In this document: piece after piece, positions 1 to 64,000 of the stretch
Position numbering within the stretch: position 1 is the first letter of the stretch
How the letters are laid out: the number at the start of each line of letters is the position of its first letter
From: Christiangramia sp. OXR-203
GTDB lineage: Bacteria > Bacteroidota > Bacteroidia > Flavobacteriales > Flavobacteriaceae
DNA: 64,000 nucleotides
Direction of reading: 5' to 3'
Assembly (NCBI RefSeq): GCF_034372165.1
Contig: NZ_CP139698.1
Location: forward strand, 1,302,001 to 1,366,000
Program-made: the position numbers and the translations under genes
The notes under the pieces: generated by a model
The model's database searches: none
Told to the model about the DNA's origin: nothing
The model's input: the letters and a program-made list of their open reading frames with translations, nothing else

Positions 1-815
1 TCTACTTCCGGTAACAGCTCTTCAAGATCTTTTTGTTGTAGTGTTGAAGGTAGCATTTTATGGTACCACGCAGCCGCGGCAAAGTAAGGAAGCCTGTTGG
101 CTACCTCAACCGGACCTTCCCGATCTATACCAATTTCAGTAGGAGAAACGAGAATTACGCCGTTTAAATACATCCACTGACTATTTTGCAATTCCAGAGC
201 CAATCCAGAAACACGGGTGGTTCCATAGCTTTCACCAATGAGGTATTTTGGTGATAGCCATCTATTTTTTCTGGTTACAAAAGTACTTAGCCATTCAGCC
301 AGATACGTGATATCTGCCTGCACTCCAAAAAACCTCTCTTTGTCAACATTACCTTCAGCATCTGGGATAGGTCTTGAAAACCCTGTATTTACGGGGTTCA
401 CATAAACGATATCTGCCACGTCCAGAATAGAGTGCGGATTTTCTTTAATTCCGTAAGGTTGCACAGGAAAACCTTCATCATCGATCTTCAAAACCCTTGG
501 ACCAGTATAGGCAATATGCATCCAAACGGAAGCAGAACCGGGTCCACCATTAAAGGAAATGACCAATGGGCGGTCTTCAGTATTATTTATATTTTTACGC
601 TTATAATAGGTGTAAAATAGACTGGCAATTGGAGTTCCGCTTTCATTCCAGAGCGGCATCATACCAGTTTCCGCAGTATAGTCAATAGATTTCCCATTTA
701 TTTTTACTGAATGACTGGTACTCACCATAGTGTCCTTTGGAATCTCAACTTTTTGTGCCACGGCACTGGAAGAGAAGAAAGTAAATGCGAGAATGAGTAA
801 ATGTATTTTTTTCAT
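1..815 (-). CDS. Serine carboxypeptidase-like S10 peptidase (3' end outside window)
   Basis: Secreted alpha/beta-hydrolase peptidase of family S10. About 271 N-terminal residues are visible and the C-terminus runs off the left edge, so the catalytic Asp and His cannot be checked. The protein begins with a Sec signal peptide (MKKIHLLILAF, hydrophobic core, SAVA-Q cleavage region). The oxyanion-hole stretch FNGGPGSAS lies near residue 95 and the nucleophile elbow GESYG places Ser196; both are S10 hallmarks. The gene lies 37 bases downstream of the antiporter stop and may be co-transcribed with it. The substrate is unknown; Bacteroidota S10 enzymes are usually periplasmic or secreted. Confidence 0.88.
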   Translation of the reverse strand, partial: MKKIHLLILAFTFFSSSAVAQKVEIPKDTMVSTSHSVKINGKSIDYTAETGMMPLWNESGTPIASLFYTYYKRKNINNTEDRPLVISFNGGPGSASVWMHIAYTGPRVLKIDDEGFPVQPYGIKENPHSILDVADIVYVNPVNTGFSRPIPDAEGNVDKERFFGVQADITYLAEWLSTFVTRKNRWLSPKYLIGESYGTTRVSGLALELQNSQWMYLNGVILVSPTEIGIDREGPVEVANRLPYFAAAAWYHKMLPSTLQQKDLEELLPEV

Positions 816-852
816 ATTTGGTTTAAGTATTATTGCTGAAGAGCATATTAAT

Positions 853-2859
853 TTACTTGAAAGAAAGTTGGTCATTTAGATGGTTGATATTACTTGGATG
901 ACCAAACAGGTATAATAAATCACCTTGTTCAATAATTGTTTTTGGTGAGATCTCAGTTAAATACCTGCGATCTCTCTGTATCGCAAGCAAGGTGACCTGG
1001 AAGTTCTTTCCAATACCAGAATCTTCGATGGATTTTCCTACGATCTGCCGGTTGTCCCGATTCACTTTTAGAGTAACGATCTCCCTGTTCGGAATGTTCA
1101 GGTGTTGCAGGGCAGGGGAGTGCGGTCTTTTCTTCATGGAAGTCAGCATCTCATAATCTGAAGATCTAATCTGGTTGATAAACTCCTGGATTTCATCAAA
1201 GGGCACAAGATATTTCTTTAGAACCCTGGTAAAGATTTCGATGGAAGTTTCAAATTCTTCCGGGATCACTTCGTCTGCTCCCAATCTCAGGACTTCTTCC
1301 ATTTCTTTGACATACTTGGTACGAACAATAATAGTAGCGGTTTTGGTTAATTGTCTTATCGAAGTAAGCATTTTCCTGGTCGCACCAGCATCTGATATTG
1401 CAATTACGATAACCCTGGCTTCCTGCACATGCGCATGTTTCAGGATCGTTGTATTGATCGCGTCCCCGAATATTACAGGTTCTTTAAGCTCTTTTGCTTT
1501 ATCAAATGCTTCCGGATTTGCATCAATGATCACATATGGAATTTCAGCCTTTTGTGCAGCTTTGGATATGTTGGAACCATTGATCCCGTATCCAATAAGT
1601 ACAAGATGATCCTTCAGATTCTCTTCGGAAAATTCCTCATCAGCCTTAGTGCTTCTCTTAATGTTTTCCAGTCTTTTTCTAACTGCTGGAGGAATCGGTG
1701 CCTTCAGAAGTGCATAGGTGATCCTTGGAGCAGATTCAATCAGGAAAGGAGTAATACCCATCGTAATAATAGAAATGGCGAGGAAGTACTGATAAATATT
1801 TTCAGGAATAATACCACTTTCTTTTCCTACTCCAGAAAGTAACAGGGAGAATTCACCAACCTGGAAGAGACTAAATATAGCCAGGAACATGGTTCTAGCT
1901 GGAAACTTCAGAATAAGTACTGTAACTCCAATAACAAGCATTTTTAATAATACAACCGCGAGTACAAGACCAATAATGATCAGAATATTTTCAGCAAAGA
2001 AATCAAGGTTCAGCAGTGTCCCTACAGAGATAAAGAAAAAGCTTATAAATATTTCTCTAAAGGGTAATACGTTAGCGGTAGCCTGGTGACTGTAATCTGA
2101 TTCAGAAATAATGAGTCCGGCGAAAAACGCTCCCAAAGCTAATGATAAACCGACCGTAGAAGTTAACCATGCCACCCCAAAACAGAATACGACGACCGTA
2201 AGAATAAATAATTCCTGGTTCTTTGTCTTTACGACCCATCCAAAGATCTTAGGCGCGACATACTTTGCAAGAATATATACGATCACCAATACCAGTAAGA
2301 TCTTTAAGATCATGATCCCTACTGTGGTAAGAATATTTGGAGTTTCTCCGGCAAGCAAGGGTGTAAAAAGCATCATAGGAACTACCACGATATCCTGGAA
2401 AATAAGGATTCCCAGACCTATTTTTCCATGTGGTGTGGAAATTTCCCCTTTCTCCTGAAGTAGTTTTAAAACGATCGCCGTACTACTTAAACTAAACAGG
2501 AACCCCAGGAAAATAGAAGTGTTTAAAGGTAATCCCAAGGCGGTTGATATTCCAGCAGTAGCAAGAATGGTACCTCCAACCTGTAATCCACCACCAAGAA
2601 ATATGATCTTCTTGATGGACGCCAGACCTTTTAATGATAATTCGATCCCAATAACGAAAAGCAGGAAAATAATTCCTATTTCTGAAAGCAATTCTACATC
2701 ATGCTGCGAACTAATTAAATTAAAAGCATGCGGGCCGGCTATGATTCCAGCAAGAAGAAATCCCAGAATTGCTGGTAGTTTCAACTTCTGGAATACGAGA
2801 ATGATCACGATCGATAATCCTAGTATAATAACAATATCCTGAAGGATTGGAATTTCCAT
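853..2859 (-). CDS. CPA2-family monovalent cation:proton antiporter (KefB/KefC-like) with TrkA domains
   Basis: Inner-membrane cation/H+ exchanger of 668 residues. Residues about 5-385 form a Na_H_Exchanger domain of roughly a dozen hydrophobic segments, including a QDIVVVPMM-type stretch typical of CPA2 antiporters. A TrkA-N Rossmann domain follows (start GYGINGSN near residue 425), which in this family binds NAD(H) or a related ligand and gates transport. The C-terminus is a TrkA-C (RCK_C) domain. Whether it moves K+ or Na+ cannot be decided from sequence. No glutathione-regulatory partner (KefF/KefG) is adjacent. The start is the ATG followed directly by the first membrane helix. Confidence 0.92.
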   Translation of the reverse strand: MEIPILQDIVIILGLSIVIILVFQKLKLPAILGFLLAGIIAGPHAFNLISSQHDVELLSEIGIIFLLFVIGIELSLKGLASIKKIIFLGGGLQVGGTILATAGISTALGLPLNTSIFLGFLFSLSSTAIVLKLLQEKGEISTPHGKIGLGILIFQDIVVVPMMLFTPLLAGETPNILTTVGIMILKILLVLVIVYILAKYVAPKIFGWVVKTKNQELFILTVVVFCFGVAWLTSTVGLSLALGAFFAGLIISESDYSHQATANVLPFREIFISFFFISVGTLLNLDFFAENILIIIGLVLAVVLLKMLVIGVTVLILKFPARTMFLAIFSLFQVGEFSLLLSGVGKESGIIPENIYQYFLAISIITMGITPFLIESAPRITYALLKAPIPPAVRKRLENIKRSTKADEEFSEENLKDHLVLIGYGINGSNISKAAQKAEIPYVIIDANPEAFDKAKELKEPVIFGDAINTTILKHAHVQEARVIVIAISDAGATRKMLTSIRQLTKTATIIVRTKYVKEMEEVLRLGADEVIPEEFETSIEIFTRVLKKYLVPFDEIQEFINQIRSSDYEMLTSMKKRPHSPALQHLNIPNREIVTLKVNRDNRQIVGKSIEDSGIGKNFQVTLLAIQRDRRYLTEISPKTIIEQGDLLYLFGHPSNINHLNDQLSFK

Positions 2860-2921
2860 ATTTTGGCTGTTAATTAGTTTTTAAAGATAAAAATAATGCG
2901 AGAGCGACTCTAGCATTTAAA

Positions 2922-2950
2922 CAAAAAAGCGGCAGTAAAAACTGCCGCTC
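2922..2950 (-). terminator. Rho-independent terminator of the M61 peptidase gene
   Basis: An 8-bp perfect stem (AGCGGCAG, 2928-2935, with CTGCCGCT, 2942-2949) encloses a 6-base loop. Read on the minus strand it is followed by a run of six T. It lies 23 bases beyond the stop of the M61 peptidase and before the antiporter start. Confidence 0.85.
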
Positions 2951-2972
2951 TATATGAAATACCTGGATTTGA

Positions 2973-4841
2973 TTAACCCTTCAACCAGGCATTTCGCAAT
3001 TCAATTTTATCACCATCTGCATTCTGCACTTCACTTAAAGTCATTTGGGTATCCATAGGTGTAGATACTTTGGCTTTTAACTGCATTTCTTCTTCATTTC
3101 GAACAATGGTCATGGTAAAGTCATCGCCTTCTTTCCATTCCTGGGACTTGCGTATAAGTTCATAAACATTCTGAATAGAATAATCCTCACCATTTACGCT
3201 TTTCATCACGTCACCGCCTTCAACTCCAAGCTCCTTCAGGAAAGTATTAAACTCTGTATCTCCACGGAAAACGATCTCCTTGGTTTCCTGATTTGCAGTG
3301 ATGTAAGGTTGCTGACCTTTCAGAAAGAAACCAACTTCCGTCATCTGCTCCTGTTCCTCAATTCCAGCCTTTGCAAAAAACTCGTCATAAGGAATTGGTG
3401 TTTCACCGGTAACATACTGGTCAAAGAAATTCTGAATTTCAGGATATGTAAGTTCAACGATCGTAGGAATCAATTCATCATCATTAAATGGTTTGTCTTT
3501 CCCGTACTTAGCATTCAATTTTTTCATAAGATCCAGAATTCCCATATTTCCACCGCTAAGTTCCCTTAGCCTGATGTCAAGAGCCATTCCTATAAGCGCT
3601 CCCTTCAGGTAAACATTGTAATAGGAATCTTTATACTCATCTGTAAGTATTTTTTCACTCATTACGGTAAAAGGAACGGTGTCATCAAATCTCTGTGAAG
3701 TTGTGATTTTTTGATTCATTCGCTTATAGAACTCCTTGTTATCTATAAGTCCTTGATTTACCTGGAATAGATTCGCGAAATATTCTGTTACACCTTCATA
3801 AAGCCATAAATGCTTGGACATTTTGGGATCATTATAATCGAAATAATGAACCTCGTTAGAATGAATTCCAAGTGGCGTAATAATATGGAAAAATTCATGC
3901 GATACGATATCGGTCATGCTCTTATCCAGAGAAGATGCATCCATAGACTCAGGCATTACCACCACTGTTGAGGTATGATGTTCCAGAGCTCCATAATTCG
4001 AAGCATCTCCTTCACCTTCGGAAAGGTAAACAAGGATGGCATATTTATCTGTAGAGTTTATGTCGCCAAGAAATTCCTTTTGTGCACGGATCATTTTCTC
4101 CATTCCAGGCTTTAAAGTCTGAGCCGAATGTTTTTCATTTGGTGAATAAACACTAAGTAAAACCTGCATGTTTTCTACCATGAAACTGGTAGTATCTGGC
4201 TTTGAATACAGGATCGGGTTATCGATCACTTCAAAATACCGATCCAGGTTGTAAACATCTGTCTTAGCGTTTCCTGCTTCAGAATTTTTAGTGGAAGCAA
4301 TAGTAAGAGAAGTTCCTGCTACAAGATCTTCAGGACGTACGATCTCTAGCTGATATTTCTTTTCAGTCATTCCGTCGAAATAACCTACGAAACCATGAAG
4401 ATTCAAAAGGAAGTTTTTATTCTTTAAAATATTCGTTCCTGCCATGGAATAAACACCGCCTTCTTCTTCCCAGTCGAAAGAGTCGTTTACCAGGTACATA
4501 ACTTTATCAAGGTTTGCCGCCTTTTCAATCTTATAACTATTATCATCCAGCTTTTCGAAGCTCAATTCGTTTCCTTTATAGTCAATAGCTTTGAAGGATT
4601 CTGTAAATTTTCCGTAGTTATCTTCAGAATAAGTTCCGGGAACAGTTTTCGGGATATTGAATATGGTAGATTCGGTTTTAAATTCTGCCGGGTCTACGGT
4701 AACCCATACTTTGTCATTTTGAACGTTTACCAGATCAAGTTGAGCCAGAACTGGCTTTTCAATAGTTGCCTGGGGATTTTTCTGAGTCTTACAAGCGAAC
4801 AACATTGAAGCTGCAGCCAGACCCATCACAAATTTTTTCAT
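2973..4841 (-). CDS. M61 family peptidase with PDZ domain, lipoprotein
   Basis: Zinc metallopeptidase of 622 residues related to glycyl aminopeptidases (M61). A type II signal peptide ends in the lipobox LFAC, so Cys17 should be lipidated. The zinc motif HEFFH places ligands at His315 and His319 with catalytic Glu316; an E-G-V-T-E-Y motif about 35 residues later supplies the third ligand region. An M61 N-terminal beta domain precedes it. A PDZ-like domain near residues 500-590 (VEGGDVMKSVNGEDYS) follows, as in other M61 peptidases. The gene is monocistronic with its own terminator. Cleavage preference is not predictable from sequence. Confidence 0.92.
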   Translation of the reverse strand: MKKFVMGLAAASMLFACKTQKNPQATIEKPVLAQLDLVNVQNDKVWVTVDPAEFKTESTIFNIPKTVPGTYSEDNYGKFTESFKAIDYKGNELSFEKLDDNSYKIEKAANLDKVMYLVNDSFDWEEEGGVYSMAGTNILKNKNFLLNLHGFVGYFDGMTEKKYQLEIVRPEDLVAGTSLTIASTKNSEAGNAKTDVYNLDRYFEVIDNPILYSKPDTTSFMVENMQVLLSVYSPNEKHSAQTLKPGMEKMIRAQKEFLGDINSTDKYAILVYLSEGEGDASNYGALEHHTSTVVVMPESMDASSLDKSMTDIVSHEFFHIITPLGIHSNEVHYFDYNDPKMSKHLWLYEGVTEYFANLFQVNQGLIDNKEFYKRMNQKITTSQRFDDTVPFTVMSEKILTDEYKDSYYNVYLKGALIGMALDIRLRELSGGNMGILDLMKKLNAKYGKDKPFNDDELIPTIVELTYPEIQNFFDQYVTGETPIPYDEFFAKAGIEEQEQMTEVGFFLKGQQPYITANQETKEIVFRGDTEFNTFLKELGVEGGDVMKSVNGEDYSIQNVYELIRKSQEWKEGDDFTMTIVRNEEEMQLKAKVSTPMDTQMTLSEVQNADGDKIELRNAWLKG

Positions 4842-4991
4842 ATATACTTTTGTTTTCTATTTATAAGACTAAACAGCCCCTTAAACGTTACAGTTATTGA
4901 TTTAATTATATACCAGATCTAATTATTGAAGACGTTGGAAATTCAGTTGAATTGTTTAACGCGAAACATTTTATTTTCGAAATCTAGACAT

Positions 4992-5021
4992 AAAAAAAGC
5001 CTGGCATTTGCCAGGCTTTTT
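4992..5021. terminator. Bidirectional terminator after proA
   Basis: A GCCTGGC/GCCAGGC stem (4999-5005 and 5010-5016, loop ATTT) is flanked by A-run and T-run arms, so it works in either direction. It lies 19 bases after the proA stop on the minus strand. Confidence 0.88.
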
Positions 5022-5039
5022 AACTTATATAGATTGAGA

Positions 5040-6239
5040 TTATACTCTTACATGTCCTTCACCCAATACGTAATATTTATTGGTAACCAATTGTTTAAGA
5101 CCTAAAGGTCCTCTATGGTGAAGCTTGTAGGTTGAAATTGCAAGTTCAGCTCCAACGCCCATTTGCCCACCGTCGGTAAAGCGGGTGGAAGCATTGTGAT
5201 ATACTGCTGCTGAATCTACCTGCTCCATAAATGTGGTTGCTTCTTCTTTATCTGTTGTAATGATCGAAGCAGAGTGACCTCCAGAGTACTGGTTGATCTT
5301 CTCAATAGAATTATCAAGTCCGTCTACAGCTCCAATCACAATTTTCATCGCTAGAAACTCCTCATACCAGGTATCTTCAGATTGTACTTTAGCTTGATCT
5401 GTAAGAACTTCAGAGACTTTATCATCTACCAGAATTTCAACTTTATTATCGCTGAATAATTTTTCCAGTTCTTTCAGTTTAGATTCATACCCTTCAATAT
5501 TAGTATCTACCAATACCTTATCTAAAGCATTACAACCTGAGATCTTGTCGATCTTAGCATTCAGCATTACTTTTTTGGCGATATCAAAATCGGCATTTTT
5601 AGAAACATACAGGAAGTTGTTTCCTCGTCCCGAAACTAACACTGCTCCGGTTGCATGTTCTTTCACAAACGCGATCAATCTCTCGCCGCCACGTGGTACG
5701 ATAAGGTCTAATTGCTCTGGTGGATTTTTCAGAAATTCCTGAGTTTCGGTTCTATCCAGGTGTAAAAGTTTGATCCACTCCTTACCTAATCCGTTTTCTT
5801 CAAGTGCTTCATGCCAGCATTCCTCAAGTATTTTGTTACTTTCAATTGCTTCCTTACCACCTTTCAGATAGATCCTGTTGTTTGCTTTGAAAGCTAGAAC
5901 AGCCGCTTCAATAGTCACATCGGGTCTGGATTCATAAATGATCATGATATTTCCAAATGGAGCCGTTTTGTTCGTAATATCCAGTCCAGTATCCAGTTTT
6001 CTATGTTCGATTACCTGGCCAACCGGATCATCCTGTTCCATCACCTCTTTTACAGACTGGATCATGCCGTCTACTTTTTTCTCATCAACGATCAATCGGT
6101 CATACATAGCCCGATCATCTTTCGTAAAGGCATCCAGATCTTTTTTATTCGCTGCTATAATTTCCTGGCGTCTTTTGTCCAGAATATTCATCATAGACTT
6201 AAGTACGTTATTTTTAGTATCTGATTTTATCAACTTCAT
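5040..6239 (-). CDS. proA: Glutamate-5-semialdehyde dehydrogenase (gamma-glutamyl phosphate reductase)
   Basis: Second step of proline synthesis from glutamate: NADPH-dependent reduction of gamma-glutamyl phosphate. The 399-residue length is close to the usual 410-420 for ProA. It is an ALDH-superfamily fold with the catalytic cysteine in SGCNALDK (Cys236). The motifs IYESRPDVT near residue 105 and GGHSASIIT near residue 325 are characteristic of ProA. It is the last gene of a proC-proB-proA operon, 34 bases after proB, and ends at a strong terminator. Confidence 0.97.
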   Translation of the reverse strand: MKLIKSDTKNNVLKSMMNILDKRRQEIIAANKKDLDAFTKDDRAMYDRLIVDEKKVDGMIQSVKEVMEQDDPVGQVIEHRKLDTGLDITNKTAPFGNIMIIYESRPDVTIEAAVLAFKANNRIYLKGGKEAIESNKILEECWHEALEENGLGKEWIKLLHLDRTETQEFLKNPPEQLDLIVPRGGERLIAFVKEHATGAVLVSGRGNNFLYVSKNADFDIAKKVMLNAKIDKISGCNALDKVLVDTNIEGYESKLKELEKLFSDNKVEILVDDKVSEVLTDQAKVQSEDTWYEEFLAMKIVIGAVDGLDNSIEKINQYSGGHSASIITTDKEEATTFMEQVDSAAVYHNASTRFTDGGQMGVGAELAISTYKLHHRGPLGLKQLVTNKYYVLGEGHVRV

Positions 6240-6273
6240 TTCTTCGTATCTTTAAAATTATATTAATTATTTA

Positions 6274-7047
6274 TTACGAGGTAAACTTCGTACCTACAGG
6301 TTTTCCGGCCATTATGTCCAGAATCACATCTTCACGTTTACCGTTAGCGATATAGGTTACAATGCCTTTGGCTGCAGTACCTTTAGCGATCTTGATCTTG
6401 GATTCCATTCCTCCTCGACCTTCGCCTTCACCTTTCTCAGATTGCTGAACGTATTTTTCTACATTTTCATCAATCTGTACTTTATTTAATTTTTCTGAAT
6501 CGTCATGCTCAGGATGTCCAGTATAAAGACCATCTGTATCACTAAGGATAATTAGCTTTTCAGCGCCGATCAATTCTGCAACTAAACTAGCTAGTTCATC
6601 ATTATCAGAGAACATAGACATAGTTACTGAAACAGCATCATCTTCATTCGCGATTGGAATAATTCCTTCAGATAACAAGGATTCATAACAATTGATCATA
6701 TTCTCACGGTGTATTCCCGGGCTAAAATCTCTTTTGGTAGCTAATACCTGTGCGCATCGCATTCCGTAGTCATGAAAAATGCTATAATAATGACGCATCA
6801 TTCTAGGTTGTCCTACAGAAGAGTACACCTGCCTACGTTTGCTAGCGTCTTCAATATTAATCTGTCCTAGAATTTCTTTACCTGCAATTGCAGATCCGGA
6901 AGAGACGAGGACAACCATGATATCTTCTTCATATAATGTTGCGATCTGTCGCACCAAACTTTTCAATATTGGTCCCAAAATTCTGTTGTCCTTGTTGGTC
7001 ATCACATTGGTTCCAACTTTCACGACAATTCTTCTTTTCTTATCCAT
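6274..7047 (-). CDS. proB: Glutamate 5-kinase, short form without PUA domain
   Basis: First step of proline synthesis: ATP-dependent phosphorylation of glutamate. The 257-residue protein is an amino-acid kinase fold, with VVKVGTNVM at the N-terminus, VSSGSAIAGK near residue 50, and the glutamate/feedback region ANEDDAVS near residue 135. It lacks the roughly 100-residue C-terminal PUA domain of E. coli ProB, as many short bacterial ProB proteins do. It sits between proC and proA with gaps of 35 and 34 bases, so the three are almost certainly one operon. Confidence 0.96.
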   Translation of the reverse strand: MDKKRRIVVKVGTNVMTNKDNRILGPILKSLVRQIATLYEEDIMVVLVSSGSAIAGKEILGQINIEDASKRRQVYSSVGQPRMMRHYYSIFHDYGMRCAQVLATKRDFSPGIHRENMINCYESLLSEGIIPIANEDDAVSVTMSMFSDNDELASLVAELIGAEKLIILSDTDGLYTGHPEHDDSEKLNKVQIDENVEKYVQQSEKGEGEGRGGMESKIKIAKGTAAKGIVTYIANGKREDVILDIMAGKPVGTKFTS

Positions 7048-7082
7048 TATAGATGTTTTGGTTATTAGGTTTTGTAAGTTGA

Positions 7083-7889
7083 TTATTTTTCTTCTCCGAG
7101 TTCAACGGCTCTGTCGAAAGCAGCGTAGGCTGCATCCTTAATAAGTTCCTTAACATTATTATCATCCATAGAATCTAATGCTGCCCTGGTAGTTCCTCCT
7201 TTCGAGGCTACACGGTCCATCCAGGTGTCTGGGCTTAGATCATTCTGGTTGAAAAGTTCCACGGCCCCTTCAAAAGTCTGGCTTACTAATACTTTGGAGT
7301 CATTTTTACTGAAGCCCATTTTAAGAGCAGCTTCCAGCATCGAATTCATAAAATAGAATACATAAGCTGGTCCACTACCTGAAATACCAGTAGAAGCATC
7401 AATAAAATTTTCATTCTTTACGTGTATAGATTCTCCAGTAGTATCCAAAAGATTACGAACCATTAGAAGTTCCACTCTGGAAACTTCCTTGGATTCTGTA
7501 TAGGAAGTGACTCCCTTTCCTACCTGTGCTGGTAGATTGGGCATAGATCTAACCACTTTCTTAACACCCAATCCATTCTGAATTTTCTCTATGGTGATAC
7601 CAGCCATTAAGGAAACAAATATCTGATCCTTGTTTACCATTGGCTTCATTTCCTCAAAAAGCTCATCACAGTGATAAGGCTTAACGGCGACAAAAACCAT
7701 ATCAGCCTTGGGCAGGCATTCCTCAAGTGATTCATAAACATCAAAGTGATCCAGGTCTCTAAGTCTTGCAATCACATCTGCTGATTTATCGAATACCATA
7801 AGATTTCTCCTGTTAAGCATGGCAGATTGTGCCATCCCTTCAGCGTAAGTTAATCCCATGTTTCCTGCTCCAATTACTAATGTTTTCAT
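7083..7889 (-). CDS. proC: Pyrroline-5-carboxylate reductase
   Basis: Last step of proline synthesis: NAD(P)H reduction of pyrroline-5-carboxylate. The 268-residue protein opens with the Rossmann motif VIGAGNMG and carries the family signature near the C-terminus (ASKGGTTRAALDSM, residues about 228-241). SGSGPAYVFYF (about residues 169-179) is the substrate-binding region. It is the first gene of the proline operon, so one promoter upstream of it should control the whole pathway. Confidence 0.97.
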   Translation of the reverse strand: MKTLVIGAGNMGLTYAEGMAQSAMLNRRNLMVFDKSADVIARLRDLDHFDVYESLEECLPKADMVFVAVKPYHCDELFEEMKPMVNKDQIFVSLMAGITIEKIQNGLGVKKVVRSMPNLPAQVGKGVTSYTESKEVSRVELLMVRNLLDTTGESIHVKNENFIDASTGISGSGPAYVFYFMNSMLEAALKMGFSKNDSKVLVSQTFEGAVELFNQNDLSPDTWMDRVASKGGTTRAALDSMDDNNVKELIKDAAYAAFDRAVELGEEK

Positions 7890-8491
7890 ATTTGGTATTT
7901 TAATTCAAATAATATCGACTTTTTGTCGAACGATTTCGATTACTATAGTGCAATTACCATGCGATAGGACTCAAAACACGTAGCTTACCCCCTAGATGAC
8001 CGTTAATTTAGCCACATTCCATAAGAATTAGCATTAATAAAAACTTAAAATCTATTTATGAAATCCTGACTTATTATGGATATAATATCCAATATATGTG
8101 TAGTTGACTGCTAGGTATTCAAATATTTATAAGGATCCTGCTGCATTCTTGCGAGATTCGAAACAATACAATAGGAGAAAATTCGAGAATTGTTCAAGAG
8201 CCTTAAAACTATGTTAAACATTGGTTTCAAAAATAGGCTATAGCGCAATTTTGTCAATTAGCTGTAAGAATGGCAGAACCATCAGTGACCCTGTTAATAA
8301 GGCCTTAGCGACAAATTCACTATCTCAGTAAGAGAATCTGGAAGATGAATAATGTGAAAAGCACCGTAAACACTGATCATATGCCGCAACAATTGTGGGA
8401 ATCGAGTTACTCGAAATCGAATATTTTTTTTATAATTACGAATTGCTAAAAGCCTAAATGGCTAATCTTTAATTATCTACTACTCAGATTA
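7890..8491. other. Intergenic region between divergent proCBA and phytochrome operons
   Basis: About 600 bases with no convincing gene; the longest ATG-started frame is about 34 codons near 8345 and looks random. It should hold the proC promoter (minus) and the promoter of the phytochrome operon (plus). A TTG-N17-TAATCTTT element just before 8492 is a weak match to the Bacteroidota consensus. A short TCGAG-TTA-CTCGA hairpin at 8402-8414 followed by a T-run at 8424-8431 could be a weak terminator or an operator. No tRNA or known riboswitch was recognised. Confidence 0.5.
7915..7929. promoter_or_regulatory. Inverted repeat in the proC promoter region
   Basis: Perfect inverted repeat TCGAC-N5-GTCGA, 26 bases before the proC start codon, next to an imperfect -7-like element (TATTATTTG on the minus strand). 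It could be an operator for control of proline synthesis; no regulator is identified. Confidence 0.3.
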
Positions 8492-11400
8492 ATGGAAAGT
8501 ACAGGAGAACGCTCAAGTGTTACGTCTGAATCAAAAATTGAAAAGAACCAAACTCGCATTATTGCCGTAGGAGCTAGTGCTGGCGGTTTAGAAGCTCTAA
8601 AGGCGTTTTTTGATACTATAGATGCTAATGATGTAAATGCTTATGTAGTAATTCAACATTTGTCACCAGATTACAAAAGTATGATGGGAGAATTACTGAA
8701 GAAGAATACAAAATTGCCAATAATTCAGATAGACCACGAGATGCAGGTGAAACCAGGGCATGTTCACCTGATCCCTCCCGCGAACAACCTCAAACTTGAT
8801 GGTGACCGGTTAATTTTAATAGAGAAGCCTAAAAGTCAGACCCTAAATTTACCTATTGATATGTTTTTTGAGTCTCTCGCGAAACAGCGAAAGGACAAAG
8901 CTATTGGGGTGATTTTGAGCGGTACTGGAAGTGACGGCACTCGAGGCACGCGAGCACTTAAAGAGAATGATGGTATGGTGATGGTGCAGGAGCCAGAAGA
9001 GGCTAAATTTGATGGTATGCCCGTTAGCGCCATAAGTACAGGGCTTGTAGACTATGTCCTTTCTGTAAATGAAATGGGGCAGGAGCTCAAAAGATTCATT
9101 AATACACCTCCAATATTTCATTCAGAAGATGGTAATGCTGACTTCAACCAAAATGAACTTGAAAAAATTCTGAATTACGTTGATAAAAAGTCAGGATTAG
9201 ATTTCAGAGAATATAAGTATGCTACTCTGGCGAGAAGAATTGCCAGAAGAGTAAATATTTGTAATTGTAATAATCTCAATGGCTATCTTGATTATTTAAA
9301 GAACAATGATGAAGAGGTTGAAATTCTTTACAGAGAATTCTTAATTGGAGTTACTAAGTTTTTCCGGGATGAAGAAGTATGGAACATTTTACGAAATGAT
9401 GTTTTTCCCGAAATGATTAGAAATAGGAATAATGGTGACGTTCTAAAGATCTGGGATGTTGGTTGCAGCACCGGTGAAGAGGCATACTCATTTGCTATGT
9501 GCCTGCTCGAAGAATTGCAGAGACAGGATAAAAATATTGAAATTAAAATATTCGCTACAGATATTTCCCAGGCACACCTGGATATTGGTAGCAAAGGGCT
9601 TTATCCGGAAAGTATCGTCGCAGATGTTCCAAAGGATCTTTTACTAAAATACTTTTTAAGTAAATCTGAAGGGTATCAGGTTTCAGATAAATTACGAAGA
9701 TCTGTCATTTTCTCCAGGCATAACATTATTAAAAATCCGCCCTTCAGTAATATGGATATGGTGGTATGTCGTAATCTTTTAATCTATTTTCAAAATAGTA
9801 TTCAGAAGAAGGCGATGAATGTGTTGCATTATGCATTAAAGAAGGATGGTGTTCTGGTTTTAGGAACCAGTGAAAATCCACATTCACTAAAAGACCAATT
9901 TTCTGAAATTGACCGTAAATGGAAAATTTTCAGAAATAAAAAGATTAGTAAGCGCTTAAAGAATGGAGTTACTCATGCATCCCAAACAAATAGCGACAAC
10001 TCCAGGATTTTAGAGAATAACGCTAAACGGGAACGCAAAAATCGTGGCGCTCAATCCAATCCTATTCGACAAAAGCTTCAGCATGAACTAAATGAAGCTA
10101 TTCTAGGACAGTTTGGCGGTGCTGCAGTTTTCGTAGATACAGATTATAATATACTGCAGGCGGTTGGCGAATTTAGAAAATATGCAGCTTTACCTGTTAG
10201 TGGATTTTCGATCAACTTACTGGATATGCTTGACTCCAGTTTGAAATACGTAATTCAATCTACGTTTAATAAAGCCCTGGAATCTAATGAAGTTGCCGTA
10301 TATAAAGATGTTGTTATAAAAAAAGAGCATGACAATTTTGGCGTAGATGTGATCATTAAGCCCTTAAAAGAATACGCTCTGGAGGATGAGATCAATTACG
10401 TAATAATATTTGTTGAAACGGATATCGATTTATCGAAGATTCAGGAAGTTGAAAAAGTGAGTCCTTCTAATCAAACCAAGGAGTATGTTAGCAACCTTGA
10501 AAATGAGCTGAAACGTACCCGGGAAGACCTGCAAACTTCGCTAGAGGAAATTGAAACCAGTAATGAAGAACTTCAGGCGGCAAATGAGGAACTACTTGCA
10601 TCTAATGAAGAACTGCAAAGTACCAATGAAGAGCTTCAAAGTGTCAATGAGGAAATAAATACAGTTAATGCAGAGAATGTTCAGAAAATGGATGATCTCG
10701 CAGCACTAAATGCTGATATGAACAATCTCTTGAAAAGCACTGATATTGGCGTGATCTTCCTGGATTCCCAATTCAATATTAGGAAATTTACACCGGCCAT
10801 CAAAAGACTTTTCAATTTGTTGGATAGCGATATAGGTAGACCAATAGATAATTTTACCATTAGCTTTGGTCTTATACGTAAAAGGAGCTTTATCGATCGT
10901 TGTAAGAGAGTACTGGATACTGGCAAAGTGCTTGACAAACATATCATTTCAAGAGAAGGTCGCAATTACCTTCAGCGAATTTCTCCTTATTTAAACTCTG
11001 AGAATGAGCGGGAAGGGGTGGTGATCACCTTCATAGATATAGAAACCATTCAGAAGTCTAAAGAGAAACTTGCGGCTAGTGAAAAACGTTTTAGATCCTT
11101 TTACGAAGATGATCCTGTACTACACCTGAGTGTAGATCCAAAATCTTCAGAGATTGTACAATGCAACCGCAAAGCTGTTCTAAAATTAGGGTATAAGGAA
11201 GAGCAAGAGTTGATAGGTAGATCTATACATGAATTCTTCGTTAAAGACTCAAAAGTTTCATCTACGAAACTTAAATCTCGCATCAAGAAATCTGGAGAGA
11301 TCATTAATATCGAGCAGAATATGATTACCAGAAATGGTAGTATTTTACCGGTAATTTTAAATGCAACCGCTGAAAAGGACGAAGCTGAAAACCTTAAAAC

Positions 11401-12151
11401 CATTCGCTATACCTGCGTGGATATTTCAGCTTTGAAAACAGCAGAAGCCAAACTTCAGGAACAAAAAAGTGACCTGGAAAGAGCGAACAGAGATTTGGAG
11501 CAATTTGTTTCCATTTGTTCTCACGATCTACAGGAACCATTAGCAACAATCAAATTTGGTAGCGATGTTCTGGGAAAAATGTACGCCAAACATTTGGATG
11601 AAAAAGGAGAGAACTATATTAAGTACATCAAAAATGCTTCAGACAGGCTTTCGGAACAGATAAAGGCACTTCTGGAACATTCCAGAATTGGAAAGAATGG
11701 AGCAAAAGAACTGGTTGATATAAAAGAGGTTGTAGAAATAGTGAAATACGATCTGGGAAAGAGCATTAGGGATACAGATGCAAAGATCAATATTGGTTCG
11801 ATGCCTCAAATCATGGGTTATGAAGTAGAACTTAGATTGTTATTCCAGAATCTTATTAGTAACGCTATAAAATACGTTCCAAAGGAGCGAAGTCCAGAGA
11901 TCAGGATTTCTTCTTATCGTGAAAATGATTATTGGGTATTTTCCATCATGGATAATGGTGTAGGAATCTCAAAAGAAGACCAGAAAAACATTTTTACAAT
12001 TTTTAATCGTGTACCTGGAAATGAGGATATGGAAGGAACAGGAGTTGGACTGGCACACGTAGAAAAGATCGTATTGCTGCACGAAGGTACCATCTGGGTA
12101 GACTCTCAGGAAGGAGTAGGAAGTACCTTTTATTTTAAACTGAAGGCTTAA
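8492..12151 (+). CDS. CheB-CheR-PAS-histidine kinase polyprotein
   Basis: A 1219-residue signalling protein. Residues about 20-205 are a CheB methylesterase domain with its triad visible: Ser29 in GASAGG, His56 in QHLSP and Asp148 in SGTGSDG. Residues about 220-490 are CheR: the SAM-binding motif WDVGCSTGEEA near 322 and MVVCRNLLIYF near 425. A PAS-like segment and a long coiled coil of repeated NEEL heptads (about 665-745) follow, then two more PAS domains (about 750-860 and 875-985). The C-terminus is a histidine kinase: H-box SHDLQEP with phospho-acceptor His1011, N-box NLISNAIKYV, and G boxes DNGVGIS and GTGVGL. It lacks a CheB receiver domain and transmembrane helices, so it is cytosolic. 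It is 8 bases upstream of bphP and probably works with it. No chemoreceptor gene is nearby. Confidence 0.93.
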   Translation: MESTGERSSVTSESKIEKNQTRIIAVGASAGGLEALKAFFDTIDANDVNAYVVIQHLSPDYKSMMGELLKKNTKLPIIQIDHEMQVKPGHVHLIPPANNLKLDGDRLILIEKPKSQTLNLPIDMFFESLAKQRKDKAIGVILSGTGSDGTRGTRALKENDGMVMVQEPEEAKFDGMPVSAISTGLVDYVLSVNEMGQELKRFINTPPIFHSEDGNADFNQNELEKILNYVDKKSGLDFREYKYATLARRIARRVNICNCNNLNGYLDYLKNNDEEVEILYREFLIGVTKFFRDEEVWNILRNDVFPEMIRNRNNGDVLKIWDVGCSTGEEAYSFAMCLLEELQRQDKNIEIKIFATDISQAHLDIGSKGLYPESIVADVPKDLLLKYFLSKSEGYQVSDKLRRSVIFSRHNIIKNPPFSNMDMVVCRNLLIYFQNSIQKKAMNVLHYALKKDGVLVLGTSENPHSLKDQFSEIDRKWKIFRNKKISKRLKNGVTHASQTNSDNSRILENNAKRERKNRGAQSNPIRQKLQHELNEAILGQFGGAAVFVDTDYNILQAVGEFRKYAALPVSGFSINLLDMLDSSLKYVIQSTFNKALESNEVAVYKDVVIKKEHDNFGVDVIIKPLKEYALEDEINYVIIFVETDIDLSKIQEVEKVSPSNQTKEYVSNLENELKRTREDLQTSLEEIETSNEELQAANEELLASNEELQSTNEELQSVNEEINTVNAENVQKMDDLAALNADMNNLLKSTDIGVIFLDSQFNIRKFTPAIKRLFNLLDSDIGRPIDNFTISFGLIRKRSFIDRCKRVLDTGKVLDKHIISREGRNYLQRISPYLNSENEREGVVITFIDIETIQKSKEKLAASEKRFRSFYEDDPVLHLSVDPKSSEIVQCNRKAVLKLGYKEEQELIGRSIHEFFVKDSKVSSTKLKSRIKKSGEIINIEQNMITRNGSILPVILNATAEKDEAENLKTIRYTCVDISALKTAEAKLQEQKSDLERANRDLEQFVSICSHDLQEPLATIKFGSDVLGKMYAKHLDEKGENYIKYIKNASDRLSEQIKALLEHSRIGKNGAKELVDIKEVVEIVKYDLGKSIRDTDAKINIGSMPQIMGYEVELRLLFQNLISNAIKYVPKERSPEIRISSYRENDYWVFSIMDNGVGISKEDQKNIFTIFNRVPGNEDMEGTGVGLAHVEKIVLLHEGTIWVDSQEGVGSTFYFKLKA
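10559..10684 (+). repeat. Heptad repeat coding a coiled coil
   Basis: Six consecutive 21-base units encode seven-residue repeats of the form (S/T/A/V)NEELQx, starting at residue 690 of the CheB-CheR kinase. This is the signalling helix joining the CheR/PAS half to the kinase half. Such NEEL-rich linkers are common in CheB/CheR-PAS proteins. Confidence 0.8.
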
Positions 12152-12159
12152 GTATTTTA

Positions 12160-14373
12160 ATGACAGAAGAGAATAAGTACCCGGTAGAAGTAGACCTTAG
12201 TAGTTGTGAAAAGGAGCCTATTCATATTATAGGTACCACGCAATCGCATGGTTTGTTGATAGCTTCATGTATCAAGACAGGTGAGATCACACAGGTTGGA
12301 GAGAATTCTGGCCATATCATTGGTATTGCTTCAGACGAATTACTAAAACTCAATATTTCTGATATTTTATCTTCGGAAGTGCTTAAAAATATCAATGAAT
12401 CACTGCTGAAGGATGAGAGACTGGAAGTTGAAGAGTCCCTGGTCAATGGTAAGAAATTTATCATTATCCCACATTTAAGCGGTAATTCTCTAATTCTGGA
12501 TATTGAACCCACCCATGAAAAGAAGGATACTTTTGATTTTCAGAGGGAGTTATCCGGATTACTGAATACATTATCTGCAAGTGATAACCCTCAACAGCTT
12601 TGTCAGGATGCAGCCAATCTTACCCGCCAGATTTTTCAATATGACCGTGTGATGGTCTATAAGTTCGATGATGAGTGGAATGGAAAGGTGATCGCGGAAG
12701 CAAAGACTGATGATCTGGAGCCTTTCTTAGGACTACAGTATCCGGCAAGTGATATTCCGAAGCAGGCGAGACAATTATTTTTTAAGAACAGAGTGCGTAT
12801 TATTACTGATGTTAATTACAGTCCAGTAAAAATAGTTCCTCAAATCTCACCTGCAAGTAGCGAACCTCTAGATATCTCGAAATCTAAACTAAGAGGTGTA
12901 TCACCAATTCATATTGAATATCTTCAAAACATGGGGATTGGTGCGAGTTTGACCGCGGCATTGATCAGTAATGGTAAATTATGGGGTTTGCTGGCCTGCC
13001 ATCATCAGGAGGCTAAATTTGTGAGTTACTACGAGAGACAAACCTGTGAATTTCTAATCCAGATATTTTCGAATGAACTTTCACTAAAGAACTCCAGTAC
13101 ATTTTTAACTAAAATAGGAAAGATAGAAAAGGTAGCAGGACAACTTATGGATCAGGTCTTGAGACATGATTCCATCAAAAAAGGACTCGCCACTAATGAG
13201 CTTAAACTTACAGATCTTATTGAATCTTCTGGAGCTGCAATCGTAATAGACGGGAAGATCAAGTTAGTTAGAGAGACACCATCCAAAAAAGAAGTGAAAA
13301 CACTTATCAAGAAGTTTTTGAGTAAACAACAAGATAATATATTCCATACTAAGAACTTAATGAGCTTACATCCAGAAGCTAAAGCTTACAAAGCAACTGG
13401 GTCGGGTATTTTAAGTTCTCGATTGGGAAATGACAATAAGAACTATTTGATCTGGTTTCGTCCTGAAGTAATTCAGCAAATTGACTGGGGTGGCGATCCC
13501 AATAACAAGGCATTCTACGATTCAGAAAAAAAGCGGCTGACTCCGCGTAAATCTTTCGAGAAATGGACCGAGAATTTGAGCGGTGTAGCAACTGCCTGGA
13601 ATGATTATGAATTAAGCGGCGCCAGAAAACTCAGTAAAAATGTTAATTACGTTATTCTTGATCATCAAAAACGTAACATAGATAATCTTAATGAGAAGTT
13701 GGTAACTGCTCATAAGGAACTTGAACTTTTCAGCCAGGGTCTTTCGCACGATTTAAAAGCGCCTTTACGTGGAGTAGATGGTTATGCTCATATTTTAAAG
13801 GAAGATCACTTCAGCAGTCTCAATAAAGAAGGGAGAATGGCGGTAGATACGATCCTGTCTTCGGTTCAGGAGATGCAGGATCTAATTGATAATATACTCT
13901 CCTTCGCCGGGGTCTCAAATGAGAATATTAATAAACAGGTCGTCGCTACAGATACCATGGTGAGTGATATCCTGACGTCATTTAATATAAAGTCCAACTT
14001 TAGTAAAACTTCTGTTAGTATTGATGAGTCTTTACCAAAAATGCTGGGAGACAGAAGGATGCTGGGTCAGGTCTGGTCCAATCTAATTGCCAATGCTTTG
14101 AAATATAGTGAAAGAAGTTCCAGTCCAGCAATTGTAATAGGGTATAGTCTGCAAGAAAACATTACTGTATACCATATCAAGGATAACGGGATTGGTTTTG
14201 ATCCAAAATATAAAGAGGAAATTTTCAACTTATTTTCAAGACATTCGGGAGATAATTACCAGGGCACCGGAATTGGATTAGCGATCGTAAAAAAGATCAT
14301 CGAGAAGCATAATGGTAAGATCTGGGCAGAGAGTGACCCTGGTAAAGGCTCAACTTTCTACTTTCATGTTTAA
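12160..14373 (+). CDS. bphP: Bacteriophytochrome histidine kinase
   Basis: Red/far-red photoreceptor kinase of 737 residues with the order PAS-GAF-PHY-HisKA-HATPase. Cys16, in SSCEKEPIHI, is at the position of the biliverdin-linking cysteine of DrBphP. The GAF domain (about 130-320) has PASDIP (Asp198), the chromophore histidines His251 (SPIHIEYL) and His282 (ACHHQ). The PHY tongue has WGGDP and PRKSF (462-466). The kinase core has His530 in the H-box (LSHDLKAPL), then NLIANALKYS, DNGIGFD and GTGIGLAIV. There is no membrane segment. Bound biliverdin is inferred from these residues and from the heme oxygenase gene downstream. Confidence 0.95.
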   Translation: MTEENKYPVEVDLSSCEKEPIHIIGTTQSHGLLIASCIKTGEITQVGENSGHIIGIASDELLKLNISDILSSEVLKNINESLLKDERLEVEESLVNGKKFIIIPHLSGNSLILDIEPTHEKKDTFDFQRELSGLLNTLSASDNPQQLCQDAANLTRQIFQYDRVMVYKFDDEWNGKVIAEAKTDDLEPFLGLQYPASDIPKQARQLFFKNRVRIITDVNYSPVKIVPQISPASSEPLDISKSKLRGVSPIHIEYLQNMGIGASLTAALISNGKLWGLLACHHQEAKFVSYYERQTCEFLIQIFSNELSLKNSSTFLTKIGKIEKVAGQLMDQVLRHDSIKKGLATNELKLTDLIESSGAAIVIDGKIKLVRETPSKKEVKTLIKKFLSKQQDNIFHTKNLMSLHPEAKAYKATGSGILSSRLGNDNKNYLIWFRPEVIQQIDWGGDPNNKAFYDSEKKRLTPRKSFEKWTENLSGVATAWNDYELSGARKLSKNVNYVILDHQKRNIDNLNEKLVTAHKELELFSQGLSHDLKAPLRGVDGYAHILKEDHFSSLNKEGRMAVDTILSSVQEMQDLIDNILSFAGVSNENINKQVVATDTMVSDILTSFNIKSNFSKTSVSIDESLPKMLGDRRMLGQVWSNLIANALKYSERSSSPAIVIGYSLQENITVYHIKDNGIGFDPKYKEEIFNLFSRHSGDNYQGTGIGLAIVKKIIEKHNGKIWAESDPGKGSTFYFHV

Positions 14374-14383
14374 CTTTTAGCAA

Positions 14384-14414
14384 TTGTTTCATACTTAGTT
14401 TTAGATTATTTTCG
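14384..14414 (+). promoter_or_regulatory. Possible internal promoter before the response regulator
   Basis: TTG at 14384-14386, a 20-base spacer, then TATTTTCG at 14407-14414, one mismatch from TAnnTTTG. Transcription would start about 14 bases before the response-regulator ATG. It falls in the only sizeable gap (61 bases) of the phytochrome operon. Confidence 0.4.
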
Positions 14415-14434
14415 CTTTTGATATAAGTGTAGTC

Positions 14435-14995
14435 ATGATCCACAGAAAACTTAACATACTTCTGGTTGAAGATAACGAGAATGATATCTTTCTCATTAAG
14501 CGACAAATTTCAAAGATCGTAGAGGAACCTGTGATCGAAACCACAGATAATCTTCAGGATTGTAAACGATTACTTTTGAACTTCGCGCCAGACGTGGTCC
14601 TTTCAGATTATAATTTGCCCAACTGTACAGGCCTTGATGTGCTGACTACCGTGCAGGAATTTGATGATTCCATTGGATTTATCTTTATTACCGGAACTAT
14701 CAACGATGAGGAATTAGCGGCAAACACTATTTTAAATGGAGCTTCAGGTTTTATTCTTAAAAAGAATATTAACAGCCTGAGTGAAAAGCTGGAGCCTCTG
14801 CTAAAAAAGATAGTCATTAATATGACCTCAAAACAGGAGCTTAGAAGTATGATTCGCCAGAACAAAATCACGGTGAACAAGATCTATGATTACCTGGACA
14901 AAATGAATTCTGAAGATCAGGCTCAGAAAGAGAACATCAATAAGATCAGGGAAGCGATCGGTAATTTTGATACAGATAGAAACGATGCTGAATAA
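14435..14995 (+). CDS. Receiver-only response regulator
   Basis: A 186-residue protein with one REC domain at residues 6-130: acidic pocket Glu12-Asp13, phospho-acceptor Asp58 in VLSDYNLP, Thr in FITGT, and the conserved Lys in GFILKK. A polar, probably helical tail of about 55 residues follows, with no DNA-binding or enzymatic domain. Its place between bphP and the heme oxygenase gene makes it the likely phosphoryl acceptor of the phytochrome kinase, the CheB-CheR kinase, or both. Its output may be protein-protein contact or phosphorelay. Confidence 0.9.
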   Translation: MIHRKLNILLVEDNENDIFLIKRQISKIVEEPVIETTDNLQDCKRLLLNFAPDVVLSDYNLPNCTGLDVLTTVQEFDDSIGFIFITGTINDEELAANTILNGASGFILKKNINSLSEKLEPLLKKIVINMTSKQELRSMIRQNKITVNKIYDYLDKMNSEDQAQKENINKIREAIGNFDTDRNDAE

Positions 14996-15533
14996 ATTAC
15001 GGGAAGCAACCAAAGCTCAACATGAGGCGTTGGAAGGTGAAAATCTAGCCAACAAGATCATGGATCATAGTATTACTGAAGAAGAGTATAAATTACTTCT
15101 GCTCCAGAATTATGCTGCTTATGCTGCTACTGAAGATCCTATAGCCAGCCATCTAAAAAATTATTCTTCTACAAAAACCGATGCGATCAAATTGGATCTT
15201 TCAAGCCTTGGAATAGATAAGGCTGAAACTTCTCTTGAATTTCAATGTGAAAATGATGCAGAAGCTATAGGTGCAGCATATGTTGTAGAAGGTTCTGCAA
15301 TGGGAGGTTTAATGATAGGGAAGGAGCTGAAGAATTGTCCTCATCTTGAACATTTACCAGATCAACAATTTTTCAGTGGAAAAAGAGACCAGATCAAAAG
15401 CTGGAATGAATTTCTAAAGTTTCTTCGGAGTAAGGACTTTTCAGAAGATCAAAAAGAAACTGCTGCCAGAAAGGCTCAACAAACTTTTGATTTGTTTGAA
15501 GAAGCATTCAAAATTGAATTAATAAAATTATAA
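14985..15533 (+). CDS. bphO: Biliverdin-producing heme oxygenase
   Basis: Oxidises heme to biliverdin, the chromophore of the phytochrome encoded two genes upstream. It is an all-helical protein of about 182 residues. The N-terminal motif LREATKAQHEALE carries the proximal heme-ligand histidine in the same context as in other heme oxygenases, and the Gly-rich distal-helix stretch GSAMGGLMIG matches the region that kinks over heme. I chose the ATG at 14985, giving an 11-base overlap with the response regulator; an ATG at 14967 is also possible and would add six residues. Length and the phytochrome context point to light sensing rather than iron acquisition. Confidence 0.9.
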   Translation: MLNKLREATKAQHEALEGENLANKIMDHSITEEEYKLLLLQNYAAYAATEDPIASHLKNYSSTKTDAIKLDLSSLGIDKAETSLEFQCENDAEAIGAAYVVEGSAMGGLMIGKELKNCPHLEHLPDQQFFSGKRDQIKSWNEFLKFLRSKDFSEDQKETAARKAQQTFDLFEEAFKIELIKL

Positions 15534-15554
15534 AGTCCTTCTCAGGACTTTTTT
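15532..15554 (+). terminator. Terminator of the phytochrome operon
   Basis: AAAGTCCT (15532-15539), loop TCTC, AGGACTTT (15544-15551), followed by further T residues. It begins at the bphO stop codon and separates the operon from ggt. Confidence 0.85.
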
Positions 15555-15571
15555 CATTAAAACGCGTTGCT

Positions 15572-17278
15572 ATGTATAAGATAACACTACTTCTACTTGT
15601 ATTTTTCTCGGTTCAGCAACTTGATTTGCAGGCACAATCGGGAAGAATTCCTGTGGAAGCCGAAAATGGGATGGTGACAAGCTCACATTACCTGGCTTCA
15701 GAAGCAGGTGTGGAAATACTCAAAAAAGGAGGAAATGCTATCGATGCTTCTATCGCAACTGCTTTTACATTAGCTGTGACTTTGCCTTCGGCTGGTAATA
15801 TTGGTGGCGGAGGATTTTTGCTTTATAAACCGAATGCAAATAAGGCAACCGGATTCAACTTTAGAGAAAAAGCTCCCCAAAAAGCTACAAAAACTATGTT
15901 TCTTGGAGAAGATGGTAAAGTTAAAGATAACTCGAACCATGAAACGACATTATCTGCAGGAGTTCCGGGAACTGTTGCTGGATTATTTCAGGCACATTCC
16001 AGTTATGGAACAATGGATTGGGCTAGCCTGGTTCAACCTGCGATCGATCTTGCCCAGAATGGATTCACGGTATATCCAGATCTGGCCAGATTTTCTGAGT
16101 GGGTTTACGATAACAAAGAAGAATATTCAAGTACTGCCGCTGTTTTCCTGAATAGCAACGGAGAAGCTTACCAAACGGGCGATACCATTATTCAGAAGGA
16201 TCTTGCTGAATCTCTTATAAGAATCCGTGATGATGGAGCTGATGGTTTTTATGGCGGTAAAACTGCTCAGCTAATTCATGATTTTATGAAGAATACTAAT
16301 GGTATTATTACCAAAAAGGATCTGGAAGATTATGTGTCGGAAGAAGTAGAACCGCTCGTAGGAAATTATCGTGGAAATGAAATTATCGGGATGCCTCCTC
16401 CAAGTTCTGGTGGAACTGCGATCATAGAAATGCTAAACATTCTTGAGAATTATGATCTTAAGGGATACGGACTTAACAGCGCTCAGAGCATTCATTATAT
16501 TAGTGAAGCCATGCGACTAGCTTTTGCAGATAGAGCTCAATTTCTTGGGGATCCGGATTTTAATCCAGAAATGCCTTTGGATTCACTCTTATCGAAATCA
16601 TACGCTCGTAACTTAAGATCGGGCATTAAGAAAAAGACAGCTTCCGTAAGCGATTCTGCAAATTTTAATAAGAAGCATCTTCAGTTTGAAAGCGAGGAAA
16701 CTACCCATATTTCGGTGGTCGATAAAGAAGGCAATGCTGTTTCACTTACTTATACATTGGAACATTCGTATGGAAATAGGATCGTAGTAGAAGGCGCAGG
16801 TTTTCTTCTAAATAACGAAATGGGTGATTTTAATGCGATTCCCGGCTTAACAAATTCAGAAGGTAGAATTGGAACAGAGCCTAATCAAATCGCTCCCGGA
16901 AAACGAATGCTTTCAAGCATGAGTCCAACCATCGTAGAGAAAAACGACAAGGCTACTATCGTAATTGGATCACCAGGTGGCCGAACTATCATCAATACTG
17001 TTCTACAGGTTATTCTGAATGTTGTAGATTATGATCTGGATATCGCAAAAGCTATCGAATCACCAAAATTTCATCACCAATGGTTGCCTGATATGATCAC
17101 TTTTGAAGAGTGGGGTTTTTCACCAGACACGATAGAGATTTTAAAATCCTACGGGCATGAAACAGGAACGCGATCTTCACAAGGTAGAGCTATGGGAATT
17201 TTCATAGATCCTGAAACTGGTGTTTACCAGGGTTCTGCCGATTCCAGAAGCTATACAGGTAAAGCGCTTGGATATTAG
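15572..17278 (+). CDS. ggt: Gamma-glutamyltransferase
   Basis: Periplasmic enzyme that hydrolyses or transfers the gamma-glutamyl group of glutathione. The 568-residue precursor has a Sec signal peptide (MYKITLLLLVFFSVQQ, cleavage near LQAQ). The autoprocessing site and nucleophile is Thr377 in EETTHISVVD, which would split it into large and small subunits. Downstream are SPGGRTI (substrate and oxyanion region) and RMLSSMSPT. Length matches E. coli Ggt (580). It follows the phytochrome terminator directly and is probably independent of that operon. Confidence 0.95.
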   Translation: MYKITLLLLVFFSVQQLDLQAQSGRIPVEAENGMVTSSHYLASEAGVEILKKGGNAIDASIATAFTLAVTLPSAGNIGGGGFLLYKPNANKATGFNFREKAPQKATKTMFLGEDGKVKDNSNHETTLSAGVPGTVAGLFQAHSSYGTMDWASLVQPAIDLAQNGFTVYPDLARFSEWVYDNKEEYSSTAAVFLNSNGEAYQTGDTIIQKDLAESLIRIRDDGADGFYGGKTAQLIHDFMKNTNGIITKKDLEDYVSEEVEPLVGNYRGNEIIGMPPPSSGGTAIIEMLNILENYDLKGYGLNSAQSIHYISEAMRLAFADRAQFLGDPDFNPEMPLDSLLSKSYARNLRSGIKKKTASVSDSANFNKKHLQFESEETTHISVVDKEGNAVSLTYTLEHSYGNRIVVEGAGFLLNNEMGDFNAIPGLTNSEGRIGTEPNQIAPGKRMLSSMSPTIVEKNDKATIVIGSPGGRTIINTVLQVILNVVDYDLDIAKAIESPKFHHQWLPDMITFEEWGFSPDTIEILKSYGHETGTRSSQGRAMGIFIDPETGVYQGSADSRSYTGKALGY

Positions 17279-17859
17279 AAATTTACGCTTTTTATTTCTC
17301 GCACTTCACCACTATCTAAATTATCGAGTCTTTCATTGGCGATACGAACTCTTACCAGTCTTAAAGTAGCAAAGCCAACTGCTGCGGTCATTTTTTTTAC
17401 CTGTCTGAACTTGCCTTCGGTAAGAGTAATACTTACCCAACTGGTGGGCCCGTGTCGTTCGTCCCGTATTGGTTTGCTCCTTTCAGGGAATTCTGGTACT
17501 GTATCCAATTTAAAAACCCTGCATTCTTTAGTTTGATAATTTTTGCCCTGAATGCCTATCTCAACACCTTTGCGAAGTTTAGCAATGGCATCTTCTGAAA
17601 TTTCACCATCAACCTGTACATAATATTCCTTTTCAGAATTACCGGCGGTAACCTTTGTGCTAAGCTTACCATTTGTCGTCAATAATAAAAGTCCTTCAGA
17701 ATCCTTATCCAGTCTCCCAATAGACATGGTACCTTCAGGAAAATCACCTAGCTCTCCCAGAAGCTTATGTTTTCCTACCTTTCTTTGGTTAGTTATAAAC
17801 TGACTCAAATAACCGTATGGTTTATAGATCTTAAAATGCCTGTGATAATTAGAAGTCAT
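17275..17859 (-). CDS. rluE: 23S rRNA pseudouridine synthase, RluE/RsuA family
   Basis: RNA pseudouridine synthase of about 194 residues. The N-terminal IYKPYGYLSQF motif is typical of the RluE branch, which lacks the S4 domain of RsuA. The catalytic Asp is in GRLDKDSEGLLLL. A KMT-helix region (KFRQVKKMTAAVGF) and LVRVRI complete the family core. I chose the ATG at 17859 (MTSNYHRHF) because the in-frame upstream ATG at 17889 adds a hydrophobic stretch foreign to the family. The stop overlaps the convergent ggt stop by 4 bases. E. coli RluE modifies U2457; the same target here is inferred. Confidence 0.88.
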   Translation of the reverse strand: MTSNYHRHFKIYKPYGYLSQFITNQRKVGKHKLLGELGDFPEGTMSIGRLDKDSEGLLLLTTNGKLSTKVTAGNSEKEYYVQVDGEISEDAIAKLRKGVEIGIQGKNYQTKECRVFKLDTVPEFPERSKPIRDERHGPTSWVSITLTEGKFRQVKKMTAAVGFATLRLVRVRIANERLDNLDSGEVREIKSVNF

Positions 17860-17954
17860 AATTGTAGTGAACAATAGAAGATTTATCAAAACTTTAAAAG
17901 TTGTTTTGAACGAATCTACTTAAGTTAATAGGAAACAAATTTAAAATCTTATTT

Positions 17955-18566
17955 ATGAAAATTGCTATAATATATTACAGTGCAACCGGTACAAATCATC
18001 AAATGGCGAAGTGGGCAGCAGAAGCTGCAAAGTCTAATGGGGATCATGATGTTCGACTCCGAAAATTAAAGGAAACTGCCCCAATGGAAGCTATTGAATC
18101 AAATGATGCCTGGAAAAAACACTATAAGGAAACACAGGACGTTGAGGTTGCAGAGCTGGACGATCTTGATTGGGCAGATGCAATAATTTTTAGTATACCA
18201 ACCAGATATGGAAATTTACCTTCTCAGCTTCAGGCATTTTTTGATACCACGGGAGGATTATGGAGTAAAGGAAAATTGATTAATAAAGTCGTTTCGGGTA
18301 TGACCAGTGCGCAAAATCCACACGGTGGTCAGGAAACTACGCTACTCTCACTTTATAAAAGCATGTTTCATTGGGGAGCTATCGTTGCTGCTCCTGGATA
18401 TACTTCAGAAGAACTATTCAAAACTGGAGGTAATCCTTATGGTTTTAGTTCTGAAGGAGGAGTGGATAATCTTAATGAGCAATCTAAAACTTCTATAACG
18501 CATCAGGTAAAACGCACTATAAATATTGCTGAAAGTATTAAAAGCGGAATGAGTAATGCTTCATAG
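17955..18566 (+). CDS. wrbA: WrbA-type NAD(P)H:quinone oxidoreductase
   Basis: Flavodoxin-fold FMN protein of 203 residues, near the usual 198 of WrbA. The FMN phosphate loop is YYSATGTNH at residues 7-15, the isoalloxazine contacts lie in IPTRYGNLPSQLQAF, and the active-site region holds GGQETTLLS. These enzymes reduce quinones by two electrons to avoid radical formation. It stands alone between rluE and a convergent peptidase gene, from which a terminator hairpin separates it. Confidence 0.93.
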   Translation: MKIAIIYYSATGTNHQMAKWAAEAAKSNGDHDVRLRKLKETAPMEAIESNDAWKKHYKETQDVEVAELDDLDWADAIIFSIPTRYGNLPSQLQAFFDTTGGLWSKGKLINKVVSGMTSAQNPHGGQETTLLSLYKSMFHWGAIVAAPGYTSEELFKTGGNPYGFSSEGGVDNLNEQSKTSITHQVKRTINIAESIKSGMSNAS

Positions 18567-18602
18567 ATAGTTAGTAAAATCTTAAGACGTAGATCCAAAA
18601 CA

Positions 18603-18634
18603 AAATAAAGCCCTGAAACTTCAGGGCTTTATTT
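18603..18634. terminator. Bidirectional terminator between wrbA and the M3 peptidase
   Basis: A perfect 14-bp inverted repeat (18603-18616 and 18621-18634) with a 4-base loop, GC-rich in the middle (AAGCCCTGA) and with A/T arms. It serves both converging genes. Confidence 0.9.
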
Positions 18635-18653
18635 AATATCGAAAGTTTTGAAC

Positions 18654-20810
18654 TTATTCTTCGGTAGTTGAATTTTCAGGAATAGGAAAACCACGATCAC
18701 GCATTAACGCATCAATTTCAGCATCCCTTCCACGGAATTTCTTATAAGCTTCCCCAGGATCCATCGCATTTCTAGGAGCAAAAAGGTATTTCACCAGCTT
18801 CCGCGCAACTTCCTTATCATAGAAACCACCTTCAGCTTCAGCAAAAGCTTCCGCAGCATCAGCAGTTAAAACATCTGCCCATAAATATCCGTAATATCCT
18901 GAAGCATAGCCTTCTCCAGAGAACACATGTCCAAAATGAGGCGTTCTATGACGCATTACGATCTCCTCCGGCATATTCAGTTCTTTTAAAGTTTCCTTTT
19001 CGAATTTGGCAGGATCGATCTTGTCTGGATCTGTTGTGTGATATTTCATATCCATGATCGCAGAAGCCAAAAATTCGGTCGTACCAAATCCCTGGTTGAA
19101 AGTGGAAGCCTTTTTGATCTTTGCTACTAAAGCTTCAGGAATAACTTCATTAGTTTCGTGATGTCTTAGAAACTGGTTGATAACCTTGTCTGTAGACAAC
19201 CATCTCTCCAGTAATTGCGATTGAAATTCAGTATAATCACGTACGCCACCATTTAAGGTAGGATACTCCACATTAGCTGATAGAAAGTGCAGGGCATGGC
19301 CAAATTCATGGAAAAATGTTTCTGCATCATCCCAGGAAACCAATACTGGCTCACCCGGAGCAGGTTCGATAAAGTTTGAATTGTTAGAAGCCAAAACTGG
19401 TTTTTCACCTGTTAACTTCGTATAACCTCTGTAAGTAGTTGCCCAGGCTCCAGAGCGTTTTCCCTGTCGAGCATAAGGATCTAAATACCATAATCCTACA
19501 ATATCACCCGAATCTTTATCACTAACTTCCCAGACGTTCACATCCTCATGAAAGACGGGCACACTATTATTCTCTACAGGAGTAAAAGCAAAATTGAACA
19601 ACTCACCAGCAGTAAAAAATAAGGCCTGGGTAAGATTTCCTAGTTCCAGGTATTGTTTTACTTCTTCGCTATCCAGGTCATATTTTTCTTTTCTAACCTT
19701 TTCAGCATAGAATCTATAATCCCATGGTTTGATAGTAATATTTGCATTTTCAGAATCTGCAACCTTCTGCATGTCTGCTACTTCTTCTTTTACTCTTGCT
19801 AAAGCCGCAGGCCATACCTGCATCATTAGATCCATGGCATTTTCAGGATTTTTAGCCATGCGATTCTGTAAACGCCACTGTGCGTAATTATCAAAACCAA
19901 GTAATTCCACACGCTCATCTCTAAGCTTCAGGATCTTTTGAATAGTCTCTTTATTATCGAATTCATCATTATTATCTCCTCGGGAATAGTAGTTCTTCCA
20001 TACTTTTTCACGTAGTTCTCTTTCCGTAGAATAGGTAAGAAATGGATCCATGGAAGATCTTGTATTGGTAACTGCATAATAACCTTTATGATCACGGTCC
20101 TCAGCAGCTTTGGCGGCAGATTTCACAAAGGATTCCGGCAGTCCGCCAGTTTGTTCCTTTGTAAGATAGATCACATAATTCTCTTCATCTGCCAATACGT
20201 TACTTGAAAACTTAGTATATAGTGCAGAAAGTTCCTTGTTGATCTCTGCATAACGTTTTTTGTCTTCCTCACTTAGGTCGGCTCCCTGCATAGCGAACTC
20301 TTCATAAACCAAATCGATGACTCGTTGTTCTGCGGAATCTAATGGCTTCTTCTGAGAATTCTCATAAACCGTTTTAATTCGTTTAAATAAAGCTTCATTC
20401 TGGCTGATCTTCGAGGAATACTCTGAAATCTCTGGAGCCAGTTCTTTCTGAACAGCTCTGAATTCCGGGCTGGAAACATTGCTGCTATAGATACCATAAT
20501 AGGTAAAAGCACGATCGAGTTCCTTACCTGCTTTTTCCATTGGAATAATGGTGTTTTCAAAGGTAGCTTCAGCAGTATTGTTAGCAATCTTATTGATCTC
20601 TTCCAAATGCAACTCCATTCCCTTGCGAATAGCTGGTTTTACAAGTGAAACTTCCATTTTGTCAAAGGCTGGAACTCCTTCATAAGGGCCCTGCCATTCT
20701 TTAAGTAATGGATTTTGCATAATTTCTTGGTTATTTTCCTGAGCATTAGACTGACTAATTAGTGCAAATAGCGCGATCATACTCAAGCCTGTTCGTAATT
20801 TCTTTTTCAT
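18654..20810 (-). CDS. dcp: M3 family peptidyl-dipeptidase (Dcp-like), exported
   Basis: Zinc metallopeptidase of 718 residues. The HEFGH zinc motif gives His501, Glu502 and His505, in the context FFHEFGHALHFL; the third ligand lies about 25-30 residues on, in the YTEFQSQLLERW region. The length and the whole-chain helical pattern match Dcp/oligopeptidase A. An N-terminal signal peptide (MKKKLRTGLSMIALFAL, cleavage near SNAQ) indicates the periplasm, unlike cytosolic oligopeptidase A. Dcp releases C-terminal dipeptides. It lies 83 bases downstream of the AraC regulator gene on the same strand. Confidence 0.93.
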   Translation of the reverse strand: MKKKLRTGLSMIALFALISQSNAQENNQEIMQNPLLKEWQGPYEGVPAFDKMEVSLVKPAIRKGMELHLEEINKIANNTAEATFENTIIPMEKAGKELDRAFTYYGIYSSNVSSPEFRAVQKELAPEISEYSSKISQNEALFKRIKTVYENSQKKPLDSAEQRVIDLVYEEFAMQGADLSEEDKKRYAEINKELSALYTKFSSNVLADEENYVIYLTKEQTGGLPESFVKSAAKAAEDRDHKGYYAVTNTRSSMDPFLTYSTERELREKVWKNYYSRGDNNDEFDNKETIQKILKLRDERVELLGFDNYAQWRLQNRMAKNPENAMDLMMQVWPAALARVKEEVADMQKVADSENANITIKPWDYRFYAEKVRKEKYDLDSEEVKQYLELGNLTQALFFTAGELFNFAFTPVENNSVPVFHEDVNVWEVSDKDSGDIVGLWYLDPYARQGKRSGAWATTYRGYTKLTGEKPVLASNNSNFIEPAPGEPVLVSWDDAETFFHEFGHALHFLSANVEYPTLNGGVRDYTEFQSQLLERWLSTDKVINQFLRHHETNEVIPEALVAKIKKASTFNQGFGTTEFLASAIMDMKYHTTDPDKIDPAKFEKETLKELNMPEEIVMRHRTPHFGHVFSGEGYASGYYGYLWADVLTADAAEAFAEAEGGFYDKEVARKLVKYLFAPRNAMDPGEAYKKFRGRDAEIDALMRDRGFPIPENSTTEE

Positions 20811-20893
20811 ATTTTATATTTATTCGAAGTCTTTTAACATACCGAACCAAAGCGAGGCTTTAAATATCCCGGTAAGTCAATTAAATTTATATA

Positions 20894-21913
20894 TTAATTT
20901 GATGGTAATTCATTTTTGGAAAGTACTTTCCTTGGAGAAACTCCATATTTTTTCTTGAAGATCTTTGAAAAATAACTTCGGCTGGATAATCCTAATTCAT
21001 AAACAACCTCACTAACGTTCTTTTTGCCTGAAGAAAGCATGTGTAGTGCTCTTGTAAGTCGTATGTCACGCACATATCCATTCACGGTTTTTCCATAAAC
21101 CTTCTGAAAAACTTCCTGAAGCTTGTTCGTGTTAACGCCGGCGATTTGTGCCAGTTCGTTGACAGTTCCAGCCTGGGCGAGATTGGAATCTATGTACTTA
21201 ACAACCTTTTCTACAGCCGCCCGGTCTTTATCTTTTAGTTCATTTTGAGTTTGCTGATCCTCCTTTTTAAAATGATTCAACATATAGCTCAGGATCTCCA
21301 GAGATTTTGCTCCCACAAAATTAATCCTCGGAAACCCTGTAAGATCACAAGTTTCAATTTCCTTGATAATTTCTGAAGTCTGGAGGCTAATGTTGCCCAG
21401 GTTTGAGACCCTGTTGTGAGCCTGTACATCACTAAACAATTTGTAGAAAATTGGCTCAAGTTCATGAAGGTCAAAACTGAAGTATTCCTGGAATTTTAAA
21501 CGGTCAATTTCCAGGTAACATAGGGTTGTTTCTATATCCTTCTTCAAAGTAATATTATAAGTCTCTTTACTTTTTGGAGCGGCAATCACGAATTCATGAT
21601 CTTTAACAAGATCTTCAGCATCTATAAAATCAAAACTACTACCAATCATTCCGTCCAGACAATAAATAAATCGAATCGGCTTTATAGTTGGATGGGAAAT
21701 CCTGAGTTCTGTGTCTTCACGAACTGTCACATGATACATATATAGACCTATACCATTTGGAAAATTAATTCCACGAATGTTACCATCACCAATAGGTTCA
21801 GGTATCAATAAGGAGAATTCGCCAAGTTGTTCTGAATGATCTATTCCTAAAGTCTGTGCAAGTTCAGGAATAAAATCATCCACATCATTTATTTCTAAAT
21901 GATAAGTCTTCAT
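20894..21913 (-). CDS. AraC family transcriptional regulator (paralogue A)
   Basis: A 339-residue regulator. The last 100 residues form the AraC double helix-turn-helix: first HTH around VNELAQIAGVNTNKLQEVF, second around VSEVVYELGLSSRSYFSKIF, ending KKYGVSPRKV. The N-terminal 230 residues are a sensor region with a short motif INFPNGIG near residue 52. The protein at 60465-61481 has the same layout and the same INFPNG motif, so the two are paralogues. I chose the ATG at 21913 (MKTYHLEI); one at 21922 would add three residues. Its ligand is unknown and its targets may include the downstream peptidase gene. Confidence 0.88.
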   Translation of the reverse strand: MKTYHLEINDVDDFIPELAQTLGIDHSEQLGEFSLLIPEPIGDGNIRGINFPNGIGLYMYHVTVREDTELRISHPTIKPIRFIYCLDGMIGSSFDFIDAEDLVKDHEFVIAAPKSKETYNITLKKDIETTLCYLEIDRLKFQEYFSFDLHELEPIFYKLFSDVQAHNRVSNLGNISLQTSEIIKEIETCDLTGFPRINFVGAKSLEILSYMLNHFKKEDQQTQNELKDKDRAAVEKVVKYIDSNLAQAGTVNELAQIAGVNTNKLQEVFQKVYGKTVNGYVRDIRLTRALHMLSSGKKNVSEVVYELGLSSRSYFSKIFKKKYGVSPRKVLSKNELPSN

Positions 21914-22021
21914 AAAAATCAAGTTAGTTTGTTAACTCATACAAGGTACACAGCGGCTTAAACTATCACGGCTAAAGAATTGTTAAATTCATTTTGACAA
22001 TGTGAACACTATCAGTTTAAT

Positions 22022-24565
22022 TTATCCTAACCCCTTCCGAAGAACAGCGAGAGGAGGACTTTTTACCACACTATAACTATTTGCAAGTCCAATAATTACT
22101 ACTAACGCGGTAATCGCCGGGAATACTACCAAAAACGGAATCCATGAAGGAACAAATGTAGTATCGAACAGGAAATAACCAATGAGGAAACTGGAGATCA
22201 AGGATAGTAATATTCCAGATAAGCTTCCCAGGATTCCCAGGAATAAGTATTCAAGACCCAGGATTTTTAAGATCTGCCTGTTCTTGGCACCAAGGGTTCT
22301 TAGTAGTACACTTTCACGAATTCTTTGATATTTACTGGTTCTAACAGCACCAATAAGAACGATGATACCGGTAAGAATACTGAAAAATGCCATAAAATTT
22401 ATCAGCCAGGATATCTTACCAAGAATTTCTTCTACAACTTTTAGAACTTGTCTTAGATCAATAATAGTCACATTCGGGAACTCCTGAACCAATTTCTGCT
22501 GAAGCTGCGCCGAGGAATTATCATCTTCAACCCGCGTTGTCATCACCGTGAATTGCGGAGCATCTTCCAGAACACCGGTAGGGAATAAAATTGAAAAATT
22601 TATCTGCATATTACTCCAGTCCACTCTACGAATACTCGCAACTTCAGTTTCCAGCTGAACACCCTGAACATTGAAAATCATTTTGTCTCCAATATTGGCT
22701 TCAGCATCTTCAGCGAGATTATCACTTATAGAAATAGGAATAGGACCTTTTCCAGTAAAATTAGCTTTCCATTTTCCTTCCAGAATTTCTTCCCCTTCAG
22801 AAAGAGAGTCCCTATAGGTAGTTCTGAATTCGTGATCCAGAACCCAGTTATTGATCGTACTGCTAGTATCCTCACGAATCTCGTTTGCGCTTCTACCTTT
22901 CAACTTAATGATACGCATAGTTACGATGGGGATGTTCTGTAATAGCTCCAGACTACTGCTGTCAATTACCTGTTTAACCTCATCCTTCTGCTCACTTTGA
23001 ACGTCCAGCAAGATCATATTTGGAGTATTCTGCTGGCTTTCCAATGTAGTTTGAGCCAGAAGCAGATCCCTGGTAAAGTATAACGTACTAATTAAAAATG
23101 TTCCAATCCCAATGGCAAGAATGAGAATGAGTGTTTGATTCTGTGGCCGATAAAGGTTTAAAACACTTTGTCTTGCCGGGAATCCCCAGTTCTTCGGAAA
23201 ATACCTTTTCAGTAATTTCATAATTAAAGCTGCAAATCCGCTTAAAATTGCGAAGGTGATTGCCAGTCCCAGAACGAACCAGATCGCATATAGCCAGTTA
23301 TCGAGTAACCAGAATGCAAAGATCCAGATAAAAATTATGACTGCGATTGACACCAGAATCTTATACTTTTTGTTCGATTCCGCAGATTGCTGCATGCGTA
23401 AAGTCTGCAGCGGAGAAATATCCAGGGTGGTAAGTAAAGGGTATAGTGCAAAAAGAACCGACATGCTTACTCCAAGTATAATTCCTGTAATTATTACTAC
23501 AGGTGAAATTTGGAGATCTATCTCTACCGGCAAAAGATCCTGTAACAGGTAGGGAAATAATTCCTGCAATCCGAGTCCTAAAAGCGTTCCAATGATAGAA
23601 CCGATCAATCCAATAACGATCACCTGAATTAAGAAGATTTGAAAACTTTGTTTTCTTGAAGCACCAAGGCATTTCAAAATAGCGATCGATGCAACTTTTT
23701 CTTTTATATAGATATGTATGGCACTGGCGATTCCAACACATCCAAGTAATAACGCAATAAAAGCAACCAGGTTCAGGAATTTTGCAAAATTTTCATATCG
23801 TCTTCCTAATCTCTGACTAGTGGATAGGTGAGTGTCCAGATCTGCATCATTCGCATCGAGTATTGGATCAAGTTCTTCATCAAACTTCTCCATATCAAGA
23901 CTTTCCGGAGCGGTAAAATAATACCTGTAATCAATGCGGCTACCGGTTTGAACCAAGCCAGATTTCTCAATGGCAGAAAAGGGCACCAATAGGGGAGGAG
24001 CTATAGAACTAAAAATGCTGGAACTGCCGGGAACATTGTTCAATGCTCCACCAATTTCTAAACTTGTATTTCCAATTTTTACAGTATCGCCAATTTCAAT
24101 TCCCAATTGTAGCATGACCGTGGCATCCACCAGTGCAACTTCAGACTCTCTGAAATTATTACCGGCTTCGGGTGGTGTAGTTTCTATTTCACCATAAAAT
24201 GGAAAACCGCCTTCTATTCCCCGAACCTGCATTAGTTTTGTTCCCTGGTTTCCAGGAAACGCTGCCATAGATGCAAAACTTATCTCTCTGGCTTCCGCGC
24301 CTCCAAGGGAATCGATGATTCCGTAAACTTTTTCCGTAGGAAGTTTATCACTGTCAATAATATAATCGGCGCCCATCAGGGATTTCGATTGGAGTGAAAT
24401 ATTACGTTTGAGGTTAGCGCTAAATGACTGTATAGAGACTACTGCAGCAATTCCAAGTACGATAGATGCAATAAATAGAAATAATTTTCGACTACTTGCT
24501 TTCCCATCCCTTAAAGCCATTTTTATTAACCATGGGAAGCCGGCGCTTGATCTTTCAGAACTCAT
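22022..24565 (-). CDS. ybbP: FtsX-like ABC permease (YbbP type)
   Basis: Inner-membrane permease of 847 residues with about ten predicted helices: one at the N-terminus (LFLFIASIVLGIAAVV), three plus two in the first half, and four in the second, with two FtsX domains and large periplasmic loops. This layout matches E. coli YbbP. The start is the ATG at 24565, one base after the stop of the ATPase gene; the longer frame to 24649 would lie inside that gene. Its partner is the ATPase just upstream and, by conserved context, the TesA-like esterase across the divergent promoter. Such pairs usually move or extract envelope lipids or hydrophobic molecules. Confidence 0.9.
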   Translation of the reverse strand: MSSERSSAGFPWLIKMALRDGKASSRKLFLFIASIVLGIAAVVSIQSFSANLKRNISLQSKSLMGADYIIDSDKLPTEKVYGIIDSLGGAEAREISFASMAAFPGNQGTKLMQVRGIEGGFPFYGEIETTPPEAGNNFRESEVALVDATVMLQLGIEIGDTVKIGNTSLEIGGALNNVPGSSSIFSSIAPPLLVPFSAIEKSGLVQTGSRIDYRYYFTAPESLDMEKFDEELDPILDANDADLDTHLSTSQRLGRRYENFAKFLNLVAFIALLLGCVGIASAIHIYIKEKVASIAILKCLGASRKQSFQIFLIQVIVIGLIGSIIGTLLGLGLQELFPYLLQDLLPVEIDLQISPVVIITGIILGVSMSVLFALYPLLTTLDISPLQTLRMQQSAESNKKYKILVSIAVIIFIWIFAFWLLDNWLYAIWFVLGLAITFAILSGFAALIMKLLKRYFPKNWGFPARQSVLNLYRPQNQTLILILAIGIGTFLISTLYFTRDLLLAQTTLESQQNTPNMILLDVQSEQKDEVKQVIDSSSLELLQNIPIVTMRIIKLKGRSANEIREDTSSTINNWVLDHEFRTTYRDSLSEGEEILEGKWKANFTGKGPIPISISDNLAEDAEANIGDKMIFNVQGVQLETEVASIRRVDWSNMQINFSILFPTGVLEDAPQFTVMTTRVEDDNSSAQLQQKLVQEFPNVTIIDLRQVLKVVEEILGKISWLINFMAFFSILTGIIVLIGAVRTSKYQRIRESVLLRTLGAKNRQILKILGLEYLFLGILGSLSGILLSLISSFLIGYFLFDTTFVPSWIPFLVVFPAITALVVIIGLANSYSVVKSPPLAVLRKGLG

Positions 24566-24566
24566 A

Positions 24567-25250
24567 TTACTCCTGGATTTGTAATTCCTGAACTTTTCCC
24601 CCTCGAAGCTTAAGAATTCGCTGTGTTTTTTTAGCCAGTTCCATATCATGGGTAACTATTACCAGGGTGGTCCCCAGGTCCTTGTTCAGCGTTAAAAGTA
24701 GATCGATTACATTTTGTCCAGTAGCTTCATCCAGATTTCCCGTAGGCTCATCTGCAAAAAGTATCTTAGGTTTGTTACAGAATGCACGGGCGAGTGCAAC
24801 TCTCTGTTGTTCCCCTCCAGACAATTGTGTTGGGTAATGATTCATTCTATCCTTCAAACCAACTTTTTCCAAAAGGGCTGTAGCTTCATTTTCTGCACTT
24901 GAATCTCCCCGAAGCTCCAATGGAACAGCAACATTTTCAAGTGCGGTAAGGGTTGGGATAAGCTGAAAGTTCTGAAATACAAATCCTACATGCCTGTTTC
25001 TTAAGGCAGCGCGATCATCTTCATCTAGCTCACTTAGATTTTCGCCGCAAAGTTCTATAGTACCTTCATCACTTCGATCAAGTCCTGCACTTAAGCCAAG
25101 TAAAGTCGTTTTCCCACTACCTGAAGGGCCTACGATAGCAAAAGTTTCTCCTTCTTCAATATCAAAATTGATCTTGTCCAGGATGACCAGCTTTCTATTA
25201 CCATTATTATAAGTTTTGCTGAGATTTTCAACCCTTAAAATTTTTGCCAT
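24567..25250 (-). CDS. ybbA: ABC transporter ATP-binding protein (YbbA/LolD family)
   Basis: ATPase of 227 residues powering the YbbP-like permease. All motifs are intact: Walker A GPSGSGKT (41-48), Q-loop in FVFQNFQL, signature LSGGEQQRVALARA, Walker B ILFADEP and the switch histidine in VIVTHD. I chose the ATG at 25250 (MAKILRVENLSK), where homology begins; an upstream in-frame ATG at 25286 adds only basic residues. The stop is one base from the permease start, so translation is probably coupled. The gene is divergent from the esterase gene with 52 bases between the start codons. Confidence 0.94.
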   Translation of the reverse strand: MAKILRVENLSKTYNNGNRKLVILDKINFDIEEGETFAIVGPSGSGKTTLLGLSAGLDRSDEGTIELCGENLSELDEDDRAALRNRHVGFVFQNFQLIPTLTALENVAVPLELRGDSSAENEATALLEKVGLKDRMNHYPTQLSGGEQQRVALARAFCNKPKILFADEPTGNLDEATGQNVIDLLLTLNKDLGTTLVIVTHDMELAKKTQRILKLRGGKVQELQIQE

Positions 25251-25302
25251 CTTAGTTCTTTTAATTTTCTTTACTCGGGCCAACAAAATAAGAAATGATT
25301 TT

Positions 25303-26010
25303 ATGAATACTGCACCTATCTTTCGAAGCTTTCAAATCTTTGCGCTTAGTTTTGTTTTACTGCTGAATCTTTCCTGCGGAAATGAAAAAAAATCAGACAC
25401 AGCTGAGGAGAAATCTGCCACTGAAGAAGCTGAGAATAATTCAGAAGAAGAGAATTCTAAAACGATCCTGTTTTTTGGGGATAGTATTACTGCAGGCTAT
25501 GGGCTTGAGACCGATGAAGCTTTCCCGAATTTAATTCAGCAGCGACTGGATTCTCTTAGGTATGATTACACAGTAATTAATGCCGGGCTTAGTGGAGAGA
25601 CTACCGCCGGAGGACTTAATCGGATCGATTGGGTGCTAAAACAAAATGTAGAGATCTTTGTTCTGGAGCTAGGTGCGAATGATGGATTACGTGGTGTTCC
25701 TTTAGCCGAAACCAGGTCCAATCTTAATAGGATCGTGGATTATGTTCAGGAGAAAAATTCAGAAACTAAGATCATTCTTGCCGGAATGCAGATCCCACCA
25801 AATCTTGGGGAAGATTATACCACAGAATTCAGAGACCTATTTCCAGAACTAGCTGAAAAAGAGAACATCTATTTAATTCCATTTATACTGGAAGGTGTAG
25901 CAGGTGATCCGGATCTCAATCAACAGGATGGTATTCATCCAACTGCTGAAGCTCAGCCAATTTTAGTAGAAAATATCTGGGAAACTTTAGAACCCCTTCT
26001 TAAAAACTAA
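25303..26010 (+). CDS. tesA: SGNH/GDSL arylesterase-lysophospholipase (TesA-like), lipoprotein
   Basis: Lipid-hydrolysing enzyme of 235 residues. A type II signal peptide ends LNLSC, so Cys25 is probably lipidated, followed by an acidic linker. The nucleophile is Ser61 in FFGDSITAGYG; block III is LGANDGLRG, and the catalytic Asp/His are in DGIHPTAEAQ. E. coli TesA is a periplasmic thioesterase/lysophospholipase whose gene is divergent from ybbA-ybbP, exactly as here. I chose the ATG at 25303 because the frame upstream to 25216 would overlap the divergent ATPase gene. Its end overlaps the next gene on the other strand by 24 bases. Confidence 0.92.
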   Translation: MNTAPIFRSFQIFALSFVLLLNLSCGNEKKSDTAEEKSATEEAENNSEEENSKTILFFGDSITAGYGLETDEAFPNLIQQRLDSLRYDYTVINAGLSGETTAGGLNRIDWVLKQNVEIFVLELGANDGLRGVPLAETRSNLNRIVDYVQEKNSETKIILAGMQIPPNLGEDYTTEFRDLFPELAEKENIYLIPFILEGVAGDPDLNQQDGIHPTAEAQPILVENIWETLEPLLKN

Positions 26011-26373
26011 TTGCTGAAACCCAAGGCTAGCAAAAAATGCGATCGCAGCAGTAGTTCCTAAACTTCCACCAAAACCTTCAAAGAATACTCCGGTACAATA
26101 AAATAGTATTCCGAAGAAAATAGATGATAAGATAATAATGCGATTCCTGGTCGCGATCTCTTCCGAAGCCATACCAACAAAACTTGCACCCATAATAACC
26201 AGGGGTAAGGTCTCCCGCAGAACTTCAGAGATTGGCGTATAGATCAATAATCCTCCTGTGATGCTCACCAGAGAAGAAGCGATGACAGCACCCAGATTTA
26301 AACTATTGTTTAAGGTATAAGTGAGCTGACCTGAAAGTACACTACAGCCTAATATCAGTAGTAGATTCATCAT
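25987..26373 (-). CDS. Small integral membrane protein, unknown function
   Basis: A 128-residue protein that is nearly all hydrophobic, with about four predicted helices and no recognisable catalytic motif. It overlaps the preceding gene (26370-26912) by 4 bases, which implies translational coupling. The last eight codons overlap the convergent esterase gene. The pair may form one membrane complex; I do not recognise the family. Confidence 0.7.
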   Translation of the reverse strand: MMNLLLILGCSVLSGQLTYTLNNSLNLGAVIASSLVSITGGLLIYTPISEVLRETLPLVIMGASFVGMASEEIATRNRIIILSSIFFGILFYCTGVFFEGFGGSLGTTAAIAFFASLGFQQLVFKKGF

Positions 26374-26912
26374 AATAGCATGTAAGTTAAAAGGCTTACC
26401 AAGCTTACTCCAGCAAATGCGATGCTACCAAGTTTCCCTGCATAACCGTTAAAATTCTCACGTGTAAGAATGAGTATATTTCCAGCGAAAAATGAGGCTA
26501 GTAATATAAATAGATAATTGCCCGCCAATACCGGAGGAGTCATTCCTACAAAAGCACCGCAGTAAATTGCTGGAGAAGCGATCTTAGTTAAAGGTCTATC
26601 TATAAACTTCGGTAGAATTCCGCCAAAAAGTCCAACAATTCCGGCAGAGAGTACCGCTGAAAGTTCAAATCGATCCTGTAGAAGAAAGGTTACAAGTCCA
26701 CCTAAAATTGCAAATATGATCGTTGTTATGTGTATATCCTTTTCTACCAGTTCGTTTCTCCTCGAAAAATTATGGAAATAAAAATAAAGAAGTAACGAAC
26801 TGATAATCACAAGCGGTATAAGCTGAGAAATCTGGTACTGACTCTCAAAGACTGCGATTCCAATAAAGAGCGTGTGGAATAACAGGAAAATGAATTTAGA
26901 TAAATATTTCAT
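26370..26912 (-). CDS. Integral membrane protein, unknown function
   Basis: A 180-residue protein with about six predicted helices. It starts MKYLSKFIFLLFHTLF and contains a glycine-rich segment (AGIVGLFGGILPKF, then YCGAFVGMTPPV). A similar G-A-x-FVGM motif occurs in the partner protein encoded just downstream (GASFVGMAS), so the two may share ancestry or a fold. It is the first gene of a two-gene operon. I do not recognise a named family. Confidence 0.7.
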   Translation of the reverse strand: MKYLSKFIFLLFHTLFIGIAVFESQYQISQLIPLVIISSLLLYFYFHNFSRRNELVEKDIHITTIIFAILGGLVTFLLQDRFELSAVLSAGIVGLFGGILPKFIDRPLTKIASPAIYCGAFVGMTPPVLAGNYLFILLASFFAGNILILTRENFNGYAGKLGSIAFAGVSLVSLLTYMLL

Positions 26913-27159
26913 TGGTACAAAGGTCTGAAACAGTACCCAAAACTTTCATTATCCACAGGAATTCTTCAGTTTTGTGATTTTGATAACTAAATTTATAATT
27001 TTAACAAATGTTCATTTTTAAAAAATATAAATTAATCATTATTTTTAGCCAGATCTATTAATTATTTGATTTTGAATTGTGTAAAAGTTCTGGCCACATT
27101 CTATTCTATCATTTTAAAATGAATTTAAACTTTTGCTTTTTTTAATCTAATGATGCTTA

Positions 27160-27167
27160 TAGATTTG
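27160..27167 (+). promoter_or_regulatory. -7 promoter element TAGATTTG
   Basis: Exact match to TAnnTTTG. A TTTG 24 bases upstream (27132-27135) is slightly farther than usual for a -33 element. Transcription starting near 27174 would run straight into the hairpin at 27190-27215. Confidence 0.4.
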
Positions 27168-27189
27168 TTTCGATAATGTTCACTTTCGA

Positions 27190-27216
27190 AAAAAGCTTCT
27201 TTCCAGAAGCTTTTTT
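27190..27216. terminator. Orphan terminator-like hairpin upstream of the CDGSH gene
   Basis: Perfect 11-bp stem (AAAAAGCTTCT, 27190-27200, with AGAAGCTTTTT, 27205-27215), loop TTCC, followed by T-rich sequence on the plus strand and a T-run on the minus strand. No gene ends just before it on either strand: on the plus strand nothing is coded upstream, and on the minus strand the next gene starts beyond it. Confidence 0.75.
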
Positions 27217-27305
27217 CTTTTTGTGGAGTGAATCAAACAAGCACCTAAAATAGAAAGAGTCTAAACCTGCTTTGAAGTATCTTCGTATTTCAACCAATAG
27301 AAATT

Positions 27306-27530
27306 ATGGCGAAAACAAAACTAACAGTCAACAGTAACGGATCTCTAAAAGTAGAAGGAGATTTTGAAATCGTAGATAAGAATGGAAATGTATATGACCT
27401 GGGTGGAAGAGACCTGGTTTCAGTATGTAGATGTGGATTATCGAAGAATAAGCCATTTTGCGATGGTGCTCATAGAAATCATTTTGAGCACGAAGCAATA
27501 GCTTTCGACTTACCTCCAAAAAAGAAATAA
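27306..27530 (+). CDS. CDGSH-type iron-sulfur protein
   Basis: A 74-residue protein carrying one CDGSH [2Fe-2S] site. The ligands are Cys41, Cys43, Cys52 and His56 in CRCGLSKNKPFCDGAH, the canonical C-x-C-x8-C-x3-H pattern. Such small single-domain proteins act in redox sensing or cluster transfer; a specific partner is not evident here. It is transcribed alone between an upstream hairpin and a strong terminator. Confidence 0.93.
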   Translation: MAKTKLTVNSNGSLKVEGDFEIVDKNGNVYDLGGRDLVSVCRCGLSKNKPFCDGAHRNHFEHEAIAFDLPPKKK

Positions 27531-27562
27531 AAAAAGCCTCTGACTTTTCAGAGGCTTTTTTT
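27529..27562. terminator. Bidirectional terminator between the CDGSH and DJ-1 genes
   Basis: Perfect 15-bp inverted repeat (27529-27543 and 27548-27562), loop CTTT, with the GC core AGCCTCTGA and A-run/T-run ends. It serves the two convergent genes and overlaps the CDGSH stop codon. Confidence 0.9.
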
Positions 27563-27578
27563 CTGTAGAATTAAATTC

Positions 27579-28256
27579 TTATTTCAGCATCTCATATAAC
27601 CTTGAAGCAACTGCTCCAGAAGATTGCGGATTTTGTCCTGTGATTAAATTACCGTCTGTTACAGCATATTCGTTCCAGTCAGCTTCCTTAGAATAGATTC
27701 CTCCATTTTCCTTAAGCATATCTTCTACTAAGAAAGGCACAACATCGGTTAATTGAACCGCTTCTTCTTCGGAGTTTGTGAACCCGGTTACTTTTTTACC
27801 TTTTACAAGAGCGTTTCCGTCCTTCGCTTTTACATTTTTCAAAGCTGCAGGTGCATGACATACAAATGCAATTGGTTTTCCGGCATCGTTAAAGCTTTCA
27901 ATAAGCTTAATAGATTTTTCATCATTAGACAGATCCCAAAGCGGTCCATGACCTCCAGGATAAAAGATTCCATCAAAATCTTCTTCCTTAACATCAGAAA
28001 GCTTGTGTGTATTATTGATCACTTTCTGAGCAGCTTCATCGTCTTTGAACCGTCTGGTGTCTTCCGTTTGATTATCTTCAGAATCACTGGTAGGATCAAT
28101 AGGTGCCTTTCCACCTTCGGGCGTTGCAACGGTGATTTCAACACCTTTGTCTAATAGGCTATAATATGGATTAGCGAATTCTTCGATCCAGAAACCAGTC
28201 TTGTTTCCAGTATCTCCTAATTCATCGTGTGATGTAAGTACAAATAAAACTTTCAT
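27579..28256 (-). CDS. DJ-1/PfpI family protein (Hsp31-like class I glutamine amidotransferase fold)
   Basis: A 225-residue protein of the DJ-1/PfpI superfamily. The nucleophile Cys133 is in FVCHAPAAL, with the following His134. A conserved Glu in GFWIEE (near residue 24) and GIFYPGGHGP (near 90-100) match the Hsp31/glyoxalase III subgroup, which removes methylglyoxal or acts as a chaperone. I chose the ATG at 28256 (MKVLFVLTSHD); the frame to 28283 adds nine unlikely residues. A FNR-type palindrome and a -7 element lie upstream, which suggests redox- or oxygen-linked control. Confidence 0.88.
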   Translation of the reverse strand: MKVLFVLTSHDELGDTGNKTGFWIEEFANPYYSLLDKGVEITVATPEGGKAPIDPTSDSEDNQTEDTRRFKDDEAAQKVINNTHKLSDVKEEDFDGIFYPGGHGPLWDLSNDEKSIKLIESFNDAGKPIAFVCHAPAALKNVKAKDGNALVKGKKVTGFTNSEEEAVQLTDVVPFLVEDMLKENGGIYSKEADWNEYAVTDGNLITGQNPQSSGAVASRLYEMLK

Positions 28257-28320
28257 AATAATATTTTTTTGGTTTATTCTCAAGTTCCAACTTAATGTTC
28301 ACTCAGAGAATTAATTAGGA

Positions 28321-28364
28321 CAAATTTAAGTATGTGACTGGCGTTTTAAGTTGATCTAAATCAA
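28321..28364 (-). promoter_or_regulatory. FNR/CRP-type box and -7 element before the DJ-1 gene
   Basis: TTGATCTAAATCAA at 28351-28364 is an exact FNR palindrome (TTGAT-N4-ATCAA). On the minus strand a TAAATTTG -7 element lies at 28328-28321, with no TTG at the usual -33 distance. If transcription starts near 28315, the palindrome is centred about 42 bases upstream, the classical class II activator position. The site also lies about 110 bases before iorA on the other strand. Confidence 0.45.
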
Positions 28365-28472
28365 TAAGACTGGTTAAAATCTTGTTAGACATTATAAGGA
28401 ATTAGCCAGCTAAAAGTTCTGAATACTGGTTTCGCTTTGAAAAATTGCGTAGTTTTTAGGAAAATTTAAGAT

Positions 28473-28937
28473 ATGGCGGTAATTACTCTTAGCATTAATG
28501 ATAAAGAACATTCTTTTGATATAGATCCTAACACACCATTATTATGGGTTTTGAGAGATCACTTAAATCTTGTAGGTACCAAGTTTGGCTGCGGAATCGC
28601 TCAATGTGGCGCCTGCACTGTACATTTTAATGGCAATGCGATAAGATCGTGCCAGTTACCCATATCTTCGGCAGCAGGGAATAAGATCACTACTATTGAA
28701 GGTCTATCTGAAAACGGAGACCATCCAGTGCAGAAGGCCTGGTTAGAACATGATGTTCCGCAGTGTGGATACTGCCAGGCTGGGCAGATCATGTCTGCAA
28801 CTGCACTGCTGAACCGGAATCCAACTCCTACAGATTCTGAAATAGAGAATGCTATGAATGGGAATATTTGTAGATGTGGAACCTATACCCGGATCAAAGC
28901 AGCCATTAAAACCGCATCCAGTTCTCAGAAAGTTTAA
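28473..28937 (+). CDS. iorA: [2Fe-2S] subunit of an isoquinoline 1-oxidoreductase-type molybdenum hydroxylase
   Basis: Small electron-transfer subunit of 154 residues. The N-terminal plant-type [2Fe-2S] site has Cys40, Cys45, Cys48 and Cys60 (CGIAQCGAC). The C-terminal helical domain holds the second cluster (CGYCQAGQ and [10 protein letters not shown]). Electrons pass from the molybdenum centre of the large subunit encoded 21 bases downstream. No FAD subunit is adjacent, as in IorAB-type enzymes, so the acceptor is probably a cytochrome or quinone. The subunit has no signal of its own and would be exported by riding with the Tat-tagged large subunit. Confidence 0.92.
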
Positions 28938-28958
28938 TTATAGTCAAAGAAGATCAAC

Positions 28959-31223
28959 ATGAATAAAATAAAAACAAGATTTGGGCGTAGATCCTTTATA
29001 AAGAGTGTCTCTATCGCGAGTGGCGGACTAATAATTGGCTTTAACTGGATGGCTTGTAAAGGCCCGGCCAACGAAGGTAGTGAAGAACTGGCGATGCAAA
29101 TGCCAGATGAATGGTTCGAGTTGAACGGCTATCTTAAAATTGGGGATAATGGTATCGTAACCATCTATTCACCAAACCCTGAAATTGGACAGAATGTAAA
29201 GACTTCCATGCCTATGATCGTGGCAGAGGAACTTGATGTAGACTGGAATAATGTAATTGTAGAGCAGGCTCCGCTTAATACTGAAATTTTCACGAGGCAA
29301 CTTGCAGGTGGAAGTCAATCTATAAGACAGGGCTGGCAATCTTTAAGAACAGCTGGTGCCACTGCAAGACATATGCTGGTTGCAGCGGCAGCAAAACAGT
29401 GGGAAGTCCCTCAGGAAGAAATTACGGTAAACAATGGTATCATCGAACACGCCAAATCCGGACAGAAAATTGGATTTGGAGATATTGCAAAATCGGCAGC
29501 CTCTATTGAAGTTCCGGAGGAAGTAAACTTAAAGGAAAATACAGATTTTAAGATTATTGGTACATCCAGAAAGAACGTAGATGCGAGGAAGATCGTAACC
29601 GGACAACCTTTGTATGGACTAGACACCCAAAGAGATGGAATGCTTATCGCAATGGTGATGCAGCCGCCAGCCTTTGGAATGGAATTTAAAAATATGAATG
29701 CTGAAAAGGCCAAAGGCCTACCCGGTATTACTGATATTTTTACTATCGATACCTATCCTGAAGATATGGAGAAGGAATGGAGCGATGTTGGTTCATTCTC
29801 GAAACTTGTGGTTATCGTTGGAGAAACCACCTGGCAGGTGATGCAGGCAAGAAAAGAACTGGATGTTGAATGGGATCTAAATCCTGAACTTACCAAAGAA
29901 ATCGAAATTCTGGAGAAGTCGGCTGGAATGCAGGATGCAAGCGGACTCGAAAGTAGCGATGTTCATAACTCATTAATGGTAGAAGCGGGTAGTAAAAATG
30001 CTGAAGTTGTAAGGAAAGATGGAGATCCTGAAAAAGCATTTAAAAATGCGGCGAGAGTGATCGAGAGGTCTTATACCTGCCCGTTCCTGGCGCATAATTG
30101 TATGGAACCAATGAATTTTTTCGCAAATGTTTCCAATGGGAAAGCAGAATTAATTGGTCCTATACAAACTCCGGAATATGCTGAAAAAAGCGTACAAAAG
30201 CGTCTTGGGTTGGATCTTGAGAATATTGATATTCAGATGACGCGAATGGGCGGAGGCTTTGGAAGAAGACTTTACGGTCATTTTCTGGTCGAAGCAGCGG
30301 TGATTTCAGAAAAGGTGGGTGCACCTATCAAACTCGTGTATACACGTGAAGATGACATGACCAATGGTGTTTACCGGCCGGCTTATCATGTAACTTATAA
30401 GGCTGCATTGGATGCTAATAATCAACTAACTGCTTTCCATGTAAATGCGGGAGGTATTCCTGAAAGTCCGCTTTTCGCCAATAGATTTCCGGCAGGAGCT
30501 ATTGATAATTACCTAGCAGAAAGCTGGGTGGTCGACTCCAATATTTCTGTTGGAGCTTTTAGAGCACCAAGGTCGAATTTTATTGCCGGAGCCGAGCAAT
30601 CTTTTCTCGATGAACTTGCTGAAGAAATGGGGAAGGACCCTATAGAATTCAGATTAGAAATGCTGAAAAAGGCGAAAAGTAAGCCAGTTGGTGAAAACAA
30701 CGATTACGATCCGGAAAGATATGCCGGGGTTTTAAAACTGGCCAGGGATAAATCAGGCTGGAATTCGAATTCAACAATGGCCAGAGGGGTTTCGGCTTAT
30801 TACTGTCATAATTCTTATGTTGCCCAGATCCTCGATATGACCGTTGAAAATAATCAGCCTCTTATAGATAAAGTGACCTGCGCTGTGGACTGCGGAATCG
30901 TGGTAAATCCTGAAGCTGCTAAGAACATGGTGGAAGGCGGTACTATCGATGGAATTGGTCATGCTTTATTCAGCGAAATGACCTTTGCTGAAGGTATTCC
31001 GCAACAAAGCAATTTTGATGGCTACCGACTTATAAGACATAAAGAAGCTCCTAAAAAGATTGATGTTCATTTCGTAGAGAACGGTATCGATCCAACAGGT
31101 TTGGGAGAGCCGCCTTTCCCGCCTGTTCAGGGAGCATTGGCGAATGCCTTATACAAGGCGACCGGAAAAAGGTTTTATAAGCAACCGTTTATCACCGGTT
31201 TGCAGGGCGATCTTAAGACCTGA
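28959..31223 (+). CDS. iorB: Molybdopterin-binding subunit of an IorB-type hydroxylase (Tat-exported)
   Basis: Catalytic subunit of 754 residues in the xanthine dehydrogenase superfamily. A twin-arginine signal is present at the N-terminus (GRRSFIK, Arg10-Arg11, then a hydrophobic stretch to a Cys near residue 33). Molybdenum-cofactor motifs include GGGFGRR and GAFRAPRS. The base-catalyst Glu717 is in TGLGEPPFPP near the C-terminus. The order small subunit-large subunit without a flavin subunit matches isoquinoline 1-oxidoreductase and periplasmic aldehyde dehydrogenases. The substrate could be an N-heterocycle or an aldehyde. Confidence 0.92.
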   Translation: MNKIKTRFGRRSFIKSVSIASGGLIIGFNWMACKGPANEGSEELAMQMPDEWFELNGYLKIGDNGIVTIYSPNPEIGQNVKTSMPMIVAEELDVDWNNVIVEQAPLNTEIFTRQLAGGSQSIRQGWQSLRTAGATARHMLVAAAAKQWEVPQEEITVNNGIIEHAKSGQKIGFGDIAKSAASIEVPEEVNLKENTDFKIIGTSRKNVDARKIVTGQPLYGLDTQRDGMLIAMVMQPPAFGMEFKNMNAEKAKGLPGITDIFTIDTYPEDMEKEWSDVGSFSKLVVIVGETTWQVMQARKELDVEWDLNPELTKEIEILEKSAGMQDASGLESSDVHNSLMVEAGSKNAEVVRKDGDPEKAFKNAARVIERSYTCPFLAHNCMEPMNFFANVSNGKAELIGPIQTPEYAEKSVQKRLGLDLENIDIQMTRMGGGFGRRLYGHFLVEAAVISEKVGAPIKLVYTREDDMTNGVYRPAYHVTYKAALDANNQLTAFHVNAGGIPESPLFANRFPAGAIDNYLAESWVVDSNISVGAFRAPRSNFIAGAEQSFLDELAEEMGKDPIEFRLEMLKKAKSKPVGENNDYDPERYAGVLKLARDKSGWNSNSTMARGVSAYYCHNSYVAQILDMTVENNQPLIDKVTCAVDCGIVVNPEAAKNMVEGGTIDGIGHALFSEMTFAEGIPQQSNFDGYRLIRHKEAPKKIDVHFVENGIDPTGLGEPPFPPVQGALANALYKATGKRFYKQPFITGLQGDLKT

Positions 31224-31567
31224 TGTCCATGAAAAGTATCAAGGTGAAATGCTGGATCGAGACTAATGGAGATAAATTCTATGGTCCCGGTCCGCATGAA
31301 TTACTTCAGAATATCAAAGCTGAAGGTAGTTTGTCCAAAGCAGCAGAAAAGATGCAGTTATCATATCGCAAAGCCTGGGATATTGTTCAGCAGTTAAATA
31401 AGCATTCCGAAAAACCTTTGGTAATATTAAGAAAGGGTGGAAAGACCGGTGGTGGTGCTGAGGTTACTATGTATGCAAAAGCAGTAATGGAAGCTTACAA
31501 TAAACTTCAGAAAAAACTACAGGAAGTCTCAGAAGAAGAAAAACAGCTGCTTGAAATCTTAAATTAA
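31223..31567 (+). CDS. ModE-type winged-helix protein lacking the molybdate-binding domain
   Basis: A 114-residue protein equal to the N-terminal LysR-like winged helix of ModE: IKAEGSLSKAAEKMQLSYRKAWDIVQQLN is split here across residues about 29-57, with the RKGGKTGGGAEVT wing following. The C-terminal molybdate-binding (MOP/TOBE) domains of full ModE (about 260 residues) are missing. Its ATG shares one base with the iorB stop. It may regulate the molybdenum island, but how it would sense molybdate or cofactor is unclear. Confidence 0.88.
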   Translation: MSMKSIKVKCWIETNGDKFYGPGPHELLQNIKAEGSLSKAAEKMQLSYRKAWDIVQQLNKHSEKPLVILRKGGKTGGGAEVTMYAKAVMEAYNKLQKKLQEVSEEEKQLLEILN

Positions 31568-31647
31568 AACTAAAACTGAGAAATTTAAAGCCTTGTTTCA
31601 TAGTTTTAAAGTCCGATATATATTTAAATACATAACGCTTAAAGCAT

Positions 31648-32799
31648 TTGATACAACCCGCGAAAATATATCTTGATTATAATGCCACCACCCCGGTTCG
31701 AAAAGAGGTGCTGGAAAAGATGCTGCCATATTTCACTCAGAATTTTGCAAATCCTCATAGTGATCATGCATTTGGTTGGGATGCCAGTGAGGCATTGGAA
31801 CGGGCAAGAAAGCAGGTGGCAAATTTGATCAATTCCAAAACTTCAGAAATCACTTTTACTTCAGGAGCTACGGAAGCTGCTAATCTTGCTTTGCTTGGGT
31901 TTGCAAAAGAAAACAGAAACAAAGGAAAACATATAATTAGTTGTAAAACGGAGCATAAAGCTATTCTGGAAACACTGAATGCGCTTGAGAATGATGGGTA
32001 TGAAATTAGTTATGTTGAGGTCAATTGTGACGGAATAGTGGATTTGAAACATTTTCAAAGTTTGTTGCGACCAGATACCAGTATGGCAGTGATGATGCTG
32101 GCTAATAATGAAACTGGTGTAATTCAGGATATCACTAAAATTTCAGAATTGGCGCATCAGAATGGTAGCGTGTTAATGAGCGATATCACTCAGGCAGTCG
32201 GTAAAATTGACGTTGATTTAAAAGCTCTGGGAATAGATCTCGCAATTTTTTCGTCTCATAAGATTTACGGACCTAAAGGAGCAGGTTCATTATATAGTTC
32301 CTCGAGAATCGACTTAACCAGGTACATGTATGGAGGGAATCAGGAAAATGGAATTAGGCCTGGAACTGTGAATGTTCCGGCAATAGTAGGATTTGGTTCT
32401 GCTGCGGAATTGTCAAAAAAGGAATTGCAGGAAACTTCAGAAGAACTTTTATTGCTACGTAATAATTTTGAAGAGCAGCTTCAAGGTTTGGAGAATATCC
32501 AGATAAATGCCAGAGATCAGGATCGACTTCCAAATACCATTAGTTTTAGCGTTCACAATGTTGAAGGAGATGCATTCTATCGCAGAATGAACAGGATCGC
32601 GATCTCAAGAGGTTCAGCCTGCACTTCCAATATAATCGAAGCTTCGCATGTCCTGACTGCTATGGGATTTGAAAAGAGTCTGGCGCTGGCTACCTATCGT
32701 GTTAGTCTGGGTAAAACTACAACGCAGCAAGAGCTGAACCTGGCATTTGAAAATATTCAAACTGCGATCAATAGTATGAGAAAAACGAGCCTGGTATGA
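31648..32799 (+). CDS. Cysteine desulfurase, NifS/IscS family
   Basis: PLP enzyme of 383 residues that takes sulfur from cysteine. The start YLDYNATTPVR is the family N-terminus. The PLP lysine is Lys205 (SSHKIYGPKG) and the persulfide cysteine is Cys325 (RGSACTSN). No suitable ATG precedes the homology; the start is a TTG at 31648, with an in-frame stop five codons upstream. It overlaps xdhC by 4 bases and lies inside a molybdenum-cofactor operon rather than an isc/suf operon. It probably supplies sulfur for cofactor sulfuration (as NifS4 does with XdhC) or for MoaD thiocarboxylation. Confidence 0.92.
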   Translation: MIQPAKIYLDYNATTPVRKEVLEKMLPYFTQNFANPHSDHAFGWDASEALERARKQVANLINSKTSEITFTSGATEAANLALLGFAKENRNKGKHIISCKTEHKAILETLNALENDGYEISYVEVNCDGIVDLKHFQSLLRPDTSMAVMMLANNETGVIQDITKISELAHQNGSVLMSDITQAVGKIDVDLKALGIDLAIFSSHKIYGPKGAGSLYSSSRIDLTRYMYGGNQENGIRPGTVNVPAIVGFGSAAELSKKELQETSEELLLLRNNFEEQLQGLENIQINARDQDRLPNTISFSVHNVEGDAFYRRMNRIAISRGSACTSNIIEASHVLTAMGFEKSLALATYRVSLGKTTTQQELNLAFENIQTAINSMRKTSLV

Positions 32800-33935
32800 G
32801 AGAAATGGAAGCAATTGTAGCAGAATATAACAAGCTGAAAAATGAGGAAATATCCTGCGTTCTGGCGACCGTGGTTCATGTGGAAGGTTCTTCTTATCGC
32901 AGAGCTGGTGCGAGAATGTTAGTAGATGAATTCGGCAATCTCACCGGGGCTATTAGTGGTGGATGTCTCGAAGGCGATGCACTTCGAAAAGCTCTACACG
33001 CTATGCATCAGCAGAAGAATAAATTGGTTACTTATGATACCAGTGATGAGAATGATGCAGTAATTGGCGCACAATTAGGGTGTAATGGAATTATTAAGGT
33101 ATTATTTGAAGCAATTGATTTTGAAAATGGAAAAAATGCTTGTGAATTACTTCAAATTGTAACAAAAACCGATAGAAAAGCTTCAATTCTGGTGGAATTC
33201 GACCTGGAAGAAACCAGTTTCCAACCTGGAACCACTGCTTTGATATATTCTGAAGATAAAATGTTCACTTCAGCTGAAATAGATCAAGAAGTGTTAATTG
33301 AAGCTTCAGAAGTTATTCAGAATAAGCGATCTACTATTCTGAAGTTGGAGCGAAACGGAACCAGCAGAATTAACTATATCCAGTTTTATGATCCACCGGT
33401 TAAGCTGGTTTTGATAGGTGCGGGGAATGATGCAATGGTCCTGGCTAGCCAGGCAGAACTTCTGGGGTGGAAGATCATTATAGCAGATGGGAGACCAACT
33501 CATGCGAATATAGAACGATTTTCCTCAGGTTGCCAGGTGATCGTGAGCAGGCCGGAAGAAACTTTAGAGAATATTGAGATTGATGAAAGAACCTGTTTTG
33601 CACTTATGAGTCATAATTATAATTATGATCTCGCAGTCCTTAAATTATTGCTTAATAAAAGAGAAGTTCCTTATATAGGTATTCTGGGTCCGCTTAAAAA
33701 ATGGGAACGTATGAAGAATGATCTGGATCACGCAGGGATACAAATCTCCAATGTCGATGAGGAACGAATTCATGCACCAATAGGCTTTGAACTGGGAGCT
33801 GAAACACCAGCCGAGATTGGTTTGTCCATTTTAGCAGAAATCCAGGCAGTACTAACCGCTTCCAGCGCTAAATCTTTGAAATATAAAAACTCGCCAATTC
33901 ACGAAAGGACAACTTCAGAAACATTGAGTATTTAG
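32796..33935 (+). CDS. xdhC: XdhC family molybdenum-cofactor insertion protein
   Basis: A 379-residue chaperone that binds molybdenum cofactor, helps its sulfuration and delivers it to xanthine-dehydrogenase-type enzymes. The N-terminal XdhC/CoxI domain has VVHVEGSSYRRAGARM and ISGGCLEGD (near residues 48-56). The C-terminal Rossmann domain has VLIGAGNDAM and the family end motif GAETPAEIGLSILAEI. E. coli paoABC has the analogous PaoD. Overlap with the cysteine desulfurase gene fits the known NifS4-XdhC partnership. Confidence 0.93.
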   Translation: MREMEAIVAEYNKLKNEEISCVLATVVHVEGSSYRRAGARMLVDEFGNLTGAISGGCLEGDALRKALHAMHQQKNKLVTYDTSDENDAVIGAQLGCNGIIKVLFEAIDFENGKNACELLQIVTKTDRKASILVEFDLEETSFQPGTTALIYSEDKMFTSAEIDQEVLIEASEVIQNKRSTILKLERNGTSRINYIQFYDPPVKLVLIGAGNDAMVLASQAELLGWKIIIADGRPTHANIERFSSGCQVIVSRPEETLENIEIDERTCFALMSHNYNYDLAVLKLLLNKREVPYIGILGPLKKWERMKNDLDHAGIQISNVDEERIHAPIGFELGAETPAEIGLSILAEIQAVLTASSAKSLKYKNSPIHERTTSETLSI

Positions 33936-33937
33936 AG

Positions 33938-34552
33938 ATGAGTAGTAAAAGATCAAATATTGCCGTTCTAATTCTCGCTGCAGGTTCTAGTAAGCGATTG
34001 GGAAAGCCAAAACAATTGGTGAAATTCAAGAATAAAACGCTGCTACAGCATAGTATCGATGTTTCAGAAAATTTAAACCTTTCAGAAAGAATAATTGTTC
34101 TAGGCGCGAATTGGAAAAAAATATTAAATGAGGTTGAACTGAAAAATCATAAACTTTTAATCAATAGCAACTGGCAGGAAGGCATGTCGACAAGCCTTAA
34201 AAAAGGACTGGAAGAAATTCAAAATTTGCATCCTGCTATTGAGAATGTACTCGTATTATTATCAGACCAACCATTTATAAGTGAGTCGTTTTTAAAGAAA
34301 TTTATAAATACACACTTTACAGCAAATTGCCTGGCAACTTTTTCAGAATACCGAGAAATTCCAGGTGTCCCAGCAATATTTTCCAGCAAAATCTTCCCTG
34401 ACCTTATGAAGATCGAAGGTGATCGTGGTGCAAGAGACCTGATTAAGAACGGACTTACTAATTATCAATTGGTGCCATTCGAGAAAGGTATTGTAGATAT
34501 TGATACTGAAAAAGATTTGCAATTTTTAAAACAACTAGAGCATGAAGCTTAA
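33938..34552 (+). CDS. mocA: Molybdenum cofactor nucleotidyltransferase, MocA-like
   Basis: NTP-transferase of 204 residues with the nucleotide-binding motif LILAAGSSKRLGKPKQL at residues 10-26 and VLLSDQPF near residue 109. MocA links CMP to molybdopterin to give the MCD cofactor used by XDH-family enzymes, whereas MobA makes the guanine form. Context (XdhC and two XDH-family hydroxylases) favours MocA. It starts 2 bases after xdhC and overlaps moaD by 11 bases. Confidence 0.88.
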   Translation: MSSKRSNIAVLILAAGSSKRLGKPKQLVKFKNKTLLQHSIDVSENLNLSERIIVLGANWKKILNEVELKNHKLLINSNWQEGMSTSLKKGLEEIQNLHPAIENVLVLLSDQPFISESFLKKFINTHFTANCLATFSEYREIPGVPAIFSSKIFPDLMKIEGDRGARDLIKNGLTNYQLVPFEKGIVDIDTEKDLQFLKQLEHEA

Positions 34553-34778
34553 ACTTAAATACTTCGGAAAACTCGCTGAAACTGCAGGCTTACAGGAAGA
34601 ATATAAAGAATTGGAGAGTGCAGATACATTGGCAGAACTCAAAAGAATAGTATTCGAGGAATATAAATTTGATGATTCTGAAACAATTCAGGTAGCAGTG
34701 AATCAGCAACTTGATGAATATAAAACTTTAAAAGAAGGAGACGAGATCGCATTTCTACCTCCTTTCGCAGGAGGATGA
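34542..34778 (+). CDS. moaD: Molybdopterin synthase small subunit
   Basis: Ubiquitin-like sulfur carrier of 78 residues ending in FLPPFAGG; the terminal Gly-Gly is adenylated by MoeB and converted to a thiocarboxylate. It works with MoaE, encoded two genes downstream, to make molybdopterin. It overlaps mocA by 11 bases and moeB by 4. Confidence 0.94.
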   Translation: MKLKLKYFGKLAETAGLQEEYKELESADTLAELKRIVFEEYKFDDSETIQVAVNQQLDEYKTLKEGDEIAFLPPFAGG

Positions 34779-35785
34779 GATACGACAGGCAAATAGCTTT
34801 GGATGATATTGGGATTTCCGGACAGGAAAAGCTCAGGAATGCCAGTATTCTAATCGTTGGGATGGGCGGTCTTGGCTGTCCCGCCGCAACTTATCTTGCT
34901 GGAGCTGGGATAGGCCGACTTGGCTTGCTTGATCACGACAGCGTGTCTATCACAAATCTGCACAGGCAAACATTATATGCTGAGGCTGATACTGGTAAGA
35001 AAAAAGTAGAGGTTGCTGCCGAAAAATTACGGGCATTGAATTCAGAAGTTTGCCTGGAGATCTACGATGAAAGGCTGACTATTTCTAATGCCCGCCAACT
35101 AATCGCCAATTACGACCTGATCATTGACGGGACCGATAATTTTGAAACTAAGTATTTGATCAACGATACCTGCTTACTGGAAGACAAAGCCTGGATCTAC
35201 GCTTCGGTCTATAAACATGAAGGTCAGTGTTCTGTTTTCAATTATAATAATGGACCAAGTTACCGATGTTTATTTCCGAAGATAGCACGTGAAAATATAA
35301 GTTGTGAAATTACGGGAACCCTTGGCATGTTACCTGGAATTTTCGGAATGTACCAGGCCATGGAAGCTGTGAAAATCATCCTGGGAACCGGAACGATATT
35401 ATCTGGAAAACTTAAACTTCAGAATTTAATGCTTCAACAGGATCAACTTATTGAGATAAAAAAACGACCGGAGCAGATCACAATGATACTGGAAAAAGGT
35501 ATTCAAAGTATGGCCACTAACTGTGTTTTGAAAGATACAGATCAGTTTTACCTGGATGTTCGAGAATTGCATGAAGAGCCGTTGATCGAATCTAAAAATG
35601 TACTTAGAATCCCACTTCAGCAATTAGAGGAACGGGTGGAAGAAATTCCGAAGGATAAAGAGGTACAGGTATTTTGCCAGTCTGGAATTAGAAGCCTACG
35701 TGCAAAGGAGTTATTAGAAAATAAATTCCATTTTGGGAATCTTAAAAATGTTTCCGGTGGAGTTCAAACAATTATAAATGGATAA
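34775..35785 (+). CDS. moeB: MoeB-type adenylyltransferase fused to rhodanese
   Basis: A 336-residue E1-like enzyme activating MoaD. The ThiF/MoeB domain (1-235) has the ATP motif VGMGGLGCPAATYLAGAG and LHRQTLY; the two zinc CxxC pairs of E. coli MoeB are not evident. Residues about 255-335 form a rhodanese domain with active Cys in VFCQSGIRS. The fusion resembles eukaryotic MOCS3/Uba4 and bacterial MoeZ, where the rhodanese passes persulfide sulfur to the carrier. The cysteine desulfurase three genes upstream is a natural donor. Confidence 0.92.
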   Translation: MRYDRQIALDDIGISGQEKLRNASILIVGMGGLGCPAATYLAGAGIGRLGLLDHDSVSITNLHRQTLYAEADTGKKKVEVAAEKLRALNSEVCLEIYDERLTISNARQLIANYDLIIDGTDNFETKYLINDTCLLEDKAWIYASVYKHEGQCSVFNYNNGPSYRCLFPKIARENISCEITGTLGMLPGIFGMYQAMEAVKIILGTGTILSGKLKLQNLMLQQDQLIEIKKRPEQITMILEKGIQSMATNCVLKDTDQFYLDVRELHEEPLIESKNVLRIPLQQLEERVEEIPKDKEVQVFCQSGIRSLRAKELLENKFHFGNLKNVSGGVQTIING

Positions 35786-36221
35786 GAAAAAACCTAAGAA
35801 GGTATTTGTACAAGGAGCAATTCCTCCTGAAAAGATCGCGAAATCCATCGCGAATCATCAGTCCAAAACCAATATTGGTGCACATAGTATCTTTCTTGGT
35901 CAGATTCGGGCAGATGAGGTGGATGGTAAAATAGTTCAAGCCATAGAATATAGTGCCTATGAAGAAATGGCGGAACAGGTTTTTCATGAAATAAGGGAAA
36001 AAGCTTTCTCAAAGTTCGATATCACCTGCGCTCATATTTATCATAGTAAGGGTAGGGTAAATTCGGGAGAGATTTGTTTGTTCGTTTTTACGTCTTCGGC
36101 TCATCGAAAGATAGCGATAGAGGCATGTAATTTTTTCGTGGAAGAGATCAAAGCGAAAGTACCCATCTTTGGAAAAGAACTTTTTGAGGACGATTCTCAC
36201 CAATGGAAAGTAAATAAATAA
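35778..36221 (+). CDS. moaE: Molybdopterin synthase large subunit
   Basis: A 147-residue protein carrying the MoaE core: GAHSIFLGQIR, AIEYSAYEEMAEQ, HIYHSKGRVNSGEICLFVF (19 residues) and a C-terminal PIFGKELFED with the conserved active-site lysine. It converts precursor Z (cPMP) to molybdopterin with thiocarboxylated MoaD. It overlaps moeB by 8 bases and shares one base with the next gene. Confidence 0.95.
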   Translation: MDKKKPKKVFVQGAIPPEKIAKSIANHQSKTNIGAHSIFLGQIRADEVDGKIVQAIEYSAYEEMAEQVFHEIREKAFSKFDITCAHIYHSKGRVNSGEICLFVFTSSAHRKIAIEACNFFVEEIKAKVPIFGKELFEDDSHQWKVNK

Positions 36222-37117
36222 TGGTAGACATAACACACAAAATAAATACCCTGAGAGAAGCAACAGCCTTGGCGGTTGTGAAAACTTCTTCGGAAGAGAC
36301 TATCAATGCGATTCGAAATAATACGGTGCCTAAAGGAAATGTTTTCGAAATGGCTAAAGCTGCCGGACTTTTAGGGGTGAAGAAAACTCCTGATTTGCTT
36401 CCAGATTGTCATCCTTTGCCTATCGAATATACTGGTATTCAATATGAGATTAAGGATCTTGAGATCCATATTTCGGTAGAGGTGAAAACGATCTACAAAA
36501 CCGGTGTTGAGGTCGAAGCTATGCATGGAGCCAGTATCGTCGCGCTGACCTTATACGATATGCTGAAACCCATCGATAAAAAGGTGGAAATTGGCAGTAT
36601 AAAATTGCAGCAAAAGAAAGGCGGTAAATCCTCCTTTAAGATCAATTCTGAAGGGATTACGGCCAGTGTGATTGTATGTTCCGATACTATTTCGAAAGGG
36701 AATGGTGAGGATAAGGCTGGAGAAGTGATCCTTTCCAAACTGAAGGATTTGAACATTCCTGGCACAAAATCCATCATTGCAGATGAACCTTCAGAAATTA
36801 AAACAGCTTTGGAAAACGCCGAAGGAAACCTGGTAATTTTCACAGGTGGAACTGGGGTAAGCGATCGGGATAATACTCCCGAGATAATTAGCAAGATGTT
36901 GGACAAAAATATACCCGGTGTAGAAGAACAGATTAGAAGTTATGGACAACAACGTATGCCCTTTGCTATGCTGTCAAGATCTGTAGCAGGTGTAATGAAC
37001 GGAAAGCTTGTACTTGCGTTTCCAGGTTCCACCAAAGGCGCTGCAGAATGCATGGATGCCATATTTCCGCATGTTTTGCATGCGTTCAAAGTTTTAGAAG
37101 GAAAGAGACATGATTGA
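36221..37117 (+). CDS. moaCB: MoaC-MoaB bifunctional fusion
   Basis: A 298-residue fusion. Residues 1-147 are MoaC (cyclic pyranopterin monophosphate synthase accessory protein): MVDITHKINTLREA, DLLPDCHPLP and VEAMHGASIVALTLYDM. Residues about 150-298 are MoaB/MogA (molybdopterin adenylyltransferase): VIVCSDTISKG, IFTGGTGVSDRD and LAFPGSTKGAAEC. It therefore combines an early step (cPMP formation with MoaA) and a late step (adenylylation before MoeA). The fusion is known from other Bacteroidota. The TIG-like junction has no extra domain. Confidence 0.95.
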   Translation: MVDITHKINTLREATALAVVKTSSEETINAIRNNTVPKGNVFEMAKAAGLLGVKKTPDLLPDCHPLPIEYTGIQYEIKDLEIHISVEVKTIYKTGVEVEAMHGASIVALTLYDMLKPIDKKVEIGSIKLQQKKGGKSSFKINSEGITASVIVCSDTISKGNGEDKAGEVILSKLKDLNIPGTKSIIADEPSEIKTALENAEGNLVIFTGGTGVSDRDNTPEIISKMLDKNIPGVEEQIRSYGQQRMPFAMLSRSVAGVMNGKLVLAFPGSTKGAAECMDAIFPHVLHAFKVLEGKRHD

Positions 37118-38102
37118 AGAAAGAAAGCAGATCGTAGACAATTTTGGTAGGCCACATACCTACTTGAGGATCTCACTTACAGATCGCTGTAATTTGAGGT
37201 GCTTTTATTGTATGCCAGAAGATGGAATTCAGCTAATGGATAAACCCAGTATTATGACCCTGGAAGAGATTATTAGCCTGGCGACCAGCTTTAGAGACCT
37301 TGGAGTAGATACCATTCGGCTTACGGGTGGAGAACCTCTGGTTCGGAAGAATTTTGGGCATCTCGTGGAGGAACTTTCCAAATTGGGAGTGACCTTAAAG
37401 ATCACCACTAATGGTATTGTACTGCATAAATACCTGGATCTTTTTCAGAAAATAGGTTTAAAAAAGATCAATTTCAGCCTTGATACCCTAGATAAGGCAA
37501 GGTCGATTTTTATAACAAAGCGAGACTTTTACGACCGTATTATGCAGAACCTGGAGAAGGCGCTTGAAATGGGTATGCAAATCAAGATTAATATCGTGCT
37601 GATAAAAGGAGTAAATGATGCCGAGATCAATGATTTTATTGCACTTACAAAGCATAAGAATCTGGTTGTAAAATTCATAGAATTTATGCCTTTTAAAGGA
37701 AATGAATGGGACTGGAGTAAGGGAGTAAGTAAACAGGAAATACTGGATACGGTCGAGAAAAAATTTGGAGAGATAGAAGTACTCGAAAATCCTAAGCATA
37801 GTACCAGTACAAATTTCAAAGTGGTAGGTCATACTGGAAGCTTTGCCATTGTTAGCACGATCACCAATCCTTTTTGCAGCGAATGTAACCGGATTAGAGT
37901 TACTGCCGATGGAAAAATGAAAAACTGCCTGTTTGCCAATTCTGAAACCGATCTACTCAGTCCTATGCGGGCAGGTGAAGAATTAAGTCCGATTATTTTA
38001 AACGCTATTAAATCCAAGAAACATAGCCGGGATGGTATGGATGTGAAGATGGATGCAGAGCATTATGAACAAAACCGGTCTATGATCTCAATAGGAGGAT
38101 AA
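37110..38102 (+). CDS. moaA: GTP 3',8-cyclase (radical SAM)
   Basis: First enzyme of molybdenum-cofactor synthesis, 330 residues. The radical-SAM cluster ligands are Cys27, Cys31 and Cys34 (CNLRCFYC). The second cluster, which binds the substrate GTP, has Cys256, Cys259 and Cys273. The chain ends in Gly-Gly, as functional MoaA requires. It overlaps moaCB by 8 bases and shares one base with moeA. Confidence 0.97.
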   Translation: MIEERKQIVDNFGRPHTYLRISLTDRCNLRCFYCMPEDGIQLMDKPSIMTLEEIISLATSFRDLGVDTIRLTGGEPLVRKNFGHLVEELSKLGVTLKITTNGIVLHKYLDLFQKIGLKKINFSLDTLDKARSIFITKRDFYDRIMQNLEKALEMGMQIKINIVLIKGVNDAEINDFIALTKHKNLVVKFIEFMPFKGNEWDWSKGVSKQEILDTVEKKFGEIEVLENPKHSTSTNFKVVGHTGSFAIVSTITNPFCSECNRIRVTADGKMKNCLFANSETDLLSPMRAGEELSPIILNAIKSKKHSRDGMDVKMDAEHYEQNRSMISIGG

Positions 38103-39268
38103 TGGTAGAAATTCAGGAAGCATTAGAAATTATTAGATCACAGCATGTACAGCTGGATACTGAAGTAGTGGGTCTTAAAGATTCACTTGACAGAGTTTTG
38201 GCTGAAGATCTAAAAGCAGACATCGATCTGCCGGGTTTCGATAATTCGGCTATGGATGGTTATGCTTTGGGTGGTCTTCAGCAGGAATATAAGGTCGTTG
38301 GTGAAGTTGCTGCAGGTGATTCGAAAGAGTTCATACTTAAGAACGGTGAAGCAGTTCGAATCTTTACCGGTGCAAAAGTTCCGGAAGGTACTTCTGCAGT
38401 GATCATGCAGGAAAAAACGGAGGTTAAACAGAACTTACTTATTCTTGAGGTGTTACCAAAAGATGGCCAATGTATTCGAAAAAAAGGTGAAGAGCTAAAT
38501 AAAGGTGAGCTGGTATTTAGCAAGTCGTACCAAATTACTGCTGCCGGAATTGGAATGCTAGGTAGTCTTGGGCTCAATAAAGTAAAAGTATTTAAGAAAC
38601 CCGTCATTCAATTGATCACCACCGGGAATGAACTGGTCGCTCCCGGAGAATCATTGCATGCTGGGCAGATCTACGAATCCAACAGTGGTGCTATAGAAGC
38701 GGCATTGAAAAGCAAAGGATTTTCCAGTTCAGCAAGCAGGAAGATCAATGATGATTTTGAATTGATCAAAACTGGAATTTCGGAAGCTTTAGAAAATACG
38801 GAGGTACTCATTCTTTCAGGAGGAATTTCGGTGGGAGATTACGATTTTGTAAAGCAGGCACTGGAAGAAAACGGGGTAGTGGAGCTATTCTATAAGGTGA
38901 AGCAAAAGCCCGGAAAACCTTTATATTTTGGAAGGAAAGGAAACCAATTTGTATTTGCGCTGCCTGGAAATCCCGCGTCTTCTCTTAGTTGTTTTTATAT
39001 CTATGTATTACCGCTTTTACAAAAGCTTAGCGGACTTCCAGGTAAAGGCTTGCTAGAACTCAATTTGCCAATTTTCAGCGATTTTCACAACAGGGGAGAC
39101 CGTCCAGTCTTTCTGAAAGCTAATATTGACAATAATTTTGTAGAGATTCTAAACGCACAGGGATCTTCAATGATAGGTTCAATGGCAAAAGGAAATGCAC
39201 TGGCATTTGTTGAAGCCAATGAAAAAATAGGGAAAGGATCATTAATTAAAACATTTTTGATCTCCTAA
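38102..39268 (+). CDS. moeA: Molybdopterin molybdotransferase
   Basis: Inserts molybdate into adenylated molybdopterin; 388 residues, close to the usual 400-410. Visible motifs are DNSAMDGYAL (residues about 46-55), FTGAKVPEGTSAVIMQE, TTGNELV, SGGISVGDYDFV and ALPGNPASS. It follows moaA directly (one shared base) and precedes the TauE gene by one base. Confidence 0.96.
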   Translation: MVEIQEALEIIRSQHVQLDTEVVGLKDSLDRVLAEDLKADIDLPGFDNSAMDGYALGGLQQEYKVVGEVAAGDSKEFILKNGEAVRIFTGAKVPEGTSAVIMQEKTEVKQNLLILEVLPKDGQCIRKKGEELNKGELVFSKSYQITAAGIGMLGSLGLNKVKVFKKPVIQLITTGNELVAPGESLHAGQIYESNSGAIEAALKSKGFSSSASRKINDDFELIKTGISEALENTEVLILSGGISVGDYDFVKQALEENGVVELFYKVKQKPGKPLYFGRKGNQFVFALPGNPASSLSCFYIYVLPLLQKLSGLPGKGLLELNLPIFSDFHNRGDRPVFLKANIDNNFVEILNAQGSSMIGSMAKGNALAFVEANEKIGKGSLIKTFLIS

Positions 39269-39269
39269 C

Positions 39270-40025
39270 ATGCCTCTGGAATACCTGCCATTGTTATTTT
39301 TCTTAATCGCGCTATTCTATAGTTCGGTAGGGTTTGGTGGAGGTTCCAGTTACCTGGCCATACTAAGCCTCGTCATGACCGATTTCTATGAGATTCGTTC
39401 TACCGCTTTAATATTGAATATCTGCGTTGTTTCTATCAGCACCGTTGTTTTTGCGCGAAATGGTGTATTAAAACCTCGTATTCTATGGCCATTTTTTGTA
39501 CTGAGTATTCCCCTTGCCTACGTGGGTGCGCAGATAAAATTATCACAGGATATTTTCTTTATAATTTTAGGATTTGCACTTCTAATGGCAGGCGTTTTTA
39601 TGTGTCTCCGCTTTTGGAAATCTCCGCATGTAACTACGGAATTCAACAATTTTAAAAAGGCAATTTTAGGCGGAGGTATTGGATTATTATCAGGTATTTC
39701 CGGAATTGGTGGTGGAATTTTCCTTTCGCCTGTACTCAACCTAATGAGGTGGAAGGATGCACGTATCATCGCCTCCCTGGCTTCAGTATTTATACTCGTA
39801 AATAGTATCGCTGGATTAGTGGGACTACATATGGCTGATACTTTTAAACTTGAGACAGATCTGCTTTTGAAATTAATCATAGCTGTAGTTTTAGGGGGAA
39901 TAATTGGTTCTTATCTAAGCAGTAAAAAATTCAATTTGAGGCTACTCGGAATATTGACTGCTGTCCTGGTATTTTATGTTGGACTGCGACTTATCTTAAA
40001 GTTCGGACTTGATTTAAGCATCTGA
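39270..40025 (+). CDS. TauE/SafE family sulfite or anion exporter
   Basis: An inner-membrane protein of 251 residues with about eight helices. Two repeated glycine motifs are typical of TauE/SafE: SSVGFGGGSSYLA near residue 18 and SGISGIGGGIFLSP near 137. The family moves sulfite, sulfonates or other small anions. As the last gene of the cofactor operon (one base after moeA) it may handle sulfur by-products or an oxyanion; that role is inference. Confidence 0.88.
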   Translation: MPLEYLPLLFFLIALFYSSVGFGGGSSYLAILSLVMTDFYEIRSTALILNICVVSISTVVFARNGVLKPRILWPFFVLSIPLAYVGAQIKLSQDIFFIILGFALLMAGVFMCLRFWKSPHVTTEFNNFKKAILGGGIGLLSGISGIGGGIFLSPVLNLMRWKDARIIASLASVFILVNSIAGLVGLHMADTFKLETDLLLKLIIAVVLGGIIGSYLSSKKFNLRLLGILTAVLVFYVGLRLILKFGLDLSI

Positions 40026-40075
40026 TATTTTCTATTTAATAATAAACTTTGGTTAAAAAGAATTGCGATTGGTTC

Positions 40076-40094
40076 GTTAACGCTCGCTGTTAAC
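40076..40094. promoter_or_regulatory. GTTAAC inverted repeat upstream of paoABC
   Basis: GTTAAC-N7-GTTAAC (each half is itself palindromic) about 70 bases before the paoA start, inside the 140-base gap that separates the cofactor operon from paoABC. It may be an operator; no regulator is assigned. A weak TAATTTTA -7-like element lies downstream of it. Confidence 0.3.
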
Positions 40095-40165
40095 AGTTCA
40101 GTAACATTTCCCAAGTCTTATTTCTGTAATTTTAAAGGGTAGACTTACCTCCAAAAAATAATTAC

Positions 40166-40966
40166 ATGAAAGATTTAGATAAGTGGAATGCCAAGGTTGA
40201 GGCAGATGACTTCACCGATGATGAAAAGAAGGTTTTTGATGAAATGGGGCTGAAAGGCACTTCAAGGAGAACCTTTTTAAAGCAGGTCTCAGTGGCAAGT
40301 ATGAGTCTCTGGGCAACTTCATATTTTACTAATGATCTGTTTGCTAGCACTATGGAAGACCTTCCGGAAGAAGCACGGGTTTTATTAAATGAAGTAAAAG
40401 TGAATTTGCGAGTGAATGATATGAGCAAACCACTAAATATCGATTCTAGAATGAGTCTGCTCGATGCACTCAGGGAGCGGCTTGCTCTTACCGGTACAAA
40501 AAAAGGTTGTGACCATGGGCAATGTGGTGCATGTACAGTAATGATCGATGGTAAAAGAAAACTTTCCTGTTTGACTCTTGCAGCAACCTGCGACGAAAAA
40601 GAGATCACCACAGTAGAAGGTCTTGCCAGCGATGGAAAACTTCATCCTATGCAGGAAGCTTTTGTGAAACATGACGGCTACCAATGCGGATATTGTACTC
40701 CTGGACAGGTTTGTTCTTCTGTAGCATTACTGGAAGAAGCTAAGAATGGGGAAGCCAGTTATTTAACTGAAGATCTGAAAACTATCAAAAAAGACCTCAA
40801 ACTTTCCGAAGCAGAAATCAGAGAGCGTATGTCTGGAAATATTTGCCGTTGTGGTGCTTATAATAATATTGTACAGGCCTTTAAGGAGGTTCATTCCGGA
40901 GATAGTGAAATGCCAACCTGGGAATTTGCTACCCAGGAACAAATGAAAAATGTAAAGAACGCTTAA
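40166..40966 (+). CDS. paoA: PaoA-type [2Fe-2S] subunit of aldehyde oxidoreductase, Tat-exported
   Basis: Iron-sulfur subunit of 266 residues. The twin-arginine motif SRRTFLKQ (Arg34-Arg35) and a hydrophobic stretch follow an unusually long polar leader. Two [2Fe-2S] sites are visible: CDHGQCGAC plus a later Cys, and CGYCTPGQ with NICRCGAY. This is the periplasmic PaoABC (YagTSR) type, an FAD-containing aldehyde oxidoreductase, and differs from IorA upstream. It is the first gene of a three-gene operon; the next starts 12 bases on. Confidence 0.93.
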   Translation: MKDLDKWNAKVEADDFTDDEKKVFDEMGLKGTSRRTFLKQVSVASMSLWATSYFTNDLFASTMEDLPEEARVLLNEVKVNLRVNDMSKPLNIDSRMSLLDALRERLALTGTKKGCDHGQCGACTVMIDGKRKLSCLTLAATCDEKEITTVEGLASDGKLHPMQEAFVKHDGYQCGYCTPGQVCSSVALLEEAKNGEASYLTEDLKTIKKDLKLSEAEIRERMSGNICRCGAYNNIVQAFKEVHSGDSEMPTWEFATQEQMKNVKNA

Positions 40967-40978
40967 TACCAACCAGAT

Positions 40979-41965
40979 ATGAGACCATTCACTTATACGA
41001 ATGCCAAAAATACACAGGAAGCTTTGCAGGAAACTACTGCAACGACACATTACCTGGCCGGAGGAACTAATCTGGTGGATCTAATGAAAGAAGATGTAGA
41101 ACGTCCCGATCAATTAGTGGATGTAAATAATCTTGAATTCAATAAAATTGAAAAGAATCAATCTGGAGGCTGGAGTCTTGGAGCGATGCTAAATAACTCT
41201 GATACTGCGAATCATCCGGATATCCGTCAGAATTATCCGTTACTATCCATGGCTATGCTATCTGCTGCGACTGCACAGATCAGGAATATGGCTACTAATG
41301 GAGGTAACTTACTACAGAGAACCAGATGTCCCTATTTCTTCGAGACTTCAATGCCCTGCAATAAAAGGGAACCAGGTTCTGGTTGTGGCGCAATTGATGG
41401 AATGAATGCAGTACACGCAATTTTTGGTTATAGCAAGGAATGTATCGCTACACATCCTTCAGATATGTGCGTTGCCCTTGCCGCTATGGGAGCTGAAGTT
41501 GAAGTTCAAAAGACAGACGGTTCCAGTCGCAAAATTCCATTCAACGAGTTCCATAGGTTGCCGGGTGATAGACCTGAAAAAGATACTACCCTCGAAGAAG
41601 GAGAATTGATAACTGAGATACATTTATCTTCTCCGGAGTTTTCGGATAATTACTATTACCTGAAGATTCGAGAGCGTTCAAGTTATGCTTTTGCGCTTAT
41701 TTCAGTGGCAGCTGGATTATCCATTCAAAATGGGATGATTTCCAAAGTTGGTCTGGCCATGGGTGGAGTTGCTCACAAACCCTGGAAACTTTCAGAAGCT
41801 GAAGATTTTCTTAAGGGTAAAAATGCGAATACAGAAAATTTCGAGAAGGCGGCAGAGCTGGCTTTAAAAGACGCTAAACCATTTGAGAAGAATAAATATA
41901 AGGTCGAGATGGGTAAGAAAGCTATAGTGCGGGCACTCGAGCAGGCTACAAATCGAACAGCATAA
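40979..41965 (+). CDS. paoB: PaoB-type FAD subunit of aldehyde oxidoreductase
   Basis: Flavin subunit of 328 residues. FAD-binding motifs are AGGTNLVDLMK near residue 29 and ATNGGNLLQRTRC near residue 105. The cysteine-rich insert that follows (TRCPYF, MPCNKREPGSGC) matches the loop that holds an extra [4Fe-4S] cluster in E. coli PaoB. It lies between paoA and paoC with gaps of 12 and 21 bases. Confidence 0.94.
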   Translation: MRPFTYTNAKNTQEALQETTATTHYLAGGTNLVDLMKEDVERPDQLVDVNNLEFNKIEKNQSGGWSLGAMLNNSDTANHPDIRQNYPLLSMAMLSAATAQIRNMATNGGNLLQRTRCPYFFETSMPCNKREPGSGCGAIDGMNAVHAIFGYSKECIATHPSDMCVALAAMGAEVEVQKTDGSSRKIPFNEFHRLPGDRPEKDTTLEEGELITEIHLSSPEFSDNYYYLKIRERSSYAFALISVAAGLSIQNGMISKVGLAMGGVAHKPWKLSEAEDFLKGKNANTENFEKAAELALKDAKPFEKNKYKVEMGKKAIVRALEQATNRTA

Positions 41966-41986
41966 CCAATTTCAAAAATTTATAAG

Positions 41987-44167
41987 ATGAAGACAATGAA
42001 CAAAACTGGAGTTGGTGCAGCGATAGACCGGGTAGAAGGACATTTGAAGGTTACCGGGAAAGCTACCTATGCTTCAGAATTTCCTATAGAAAATAAAGTT
42101 TACGCACAGGGTATTAATAGCACCATTGCAAAAGGAACTATTGTTTCTGTAGACACTACTGAAGCTGAAAATGCTGCCGGCGTACTGGCGGTAATTACCC
42201 ACAAGAACGCTGAAAAGCTTAACGATTTCAAGAAAGATCGCTATCAGATCGCTACAGATACTATTGCACCGGTGCTTCAGAGCAATAAAGTGCATTATTA
42301 CGGCGAGTATGTAGGAGTTGTGGTTGCTGAAACTTTCGAGCAGGCTCAATATGCTGCGAGACTGGTTAAATTCGAATATAGTAAGGCAAGCGATCCTGCG
42401 ATACATTTTGATAAACAACGGGATAATGCATTTTTTCCGAGTGAGGATTCAGATTATTCTCGTGGTGATATGGATAAAGGGCTTGCTGAAGCAGATGAGG
42501 TGATCGAGCAGACGTATATAACGCCGATCGAACATCATCATCCCATGGAACTTCATGCGGTGATTGCCGAGTGGAATAATGGGAAGGTGACTGCTTATGC
42601 TAGTCAGCAAATGGTGGAAGATGCAACTATTGCTATTTCAGATACTTTCCAGATTCCGCAGAAGGATGTGAGAGTGATCGCGGCATATGTTGGTGGAGGA
42701 TTTGGTTCCAAACTTAATGTAGAGCGGCATGTAACTCTGGCGGTTATGGCGGCTAAGAAGGTGGGCAGGCCTGTGCAGGTTACAGTAACCAGAACCCAGA
42801 TGTTCACTAATACAGGTCTTAGACAGAAGAATGAGCAAACGATGAAGATTGGTGCTAAAAAGGATGGAACCATGACAGCCTTATCTCATGATACCCTGTC
42901 GCATACTTCACCTAATCTTGTTTACCAGGAACCCTGCGGAATGGTTTCAAAAATGCTTTACAACAGTCCGAATGCCAAGGTGACCGAGCGACTGATGCCC
43001 ATGAACCTGCAAACACCGTTTGCCATGAGAGCTCCGGGAGAAGCAACTGGAAGTTTTGCACTGGAATCTGCAATGGATGAAATGGCCTGGAAGTTAAAGA
43101 TGGATCCTTTAGAGTTCAGGATCAAGAATGATACTCAAACAGATCTTCATAAGAATCAACCTTTCTCCTCCCGATTACTGGTAGAATGTTTGCGCATTGG
43201 CGCTGAAAAATTTGGGTGGAAAGATCGTAAGGATCAACCTCGAACTAATGTAAAAGGAAACTGGCTTGTAGGCTATGGTGTTAGTGCGGCTTCCAGAAAT
43301 TCACCTTATCGTAAAACTCACGCAAAAGTACTTCTGGAACTTGTTAAAGATAAGGTAGAAGCAACTATTCAAATGGATGCGACCGATATTGGTACAGGCA
43401 CTTATACGATCGTAGCTCAAACTGCTGCGGAATATCTTGGAATTCCAGTAGAACAGGTCAAAGTAGAACTTGGAGACTCTAACTTCCCCGTAACTCCTGG
43501 GTCTGGAGGATCGTGGGGTGCTGCATCTTATTGTAATGGAGCAAGAGCTGCCTGCGAAAATGCAGTCATGAATCTAAAAGACAATAGAAGTATTCCTAAA
43601 GATCAGGAAGTTGCCCTAACTGAACTTTTAAAGCAGAACCAGATTACCAAATTTGAAATGACCGGAATGGCCGAGCCTTCTACGGAATTTGAAAAGCATT
43701 CTGTATTCTCTTTTGGTGCTAACTTCGCAGAAGTGTGGGTAGATAAAGACACAGGAATGTGGAGGATCGAAAGAATGGTAAATGTTGGTGCTGCCGGAAA
43801 AATTCTAAATCCAAAAACTGCATACGGACAAATAATTGGTGGTCTCACCATGGGTGCTGGAATGGCTATAGCCGAAAAAACAGATGTTGAACCAAATTTC
43901 GGAAATTTCATTACCCGTTCCTTTGCAGATTATCATGTACCAGTCAACCTTGATATGGCGAACATTGACGTTATCTTTCTTCCAGAAGAAGATAAGATTG
44001 CTAACAAAATGGGAATCAAAGGAATCGGGGAACTTGGAATTACCAGTGTCGCCGCTTCACTATCGAATGCCATTTTTAATGCTACTGGTAAAAGAATGCG
44101 AGAGCTACCCATTACACCTGAAAAACTAATAGAAGCACCGCTAGAACCCGGTGTTCAGGAAGTTTAA
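41987..44167 (+). CDS. paoC: PaoC-type molybdopterin subunit of aldehyde oxidoreductase
   Basis: Catalytic subunit of 726 residues (E. coli PaoC is 732). It has GGGFGSK and RAPGEATGSFALE for cofactor binding, GSGGSWGAAS, and the catalytic Glu682 in GIGELGITS, equivalent to Glu692 of E. coli PaoC. PaoABC oxidises a broad range of aromatic aldehydes and is thought to detoxify aldehydes. No paoD follows; the xdhC gene 8 kb upstream probably serves both hydroxylases. The operon ends at a hairpin. Confidence 0.95.
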   Translation: MKTMNKTGVGAAIDRVEGHLKVTGKATYASEFPIENKVYAQGINSTIAKGTIVSVDTTEAENAAGVLAVITHKNAEKLNDFKKDRYQIATDTIAPVLQSNKVHYYGEYVGVVVAETFEQAQYAARLVKFEYSKASDPAIHFDKQRDNAFFPSEDSDYSRGDMDKGLAEADEVIEQTYITPIEHHHPMELHAVIAEWNNGKVTAYASQQMVEDATIAISDTFQIPQKDVRVIAAYVGGGFGSKLNVERHVTLAVMAAKKVGRPVQVTVTRTQMFTNTGLRQKNEQTMKIGAKKDGTMTALSHDTLSHTSPNLVYQEPCGMVSKMLYNSPNAKVTERLMPMNLQTPFAMRAPGEATGSFALESAMDEMAWKLKMDPLEFRIKNDTQTDLHKNQPFSSRLLVECLRIGAEKFGWKDRKDQPRTNVKGNWLVGYGVSAASRNSPYRKTHAKVLLELVKDKVEATIQMDATDIGTGTYTIVAQTAAEYLGIPVEQVKVELGDSNFPVTPGSGGSWGAASYCNGARAACENAVMNLKDNRSIPKDQEVALTELLKQNQITKFEMTGMAEPSTEFEKHSVFSFGANFAEVWVDKDTGMWRIERMVNVGAAGKILNPKTAYGQIIGGLTMGAGMAIAEKTDVEPNFGNFITRSFADYHVPVNLDMANIDVIFLPEEDKIANKMGIKGIGELGITSVAASLSNAIFNATGKRMRELPITPEKLIEAPLEPGVQEV

Positions 44168-44173
44168 AATTAC

Positions 44174-44200
44174 AACCCGGAAGATATTCTGGGTTTTTTT
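44174..44200 (+). terminator. Terminator of paoABC
   Basis: A 7-bp stem with one G-T pair (AACCCGG 44174-44180, CTGGGTT 44189-44195), loop of 8, followed by a continuous T-run. It starts 7 bases after the paoC stop. Confidence 0.8.
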
Positions 44201-44252
44201 ATGACTAATGAGAGTTTAACAACTGTTAATTAAGATGTAAACTATCATATAT

Positions 44253-44275
44253 TAATAGTAATACTATTAGATTTG
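44253..44275 (+). promoter_or_regulatory. Palindromic operator overlapping the -7 element of the TetR gene
   Basis: TAATAGTA-A-TACTATTA (44253-44269) is a perfect 17-base palindrome. Its last two bases are the first two of TAGATTTG (44268-44275), an exact TAnnTTTG -7 element. Transcription would start about 10 bases before the GTG of the TetR gene. A bound repressor would block the promoter, which fits autoregulation of the whole export operon. A second inverted repeat, TTAAC-N4-GTTAA, lies at 44216-44229. Confidence 0.6.
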
Positions 44276-44291
44276 CCTTAAATAAGATTAG

Positions 44292-44978
44292 GTGGATAAA
44301 TTATATCAGAATATTAATATTTCGGTGAATTCAGAACTATTTCTAAAAGATCCTGAGTCCAGCGAGTTGGGGAAAAAGATCGTAGGTCAGGGAATCCTTC
44401 TCATTGATGATATAGGTTTTGAGAAGTTCACCTTTAAAAAACTAGGTGTCAAGATCAAGTCAAACGAAAGTTCGATCTATAGATATTTCGAAAACAAGCA
44501 TAAGTTCCTGGTATATATAACCAACTGGTTCTGGGGCTGGAAAGAATTTCAATTGACCATGTCCACCTATGGGATTTCAAACTCCAATGAAAAATTACTG
44601 AAAGCCATCGAGGTGATCACGCATCCTGTTGTTCAGGATTTTAGATTTCAGCATATAAATGAGGTTGCCCTGAACCACATTATCATCAATGAATCTTCAA
44701 AATCTTATCTTACCAAAGAGGTGGAAACAGATAATAAAGAAGGTTATTTTTCCATTTACAAAAGACTGGTCACCAGAATTGCGGAAATGATTTCTGAAGT
44801 ATCTTCAGATTATGAATATTCTCTTAGCCTTTCCAGCATGGTTCTGGATGGCGCCTTACATCAGCATTTTCTGAAAGACCATATTCAGTCGATAACAGAC
44901 TGTTCAGAAAAGAAAAGTGTATCCAATTATTTTAAAGACCTCGTGATCAATACCCTAAAAATTGAACTCAATGGCTGA
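44292..44978 (+). CDS. TetR family regulator of the ABC/HlyD/TolC operon
   Basis: A 228-residue regulator with the HTH near residues 40-65 (FTFKKLGVKIKSNESSIYRYF, shown only in part as the motif ESSIYRYFENK). The long C-terminal ligand domain has no recognised specificity. The start is a GTG at 44292, fixed by the -7 element 17 bases upstream. The stop overlaps the ABC gene by 8 bases, so regulator and exporter are translated together. Repression by binding the palindrome over its own promoter is inferred. Confidence 0.85.
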   Translation: MDKLYQNINISVNSELFLKDPESSELGKKIVGQGILLIDDIGFEKFTFKKLGVKIKSNESSIYRYFENKHKFLVYITNWFWGWKEFQLTMSTYGISNSNEKLLKAIEVITHPVVQDFRFQHINEVALNHIIINESSKSYLTKEVETDNKEGYFSIYKRLVTRIAEMISEVSSDYEYSLSLSSMVLDGALHQHFLKDHIQSITDCSEKKSVSNYFKDLVINTLKIELNG

Positions 44979-46635
44979 AGAAAAAATGACCGCCTGGCAG
45001 CGCTTCGTTGGCCTGCTTAAGCTTGATAAAAAAGATTTTCTGCAAATTCTTTATTATGCAATTTTCGCCGGATTGGTAAACCTTTCGGTACCATTAGGAA
45101 TCCAGGCTATTGTAAACCTTATTCAGGGTGCTCGTATTACGACTTCATGGATAATTCTGGTAATTTTAGTGACTCTAGGGGTTGCATTCGTTGGTGTGCT
45201 TCAGCTAATGCAGATTAGGATTCTGGAGAACATTCAGCAGAAAATTTTCACCAGGGCCTCCTTTGAATTTACCTACAGATTTCCGAAGATCAAGATGTCT
45301 GAGCTTGAGAACTTTTATCCTCCGGAGCTCGCCAATAGATTCTTTGATGTAATCACCATTCAGAAGGGAATAGCCAAATTGGTACTGGACTTTCCAGCCG
45401 CAATTTTACAGATCGTTTTCGGATTAATACTGCTTTCACTGTACCACCCTTTCTTTATTTTCTACGGAATATTACTCGTGCTTCTTATATATCTGGTATT
45501 CAGATTCACAGCTAAACGAGGTTTGCATACAAGTATCAAAGAATCCAAAATGAAGTATAAGATCGCTCATTGGATTCAGGAAGTAGCCAGAACCTTAATT
45601 AGTTTTAAGGTAGCCGGGAAGACTAAACATGCTATTAATAAGAATGATGCACTGGTAACAAAATATCTTGAAGAGCGGGAGAGCCACTTCCAGGTACTTA
45701 AGCTTCAGTTTATTCAAATGGTTGGTTTCAAAACTCTGGTTACTGCCGGTTTGCTTTTAATTGGAGGTTTCCTGGTGCTTAATCAGCAAATGAATATCGG
45801 GCAGTTTGTAGCAGCAGAGATCATTATACTATTGATTATTAGCTCTGTGGAGAAAATGATCATGGGGCTTGAAAACTTTTACGATTTACTGACTTCCCTT
45901 GAAAAACTTGGTGAAGTAGTTGATAAAAAACTTGAAAGATCTGGTGGGGATACTTCTTTTGCTGAACATAAAGACCTGGAAATTGAACTTAAAAATATTG
46001 GTTTTAAAACACCTGATGGGCAGGAAGTTCTCAAGGATATTAATTTAACGATCAAGGCAGGGGAGAAGATACTGCTTAAAGGTCCAAATGGTTCCGGGAA
46101 ATCTTTATTACTAAGGATCATTGCGGGACTGGTAGAGCCAACCCAGGGAAAGATTTACGTGAACGGGATTTCGTTGAGGAATATAGATCTCAACTATTAT
46201 CATGGTTTGCTTGGGCAGTCGCTAACAGAGGAATCACTGTTTGAAGGTACTTTATTCGACAATCTAACTTTCGGTGATGATACGATTACTAATTCTGCGA
46301 TCTTTTCAGTTTTAGATAAAACTGGTCTAAAAGAATTTGTACGCCAACAACCCGATGGTCTGGAAACCTTAATTTATCCTGAAGGTATGAAATTACCTCA
46401 TACCATCGCCAAAAAAATCATTTTAGCCAGAACCTTATTGCGGGATCCAAGATTGTTGATTTTGAATGAACCTTTACACCAAATTGATTATGAAGATGAG
46501 AAACGTATTGTAGATCATCTAATGTCTGAAGATCAACAATGGTCTATCATAGTTGCCAGTGGAGACGAAGTATGGCAGAATCGTTGTAATCGTCATATCA
46601 TTCTTCGGGATGGTAAACTTGAATCTAATCTTTAA
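44971..46635 (+). CDS. ABC exporter (membrane plus ATPase domain) with degenerate ATPase motifs
   Basis: A 554-residue half-transporter: about six helices in residues 20-300, then an ATPase domain. Walker A is intact (GPNGSGKS, 371-378) and the Q-loop is present (LLGQSL). The LSGGQ signature is replaced by EGMKLPHTIAKK. Walker B Asp is Asn499 (LLILNEP), though the catalytic Glu500 is kept, and no switch His is seen where it should be (VASGDE, about 528-533). There is no C39 peptidase domain. With HlyD and TolC genes directly downstream it forms a type I-like export system; the cargo is unknown. I chose the ATG at 44971; 44962 is an alternative. Confidence 0.88.
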   Translation: MAEEKMTAWQRFVGLLKLDKKDFLQILYYAIFAGLVNLSVPLGIQAIVNLIQGARITTSWIILVILVTLGVAFVGVLQLMQIRILENIQQKIFTRASFEFTYRFPKIKMSELENFYPPELANRFFDVITIQKGIAKLVLDFPAAILQIVFGLILLSLYHPFFIFYGILLVLLIYLVFRFTAKRGLHTSIKESKMKYKIAHWIQEVARTLISFKVAGKTKHAINKNDALVTKYLEERESHFQVLKLQFIQMVGFKTLVTAGLLLIGGFLVLNQQMNIGQFVAAEIIILLIISSVEKMIMGLENFYDLLTSLEKLGEVVDKKLERSGGDTSFAEHKDLEIELKNIGFKTPDGQEVLKDINLTIKAGEKILLKGPNGSGKSLLLRIIAGLVEPTQGKIYVNGISLRNIDLNYYHGLLGQSLTEESLFEGTLFDNLTFGDDTITNSAIFSVLDKTGLKEFVRQQPDGLETLIYPEGMKLPHTIAKKIILARTLLRDPRLLILNEPLHQIDYEDEKRIVDHLMSEDQQWSIIVASGDEVWQNRCNRHIILRDGKLESNL

Positions 46636-46640
46636 AGACT

Positions 46641-47993
46641 ATGCTTAATATCACCAGAAATCCATTGAATGAGCAGGTTGACCTAAGTCAATTCAAAGCC
46701 GGGAAAAAGGTTCTGCATACAAGACACTTTAAATACTTCAACAGATTCCTGAAGTTCTCTGCGATCTTCGGCGTTATCGTACTTTTTCTTCCGTGGACCC
46801 AGACGATATCAGGAAATGGTTCTGTGACTACTTTAAGTCCAGAGCAAAGACCACAAACAATACAGTCGGTCATTCCTGGTAAGATCGAAAAATGGTTCGT
46901 AAATGAAGGAGATTATGTTGAAAAAGGAGATACGATCCTTCATATAACCGAAGTTAAAAACGAATATTTTGATCCATCGCTGGTAGAAAGAACTGGTGAT
47001 CAGGTAGCTTCCAAGTCTAATTCCCTGAAATCCTATGATCAAAAGATCTCTGCTTTAGGCACGCAATTACAGGCCTTAGCACAGGAACGGGAACTTAAGC
47101 TGGAACAGGCAAGAAACAAATTGGAGCAGGCAAAACTGAAAACTAAAAGTGATAGCATTGACCTGCAGGCTGCTAAAACAAATCTGAGCATTGCTGAAAC
47201 TCAGTTTAATCGTACTAAAACCCTTCAGGAAGAAGGTTTGAAAGCGATGACCGATGTAGAAGAAAAGCGACTTAAACTACAGGAAACTCAGGCGAAACTA
47301 ATTTCGCAAGAGAATAAGCTAATGGCAAGTAGAAATGATATCATTAATGCCAGGATCGAAATTAATCGTACTGCTGCAGAGTATAGTGATAAGATTTCCA
47401 AGATTCAAAGTGATCGTTCCTCTGCAGAATCAGGTAAATTCGATGCTCAGGCTGAAGTGAGTAAACTCCAGAACGCTTATACGAATTATGAAATGAGGCA
47501 GGATCTCTACTATGTCAAAGCGCCGCAGAACGGGTATATAAACAAGGCTATTAAAGCCGGGATCGGTGAAACTTTTAAGGAAGGAGAGCAGCTGGTAAAT
47601 ATCATGCCTTCAGATTATGACCTCGCCGTGGAAACATTTGTAAAGCCAATTGACCTACCATTATTACATAAAGGTGAAGAGGTTAGAGTACAGTTTGATG
47701 GTTGGCCTGCGATCGTATTCAGCGGTTGGCCGAATGTATCTTACGGTACTTACGGTGCAAAAGTGGTTGCTATAGAGAATTTTATTAGTCCGAATGGGAA
47801 GTACAGAGTACTACTGGCACCAGATGAAAATGATCACGATTGGCCAGATGCTTTAAGAGTGGGTTCCGGGGCGAATACTCTGGCGCTACTGGAAGACGTG
47901 CCTATCTGGTATGAATTATGGCGACATTTAAATGGTTTCCCTCCAAATTATTATACTCCGGAAAATAAAACTGAAACCGACAAGAAGAAATGA
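46641..47993 (+). CDS. HlyD family membrane-fusion (periplasmic adaptor) protein
   Basis: A 450-residue adaptor with one N-terminal helix (about residues 34-52) anchoring it in the inner membrane. A lipoyl-like half follows (VIPGKIEKWFVNEGDYVEKGD), then a long coiled coil of about 200 residues and the second lipoyl half (YVKAPQNGYINKAIKAGIGE). The C-terminal beta-barrel region ends in a DKKK tail. It joins the ABC protein to the TolC homologue. It starts 5 bases after the ABC gene and overlaps the tolC gene by 4. Confidence 0.92.
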   Translation: MLNITRNPLNEQVDLSQFKAGKKVLHTRHFKYFNRFLKFSAIFGVIVLFLPWTQTISGNGSVTTLSPEQRPQTIQSVIPGKIEKWFVNEGDYVEKGDTILHITEVKNEYFDPSLVERTGDQVASKSNSLKSYDQKISALGTQLQALAQERELKLEQARNKLEQAKLKTKSDSIDLQAAKTNLSIAETQFNRTKTLQEEGLKAMTDVEEKRLKLQETQAKLISQENKLMASRNDIINARIEINRTAAEYSDKISKIQSDRSSAESGKFDAQAEVSKLQNAYTNYEMRQDLYYVKAPQNGYINKAIKAGIGETFKEGEQLVNIMPSDYDLAVETFVKPIDLPLLHKGEEVRVQFDGWPAIVFSGWPNVSYGTYGAKVVAIENFISPNGKYRVLLAPDENDHDWPDALRVGSGANTLALLEDVPIWYELWRHLNGFPPNYYTPENKTETDKKK

Positions 47994-49378
47994 GTTTAAA
48001 CAAGACTTTTCTTATTGCCTTGCTTTTTCTGCCTATGTTACAATATGGCCAGACTCAGGATAGTATTGTTCTGAATTTTGAAGAATACCTGCAGATGGTA
48101 AAAACCTTTCATCCGGTAGTTAGACAGGCCAGACTGAAAGCCGATCTTGGTGATGCTGAATTGCTAAAGGCTAGAGGTGGCTTTGACCCGAAGATAGAAG
48201 CTAATTATGATCGAAAGGACTTTAAAGATACCCGGTATTTTGACCTTTTCAATGCAGCTTTTAAGATCCCAACATGGTATGGAGTTGAACTGAAGGCAAA
48301 ATTTGAACAGAACGAAGGTTTCTATTTGAATCCGCAGAACAATGTACCAGATGATGGTTTATTTGCAGCAGGAATTTCTGTACCTATAGGACAGGGTTTG
48401 TTTATCAACGAGCGTATGGCTGCTTTAAAACAGGCAAAAGCATACCAGCAGCAATCTCTTGCAGATCAACAACTGGCGGTGAACAAAGTTCTTTATGACG
48501 CATCTGTAGCTTATTTTGACTGGATTAGCGCGTATAGGGAGCTTAAGTTGTACAACAACTTTATTGAAAATGCGCAGTTTCGATATGACGGAATCCTTTC
48601 CAGTTTTGAAGTAGGGGATAAGCCTGCTATTGATACTCTGGAAGCCGATATTCAAATACAGGACCGTAAGTTAAGCCTGGAACAGGCACGATTGAAGTTT
48701 TTCAAGGCTTCTCAACAATTAGGAACTTATTTATGGGCTGAAAATAATACACCTCTAGTAACTAGGGAACGTGTATATCCTGAGGATGCGTTATTTGAAA
48801 ATAGCACGATTCCTGCCGAGTTCTTAAGTGATACTGAAATTCCCACGCACCCGAAAATTCGGTCATTGGAGTATAAGGTAGAAATTCTGGAATTTGACAG
48901 AAGATTGAAAGCAAACAAATTACTCCCAAAGCTGGATCTGGAATACAATTTTTTAAGTGGCGATCCCGATATTTTAAGAAGTTTTGTCAATGAGAATTAT
49001 AAAGTTGGTGTAAACTTCAGTATTCCTTTATTCCTTCGGAAAGAACGCGGGGATCTACAAAAATCGAAAATCAAACTTCAGGATGCAGAATTAGAATTAT
49101 ATAGCGAACAACTCAATCTTCAGAATAAAATAAGGGCGCTGAAAGAACAATTTTTGTCTTACCAGGAACAGGTGTTGATGATCAATCAACTTGTAGAAAA
49201 TTACGAAATCATGCTTAATGCTGAAGAACGAAAGCTGCAACTTGGCGAAAGTTCTGTTTTCCTCGTCAATACCCGGGAAAAAAGTTTGATAAGTGCACGA
49301 CTGAAGCAAATTAGCGTGCAGGAGAAACTCTGGAACACCCGCGCTGAACTTACTCAGGTTCTGGCAATTCTGGACTAA
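47990..49378 (+). CDS. TolC family outer-membrane efflux protein
   Basis: A 462-residue outer-membrane channel protein. A Sec signal peptide is present (KTFLIALLFLPML, cleavage near QYGQ). Two outer-membrane efflux repeats with long coiled-coil helices follow, ending in DTLEADIQIQDRKLSLEQA and the later LISARLKQISVQEKL stretch. It is the last gene of the TetR-ABC-HlyD-TolC operon. No terminator is obvious in the 55 bases before the convergent gene. Confidence 0.92.
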   Translation: MSLNKTFLIALLFLPMLQYGQTQDSIVLNFEEYLQMVKTFHPVVRQARLKADLGDAELLKARGGFDPKIEANYDRKDFKDTRYFDLFNAAFKIPTWYGVELKAKFEQNEGFYLNPQNNVPDDGLFAAGISVPIGQGLFINERMAALKQAKAYQQQSLADQQLAVNKVLYDASVAYFDWISAYRELKLYNNFIENAQFRYDGILSSFEVGDKPAIDTLEADIQIQDRKLSLEQARLKFFKASQQLGTYLWAENNTPLVTRERVYPEDALFENSTIPAEFLSDTEIPTHPKIRSLEYKVEILEFDRRLKANKLLPKLDLEYNFLSGDPDILRSFVNENYKVGVNFSIPLFLRKERGDLQKSKIKLQDAELELYSEQLNLQNKIRALKEQFLSYQEQVLMINQLVENYEIMLNAEERKLQLGESSVFLVNTREKSLISARLKQISVQEKLWNTRAELTQVLAILD

Positions 49379-49433
49379 TTTATTGGTATCTGCTTCAGAA
49401 GTTGGTAATTAATAAGGGGTAAATCTGGAATTA

Positions 49434-49886
49434 TTAAAGAAATCTTGGAGTGTGTCGCGAATATTCAGCATACTCCGGATACTTCAGTAGTAATAAACGC
49501 TCTTCATATTTTGATTTGAAGTAAAATAGAATAAACAGCAGTACCGTAATGATCAGTCGAAATACCGATTCAGAAAAAATTCCGAAGCTAGAAGCAGAGA
49601 GAACTATTGAAGTATAAATTGGATGCCTGGATAGCGAAAATGCATCTTTGGTAATCAATTTCCCGCTATCTACTGGTGTAGGGAACACAGACAACATATT
49701 TCTAAATTGAAATAGCGTAAAAAAAGCCAGCCCAATCCCTAATATTCCGGGAATTAAACCGATCATTCTTAACCAATCAGGGATATTTAATCTAAAGAGA
49801 TCTACCGGTATAAAATAAATAAGGAATAATAGTAACTGCAGGCCTACGAAATAGTAATCCTTCACCTGTAAATTCCCAAAGCGCAT
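49434..49886 (-). CDS. Isoprenylcysteine carboxyl methyltransferase-like membrane protein
   Basis: A 150-residue membrane protein with about four or five helices. The C-terminal motif LSRHPIYTSIV and the end region EERLLLLKYPEYAEYSR match the ICMT/phospholipid methyltransferase superfamily, in which these residues bind SAM at the membrane. Bacterial members methylate lipids or unknown substrates. It is 4 bases after the DUF2490 gene and probably the last gene of an operon that starts with the broken rhodanese gene. Confidence 0.82.
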   Translation of the reverse strand: MRFGNLQVKDYYFVGLQLLLFLIYFIPVDLFRLNIPDWLRMIGLIPGILGIGLAFFTLFQFRNMLSVFPTPVDSGKLITKDAFSLSRHPIYTSIVLSASSFGIFSESVFRLIITVLLFILFYFKSKYEERLLLLKYPEYAEYSRHTPRFL

Positions 49887-49890
49887 CAGT

Positions 49891-50604
49891 CTAAAAGGTA
49901 TAACTTAAGATGGCATCCCAAATATGCCTGTGCAGGTTATTTCCAGATCTAGGTAACACAATAAAATGATAGCCAGAGGTAATGTTCAGGCCTTTCGCTA
50001 TTCCTATTTGCGGTCCTATAAAAATCCAATTTTGGTCTACTGTGTCTGGTAAGATCCCAGAATTAAAATTTAGAAATAACTCATCGTACGCGACTATGGA
50101 TATGTTAGGGTTTTTCAAGACATCTATACTAGCTGTCAAGCGGTATCTGAGTCGGGTTTGATAATTACTACCATCAATTAGTTCCTGGCCACCACGCTCT
50201 ACGATAGCATCGATAAAACGTTCTTCTACTCTCAATCGATGATTAAAATTCATCAATCCAATTTCGTGGTTCAGTGCCACCTGTTGCCAGAGATTATGCT
50301 CGTAAAAATCTGGTTTGGCGATGTTGATATTTTGATCATTATGCAAGTAACTATACCCGGCAGCAAAACTAAAAATACTATCGAGTCGATAGTCGACAGA
50401 TGGGCGAATTACAGTTTGTTCGTGATACTTAAGAAAAGAAGTGGTACGATGATGATATTCGAGCCTTACATTCCAGTCCTCGCCAATATTCTTAGTTAGA
50501 AAAGCAGCATTCCAGCTACCGTATTCCTGTCTATCCTGAGTATAACCTGAAATTGTAAAGCCTAATATTGAGAGTAAGATGATTGCGTAATTTATTTTTC
50601 TCAT
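49891..50604 (-). CDS. DUF2490 family outer-membrane-like protein
   Basis: A 237-residue exported protein with a Sec signal (INYAIILLSILGFTISG, cleavage near YTQD). The sequence alternates polar and aromatic residues (EYGSWNAAF, RLEYHHRT, RYRLTASID) and ends in an aromatic residue (ILSYTF), which suggests an outer-membrane beta-barrel. It matches my recollection of DUF2490. Function is unknown. It lies 9 bases downstream of the rhodanese gene. Confidence 0.78.
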   Translation of the reverse strand: MRKINYAIILLSILGFTISGYTQDRQEYGSWNAAFLTKNIGEDWNVRLEYHHRTTSFLKYHEQTVIRPSVDYRLDSIFSFAAGYSYLHNDQNINIAKPDFYEHNLWQQVALNHEIGLMNFNHRLRVEERFIDAIVERGGQELIDGSNYQTRLRYRLTASIDVLKNPNISIVAYDELFLNFNSGILPDTVDQNWIFIGPQIGIAKGLNITSGYHFIVLPRSGNNLHRHIWDAILSYTF

Positions 50605-50613
50605 GAATTTTGT

Positions 50614-50960
50614 TTAGAGATCATAACCTGAGATTCCTCCTCTTAACTCATAGATCTTCGTAAATCCGTTGCGCGACAAAAGCCTGGCTGCCTTCATACT
50701 TCTCATTCCCGACTGGCAGTAGAGATAGACAGGCTCAGATTTTGACCAGTGAAAAGATGCTTGTAGAAAATTATTCTTTTGCATAAGGTCATGATTGATC
50801 GCGCCAGGATTACACCGTTAGCGAATTCTCTTTTTGTACGTACATCAATAAGTTTCCCAGAATTTTTTGATATGGCTTTCTTGAAATCATCCGGATCTAA
50901 CCTGACTATGTTATGATTTGTGTTTTGCTGACTTAGAAATAATCTTCGGAAGAGGTTCAT
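50614..50960 (-). pseudogene. Rhodanese-domain protein interrupted by a one-base frameshift
   Basis: Would be a 115-residue single-domain rhodanese. The first frame runs from the ATG at 50960 through KLIDVRTKREFANGVI. It then loses homology, and the -1/+1 frame continues with PGAINHDL, the active-site loop LYCQSGMRS and ELRGGISGYDL to a stop at 50614. Restoring one G in the plus-strand GG at 50807-50808 (CCC instead of CC in the gene) rebuilds an unbroken protein. The active Cys lies after the break, so the product as read is dead. This may be a sequencing indel or a real mutation; the 9-base spacing to DUF2490 suggests the operon is otherwise intact. Confidence 0.85.
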
Positions 50961-50972
50961 CTAATTTTTTTA

Positions 50973-50980
50973 CAAAAGTA
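50973..50980 (-). promoter_or_regulatory. -7 element upstream of the rhodanese gene
   Basis: TACTTTTG on the minus strand (plus CAAAAGTA), an exact TAnnTTTG, 13 bases before the ATG. No TTG is seen at the normal upstream spacing. Confidence 0.4.
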
Positions 50981-50998
50981 AGATAGAATTGCTGCCTG

Positions 50999-51029
50999 TT
51001 GAGTAACATTAGTTGCTTCTCTATCTTTG
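50999..51029 (+). promoter_or_regulatory. Promoter of the methyltransferase gene
   Basis: TTG at 50999-51001, 20-base spacer, TATCTTTG at 51022-51029: both boxes fit the Bacteroidota sigma consensus. Start of transcription near 51036 leaves a 13-base leader and rules out the earlier in-frame start at 51013. Confidence 0.7.
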
Positions 51030-51048
51030 TTCCGAAAATAAGACTCCA

Positions 51049-51636
51049 ATGGAAGAATCACAAATATTTCAGTATATACAAAATATGGATATCTACCTGA
51101 TCGACCAGATCATGAAGCAGAAGTATAAGCGAAGCGATAGAATACTTGATGCAGGTTGTGGTGAAGGTAGAAATCTAAGATGGTTCGCAGGATTCGATTA
51201 TAATATTTGGGGAATTGACATGGACCTGGAAAGATTGCGTTTAGCGAAGGAAATTTTCCCAAAATTGCAGGCGAGGTTGATGCCTGCAAAACTTTCAGAA
51301 ATACCATTTCCAGATGCTCATTTTGATCATATTATTTGCAGCGCTGTACTTCATTTTGCTGAAGATGAAAATCATTTTTATAGAATGTTTTCAGAATTGA
51401 TAAGAGTTCTGAAGCCTACAGGAAGTATTTTTATTAGAACAGCTTCTAATATTGGTTTGCTGAAGGCTACAGTAGAGTTATCTGATTCATATAATGATTG
51501 GAAAGCAGGCTATTATTTAGACAGGGAGACTATTTCTCAATTAATCAACAAATACGATCTCAAACTGCTGGAACCTGTAAAGACTACGAATGTTCAGGAT
51601 ATTAGAGCAATGTCAACCCTGGTTTTACAAAAGTAA
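51049..51636 (+). CDS. Class I SAM-dependent methyltransferase
   Basis: A 195-residue methyltransferase. Motif I is LDAGCGEGRNLRWF near residue 34, motif II is WGIDMDLERL, and a methyltransferase-11 type motif IICSAVLHF sits near residue 100. The substrate is not clear; it resembles TehB-like and small-molecule methyltransferases. The ATG at 51049 is set by the promoter just upstream. It is convergent with the persulfide dioxygenase gene. Confidence 0.85.
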   Translation: MEESQIFQYIQNMDIYLIDQIMKQKYKRSDRILDAGCGEGRNLRWFAGFDYNIWGIDMDLERLRLAKEIFPKLQARLMPAKLSEIPFPDAHFDHIICSAVLHFAEDENHFYRMFSELIRVLKPTGSIFIRTASNIGLLKATVELSDSYNDWKAGYYLDRETISQLINKYDLKLLEPVKTTNVQDIRAMSTLVLQK

Positions 51637-51677
51637 AGGCGATCAAAATGACCGCCTCATGTATTTAAAATTATCGC

Positions 51678-53081
51678 TTATAGCGTCGATGGACATACAT
51701 AGTCCGTCGTTTCTAGACCAGCTTCCCTGATGGCTTTAAAACCACCCTGTACATCGACAAGATTATGAATTCCCCTACTTTTTAAAATTGATGCGGCGAT
51801 CATACTACGGTAACCACCCGCGCAATGAAGATAAAATTTCTCATTTTCAGGGTATTCTGATAGGTGCTCATTTATCTCGGAAAGAGATGTGTGAACTGCA
51901 TTAGGCAAGTGTTCAGATTGAAATTCGCCTGGTTTTCTTACGTCAAAAACAGGTGCATCTTCTACAATTGACTTCAGGTCTATCGCACTGATCGTTTCCA
52001 CAGTATCGGTTTCCTTAGAAGCATCGATCCACGATTTGAAACCACCTTTAAGATAGCCAATGGTATTATCGAAACCTACTCTGGACAATCTGGTGATCGC
52101 TTCTTCAATTCTGTCTTCATCACCAATTAATAGAATTGTTTGTGCAACGTCTTTTATAAGATCGCCTACCCATGGGGCAAAACTGCCATCAAGACCTATG
52201 AAAATCGAGCCTGGAATATGTGACTTTGCAAATTCATCCTGGTGTCTAATATCCAGCATTACTGCAGCTGTCTCATTCGCAGCCGCTTCAAATGCTTCAG
52301 GACTTAGTGCCTGCAATCCTTTAGCCATTACTTTATCGATACTTTCGTAACCTTCTTTATTTAGCTTAACATTCATTGGAAAGTAGGCAGGAGGAGGTAG
52401 CAATCCATCAGTCACTTCTTTCACAAATTCAGCTTTGGTCATATCTGCTCTAAGAGCGTAATTCATTTTCTTCTGGTTACCCAGGGTGTCCACCGTTTCC
52501 TTTATCATGTTCTTTCCACAGGCAGAACCTGCTCCATGGGCGGGATATACTATAATATCATCTGCAAGCGGCATGATCTTTTCCCGCAGACTATCAAATA
52601 GTATTCCTGCGAGTTCTTCCTGGGTCATACTAGCGGCCTTTTGCGCAAGATCTGGACGGCCAACGTCTCCAAGGAAAAGTGTATCTCCTGTGAATAAGGC
52701 GTGGGCCTTACCATTTTCATCCTTCAGTAAATAGGTCGTGCTTTCCATCGTATGTCCAGGAGTATGCAGTACTTTGATCGTCAACTTACCAAGGTTAAAT
52801 TCCTGTCCATCTTCAGCAACGATCGCTTCAAATTCTGGATTCGCATCTGGCCCGTAGATGATAGGTGCGTTTGTTTTTTCTGAAAGCGTTACGTGACCCG
52901 AAACAAAATCAGCATGAAAATGTGTTTCAAAAATATAGCTAAGTTTTGCGCCAGCTTCAGTTAACCTGTCCAGGTATGGCTGAACTTCCCTTAGCGGATC
53001 TATAATAGCGACTTCTCCATCACTTTCTATGTAATAAGCGCCCTGAGCCAGGCATCCCGTATAAATTTGTTCGATTTTCAC
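51678..53081 (-). CDS. Persulfide dioxygenase-type metallo-beta-lactamase with two rhodanese domains
   Basis: A 467-residue protein for sulfide/persulfide oxidation. The N-terminal MBL domain has THFHADFVSGH with His54, His56, Asp58 and His63. Two rhodanese domains follow: the first (about 270-355) has no active cysteine (ILLIGDED), the second (about 370-465) has one in LHCAGGYRS. The start is a GTG at 53081, where family homology begins (MKIEQIYTGCLAQG); the longer frame to 53138 is excluded by the promoter at 53102-53129. ETHE1-like enzymes oxidise glutathione persulfide to sulfite. Confidence 0.92.
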   Translation of the reverse strand: MKIEQIYTGCLAQGAYYIESDGEVAIIDPLREVQPYLDRLTEAGAKLSYIFETHFHADFVSGHVTLSEKTNAPIIYGPDANPEFEAIVAEDGQEFNLGKLTIKVLHTPGHTMESTTYLLKDENGKAHALFTGDTLFLGDVGRPDLAQKAASMTQEELAGILFDSLREKIMPLADDIIVYPAHGAGSACGKNMIKETVDTLGNQKKMNYALRADMTKAEFVKEVTDGLLPPPAYFPMNVKLNKEGYESIDKVMAKGLQALSPEAFEAAANETAAVMLDIRHQDEFAKSHIPGSIFIGLDGSFAPWVGDLIKDVAQTILLIGDEDRIEEAITRLSRVGFDNTIGYLKGGFKSWIDASKETDTVETISAIDLKSIVEDAPVFDVRKPGEFQSEHLPNAVHTSLSEINEHLSEYPENEKFYLHCAGGYRSMIAASILKSRGIHNLVDVQGGFKAIREAGLETTDYVCPSTL

Positions 53082-53101
53082 AATAGTAGCGTTTAATAAA
53101 G

Positions 53102-53129
53102 CAAAGATAGGACTGCAAAATGAAAGCAA
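53102..53129 (-). promoter_or_regulatory. Promoter of the persulfide dioxygenase gene
   Basis: On the minus strand TTG (53129-53127), 17-base spacer, TATCTTTG (53109-53102). Transcription near 53096 gives a leader of about 15 bases before the GTG start. A second exact -7 (TACTTTTG, 53134-53127) overlaps the upstream box. Confidence 0.65.
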
Positions 53130-53264
53130 AAGTAACATTGGTCACCTAAAGCTGTTTTTACTGCCAATCGTGTGCTTAACAAAGAGATAATGCTAGCCCG
53201 CTTTTATTAAAATAGCTGAAACACCAATTCAAAACAGAGCAATTAAATTTCCATAAACTAATGT

Positions 53265-53537
53265 ATGAACGTACAGCAATTTATCGATACTCTATTTAAC
53301 CTGTTTAGAAATGGTAAGAAAACCCATACCTTTTATATAGAAAAACGATTAAGATTTGGTAAATACCATGTACTGCATTTGGGAAATTGTGAATTGTTAC
53401 CGGATGAAAACGGAAGAGTGGAAATAGGAAGTGGTAGTGATACTGATCTGATGCTTGTAAAGGCGAACCAGCATTATGAATACGTCAAACTTTGCAGGGA
53501 ATGCTGTGAGTTAACTAAATCTGAATTGAAAGCATAA
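53265..53537 (+). CDS. Small conserved-looking hypothetical protein
   Basis: A 90-residue soluble protein with no signal or membrane segment. It is rich in charged residues and contains two cysteine pairs near its end (LCRECCEL). A Cys-x2-Cys-Cys pattern could bind metal or form disulfides, but no family is recognised. It has its own terminator directly after the stop. An A-rich stretch precedes the ATG. Confidence 0.65.
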   Translation: MNVQQFIDTLFNLFRNGKKTHTFYIEKRLRFGKYHVLHLGNCELLPDENGRVEIGSGSDTDLMLVKANQHYEYVKLCRECCELTKSELKA

Positions 53538-53539
53538 AA

Positions 53540-53566
53540 AAAGCAGCCCTGTAATGGCTGCTTTTC
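53540..53566. terminator. Bidirectional terminator between the hypothetical and TonB-receptor genes
   Basis: AAAGCAGCC (53540-53548) pairs with GGCTGCTTT (53556-53564), loop of 7; T-run on both readings, longer on the minus strand. It serves two convergent genes. Confidence 0.85.
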
Positions 53567-53586
53567 TGTAATTGAACTCATTAGCA

Positions 53587-56500
53587 TTAGAAAATATAAC
53601 GTAATCCAACCTGAGCCTGCCATCTTGAGTCAAGACTAAAGTCATTGGCAAATGTTCTGGTCTGGCCACCGAATGTATACACAGGTGTATTGGTGTCATC
53701 CACGAATACTCCAACAGGTTGATCATTAACAGGTCGTTCGATCACACCCCAGTCTGAGCTAATCAGGTTTCCGAAATTAAGGATATCGATACTAAACTGG
53801 ATCGTATTTGTTTTTTCACCAACCTTAAAGTTGTAGTCCTGAAGGAATTTCACATCCCAGCGTCCTCTCCATGGACTCAAAATATCATACTTCCCTGCAT
53901 AATCACCACGATTATCATTCAAATATTCATCCTGTTGAATAAATCTTTCAAAAGCTTCTCTTTGCGCAGCTTGTTCCTCAATACTTCCTGTAAACTGGTA
54001 TTGCTGAAGTTCAGACTGAGTTGGAATATAAATAAGATCATTCAAAACAGATCCGTCGTTGTTGATATCTCCGGAATAGGTGTAAGAGAATCTTCCTCCC
54101 TGGGCATACTCGTAAAATGCACCGATAGATGTTCTCCATCTGTCATCCTTTCCGTAGAAAAATTGCTTGTTCAACTGCCCTACAATACGATGTTTGTCAC
54201 CATATCTTGAAGGAGTGCTCACAGCCCTGTTTACGTTGCCAATAGCCGGATTCCTGTCATAAGCATCACTGGAGATCTCAGCATCAAGAGAGCTGGCATC
54301 TTCAGATTTTAGATAATTATAGGCAACACTTGCAAAAAAGTCTTTTTCAAAGTTCTTGCTTAACTTCACAGACCAGTTGAAGGAATATCCAACATCTGTA
54401 TTTGTGAATACATAAGCATTGGTTACTCCACCAAACTCGTTCACTGCACGATCACTAGTCTGGTAAACCGGACGATTGTCCACACCATTTAAAGCTCCAG
54501 TTGGAGTTGAAAGACCATAATTTCTAACCATTTGTGCGTTTAGATCTTTTGTATAAATAAGGTCTGTCGTTGCAACAAGTCCGTTTTCAAACTTATAATC
54601 TGCTCCCAGACTATTTCTCCATACCTGCGGAAACTGGAAATCTGGTGCTGTAGTTTGATAGAAATAAAACGCAGGGTTTGCTACCTGGTTTCCTATCCAA
54701 ACGAAAGGAAGTCTACCTGTGAAGATTCCTGATCCACCACGAAGCTGTAGCTGATTATTCCCCATTACATCCCAGTTAAAACCAACTCTTGGAGACCATA
54801 ATAGTTTATTGGAAGGTAATTCAAGACTATTTAGATTCAGCGCATCACCGTCCTCATTGTAGTAAGTGATTCCTGGTTGATAATCTCCATTTGGAAAAGT
54901 ACCACCGGCAAGACGGTCAATGTTTTCCTGGATCCTATCTTCAGTATCAAAATAAAGAGGTTTGTCAACTCTTAACCCGTAAGTAAATGTAAAATCATCA
55001 GTTATTTTCCATTTATCCTGAGCATAAAGAGCGAACTGTCCAACATTAGTTTCAGCAAGTGCCCAACTGTCATTAGCATTTCGACTATCAAATGTATTCT
55101 GCGCATTTTGAAGTGCTGCTCCAATAGTTCCATTATTCACTGCCTCTTCAAATGAAGTTCCAGGATTATTAGGATCTATTCGTACACTGGTAAAAGCATC
55201 GAAAAATGTACTTACGGGACCTGTGCCTAAAGTAGCATCCCCATTGTAATCGTATGCTCCAAGGTTAAATGAGTTGTCAAATTCAAATTTTTCAAAACTA
55301 GCACCAAAAGTAAAGGTGTGATTTCCTTTAACCATGTTCAGGTTATTGGTGATCTGGTAAACGTTTTGATCAAGTCTGTTATTTATGGAGAAAGGTTCGT
55401 GACCTGCTACGATATAACGCACACCATCTTGCTGAATATTAATTGGTGGAGCAGGAGCAGAAAAAGGATCACGACTATCGTCAAAATGAGTATATCCAGC
55501 CTGGAATTTATTAGAAATATTATTTCCAAAGTTAGAGTTAAGTTCAATTAACCAAGAATCGATCTTGTTGTTGATCCTGTAGCCTGAATTTCTGAATTGC
55601 AGGGTAGTAAGGTCTGGACCTCTTCGGCCAATAGCTTCCGGGTTAGCCGGTAAATCTCTGGATGCATCAAGGAAGTTATAAATTACAGCCATTCGATGAT
55701 TCTGGTTAATGTTCCAGTCAAGCTTCAGTAATCCTTTAGTTGATTCAGTATCAAAAGTATAACCTTCATAGGGTCCGGTTTCATAACCCAAAGTTGAAAG
55801 CTGATTGGAAACGAAATCAAGATCTTCCGCAGAAACTCTGGAAACATTTGATCCTGTAAGACCTGGTCTGCCAGCTACGAAATTAGATCCAAGATCCTGA
55901 CGTTCGTCTCTCTCGAAATTGGCAAATACAAACAATTTATCTTTGATTATTGGTGCTCCTATACTAACACCGTACTGGGCTTGTGTTAGATCTGGTACGA
56001 TAATATCATCGCCACCAACCTTATCTCCGGTCATATCTTCATTACGGTAAAAACCGTAAACAGTTCCCTCGATCTCATTGGTACCACTTTTAGTCACAGC
56101 ATTAACAGAAGCTCCGGTAAAACCAGCCTGAGTTACATCGTAAGGTGCTGTAGATACCTGAATCTGGTCTATAGCATCCAGCGAAACCGGTTGTGCATTA
56201 GTTTGACCACCAGGAGTAGCGGCATCCAGACCAAATGGGTTGTTAAAGATCGAACCATCCAGGCTAAAGTTATTGAACTGGTCATTACGACCACCGAACG
56301 ATCCGTTGCTGGAAGCTGTAGGTTCTAAACGATAAAAATCTGATGCTGAACGAGAGATTGTAGGTAGCGTTTTTAATTCTTTACGACCAATGTTAGTTTC
56401 AGCTCCAGTACGATCAGAGTTAATGATCTGGTTCCTGGTAGCAGTAATGATAACCGCATCAAGTTGAGTAGCATCTGCTACCATATTCACATCTACATTG

Positions 56501-56802
56501 AAAGTTTGACCAAGATTAAGGTTAACGTCTTCTAAAATTGAAGTCTTGAAACCTACAAAACTAGCAGAGATGGTATAAGGTCCTCCAACTCTAAGGTTCA
56601 ATAAGGTGAAATCCCCATCAAAATTTGTAACGGCACCGTATTGAGTACCTGTTGGTGTGTGAACAGCTGTAATGTTCGCACCGGGTAGCGGAGTTCCCTG
56701 GTCATCGACTACGGTTCCACTAATCTCTGCTGTGGTAACCTGCGCCTGGGCTCCAAAATTTGAAAATAATGCTACTAGTAGCAGCAGTAATAATCTTTTC
56801 AT
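53587..56802 (-). CDS. TonB-dependent receptor, Oar-like, with carboxypeptidase-regulatory domain
   Basis: Outer-membrane transporter of 1071 residues. Order: Sec signal peptide (MKRLLLLLLVALFSNFGAQAQ is the start; cleavage after AQA), CarboxypepD_reg domain with ISGTVVDDQGTPLPGANI, plug domain, then a long beta-barrel ending RYIF. The Oar-like layout and length fit large-substrate uptake or surface functions in Bacteroidota. No SusD partner gene is adjacent. The ATG at 56802 is fixed by a promoter at 56842-56871, which lies inside the longer frame. Confidence 0.92.
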   Translation of the reverse strand: MKRLLLLLLVALFSNFGAQAQVTTAEISGTVVDDQGTPLPGANITAVHTPTGTQYGAVTNFDGDFTLLNLRVGGPYTISASFVGFKTSILEDVNLNLGQTFNVDVNMVADATQLDAVIITATRNQIINSDRTGAETNIGRKELKTLPTISRSASDFYRLEPTASSNGSFGGRNDQFNNFSLDGSIFNNPFGLDAATPGGQTNAQPVSLDAIDQIQVSTAPYDVTQAGFTGASVNAVTKSGTNEIEGTVYGFYRNEDMTGDKVGGDDIIVPDLTQAQYGVSIGAPIIKDKLFVFANFERDERQDLGSNFVAGRPGLTGSNVSRVSAEDLDFVSNQLSTLGYETGPYEGYTFDTESTKGLLKLDWNINQNHRMAVIYNFLDASRDLPANPEAIGRRGPDLTTLQFRNSGYRINNKIDSWLIELNSNFGNNISNKFQAGYTHFDDSRDPFSAPAPPINIQQDGVRYIVAGHEPFSINNRLDQNVYQITNNLNMVKGNHTFTFGASFEKFEFDNSFNLGAYDYNGDATLGTGPVSTFFDAFTSVRIDPNNPGTSFEEAVNNGTIGAALQNAQNTFDSRNANDSWALAETNVGQFALYAQDKWKITDDFTFTYGLRVDKPLYFDTEDRIQENIDRLAGGTFPNGDYQPGITYYNEDGDALNLNSLELPSNKLLWSPRVGFNWDVMGNNQLQLRGGSGIFTGRLPFVWIGNQVANPAFYFYQTTAPDFQFPQVWRNSLGADYKFENGLVATTDLIYTKDLNAQMVRNYGLSTPTGALNGVDNRPVYQTSDRAVNEFGGVTNAYVFTNTDVGYSFNWSVKLSKNFEKDFFASVAYNYLKSEDASSLDAEISSDAYDRNPAIGNVNRAVSTPSRYGDKHRIVGQLNKQFFYGKDDRWRTSIGAFYEYAQGGRFSYTYSGDINNDGSVLNDLIYIPTQSELQQYQFTGSIEEQAAQREAFERFIQQDEYLNDNRGDYAGKYDILSPWRGRWDVKFLQDYNFKVGEKTNTIQFSIDILNFGNLISSDWGVIERPVNDQPVGVFVDDTNTPVYTFGGQTRTFANDFSLDSRWQAQVGLRYIF

Positions 56803-56841
56803 GTCGTTGTTGTGTTGTGTTAAAAATTTGTGAATTTTTCG

Positions 56842-56871
56842 CAAAATTAGAGTAAAATCCAATTTCTGCAA
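56842..56871 (-). promoter_or_regulatory. Promoter of the TonB-dependent receptor gene
   Basis: Minus strand TTG (56871-56869), 19-base spacer, TAATTTTG (56849-56842): an ideal match to the Bacteroidota housekeeping promoter. Leader length would be about 35 bases. Confidence 0.75.
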
Positions 56872-56992
56872 GCAATTTCCGAATTTTATAATTTGTTGTA
56901 CAACGACTGGTAAATTTACAGAGTTAACGCAAAGGACTAACAGTTATTCCTGGGTCATCAAAAGACCAACAAATGTTTTGGATTTTAGAATT

Positions 56993-57649
56993 TCACTGCT
57001 TTAGATTGCTGAAAAATTTGAGCAGCTTTTTAGAGTCTAAACGATCATTAGTTCTAACGCCACTACAAAGATCCACTCCAAATGGTTTAACAGCTCTGAT
57101 TGCTTCCTGAATATTCTCAGGTTTTAAACCTCCAGCGAGGTAAACCGGAATATCCAGACTATCAATGATCTGCCTGCTTATTTTCCAGTTATGAGTTCGG
57201 CCGGTACCTCCGAGTTCTTTAACTGCCAGTCCAGGATTTCCGCTATCCAGTAAGATGGTATCAACGTAGCTGGAAATTTTTTGTGCTTCCCGTATTGCTT
57301 CGGAACCAGTCACATGAATGACCTGTACTAATTGAACCTGATTCAGGTGGTCTCTGATCCTTTTATATTCTGAAAGTTCTATTCGATCAACCAGTTGTAT
57401 GACTGATGTATTCACTTTTCGATAGTGAGCTATTATATTTTCAGCTGAAGTTTCGCTGGTAAGCAGGAAAGTTTCAATACCGGGAGGGATCTCCTGAACA
57501 ATTTCAGCAATTAGCCGATCGTCAATAATTCCCGGACCGCTAGGCATAGGTCCTACTAAACCAATTGCATCTACACCCGCATTAATGGCGAGTTTTGCCT
57601 CGGCAACACTGCTTATGCAGCAAATTTTGACTTTTGGAAGATAACCCAA
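56993..57649 (-). CDS. Phosphoribosylanthranilate isomerase-like protein (stand-alone TrpF family)
   Basis: A 218-residue (beta/alpha)8 protein of the TrpF family. The catalytic cysteine region reads VKICCISS, where usual TrpF has KICGI, so Cys10 is kept but the Gly is Cys11. The catalytic Asp motif ILLDSG and the phosphate loop GGTGRTHNW are present, as is the C-terminal GGLKPENI and GVDLCSGVR. The window holds no other trp genes, so this may be a second TrpF-type enzyme with another substrate. Symbol withheld for that reason. Confidence 0.8.
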   Translation of the reverse strand: MGYLPKVKICCISSVAEAKLAINAGVDAIGLVGPMPSGPGIIDDRLIAEIVQEIPPGIETFLLTSETSAENIIAHYRKVNTSVIQLVDRIELSEYKRIRDHLNQVQLVQVIHVTGSEAIREAQKISSYVDTILLDSGNPGLAVKELGGTGRTHNWKISRQIIDSLDIPVYLAGGLKPENIQEAIRAVKPFGVDLCSGVRTNDRLDSKKLLKFFSNLKQ

Positions 57650-57722
57650 ATTCGAAAGCTTAAAATTAGGATCGAAATTTAAGGATTAGGATCTTACCGT
57701 ACTAATATGAAAAAATTGAAAC

Positions 57723-57755
57723 AAAAAAGAGCAGCCATTTGGGGCTGCTCTTTTC
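57723..57755. terminator. Terminator between the AhpD-like and TrpF-like genes
   Basis: AAAAGAGCAGCC (57725-57736) pairs with GGCTGCTCTTTT (57743-57754), loop of 6, with T-run on the minus strand. It ends the AhpD-like transcript. Confidence 0.85.
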
Positions 57756-57772
57756 TAAATATGTCTGCAATA

Positions 57773-58339
57773 TTATGCGTTCCACTTAAAAGACTCAAAA
57801 CCTTTATCGATTGGAGTCTCAGCAATGTGATTTGTATAGTTGCTAATCACTTTTTGAGAAAGGCCTAGTACAATATCAAGCAATTGTCTTTGAGAATAAC
57901 CTGCATCATAGAATTCCTGGATCTCAGGTTTAGAGATATTTCCACGATTTTTGGTAAGTGTGAGGGTCGTATTTCTAAGAACCTCAAGCTTTTCAGAAGG
58001 GAGTTTTGTTTTTTCACGCAGGGCATTGCTAATAGCATCATCAACTTTCATCGCTTTGGCAATGGCCGTGTGAGCAGGAACGCAATAATGACACTCGTGC
58101 TCTACATTAATCGTTTGCCATACTACAGTTAATTCATCCTTGTCAAATGATGAGTTTGAGAATAGCTCATGCAACTGTTGGTAAGCATCTAAAAGTTGTG
58201 GTGAGCCTGCAAGTACTGCATGCAAATTGGGTACATATCCGTAAGCTTTTTCAGATTTTTCTAAAAGTGCTTTTCCGCCTTCCGGAGCAGATTCTTTCGT
58301 ATGTACAGTTAAAATGTCTGTGTTCTTTTCAGTATTCAT
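57773..58339 (-). CDS. Carboxymuconolactone decarboxylase/AhpD-like peroxidase-fold protein
   Basis: A 188-residue protein of the CMD/AhpD superfamily. The redox motif is Cys83-x2-Cys86 with His90, in ECHYCVPAHT, preceded by a Glu; this is the pattern of AhpD-type alkylhydroperoxidases. The ATG at 58339 is preferred over a TTG at 58348. It lies downstream of a TetR gene whose operator-like palindrome precedes both genes, so its expression is probably induced by a ligand of that repressor. Confidence 0.88.
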   Translation of the reverse strand: MNTEKNTDILTVHTKESAPEGGKALLEKSEKAYGYVPNLHAVLAGSPQLLDAYQQLHELFSNSSFDKDELTVVWQTINVEHECHYCVPAHTAIAKAMKVDDAISNALREKTKLPSEKLEVLRNTTLTLTKNRGNISKPEIQEFYDAGYSQRQLLDIVLGLSQKVISNYTNHIAETPIDKGFESFKWNA

Positions 58340-58371
58340 AATTATCAATTTTTATTAAAGTTTGATCGTAT

Positions 58372-58387
58372 CTAAACGACCGTTTAG
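58372..58387. promoter_or_regulatory. Palindromic operator before the AhpD-like gene
   Basis: CTAAACGACCGTTTAG: 7-bp perfect arms around a 2-base centre, 33 bases before the ATG. It matches the element at 58985-59000 (CTAACCAATCGTTTAG) at 12 of 16 positions. It lies in the 66-base gap between the TetR and AhpD-like genes. Confidence 0.6.
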
Positions 58388-58405
58388 TTTCAGGGTAAAT
58401 TTTTT

Positions 58406-58969
58406 TTATAAGTTTTTAAATATGTTCTCTATATAATGTTTTAATTGTTCTTCAGAAAAAATTCTGGTGGCAGAGGAAAGTCCGAACATCGATATCAGGA
58501 GATAATCCGCTTGTTCTTCGATCATATCCAAATCGAAATTTCCTTCATTCTTAAGTTTATCAGCAAACACCTGCTTGATCTCATCAGTAAAAATTTTTAG
58601 AACCTGCGGAATTTCCTCTTCGCTTTCTAAACCAATTTCATTCGCGGTGTTGGTGACCAGGCAGCCCTTACCATGTTTAGTGTCTCTCGTGAAATCTACA
58701 AAATCGTAAAAGTATTCCTTGATCGCGGGAATCCCATCGGTTGACTTTACCAGTTTATCTACAAGCACGAACAATCTTGATTTATAACAATCCAGACTTT
58801 TTAGAAACAGACCATCTTTATTGCCAAAGCTGGAATAGATAGAGAACTTATTAATTCCCATTTCTTTTTCGAGCATTTGCATCGATGTATTCGCATAGCC
58901 GTTTTTCCAGAAAAGATTCATTGCCTTTTCTGCTACTTCTTTCTCGTTATATTTTTTTGCTCTTGCCAT
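58406..58969 (-). CDS. TetR/AcrR family repressor of the AhpD-like gene
   Basis: A 187-residue TetR protein: HTH at residues about 25-50 (TSMQMLEKEMGINKFSIYSSF region; the recognition part is INKFSIYSSFGNK). The C-terminal half is the TetR_C ligand domain. Both its own promoter and that of the downstream AhpD-like gene carry the same near-palindrome, which points to autoregulation and repression of the peroxidase-fold gene. The ligand is unknown; an electrophile or quinone would be typical for such pairs. Confidence 0.9.
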   Translation of the reverse strand: MARAKKYNEKEVAEKAMNLFWKNGYANTSMQMLEKEMGINKFSIYSSFGNKDGLFLKSLDCYKSRLFVLVDKLVKSTDGIPAIKEYFYDFVDFTRDTKHGKGCLVTNTANEIGLESEEEIPQVLKIFTDEIKQVFADKLKNEGNFDLDMIEEQADYLLISMFGLSSATRIFSEEQLKHYIENIFKNL

Positions 58970-58979
58970 AATGCTGGTA

Positions 58980-59010
58980 CAAAACTAACCAATCGTTTAG
59001 TTTAAACCAA
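58980..59010 (-). promoter_or_regulatory. Promoter and operator of the TetR gene
   Basis: Minus strand TTG (59010-59008), 20-base spacer, TAGTTTTG (58987-58980). The operator-like CTAACCAATCGTTTAG (58985-59000) fills the spacer and overlaps the -7 box by three bases. Start of transcription would be about five bases before the ATG. Confidence 0.65.
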
Positions 59011-59151
59011 AAGCTTTAAGACAACCTTATCATCCAGATTTTCACTAATAAGCTCGGTTACCGTAGAAATTATAGTCTGCACTCTATTTTATTTATTAAT
59101 ATTGGAATAATACTAGACACTTCTAGTTTCATCTATTATACCGTTTGAAAA

Positions 59152-59628
59152 TCAAACCTCACTATAAATTCTTCGAAAATGTTCACATACGATGATCATG
59201 TTCTCATCAAATTCATCATTGTAACTTTCCATCTCCCGTTCGTAATAAGCCAGATGCACTTTCTTCCAATATTCAAGCGACTTATCCCCCTCACCTTCAA
59301 TTTCAGCAAATTCTGCGGTAATTTTATTAAAAGCTACGTGTTCTACTTTAGTAGTTTCGATAATTGCCTTTGGATTTCCAATCCAGTCTGTTACAATTGC
59401 GAGATCGTCAACTTTCGGTAGACACTCTTTATGCTGATTGAACCACCACCGGGAAGTAGCCGTGGCTTTTTTGATGTCTTTGACTACCAGATCTGCGCAT
59501 TCATCTGCATCCTTCTTATTATCACAAAAATAGTAGTGTGGAGGAATTGTCTTCGTAGAATAGTCAGGGTTAGAACTTAGAAACCTGTTCCAAAACTTTT
59601 GAATATCGGACTTAGTATTCGTATTCAT
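59152..59628 (-). CDS. ASCH domain protein
   Basis: A 158-residue protein of the ASCH (YhfF-like) family, which has a PUA-like fold that may bind RNA or nucleotides. Visible features are FWNRFLSSNPDY near the N-terminus, a CADLVVKDIKKATATSRWWF core, DWIGNPKAIIETT and AYYEREMES, the last typical of the family. I chose the ATG at 59628 (MNTNTKSD); the frame to 59664 adds twelve unlikely residues. Function is not established. Confidence 0.83.
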   Translation of the reverse strand: MNTNTKSDIQKFWNRFLSSNPDYSTKTIPPHYYFCDNKKDADECADLVVKDIKKATATSRWWFNQHKECLPKVDDLAIVTDWIGNPKAIIETTKVEHVAFNKITAEFAEIEGEGDKSLEYWKKVHLAYYEREMESYNDEFDENMIIVCEHFRRIYSEV

Positions 59629-59724
59629 GCCTTTTTGTGTAGTTGTAAGCATTACTAAGATCACTAGAAAATTTCAGTTAGCTACATATTTCAGCTTAAT
59701 GAATCAACTTAGCTCTATAAGTAT

Positions 59725-60468
59725 TCATTTTAATTTACTAATCTTCCAATGCCTCAGACTAATTGGAGTATTCCGAAGACAATCTTCAAATTCTTTATTT
59801 CCGGAGAATGACGCCTTTTCTAGCATTTTGTATTCACAACTTAACTCGAAAGAATCCTGTTCAAAAATCCACGGTTCTATAAAGATGTCGTCAGCTTCAT
59901 TTCTTGAGATCACATATTTGGTATTCTGAATACTTGTGTTGATTTCAAGTTCCCGATTTTTGGCGGGTACTCCATTCTGGCAAAGGATAAGTGAACATCT
60001 ATCTGCAAATACCATGATCTGGTAAAGGTCATGTACCTCCTGGTCAGCCATTGAATTTACTTTCATGAGTTTCTTTATTTCCTCACGGATCTCATTCATA
60101 AAACGATGGATCATTTTGCTTTCTTCAGAAAGATCCTTGTATAAGAACTCCAGGTGTTTCATGACTAATATAGTGACCCAACTAGACTTAAGTTTAGCTT
60201 GTTCCAGTAACCTGCGACTTCTTTTAATGATCTCGTTAATATTTCTGTCCTCATCGAGAAAATCCTGAGGAGTACCAATATTGGTTAGGTAATCCTTTTC
60301 TCTGAAGTTTAATTGCCGGTCATCATGTTCTACGATCGCAGTGAGGGTAGCTACCCAATTTCTACCTTTAATATCTGGTTTCAGCTGGTCTGCAATTTTA
60401 CCTGCCAGCAATCCATGCGCAGAATGTGAGAATATCTCCCAACCATCAGCATTAGAATTTACGATCAT
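59725..60468 (-). CDS. DUF3891 family protein
   Basis: A 247-residue cytosolic protein. The N-terminal HSAHGLLAGKIAD and AIVEHDDRQ are His/Asp motifs reminiscent of HD-type or haemerythrin-like metal sites and match my recollection of DUF3891. Its ATG overlaps the stop of the AraC regulator gene by 4 bases, so the two are translationally coupled. The pairing suggests that it acts in the pathway controlled by that regulator. No enzymatic activity is known to me. Confidence 0.75.
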   Translation of the reverse strand: MIVNSNADGWEIFSHSAHGLLAGKIADQLKPDIKGRNWVATLTAIVEHDDRQLNFREKDYLTNIGTPQDFLDEDRNINEIIKRSRRLLEQAKLKSSWVTILVMKHLEFLYKDLSEESKMIHRFMNEIREEIKKLMKVNSMADQEVHDLYQIMVFADRCSLILCQNGVPAKNRELEINTSIQNTKYVISRNEADDIFIEPWIFEQDSFELSCEYKMLEKASFSGNKEFEDCLRNTPISLRHWKISKLK

Positions 60469-61481
60469 ACTTTATCCTTATTTCTTACAGCAGTTGGAGT
60501 CATTCCATACTTTTCTTTAAAGATCTTGGAAAAATGACTTCGGCTGTTGAGACCAATTTCATATACGATCTCACTAATTGTTTTACTGGTTTTCAGCAAT
60601 AACAGCATAGCGGTTTCCATCCTTTTACGTTGAATGTATTCATGAACCGTGCAATTGAAAAGTATTTGAAAACCTTCCTGTAATTTGGTTTCGGTTATCT
60701 CAACCGATTGGGCGAGCGAGCTAATATTGCCAAGTTCTGCAATATTCTTATCTATTTGGAAGATCACCTGTTTCACTTTTTCCAGATCTTTCTGCCTTAT
60801 TACATTTTGATGATCCTCAGGCTTACTGTCATCCCGATAAAGCATAAGCATAAATGTAAGAAGCTCCAATGCTTTCGCCCCGTGATAACTTACTCTTTCC
60901 AGTCCAGGTGTAGTAAAGTCTCTTAATTCCTGAATTAAATGGGACATCTTAAGACTATATTGAGTATGGTGATAAAGGGTACGCATCGCATTAGTATCTG
61001 CAAATATTCTGTGATAGATATCATCCATTTCTTCCAGAGGAAATGTAAGTTGCTCTACAAATTTCTTTCTATCAACATCCAGCACAACTACAGAGATCGT
61101 CATACCTCCCGGAAACATGATCTTATTACCGCTTCCACTATTCGCCCCAATTATTACTGACTGATCCTTCTCTATGTGATGCACGATATCTTCATCCCGG
61201 AACCTATGATCCAGGCGGCCTTCTATAACATATATAAATTTAAAAGGATGCACCAGATCACCATGGAAATCTAAACAGGTATCTTCCTTTAAATTTGTTT
61301 CAAATCTAAAAATACCGACACCGTTAGGAAAATTTATACCTGATATTATACCATTCCCATGCTCGTTGGAAAACTCGATATAAGCTTCTCCATAATTCTC
61401 TGTATAGTCCGTTTCAAAAACAGATGCTAGTTCTTTTAATATTGATTTGGCTGACGTTTCAGCAATTTTGATGGTTTGCAT
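60465..61481 (-). CDS. AraC family transcriptional regulator (paralogue B)
   Basis: A 338-residue regulator with the AraC double HTH at the C-terminus: first HTH around ISSLAQSVEITETKLQEGF, second around ISEIVYEIGLNSRSHFSKIF, ending KEKYGMTPTAV. The sensor half shares with paralogue A (20894-21913) the motif INFPNGVG and the following layout of FKFIYVIEG. It is coupled to the DUF3891 gene downstream. The ligand is unknown. Confidence 0.88.
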   Translation of the reverse strand: MQTIKIAETSAKSILKELASVFETDYTENYGEAYIEFSNEHGNGIISGINFPNGVGIFRFETNLKEDTCLDFHGDLVHPFKFIYVIEGRLDHRFRDEDIVHHIEKDQSVIIGANSGSGNKIMFPGGMTISVVVLDVDRKKFVEQLTFPLEEMDDIYHRIFADTNAMRTLYHHTQYSLKMSHLIQELRDFTTPGLERVSYHGAKALELLTFMLMLYRDDSKPEDHQNVIRQKDLEKVKQVIFQIDKNIAELGNISSLAQSVEITETKLQEGFQILFNCTVHEYIQRKRMETAMLLLLKTSKTISEIVYEIGLNSRSHFSKIFKEKYGMTPTAVRNKDKV

Positions 61482-61646
61482 TATTAGTGGTCGGTTTTTC
61501 TAATACTAAAATATTAACAACTGTGTATTCCTTGAGTATTCTAGAGTTAAACCTTTCCTAATTAGAAGAATATCGTTAAGCACAAATGTAAAACCGCACA
61601 CAATCATGCGTTACTTCCACCAAATTCGTAAAAAGAAAAAGAAATT

Positions 61647-63125
61647 TTGAAAGTATCTCAAAACATTTTAATGCTTTGCTATGTCATGATCCTTGCGGTG
61701 ATATTATCCTATTTTGTGGTGGGTTTTGAAACGACTTTGATCATATTTTTAAGCCTGTTAAGTCTTCTAATGTTAGTAGAATCGATTGTTAGAGTCAGAT
61801 TCTGTAGGCGACAGAATAAATCGTTGTCGAAATCTTCAAAATTCGAAAAATCGCCGAAAGTTTCAATACACATTGCTATTTGCAATGAACCTTCAGATTT
61901 GGTTATTAAAACAGTTCGGGCGGCTCTTCAGCTTAACTATGAGAATTATGAGATCGTAGTACTGGATAATAACACTTCAGATAAAAAGCTATGGAAACCG
62001 GTTCGGGAATTTTGCAACAGATATCCCGAAAAGATTATATTCAAACACTTCGACAGGCTTGATGGATACAAGGCTGGCGCATTGAACCAATGCTTAAAGC
62101 TAATGCATCCGGATACCAAATATATATTCACTGTAGATGCCGACTATATACTGAAACCAGATAGTCTTTCCAAAGCTGTAGCAACTATTGATGGTACTAA
62201 TGCAGCAGTGGTTCAATTCCCTCAGCATTATACACTTCATCATGAACGCCATGGTTTATTCAACGAATTGGAACACTTTTTCAGTGGTTATGCTCAGGCG
62301 GGAAATCGAAGTCTTTCCACTTTACCAACTGGCACCTTAAGTATGATAAGAGTAGCATCACTACTTTCTGTTTCAGGGTGGCCTACAGAATCCCTGACTG
62401 AAGATGCACACCTCGGAATAAAATTCCTGTCTGAGAAGTTTACAACCTACTTCTCAAATCAAATTTTAGGGCAGGGAGTTATGCCAGGAAGTATTGCAGA
62501 TCTACGCAAGCAAAGACATCGATGGGTATATGGAAATACACAGTGCTTTTTGAAATTTTGTAGCCTTCGTGTAAAGGATCAATGTAAACTATCTGTATTT
62601 ATGCAATTATCTGCGTGGGTGAATTTACTGTCATTTCCTATCGCGTTCAGTTTGCTTTATATACTGGCAGAAATATTTACGAACTGGCAAATTTCAGACT
62701 GGATTCCCATGCTTATCTTAGGTCAGTTTAGCATTTACATCTTTGGCAAATTGTTTTTATTCCTATCTAATCGAAAAAACACTTTTCAGTATAATTTTAA
62801 AGCATTTTTGATTCACATTGCCCTAAGTTTTGAGATGGCTTTTTCTCCCATTATGGCTGTAGTAGGAATGCCGGCAAGTTTTGTAACAACCAGCAAATTC
62901 GCTTCTGTTTCAAGTCTCAAACATATTCCGCTCAGGATTCCGGCACTATTACTCATCATGACGATATTGTTATTTGCCGTCGGAAAAACCGGGATTGCAA
63001 TGTATAGTCTTCAGGTAAGCCTACTCTTTCTACTATCAGGAATTTATCTCTATTCTGAATTTACGCCTAAAACCATTAATCAACTAAAAATAATCCCAGA
63101 TGAAAATAGCCATTCTCGCGCATAA
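61647..63125 (+). CDS. Processive family 2 glycosyltransferase (cellulose-synthase-like)
   Basis: Inner-membrane polysaccharide synthase of 492 residues. One or two helices at the N-terminus are followed by the GT-A domain: CNEPSDL, VDADYILKP (the DxD site), LTEDAHLG (the TED motif) and QRHRWVYG (the QxxRW motif), then about four helices. All the signatures of the hyaluronan/cellulose-synthase type are present, so it should be processive. The start is uncertain: TTG at 61647 leaves a basic residue before the helix, while the ATG at 61671 is a little later. It overlaps the next gene by 26 bases. Confidence 0.9.
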   Translation: MKVSQNILMLCYVMILAVILSYFVVGFETTLIIFLSLLSLLMLVESIVRVRFCRRQNKSLSKSSKFEKSPKVSIHIAICNEPSDLVIKTVRAALQLNYENYEIVVLDNNTSDKKLWKPVREFCNRYPEKIIFKHFDRLDGYKAGALNQCLKLMHPDTKYIFTVDADYILKPDSLSKAVATIDGTNAAVVQFPQHYTLHHERHGLFNELEHFFSGYAQAGNRSLSTLPTGTLSMIRVASLLSVSGWPTESLTEDAHLGIKFLSEKFTTYFSNQILGQGVMPGSIADLRKQRHRWVYGNTQCFLKFCSLRVKDQCKLSVFMQLSAWVNLLSFPIAFSLLYILAEIFTNWQISDWIPMLILGQFSIYIFGKLFLFLSNRKNTFQYNFKAFLIHIALSFEMAFSPIMAVVGMPASFVTTSKFASVSSLKHIPLRIPALLLIMTILLFAVGKTGIAMYSLQVSLLFLLSGIYLYSEFTPKTINQLKIIPDENSHSRA

Positions 63126-64000
63126 TAAATTTCCCATTGCCGAGCCATATTCCGGTGGTTTGGAAATGATCACTCACCAGCTGGTACAAACGCTTATGGA
63201 ACGAGGCCATGAAGTTCATTTATACGCGCTATCCGGCTCAGATCCTCAATTTGATGTGACTTCTCTGGACCTGGTTCAAGTTGCGAATAAAGAATTGACA
63301 GAATCTAAAATGGATGAACTTATGTATAGAAATGTACTGGAGATCATCGAATCTATTGATTATGATGTAGTGCATAATCATAGCATGCACGAATTACCAA
63401 TAATTTGGGGAGCCAGTAGCAGGCATCAATTTCTAACTTCTTTTCATACACCGGTTTTTGATAGCATTCACGCGGGCCTTCATAGTCTCTTCGGAAGAGA
63501 TCATAGTGAAAAATTTAGCGTAGTAAGTAAAAAACTTGGTAAGACTTATGCTCACTTACTTCCGGAAACAGAAGTAGTCTATAACGGAATCGACACTGCT
63601 GCGTGGACCTTTTCCAAATCTGCTGAAAAAGATAAACTTTGCTGGATTGGTCGAATTTGCAAGGAAAAAGCACCACACCTGGCTATAGATTATGCCTTGA
63701 AAGCAAATAAGAATATTGTCCTGGCCGGACCACTTAGCAATTCTCAATATTTCAAAGAATATGTAGAGCCGAGATTAGAGCTGGAAGGAGTGGAATATAT
63801 TGGACACCTTAAGCATAAAGGGTTAAATAAATTGATTGGTTCTTCTGAAGTGACCTTATTTACCAGTGTATGGGACGAACCTTACGGACTCGTAATTGCT
63901 GAATCACTCGCTTGTGGAACTCCTGTTGTATCTTTTAATGTAGGAGCTGCTCCTGAAATTTTAACTAAGGAAACCGGCGTTCTGGTTGACCTTGAAGATG
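63100..64000 (+). CDS. Family 4 glycosyltransferase (3' end outside window)
   Basis: GT-B fold glycosyltransferase; about 300 residues are visible. The N-terminal FPIAEPYSGGLE is the acceptor-side loop, and the GT1 domain has WIGRICKEKAPH, then EPYGLVIAESLACGTPVV (18 residues), with the conserved E-x7-E pair. Together with the GT2 upstream it begins a glycan-synthesis locus that continues past the window. The start ATG lies within the GT2 gene, which implies coupling. The sugar donor cannot be told. Confidence 0.92.
   Translation, partial: MKIAILAHNKFPIAEPYSGGLEMITHQLVQTLMERGHEVHLYALSGSDPQFDVTSLDLVQVANKELTESKMDELMYRNVLEIIESIDYDVVHNHSMHELPIIWGASSRHQFLTSFHTPVFDSIHAGLHSLFGRDHSEKFSVVSKKLGKTYAHLLPETEVVYNGIDTAAWTFSKSAEKDKLCWIGRICKEKAPHLAIDYALKANKNIVLAGPLSNSQYFKEYVEPRLELEGVEYIGHLKHKGLNKLIGSSEVTLFTSVWDEPYGLVIAESLACGTPVVSFNVGAAPEILTKETGVLVDLED

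Follow-up and report, generated by a model that had tools for sequence, protein, structure and literature searches.

A bacteriophytochrome operon headed by a CheB-CheR kinase with candidate methyl-accepting sites in Christiangramia

Introduction

In chemoreceptors (methyl-accepting chemotaxis proteins, MCPs), methylation follows the consensus [ASTG][ASTG]xx[EQ][EQ]xx[ASTG][ASTG], with the methylated residue at heptad position c (excerpt of PMC6829392). CheB and CheR, the enzymes of chemoreceptor adaptation, can be joined in one chain: a CheB-CheR hybrid was noted in Rhodospirillum centenum (PMC2890560), and a 'cheBR fusion' was counted in Geobacter (PMC8396549). The consulted parts of these two papers give no function for a coil and, within the open literature searched, which was available in part, we found no description of a substrate for CheB-CheR fusions, of their coil, or of a signalling helix accompanied by both CheR and CheB.

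Light input is tied to chemotaxis-type proteins in two described cases, the sensory rhodopsins with their Htr transducers (PMC5812497; PMC2993699) and Ppr of R. centenum, a PYP-bacteriophytochrome kinase for which interaction with chemotaxis proteins has been reported (PMC5812497). As far as the available excerpts go, both connect to chemoreceptor pathways, whereas the locus described here lies in a genome without a match for MCP, CheW or the CheA dimer domain. A preliminary description of this DNA had considered the coupling of a phytochrome to CheB/CheR domains uncharacterised; Ppr apart as a precedent, the open literature searched, again seen in part, describes no such link.

As at several compared loci, the bacteriophytochrome operon studied here combines a BphP of Cys-PAS-GAF-PHY-HisKA-HATPase architecture with an adjacent heme oxygenase and a receiver. 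Unlike them, it is headed by a CheB-CheR-PAS kinase, and in related operons the phytochrome is kinase-less. Like the fusions of PMC2890560 and PMC8396549, as far as excerpted, this kinase joins CheB to CheR in a single chain, which continues here with a coil, PAS domains and a kinase. It differs from them in being linked to a phytochrome, in genomes that lack MCPs.

Results and discussion

Layout of the locus

The window, by which we mean the whole stretch of 64,000 nucleotides of Christiangramia sp. OXR-203 that was analysed, contains the four genes at 8492-15533 on the + strand. ORF and Pfam analysis gives the nearly gapless order CheB-CheR kinase, BphP, receiver, heme oxygenase, with spacings of 8 nt and 61 nt and an 11-nt overlap between the receiver and heme oxygenase genes. 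The gene content, single strand and small gaps are as first described; the CheB-CheR gene heads the operon, whereas its place in the earlier list could be taken to mean that it ends it. The features are as follows.

8492..12151, + strand: CheB-CheR-PAS-like-coil-PAS-PAS-HisKA-HATPase kinase, 1219 aa (ORF, Pfam)
8561..9088, + strand: CheB methylesterase domain without a receiver, residues 24-199, Ser29, His56 and Asp148 motifs kept (Pfam)
9155..9925, + strand: CheR N-terminal and SAM-binding domains, residues 222-478 (Pfam)
10121..10420, + strand: putative PAS-like mixed alpha/beta domain, residues 544-643 (AlphaFold secondary structure; Pfam gives no call)
10463..10738, + strand: single unbroken predicted helix, residues 658-749 (AlphaFold)
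10544..10669, + strand: six Glu-Glu heptads in succession, proposed methyl-accepting sites (sequence pattern)
10718..11428, + strand: two PAS domains, residues 743-850 and 881-979 (Pfam)
11495..12145, + strand: HisKA and HATPase_c, residues 1002-1218, phospho-acceptor His1011 (Pfam)
12160..14373, + strand: bacteriophytochrome BphP, PAS-GAF-PHY-HisKA-HATPase, 737 aa, Cys16, His530 (ORF, Pfam)
14435..14995, + strand: receiver-only response regulator, Asp58, 186 aa (ORF, Pfam)
14985..15533, + strand: heme oxygenase (biliverdin supply), 182 aa, ATG at 14985 (Pfam)
15532..15551, + strand: terminator-like hairpin directly 3' of the heme oxygenase stop (hairpin search; such matches are at shuffle level, 5 found against 4.7 expected)

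CheB, CheR_N, CheR, PAS, HisKA and HATPase_c thus lie in a single chain with the active-site motifs kept, and the CheB (178 bits) and CheR (189 bits) domains score well over the Pfam cut-off. Both active-site motifs are likewise retained in 24/24 proteins examined; in the CheB domain we take Ser29, His56 and Asp148 to be the catalytic residues. Pfam detected no Response_reg domain anywhere in the 1219 residues, so that CheB is without a receiver. We read residues 544-643 as probably PAS-like, from a model whose pLDDT in this block is 62-78 and lower toward its end. Fusions of CheB to CheR occur in many phyla, judging from the collected loci and the CheB-CheR tree.

BphP has a PAS-GAF-PHY core (PHY, 162 bits) with the N-terminal Cys, the GAF Asp and His and the PRxSF tongue of a bacteriophytochrome, and full-length structures of homologues, 8uph among them, have been solved. 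All residues named earlier are present: Cys16, His251, His282, His530, Asp198 of PASDIP and the PRKSF tongue in BphP, as well as His1011 of the CheB-CheR kinase and Asp58 of the receiver. Both kinases carry HisKA and HATPase_c. The receiver (Response_reg, 57 bits) has a C-terminal extension of ~60 residues. The heme oxygenase, of the bphO type, has a Heme_oxygenase domain scoring 53.3 bits against a cut-off of 23, and its PDB match is weak (8.6e-5); the ORF list also gives it an alternative TTG start at 14967.

Chemotaxis genes in the genome and the genus

The preliminary description had seen no chemotaxis genes in the window, and for the receptor pathway this extends to the whole genome. A genome-wide search of this marine bacterium returned no match for MCP (PF00015), and hence no chemotaxis receptor, and none for CheW or the CheA dimer domain; it returned one CheR and one CheB, both within the CheB-CheR kinase. 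With a single CheR and CheB and no MCP, CheW or CheA dimer domain match, the usual substrate of these enzymes is absent. MCP, CheW and the CheA dimer domain (PF02895) are each found in 0/24 genomes of the genus, which rules out ordinary chemotaxis adaptation there.

A Glu-Glu coil accompanies CheR

The helix between CheR and PAS carries six Glu-Glu pairs spaced by seven residues, the first Glu of each being 685, 692, 699, 706, 713 and 720. Runs of at least three such heptads occur in 37/40 CheR-fused proteins, from loci (L244-L283) hand-picked as a subset of the listed long-frame rows, and the other three have only two consecutive pairs. Such runs are found in 0/158 kinases without CheR, 0/21 stand-alone CheR proteins and 2/1392 other proteins, background counts that include the other frames of 80 named CheB-CheR loci, which were found by patterns including part of the coil and lie outside the 40.

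If Asn is placed at heptad position a and Leu at d, the second Glu would fall at position c. Among 221 Glu pairs the residue is small at +4 in 213 and at -3 in 207, while -4 is mostly Gln. The coil thus agrees with the MCP consensus in three of the four small positions and, on this placing, in register, and disagrees at -4. It resembles the MCP adaptation region, as set out in the consulted part of PMC6829392, in its Glu pairs at 7-residue spacing, its long helix, the proposed placing of the second Glu at c, and small residues at -3, +4 and often +5. The differences are the predominant Gln at -4, the absence of MCP, CheW and a CheB receiver, and a proposed substrate that shares its chain with the enzyme. 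No homology to the MCP signalling domain was found: the coil profile had no MCP among its 31 PDB matches, and in the single-sequence search the sole MCP match was weak (E 0.96).

The association with CheR can also be followed where the genes are separate. Eleven CheR loci were hand-picked from 11 genomes without an MCP match, and at six of them a neighbouring hybrid kinase has three such heptads; the neighbours at L289-L291 have only two pairs and that at L294 none. At 20 hand-picked CHASE3 loci, with five already in the MCP-negative CheR set left out, runs occur in 6/16 kinases that either carry CheR or have a same-strand CheR no more than 5 kb away, versus 0/17 without CheR (Fisher 0.007), a set in which the two fused kinases sit in genome stretches already in the 40/158 coil count. 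Among the 14 CheR-near kinases, ten are without a run of three; of the four runs that were counted, the one at L304 belongs to a different sequence type.

The coil might instead be a structural signalling helix that serves stability or register, with CheR and CheB acting on BphP or another partner. Kinases often have long linker coils, the AlphaFold model shows one continuous helix, MCP homology was not detected, and two such coils exist without CheR (L121, 4505-6484; L282, 1161-2882). Against such a helix stand the lack of runs in the 158 CheR-less kinases, the Glu pairs that are near-invariant across 40 diverse CheR-fused proteins, and the separate CheR-CheB genes that often adjoin a kinase with this coil. 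We consider the structural explanation rather unlikely, although it fares best among the alternatives. BphP as the CheR substrate received no support from the same coil test, as phytochromes are included among the 158 kinases in which no run of at least three pairs was found.

Which kinase does the receiver serve?

The DHp helix following the phospho-His differs between BphP and the CheB-CheR kinase, both versions being conserved across the genus. A same-strand receiver lies within 200 nt of 18/52 kinase-bearing phytochromes outside the genus versus 0/3 sampled kinase-less ones. These comparisons left out the weak PHY rows G334, G295 and G435 and, like all kinase, receiver, CheB and CheR assignments at compared loci, used profiles built from the domains of the window itself, so that distant kinases may be missed. 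On these counts the receiver best fits BphP.

A variant close to the earlier idea is that both kinases feed one receiver, CheB-CheR methylation setting the baseline of a light-driven phosphorelay. Both kinases are of the HisKA type, and one receiver stands between BphP and heme oxygenase in 22/22 genus genomes with a phytochrome match. Against this, the conserved DHp helices differ, the three sampled kinase-less pairs have no receiver within 5 kb, and of the eight other kinase-less loci only L121 has a receiver close by on the same strand, ~0.8 kb off (at L102 the receiver is on the opposite strand). A shared receiver thus appears unlikely, a little more so than the structural helix, and phosphotransfer to Asp58 from both kinases, as first suggested, is the less supported part of the original proposal.

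Probable partnership of phytochromes with CheB-CheR kinases

The preliminary description had suggested searching genomes for this gene order. The four-gene block is kept in all 22 of the genus genomes that have a phytochrome match, and also in one other genus (G030), where the flanks differ (0/4 probed flank genes in the 20 kb examined). Among genus contigs of sufficient length, none had the CheB-CheR orthologue unlinked to bphP, the result named beforehand as refuting. Within the genus, synteny extends upstream to proline-gene homologues (20/22 loci) and downstream to a pseudouridine-synthase-like gene (21/22); these flank names, and that of a gamma-glutamyltransferase, are our reading of the sequences. 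Since the flanking genes are conserved too, inertia accounts for part of the block's conservation within the genus. As a class, CheB-CheR kinases mostly show no such link, a phytochrome being present in the DNA examined around 9/80 named loci. Chance linkage is ruled out by the 22 genus genomes, by G030 with its other flanks and by the kinase-less cases described below. A plasmid origin of the operon was rejected, as the plasmid collection had no near match.

In other Bacteroidota, phytochromes without a kinase adjoin a CheB-CheR kinase. In the phytochrome-based sample this holds for 3/3 kinase-less phytochromes, all on the same strand with gaps of -4, 0 and 32 nt, versus 1/52 kinase-bearing ones, the other 51 having no CheB-CheR within 5 kb (Fisher 1.5e-4). 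Eight further kinase-less phytochromes were found from the CheB-CheR side. One of the kinase-less pairs, L099, is from Mucilaginibacter. All 11 keep the Cys, the Asp and the first His; ten keep PRxSF, and the eleventh has a gap where its frame breaks off.

The members of the kinase-less pairs and those of the Christiangramia pairs share one larger group both in the CheB-CheR tree (96 SH-aLRT) and in the tree of the photosensory part (95/89), trees that omit 13/21 collected Christiangramia loci as near-copies. In the CheB-CheR tree, the Christiangramia contig fragments L052 and L053 are labelled unlinked, yet L052 does carry the beginning of bphP. Four CheB-CheR rows within the kinase-less clade (L097, L268, L280, L283) have no phytochrome beside them in ~8-15 kb each.

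Least probable of the alternatives is that two independent lines are merely co-expressed: BphP would signal to the receiver, while the CheB-CheR kinase would sense something else through PAS and pass it to some other regulator. BphP does have its own kinase and an adjacent receiver, the DHp helices differ, a CheB-CheR neighbour is missing from most of the phytochromes sampled and the genus flanks are conserved too. On the other side, where a phytochrome has no kinase yet keeps its chromophore residues, the CheB-CheR kinase is its obvious output, and the two linked lineages group together in both trees. Of the proposed link between light and a CheB/CheR protein, the partnership is thus supported by comparison (22/22 genomes, G030 and the kinase-less phytochromes).

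Proposed mechanism and implications

Taken together, the sequence comparisons suggest that the light sensor signals with the CheB-CheR kinase, whose CheR and CheB domains may tune its own kinase. In the mechanism we propose, the four genes would form one red/far-red light-signalling unit. Heme oxygenase would supply biliverdin, predicted to be bound by BphP at Cys16, and BphP, via its own kinase, would most likely phosphorylate the receiver. The CheB-CheR kinase would be the phytochrome's partner, probably in contact with it; in relatives with a kinase-less phytochrome it probably provides the output, presumably through direct contact. CheR and CheB would act within their own chain rather than on chemoreceptors, adding methyl groups to the Glu pairs of the long coil and removing them again. 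Coil methylation may set kinase gain, in a direction that we infer, and would allow adaptation to steady light. The outcome would be a light-linked adaptation device without chemoreceptors. For this account as a whole, a light unit in which a phytochrome-partnered CheB-CheR kinase adapts by self-methylation of its coil, we regard the case as very nearly evenly balanced.

More tentatively, CheB-CheR kinases, which are widespread among bacteria whether or not these have chemotaxis, may be single-chain self-methylating receptor-kinases that adapt without chemoreceptors, into which Bacteroidota phytochromes, some of them kinase-less, have been plugged; to this we give somewhat less than an even chance. 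The conserved Glu-pair coil offers a testable substrate for CheB-CheR fusions within the same chain. If the proposal is correct, receptor methylation, known from chemotaxis, would extend to ordinary two-component signalling, kinase-less phytochromes would gain an output, and a light-linked protein would become available for studying methylation adaptation without chemoreceptor arrays.

Gene content and conservation of the operon

The genome containing the window is a single contig of 3.40 Mb. Its genus is probably Christiangramia, as locus L094, which bears that name, matches the same-genus genome G011 at every position of the photosensory part compared. ORF and domain analysis of positions 8492–15533 revealed a series of four genes, all on the + strand:

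gene 1, +, CheB-CheR-PAS-PAS-kinase (hereafter CheB-CheR kinase), 1219 aa
gene 2, +, bacteriophytochrome (BphP), 737 aa
gene 3, +, receiver, 186 aa
gene 4, +, heme oxygenase, 182 aa

The CheB-CheR kinase gene ends 8 nt before bphP, which in turn ends 61 nt before the receiver gene; the receiver and heme oxygenase genes overlap by 11 nt. The residues named in the preliminary description (Cys16, PASDIP, His251, His282, PRKSF, His530, His1011 and Asp58) were all confirmed in the sequence. Solved CheB chains align with the CheB domain and solved CheR chains with the CheR domain, and the active-site motifs of both are present in all 24 proteins inspected (the window, 21 genus loci, G030 from the same family, and a fragment from G009). 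At its C-terminus the receiver is extended by about 60 residues (window 14800–14995), whose only family match, to a tape-measure family, was weak and below the cut-off.

We asked how constant this arrangement is within the genus. A phytochrome match (PF00360) was found once each in 22 of 24 genus genomes, own genome counted; the two genomes without a match are 67% and 73% complete. The operon that the preliminary description had drawn from one sequence turned up in every one of the 22 phytochrome-positive genomes, with CheB-CheR kinase, BphP, receiver and heme oxygenase on one strand. In the two incomplete genomes without a phytochrome match, parts of the block were seen: in G009 bphP starts 4 nt downstream of the CheB-CheR gene, at the contig end, and in G023 the CheB-CheR gene is cut. 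Four flank genes, named from our own reading of their sequences, were probed at 22 loci (21 from the genus plus G030). The proB- and proC-like genes were present in 20 loci, the pseudouridine-synthase-like gene in 21, and the gamma-glutamyltransferase-like gene adjoining heme oxygenase in 14. Since the flanks are conserved as well, linkage within the genus is partly inertia. G030, whose CheB-CheR protein is 65% identical, keeps the four-gene block, and none of the four flank genes was found within the 20 kb examined there.

Kinase-less phytochromes lie next to CheB-CheR kinase genes

Beyond the genus, phytochrome loci were drawn from three overlapping samples (59 relatives, 395 phylum genomes and 395 class genomes), and neighbors within 5 kb were tabulated. 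Three phytochromes (L058, L068 and L174; 497–512 aa) lack a kinase of their own. All three are directly followed on the same strand by a CheB-CheR kinase, with gaps of 0, 32 and −4 nt. With the genus and G030 set aside, the sample holds 52 kinase-bearing phytochromes, of which one, L084, has such a kinase within 5 kb, beyond the heme oxygenase gene. The difference has a value of 1.5e-4 by Fisher's exact test, ignoring relatedness and with two of the three cases from one genus. The L084 locus, from a genome of the same family, carries a receiver gene at 8941–15879 together with genes for a CheB-CheR kinase, a heme oxygenase and a kinase-bearing BphP, all on the same strand. At another locus, L056 (7913–10846), a 977-aa frame begins with about 200 residues weakly similar to heme oxygenase, without a Pfam call, and continues as a full bacteriophytochrome, possibly a heme oxygenase–phytochrome fusion.

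A CheB-CheR alignment scan of named genomes yielded 80 loci, nine with a phytochrome in the surrounding DNA: one Christiangramia and eight others (Cesiribacteraceae, two Mucilaginibacter, Flavipsychrobacter, Flavisolibacter, Pedobacter, Sporocytophaga and Pontibacter). The phytochrome frames of these eight are kinase-less (485–533 aa) and lie directly upstream of the CheB-CheR gene in seven; in Sporocytophaga the frame is downstream and both genes are frame-broken. Having been found via their CheB-CheR neighbor, these eight were excluded from the Fisher test. The biliverdin Cys, GAF Asp and first His are retained in all 11 kinase-less phytochromes and the tongue residues in ten, so these proteins look like working photoreceptors in need of an output.

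In the photosensory-core tree (74 rows), a 27-row group (95/89) includes a clade of the kinase-less cores (100/99) and a separate clade of the Christiangramia-type cores (100/100). The CheB-CheR tree (124 rows) contains a 30-row group (SH-aLRT 96) with all 11 kinase-less-linked proteins and 10 of 11 full-phytochrome-linked ones; its other nine rows carry the label unlinked, two of them being contig fragments from the genus. The L084 protein is distant from the Christiangramia one. Four unlinked rows (L097, L268, L280 and L283) fall inside the kinase-less clade, and a search of their surrounding DNA found no phytochrome. Both trees fit an old phytochrome/CheB-CheR partnership with later changes and a separate linkage at L084.

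A Glu-pair coil in most sampled CheR-fused proteins

AlphaFold predicts residues 658–749 of the CheB-CheR kinase, between the CheR and PAS-kinase parts, as one helix (block pLDDT 84–87 at 681–730, lower at both ends; pTM 0.55). Within this coil, residues 685–726 comprise six Asn-Glu-Glu-Leu-type heptads, making it a candidate CheR/CheB target within its own protein. Because part of the coil had served as the search pattern for the initial comparison loci, it was tested in another sample, 40 long-frame loci retrieved using only the CheR family as query. At least three consecutive Glu pairs at 7-residue spacing were present in 37 of these 40 CheR-fused proteins. Among all loci then collected, none of 21 stand-alone CheR proteins and none of 158 kinases lacking CheR had such a run, and among 1392 other frames of at least 200 aa only two did. 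The pairs are near-invariant across 40 diverse proteins, four of which have exactly one extra heptad.

According to PMC6829392, the methylation sites of MCPs follow the consensus [ASTG][ASTG]xx[EQ][EQ]xx[ASTG][ASTG], the second residue of the pair being methylated at heptad position c. Taking Asn as a and Leu as d, the second Glu of the coil is likewise at c. Among 221 pairs from 40 proteins, −3 is Ser/Thr/Ala/Gly in 207, +4 is Ser/Thr/Ala in 213 and +5 is Ser/Thr/Ala in 139; unlike in MCPs, −4 is mostly Gln. As the coil profile found no MCP among PDB sequences, this likeness is counted as resemblance and not as homology.

No match to MCP, CheW or the CheA dimer domain was found in the 24 genus genomes. 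The organism's own genome has one CheR and one CheB, both within the operon's CheB-CheR protein. Elsewhere in the genus, some genomes contain either another CheB-CheR gene or a CheB on its own. A CheB match additional to the operon's is present in eight of the 24 (G001, G009, G010, G012, G013, G014, G021 and G022, all without an MCP match), in short open frames of 221–357 aa, one with an internal stop.

Separate CheR and CheB genes also occur in MCP-negative genomes. At 11 CheR loci from 11 such genomes, six have an adjacent hybrid kinase (1147–1195 aa) in which three Glu pairs follow one another, three a large neighbor with two pairs, one a CheR-kinase fusion with three pairs, and one no Glu-pair neighbor. 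Pfam was run on two neighbors only: one hybrid kinase is CHASE3-GAF-HisKA-HATPase plus three receivers, and one of the two-pair proteins is HAMP-GAF-PAS-SpoIIE. In the MCP-negative Bacteroidota loci L284–L292, separate CheR and CheB genes adjoin a gene for a large hybrid kinase or a SpoIIE-type protein that has a Glu-pair coil; this arrangement appears to be the CheB-CheR kinase in an in-trans version. In 20 CHASE3-based loci taken irrespective of CheR (33 kinases called), Glu-pair runs occur in 6 of 16 kinases fused to CheR or within 5 kb of it on the same strand (2/2 fused, 4/14 near) versus 0 of 17 without CheR (Fisher 0.007); these counts are not independent events, because the kinases are related, both fused kinases belong to genome stretches that had been counted among the 40 CheR-fused loci, and one near-CheR run (L304) is of a different sequence type.

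Proposed mechanism

In passages from open-access papers that mention bacteriophytochromes together with CheB and CheR, the terms belong to separate systems or to general description. The exception is the Rhodospirillum centenum protein Ppr, a kinase that combines PYP and bacteriophytochrome modules; a passage of PMC5812497 mentions its interaction with chemotaxis proteins. CheB-CheR hybrids are mentioned in passages of PMC2890560 and PMC8396549 that give neither a coil function nor a phytochrome link.

We infer every chemical step of the following mechanism. With biliverdin supplied by heme oxygenase, BphP would act as a red/far-red light sensor. BphP most likely phosphorylates the receiver, given the gene order and the same-strand receiver within 200 nt of 18 of the 52 other kinase-bearing phytochromes. 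The CheB-CheR kinase may have another target, since its conserved DHp helix differs from that of BphP. The kinase-less pairs speak for joint action of the phytochrome and the CheB-CheR kinase, probably by contact. CheR would put methyl groups on the coil, which connects the enzyme and PAS-kinase parts of the same protein, and CheB would take them off. Coil methylation may thus let kinase output adapt to steady light.
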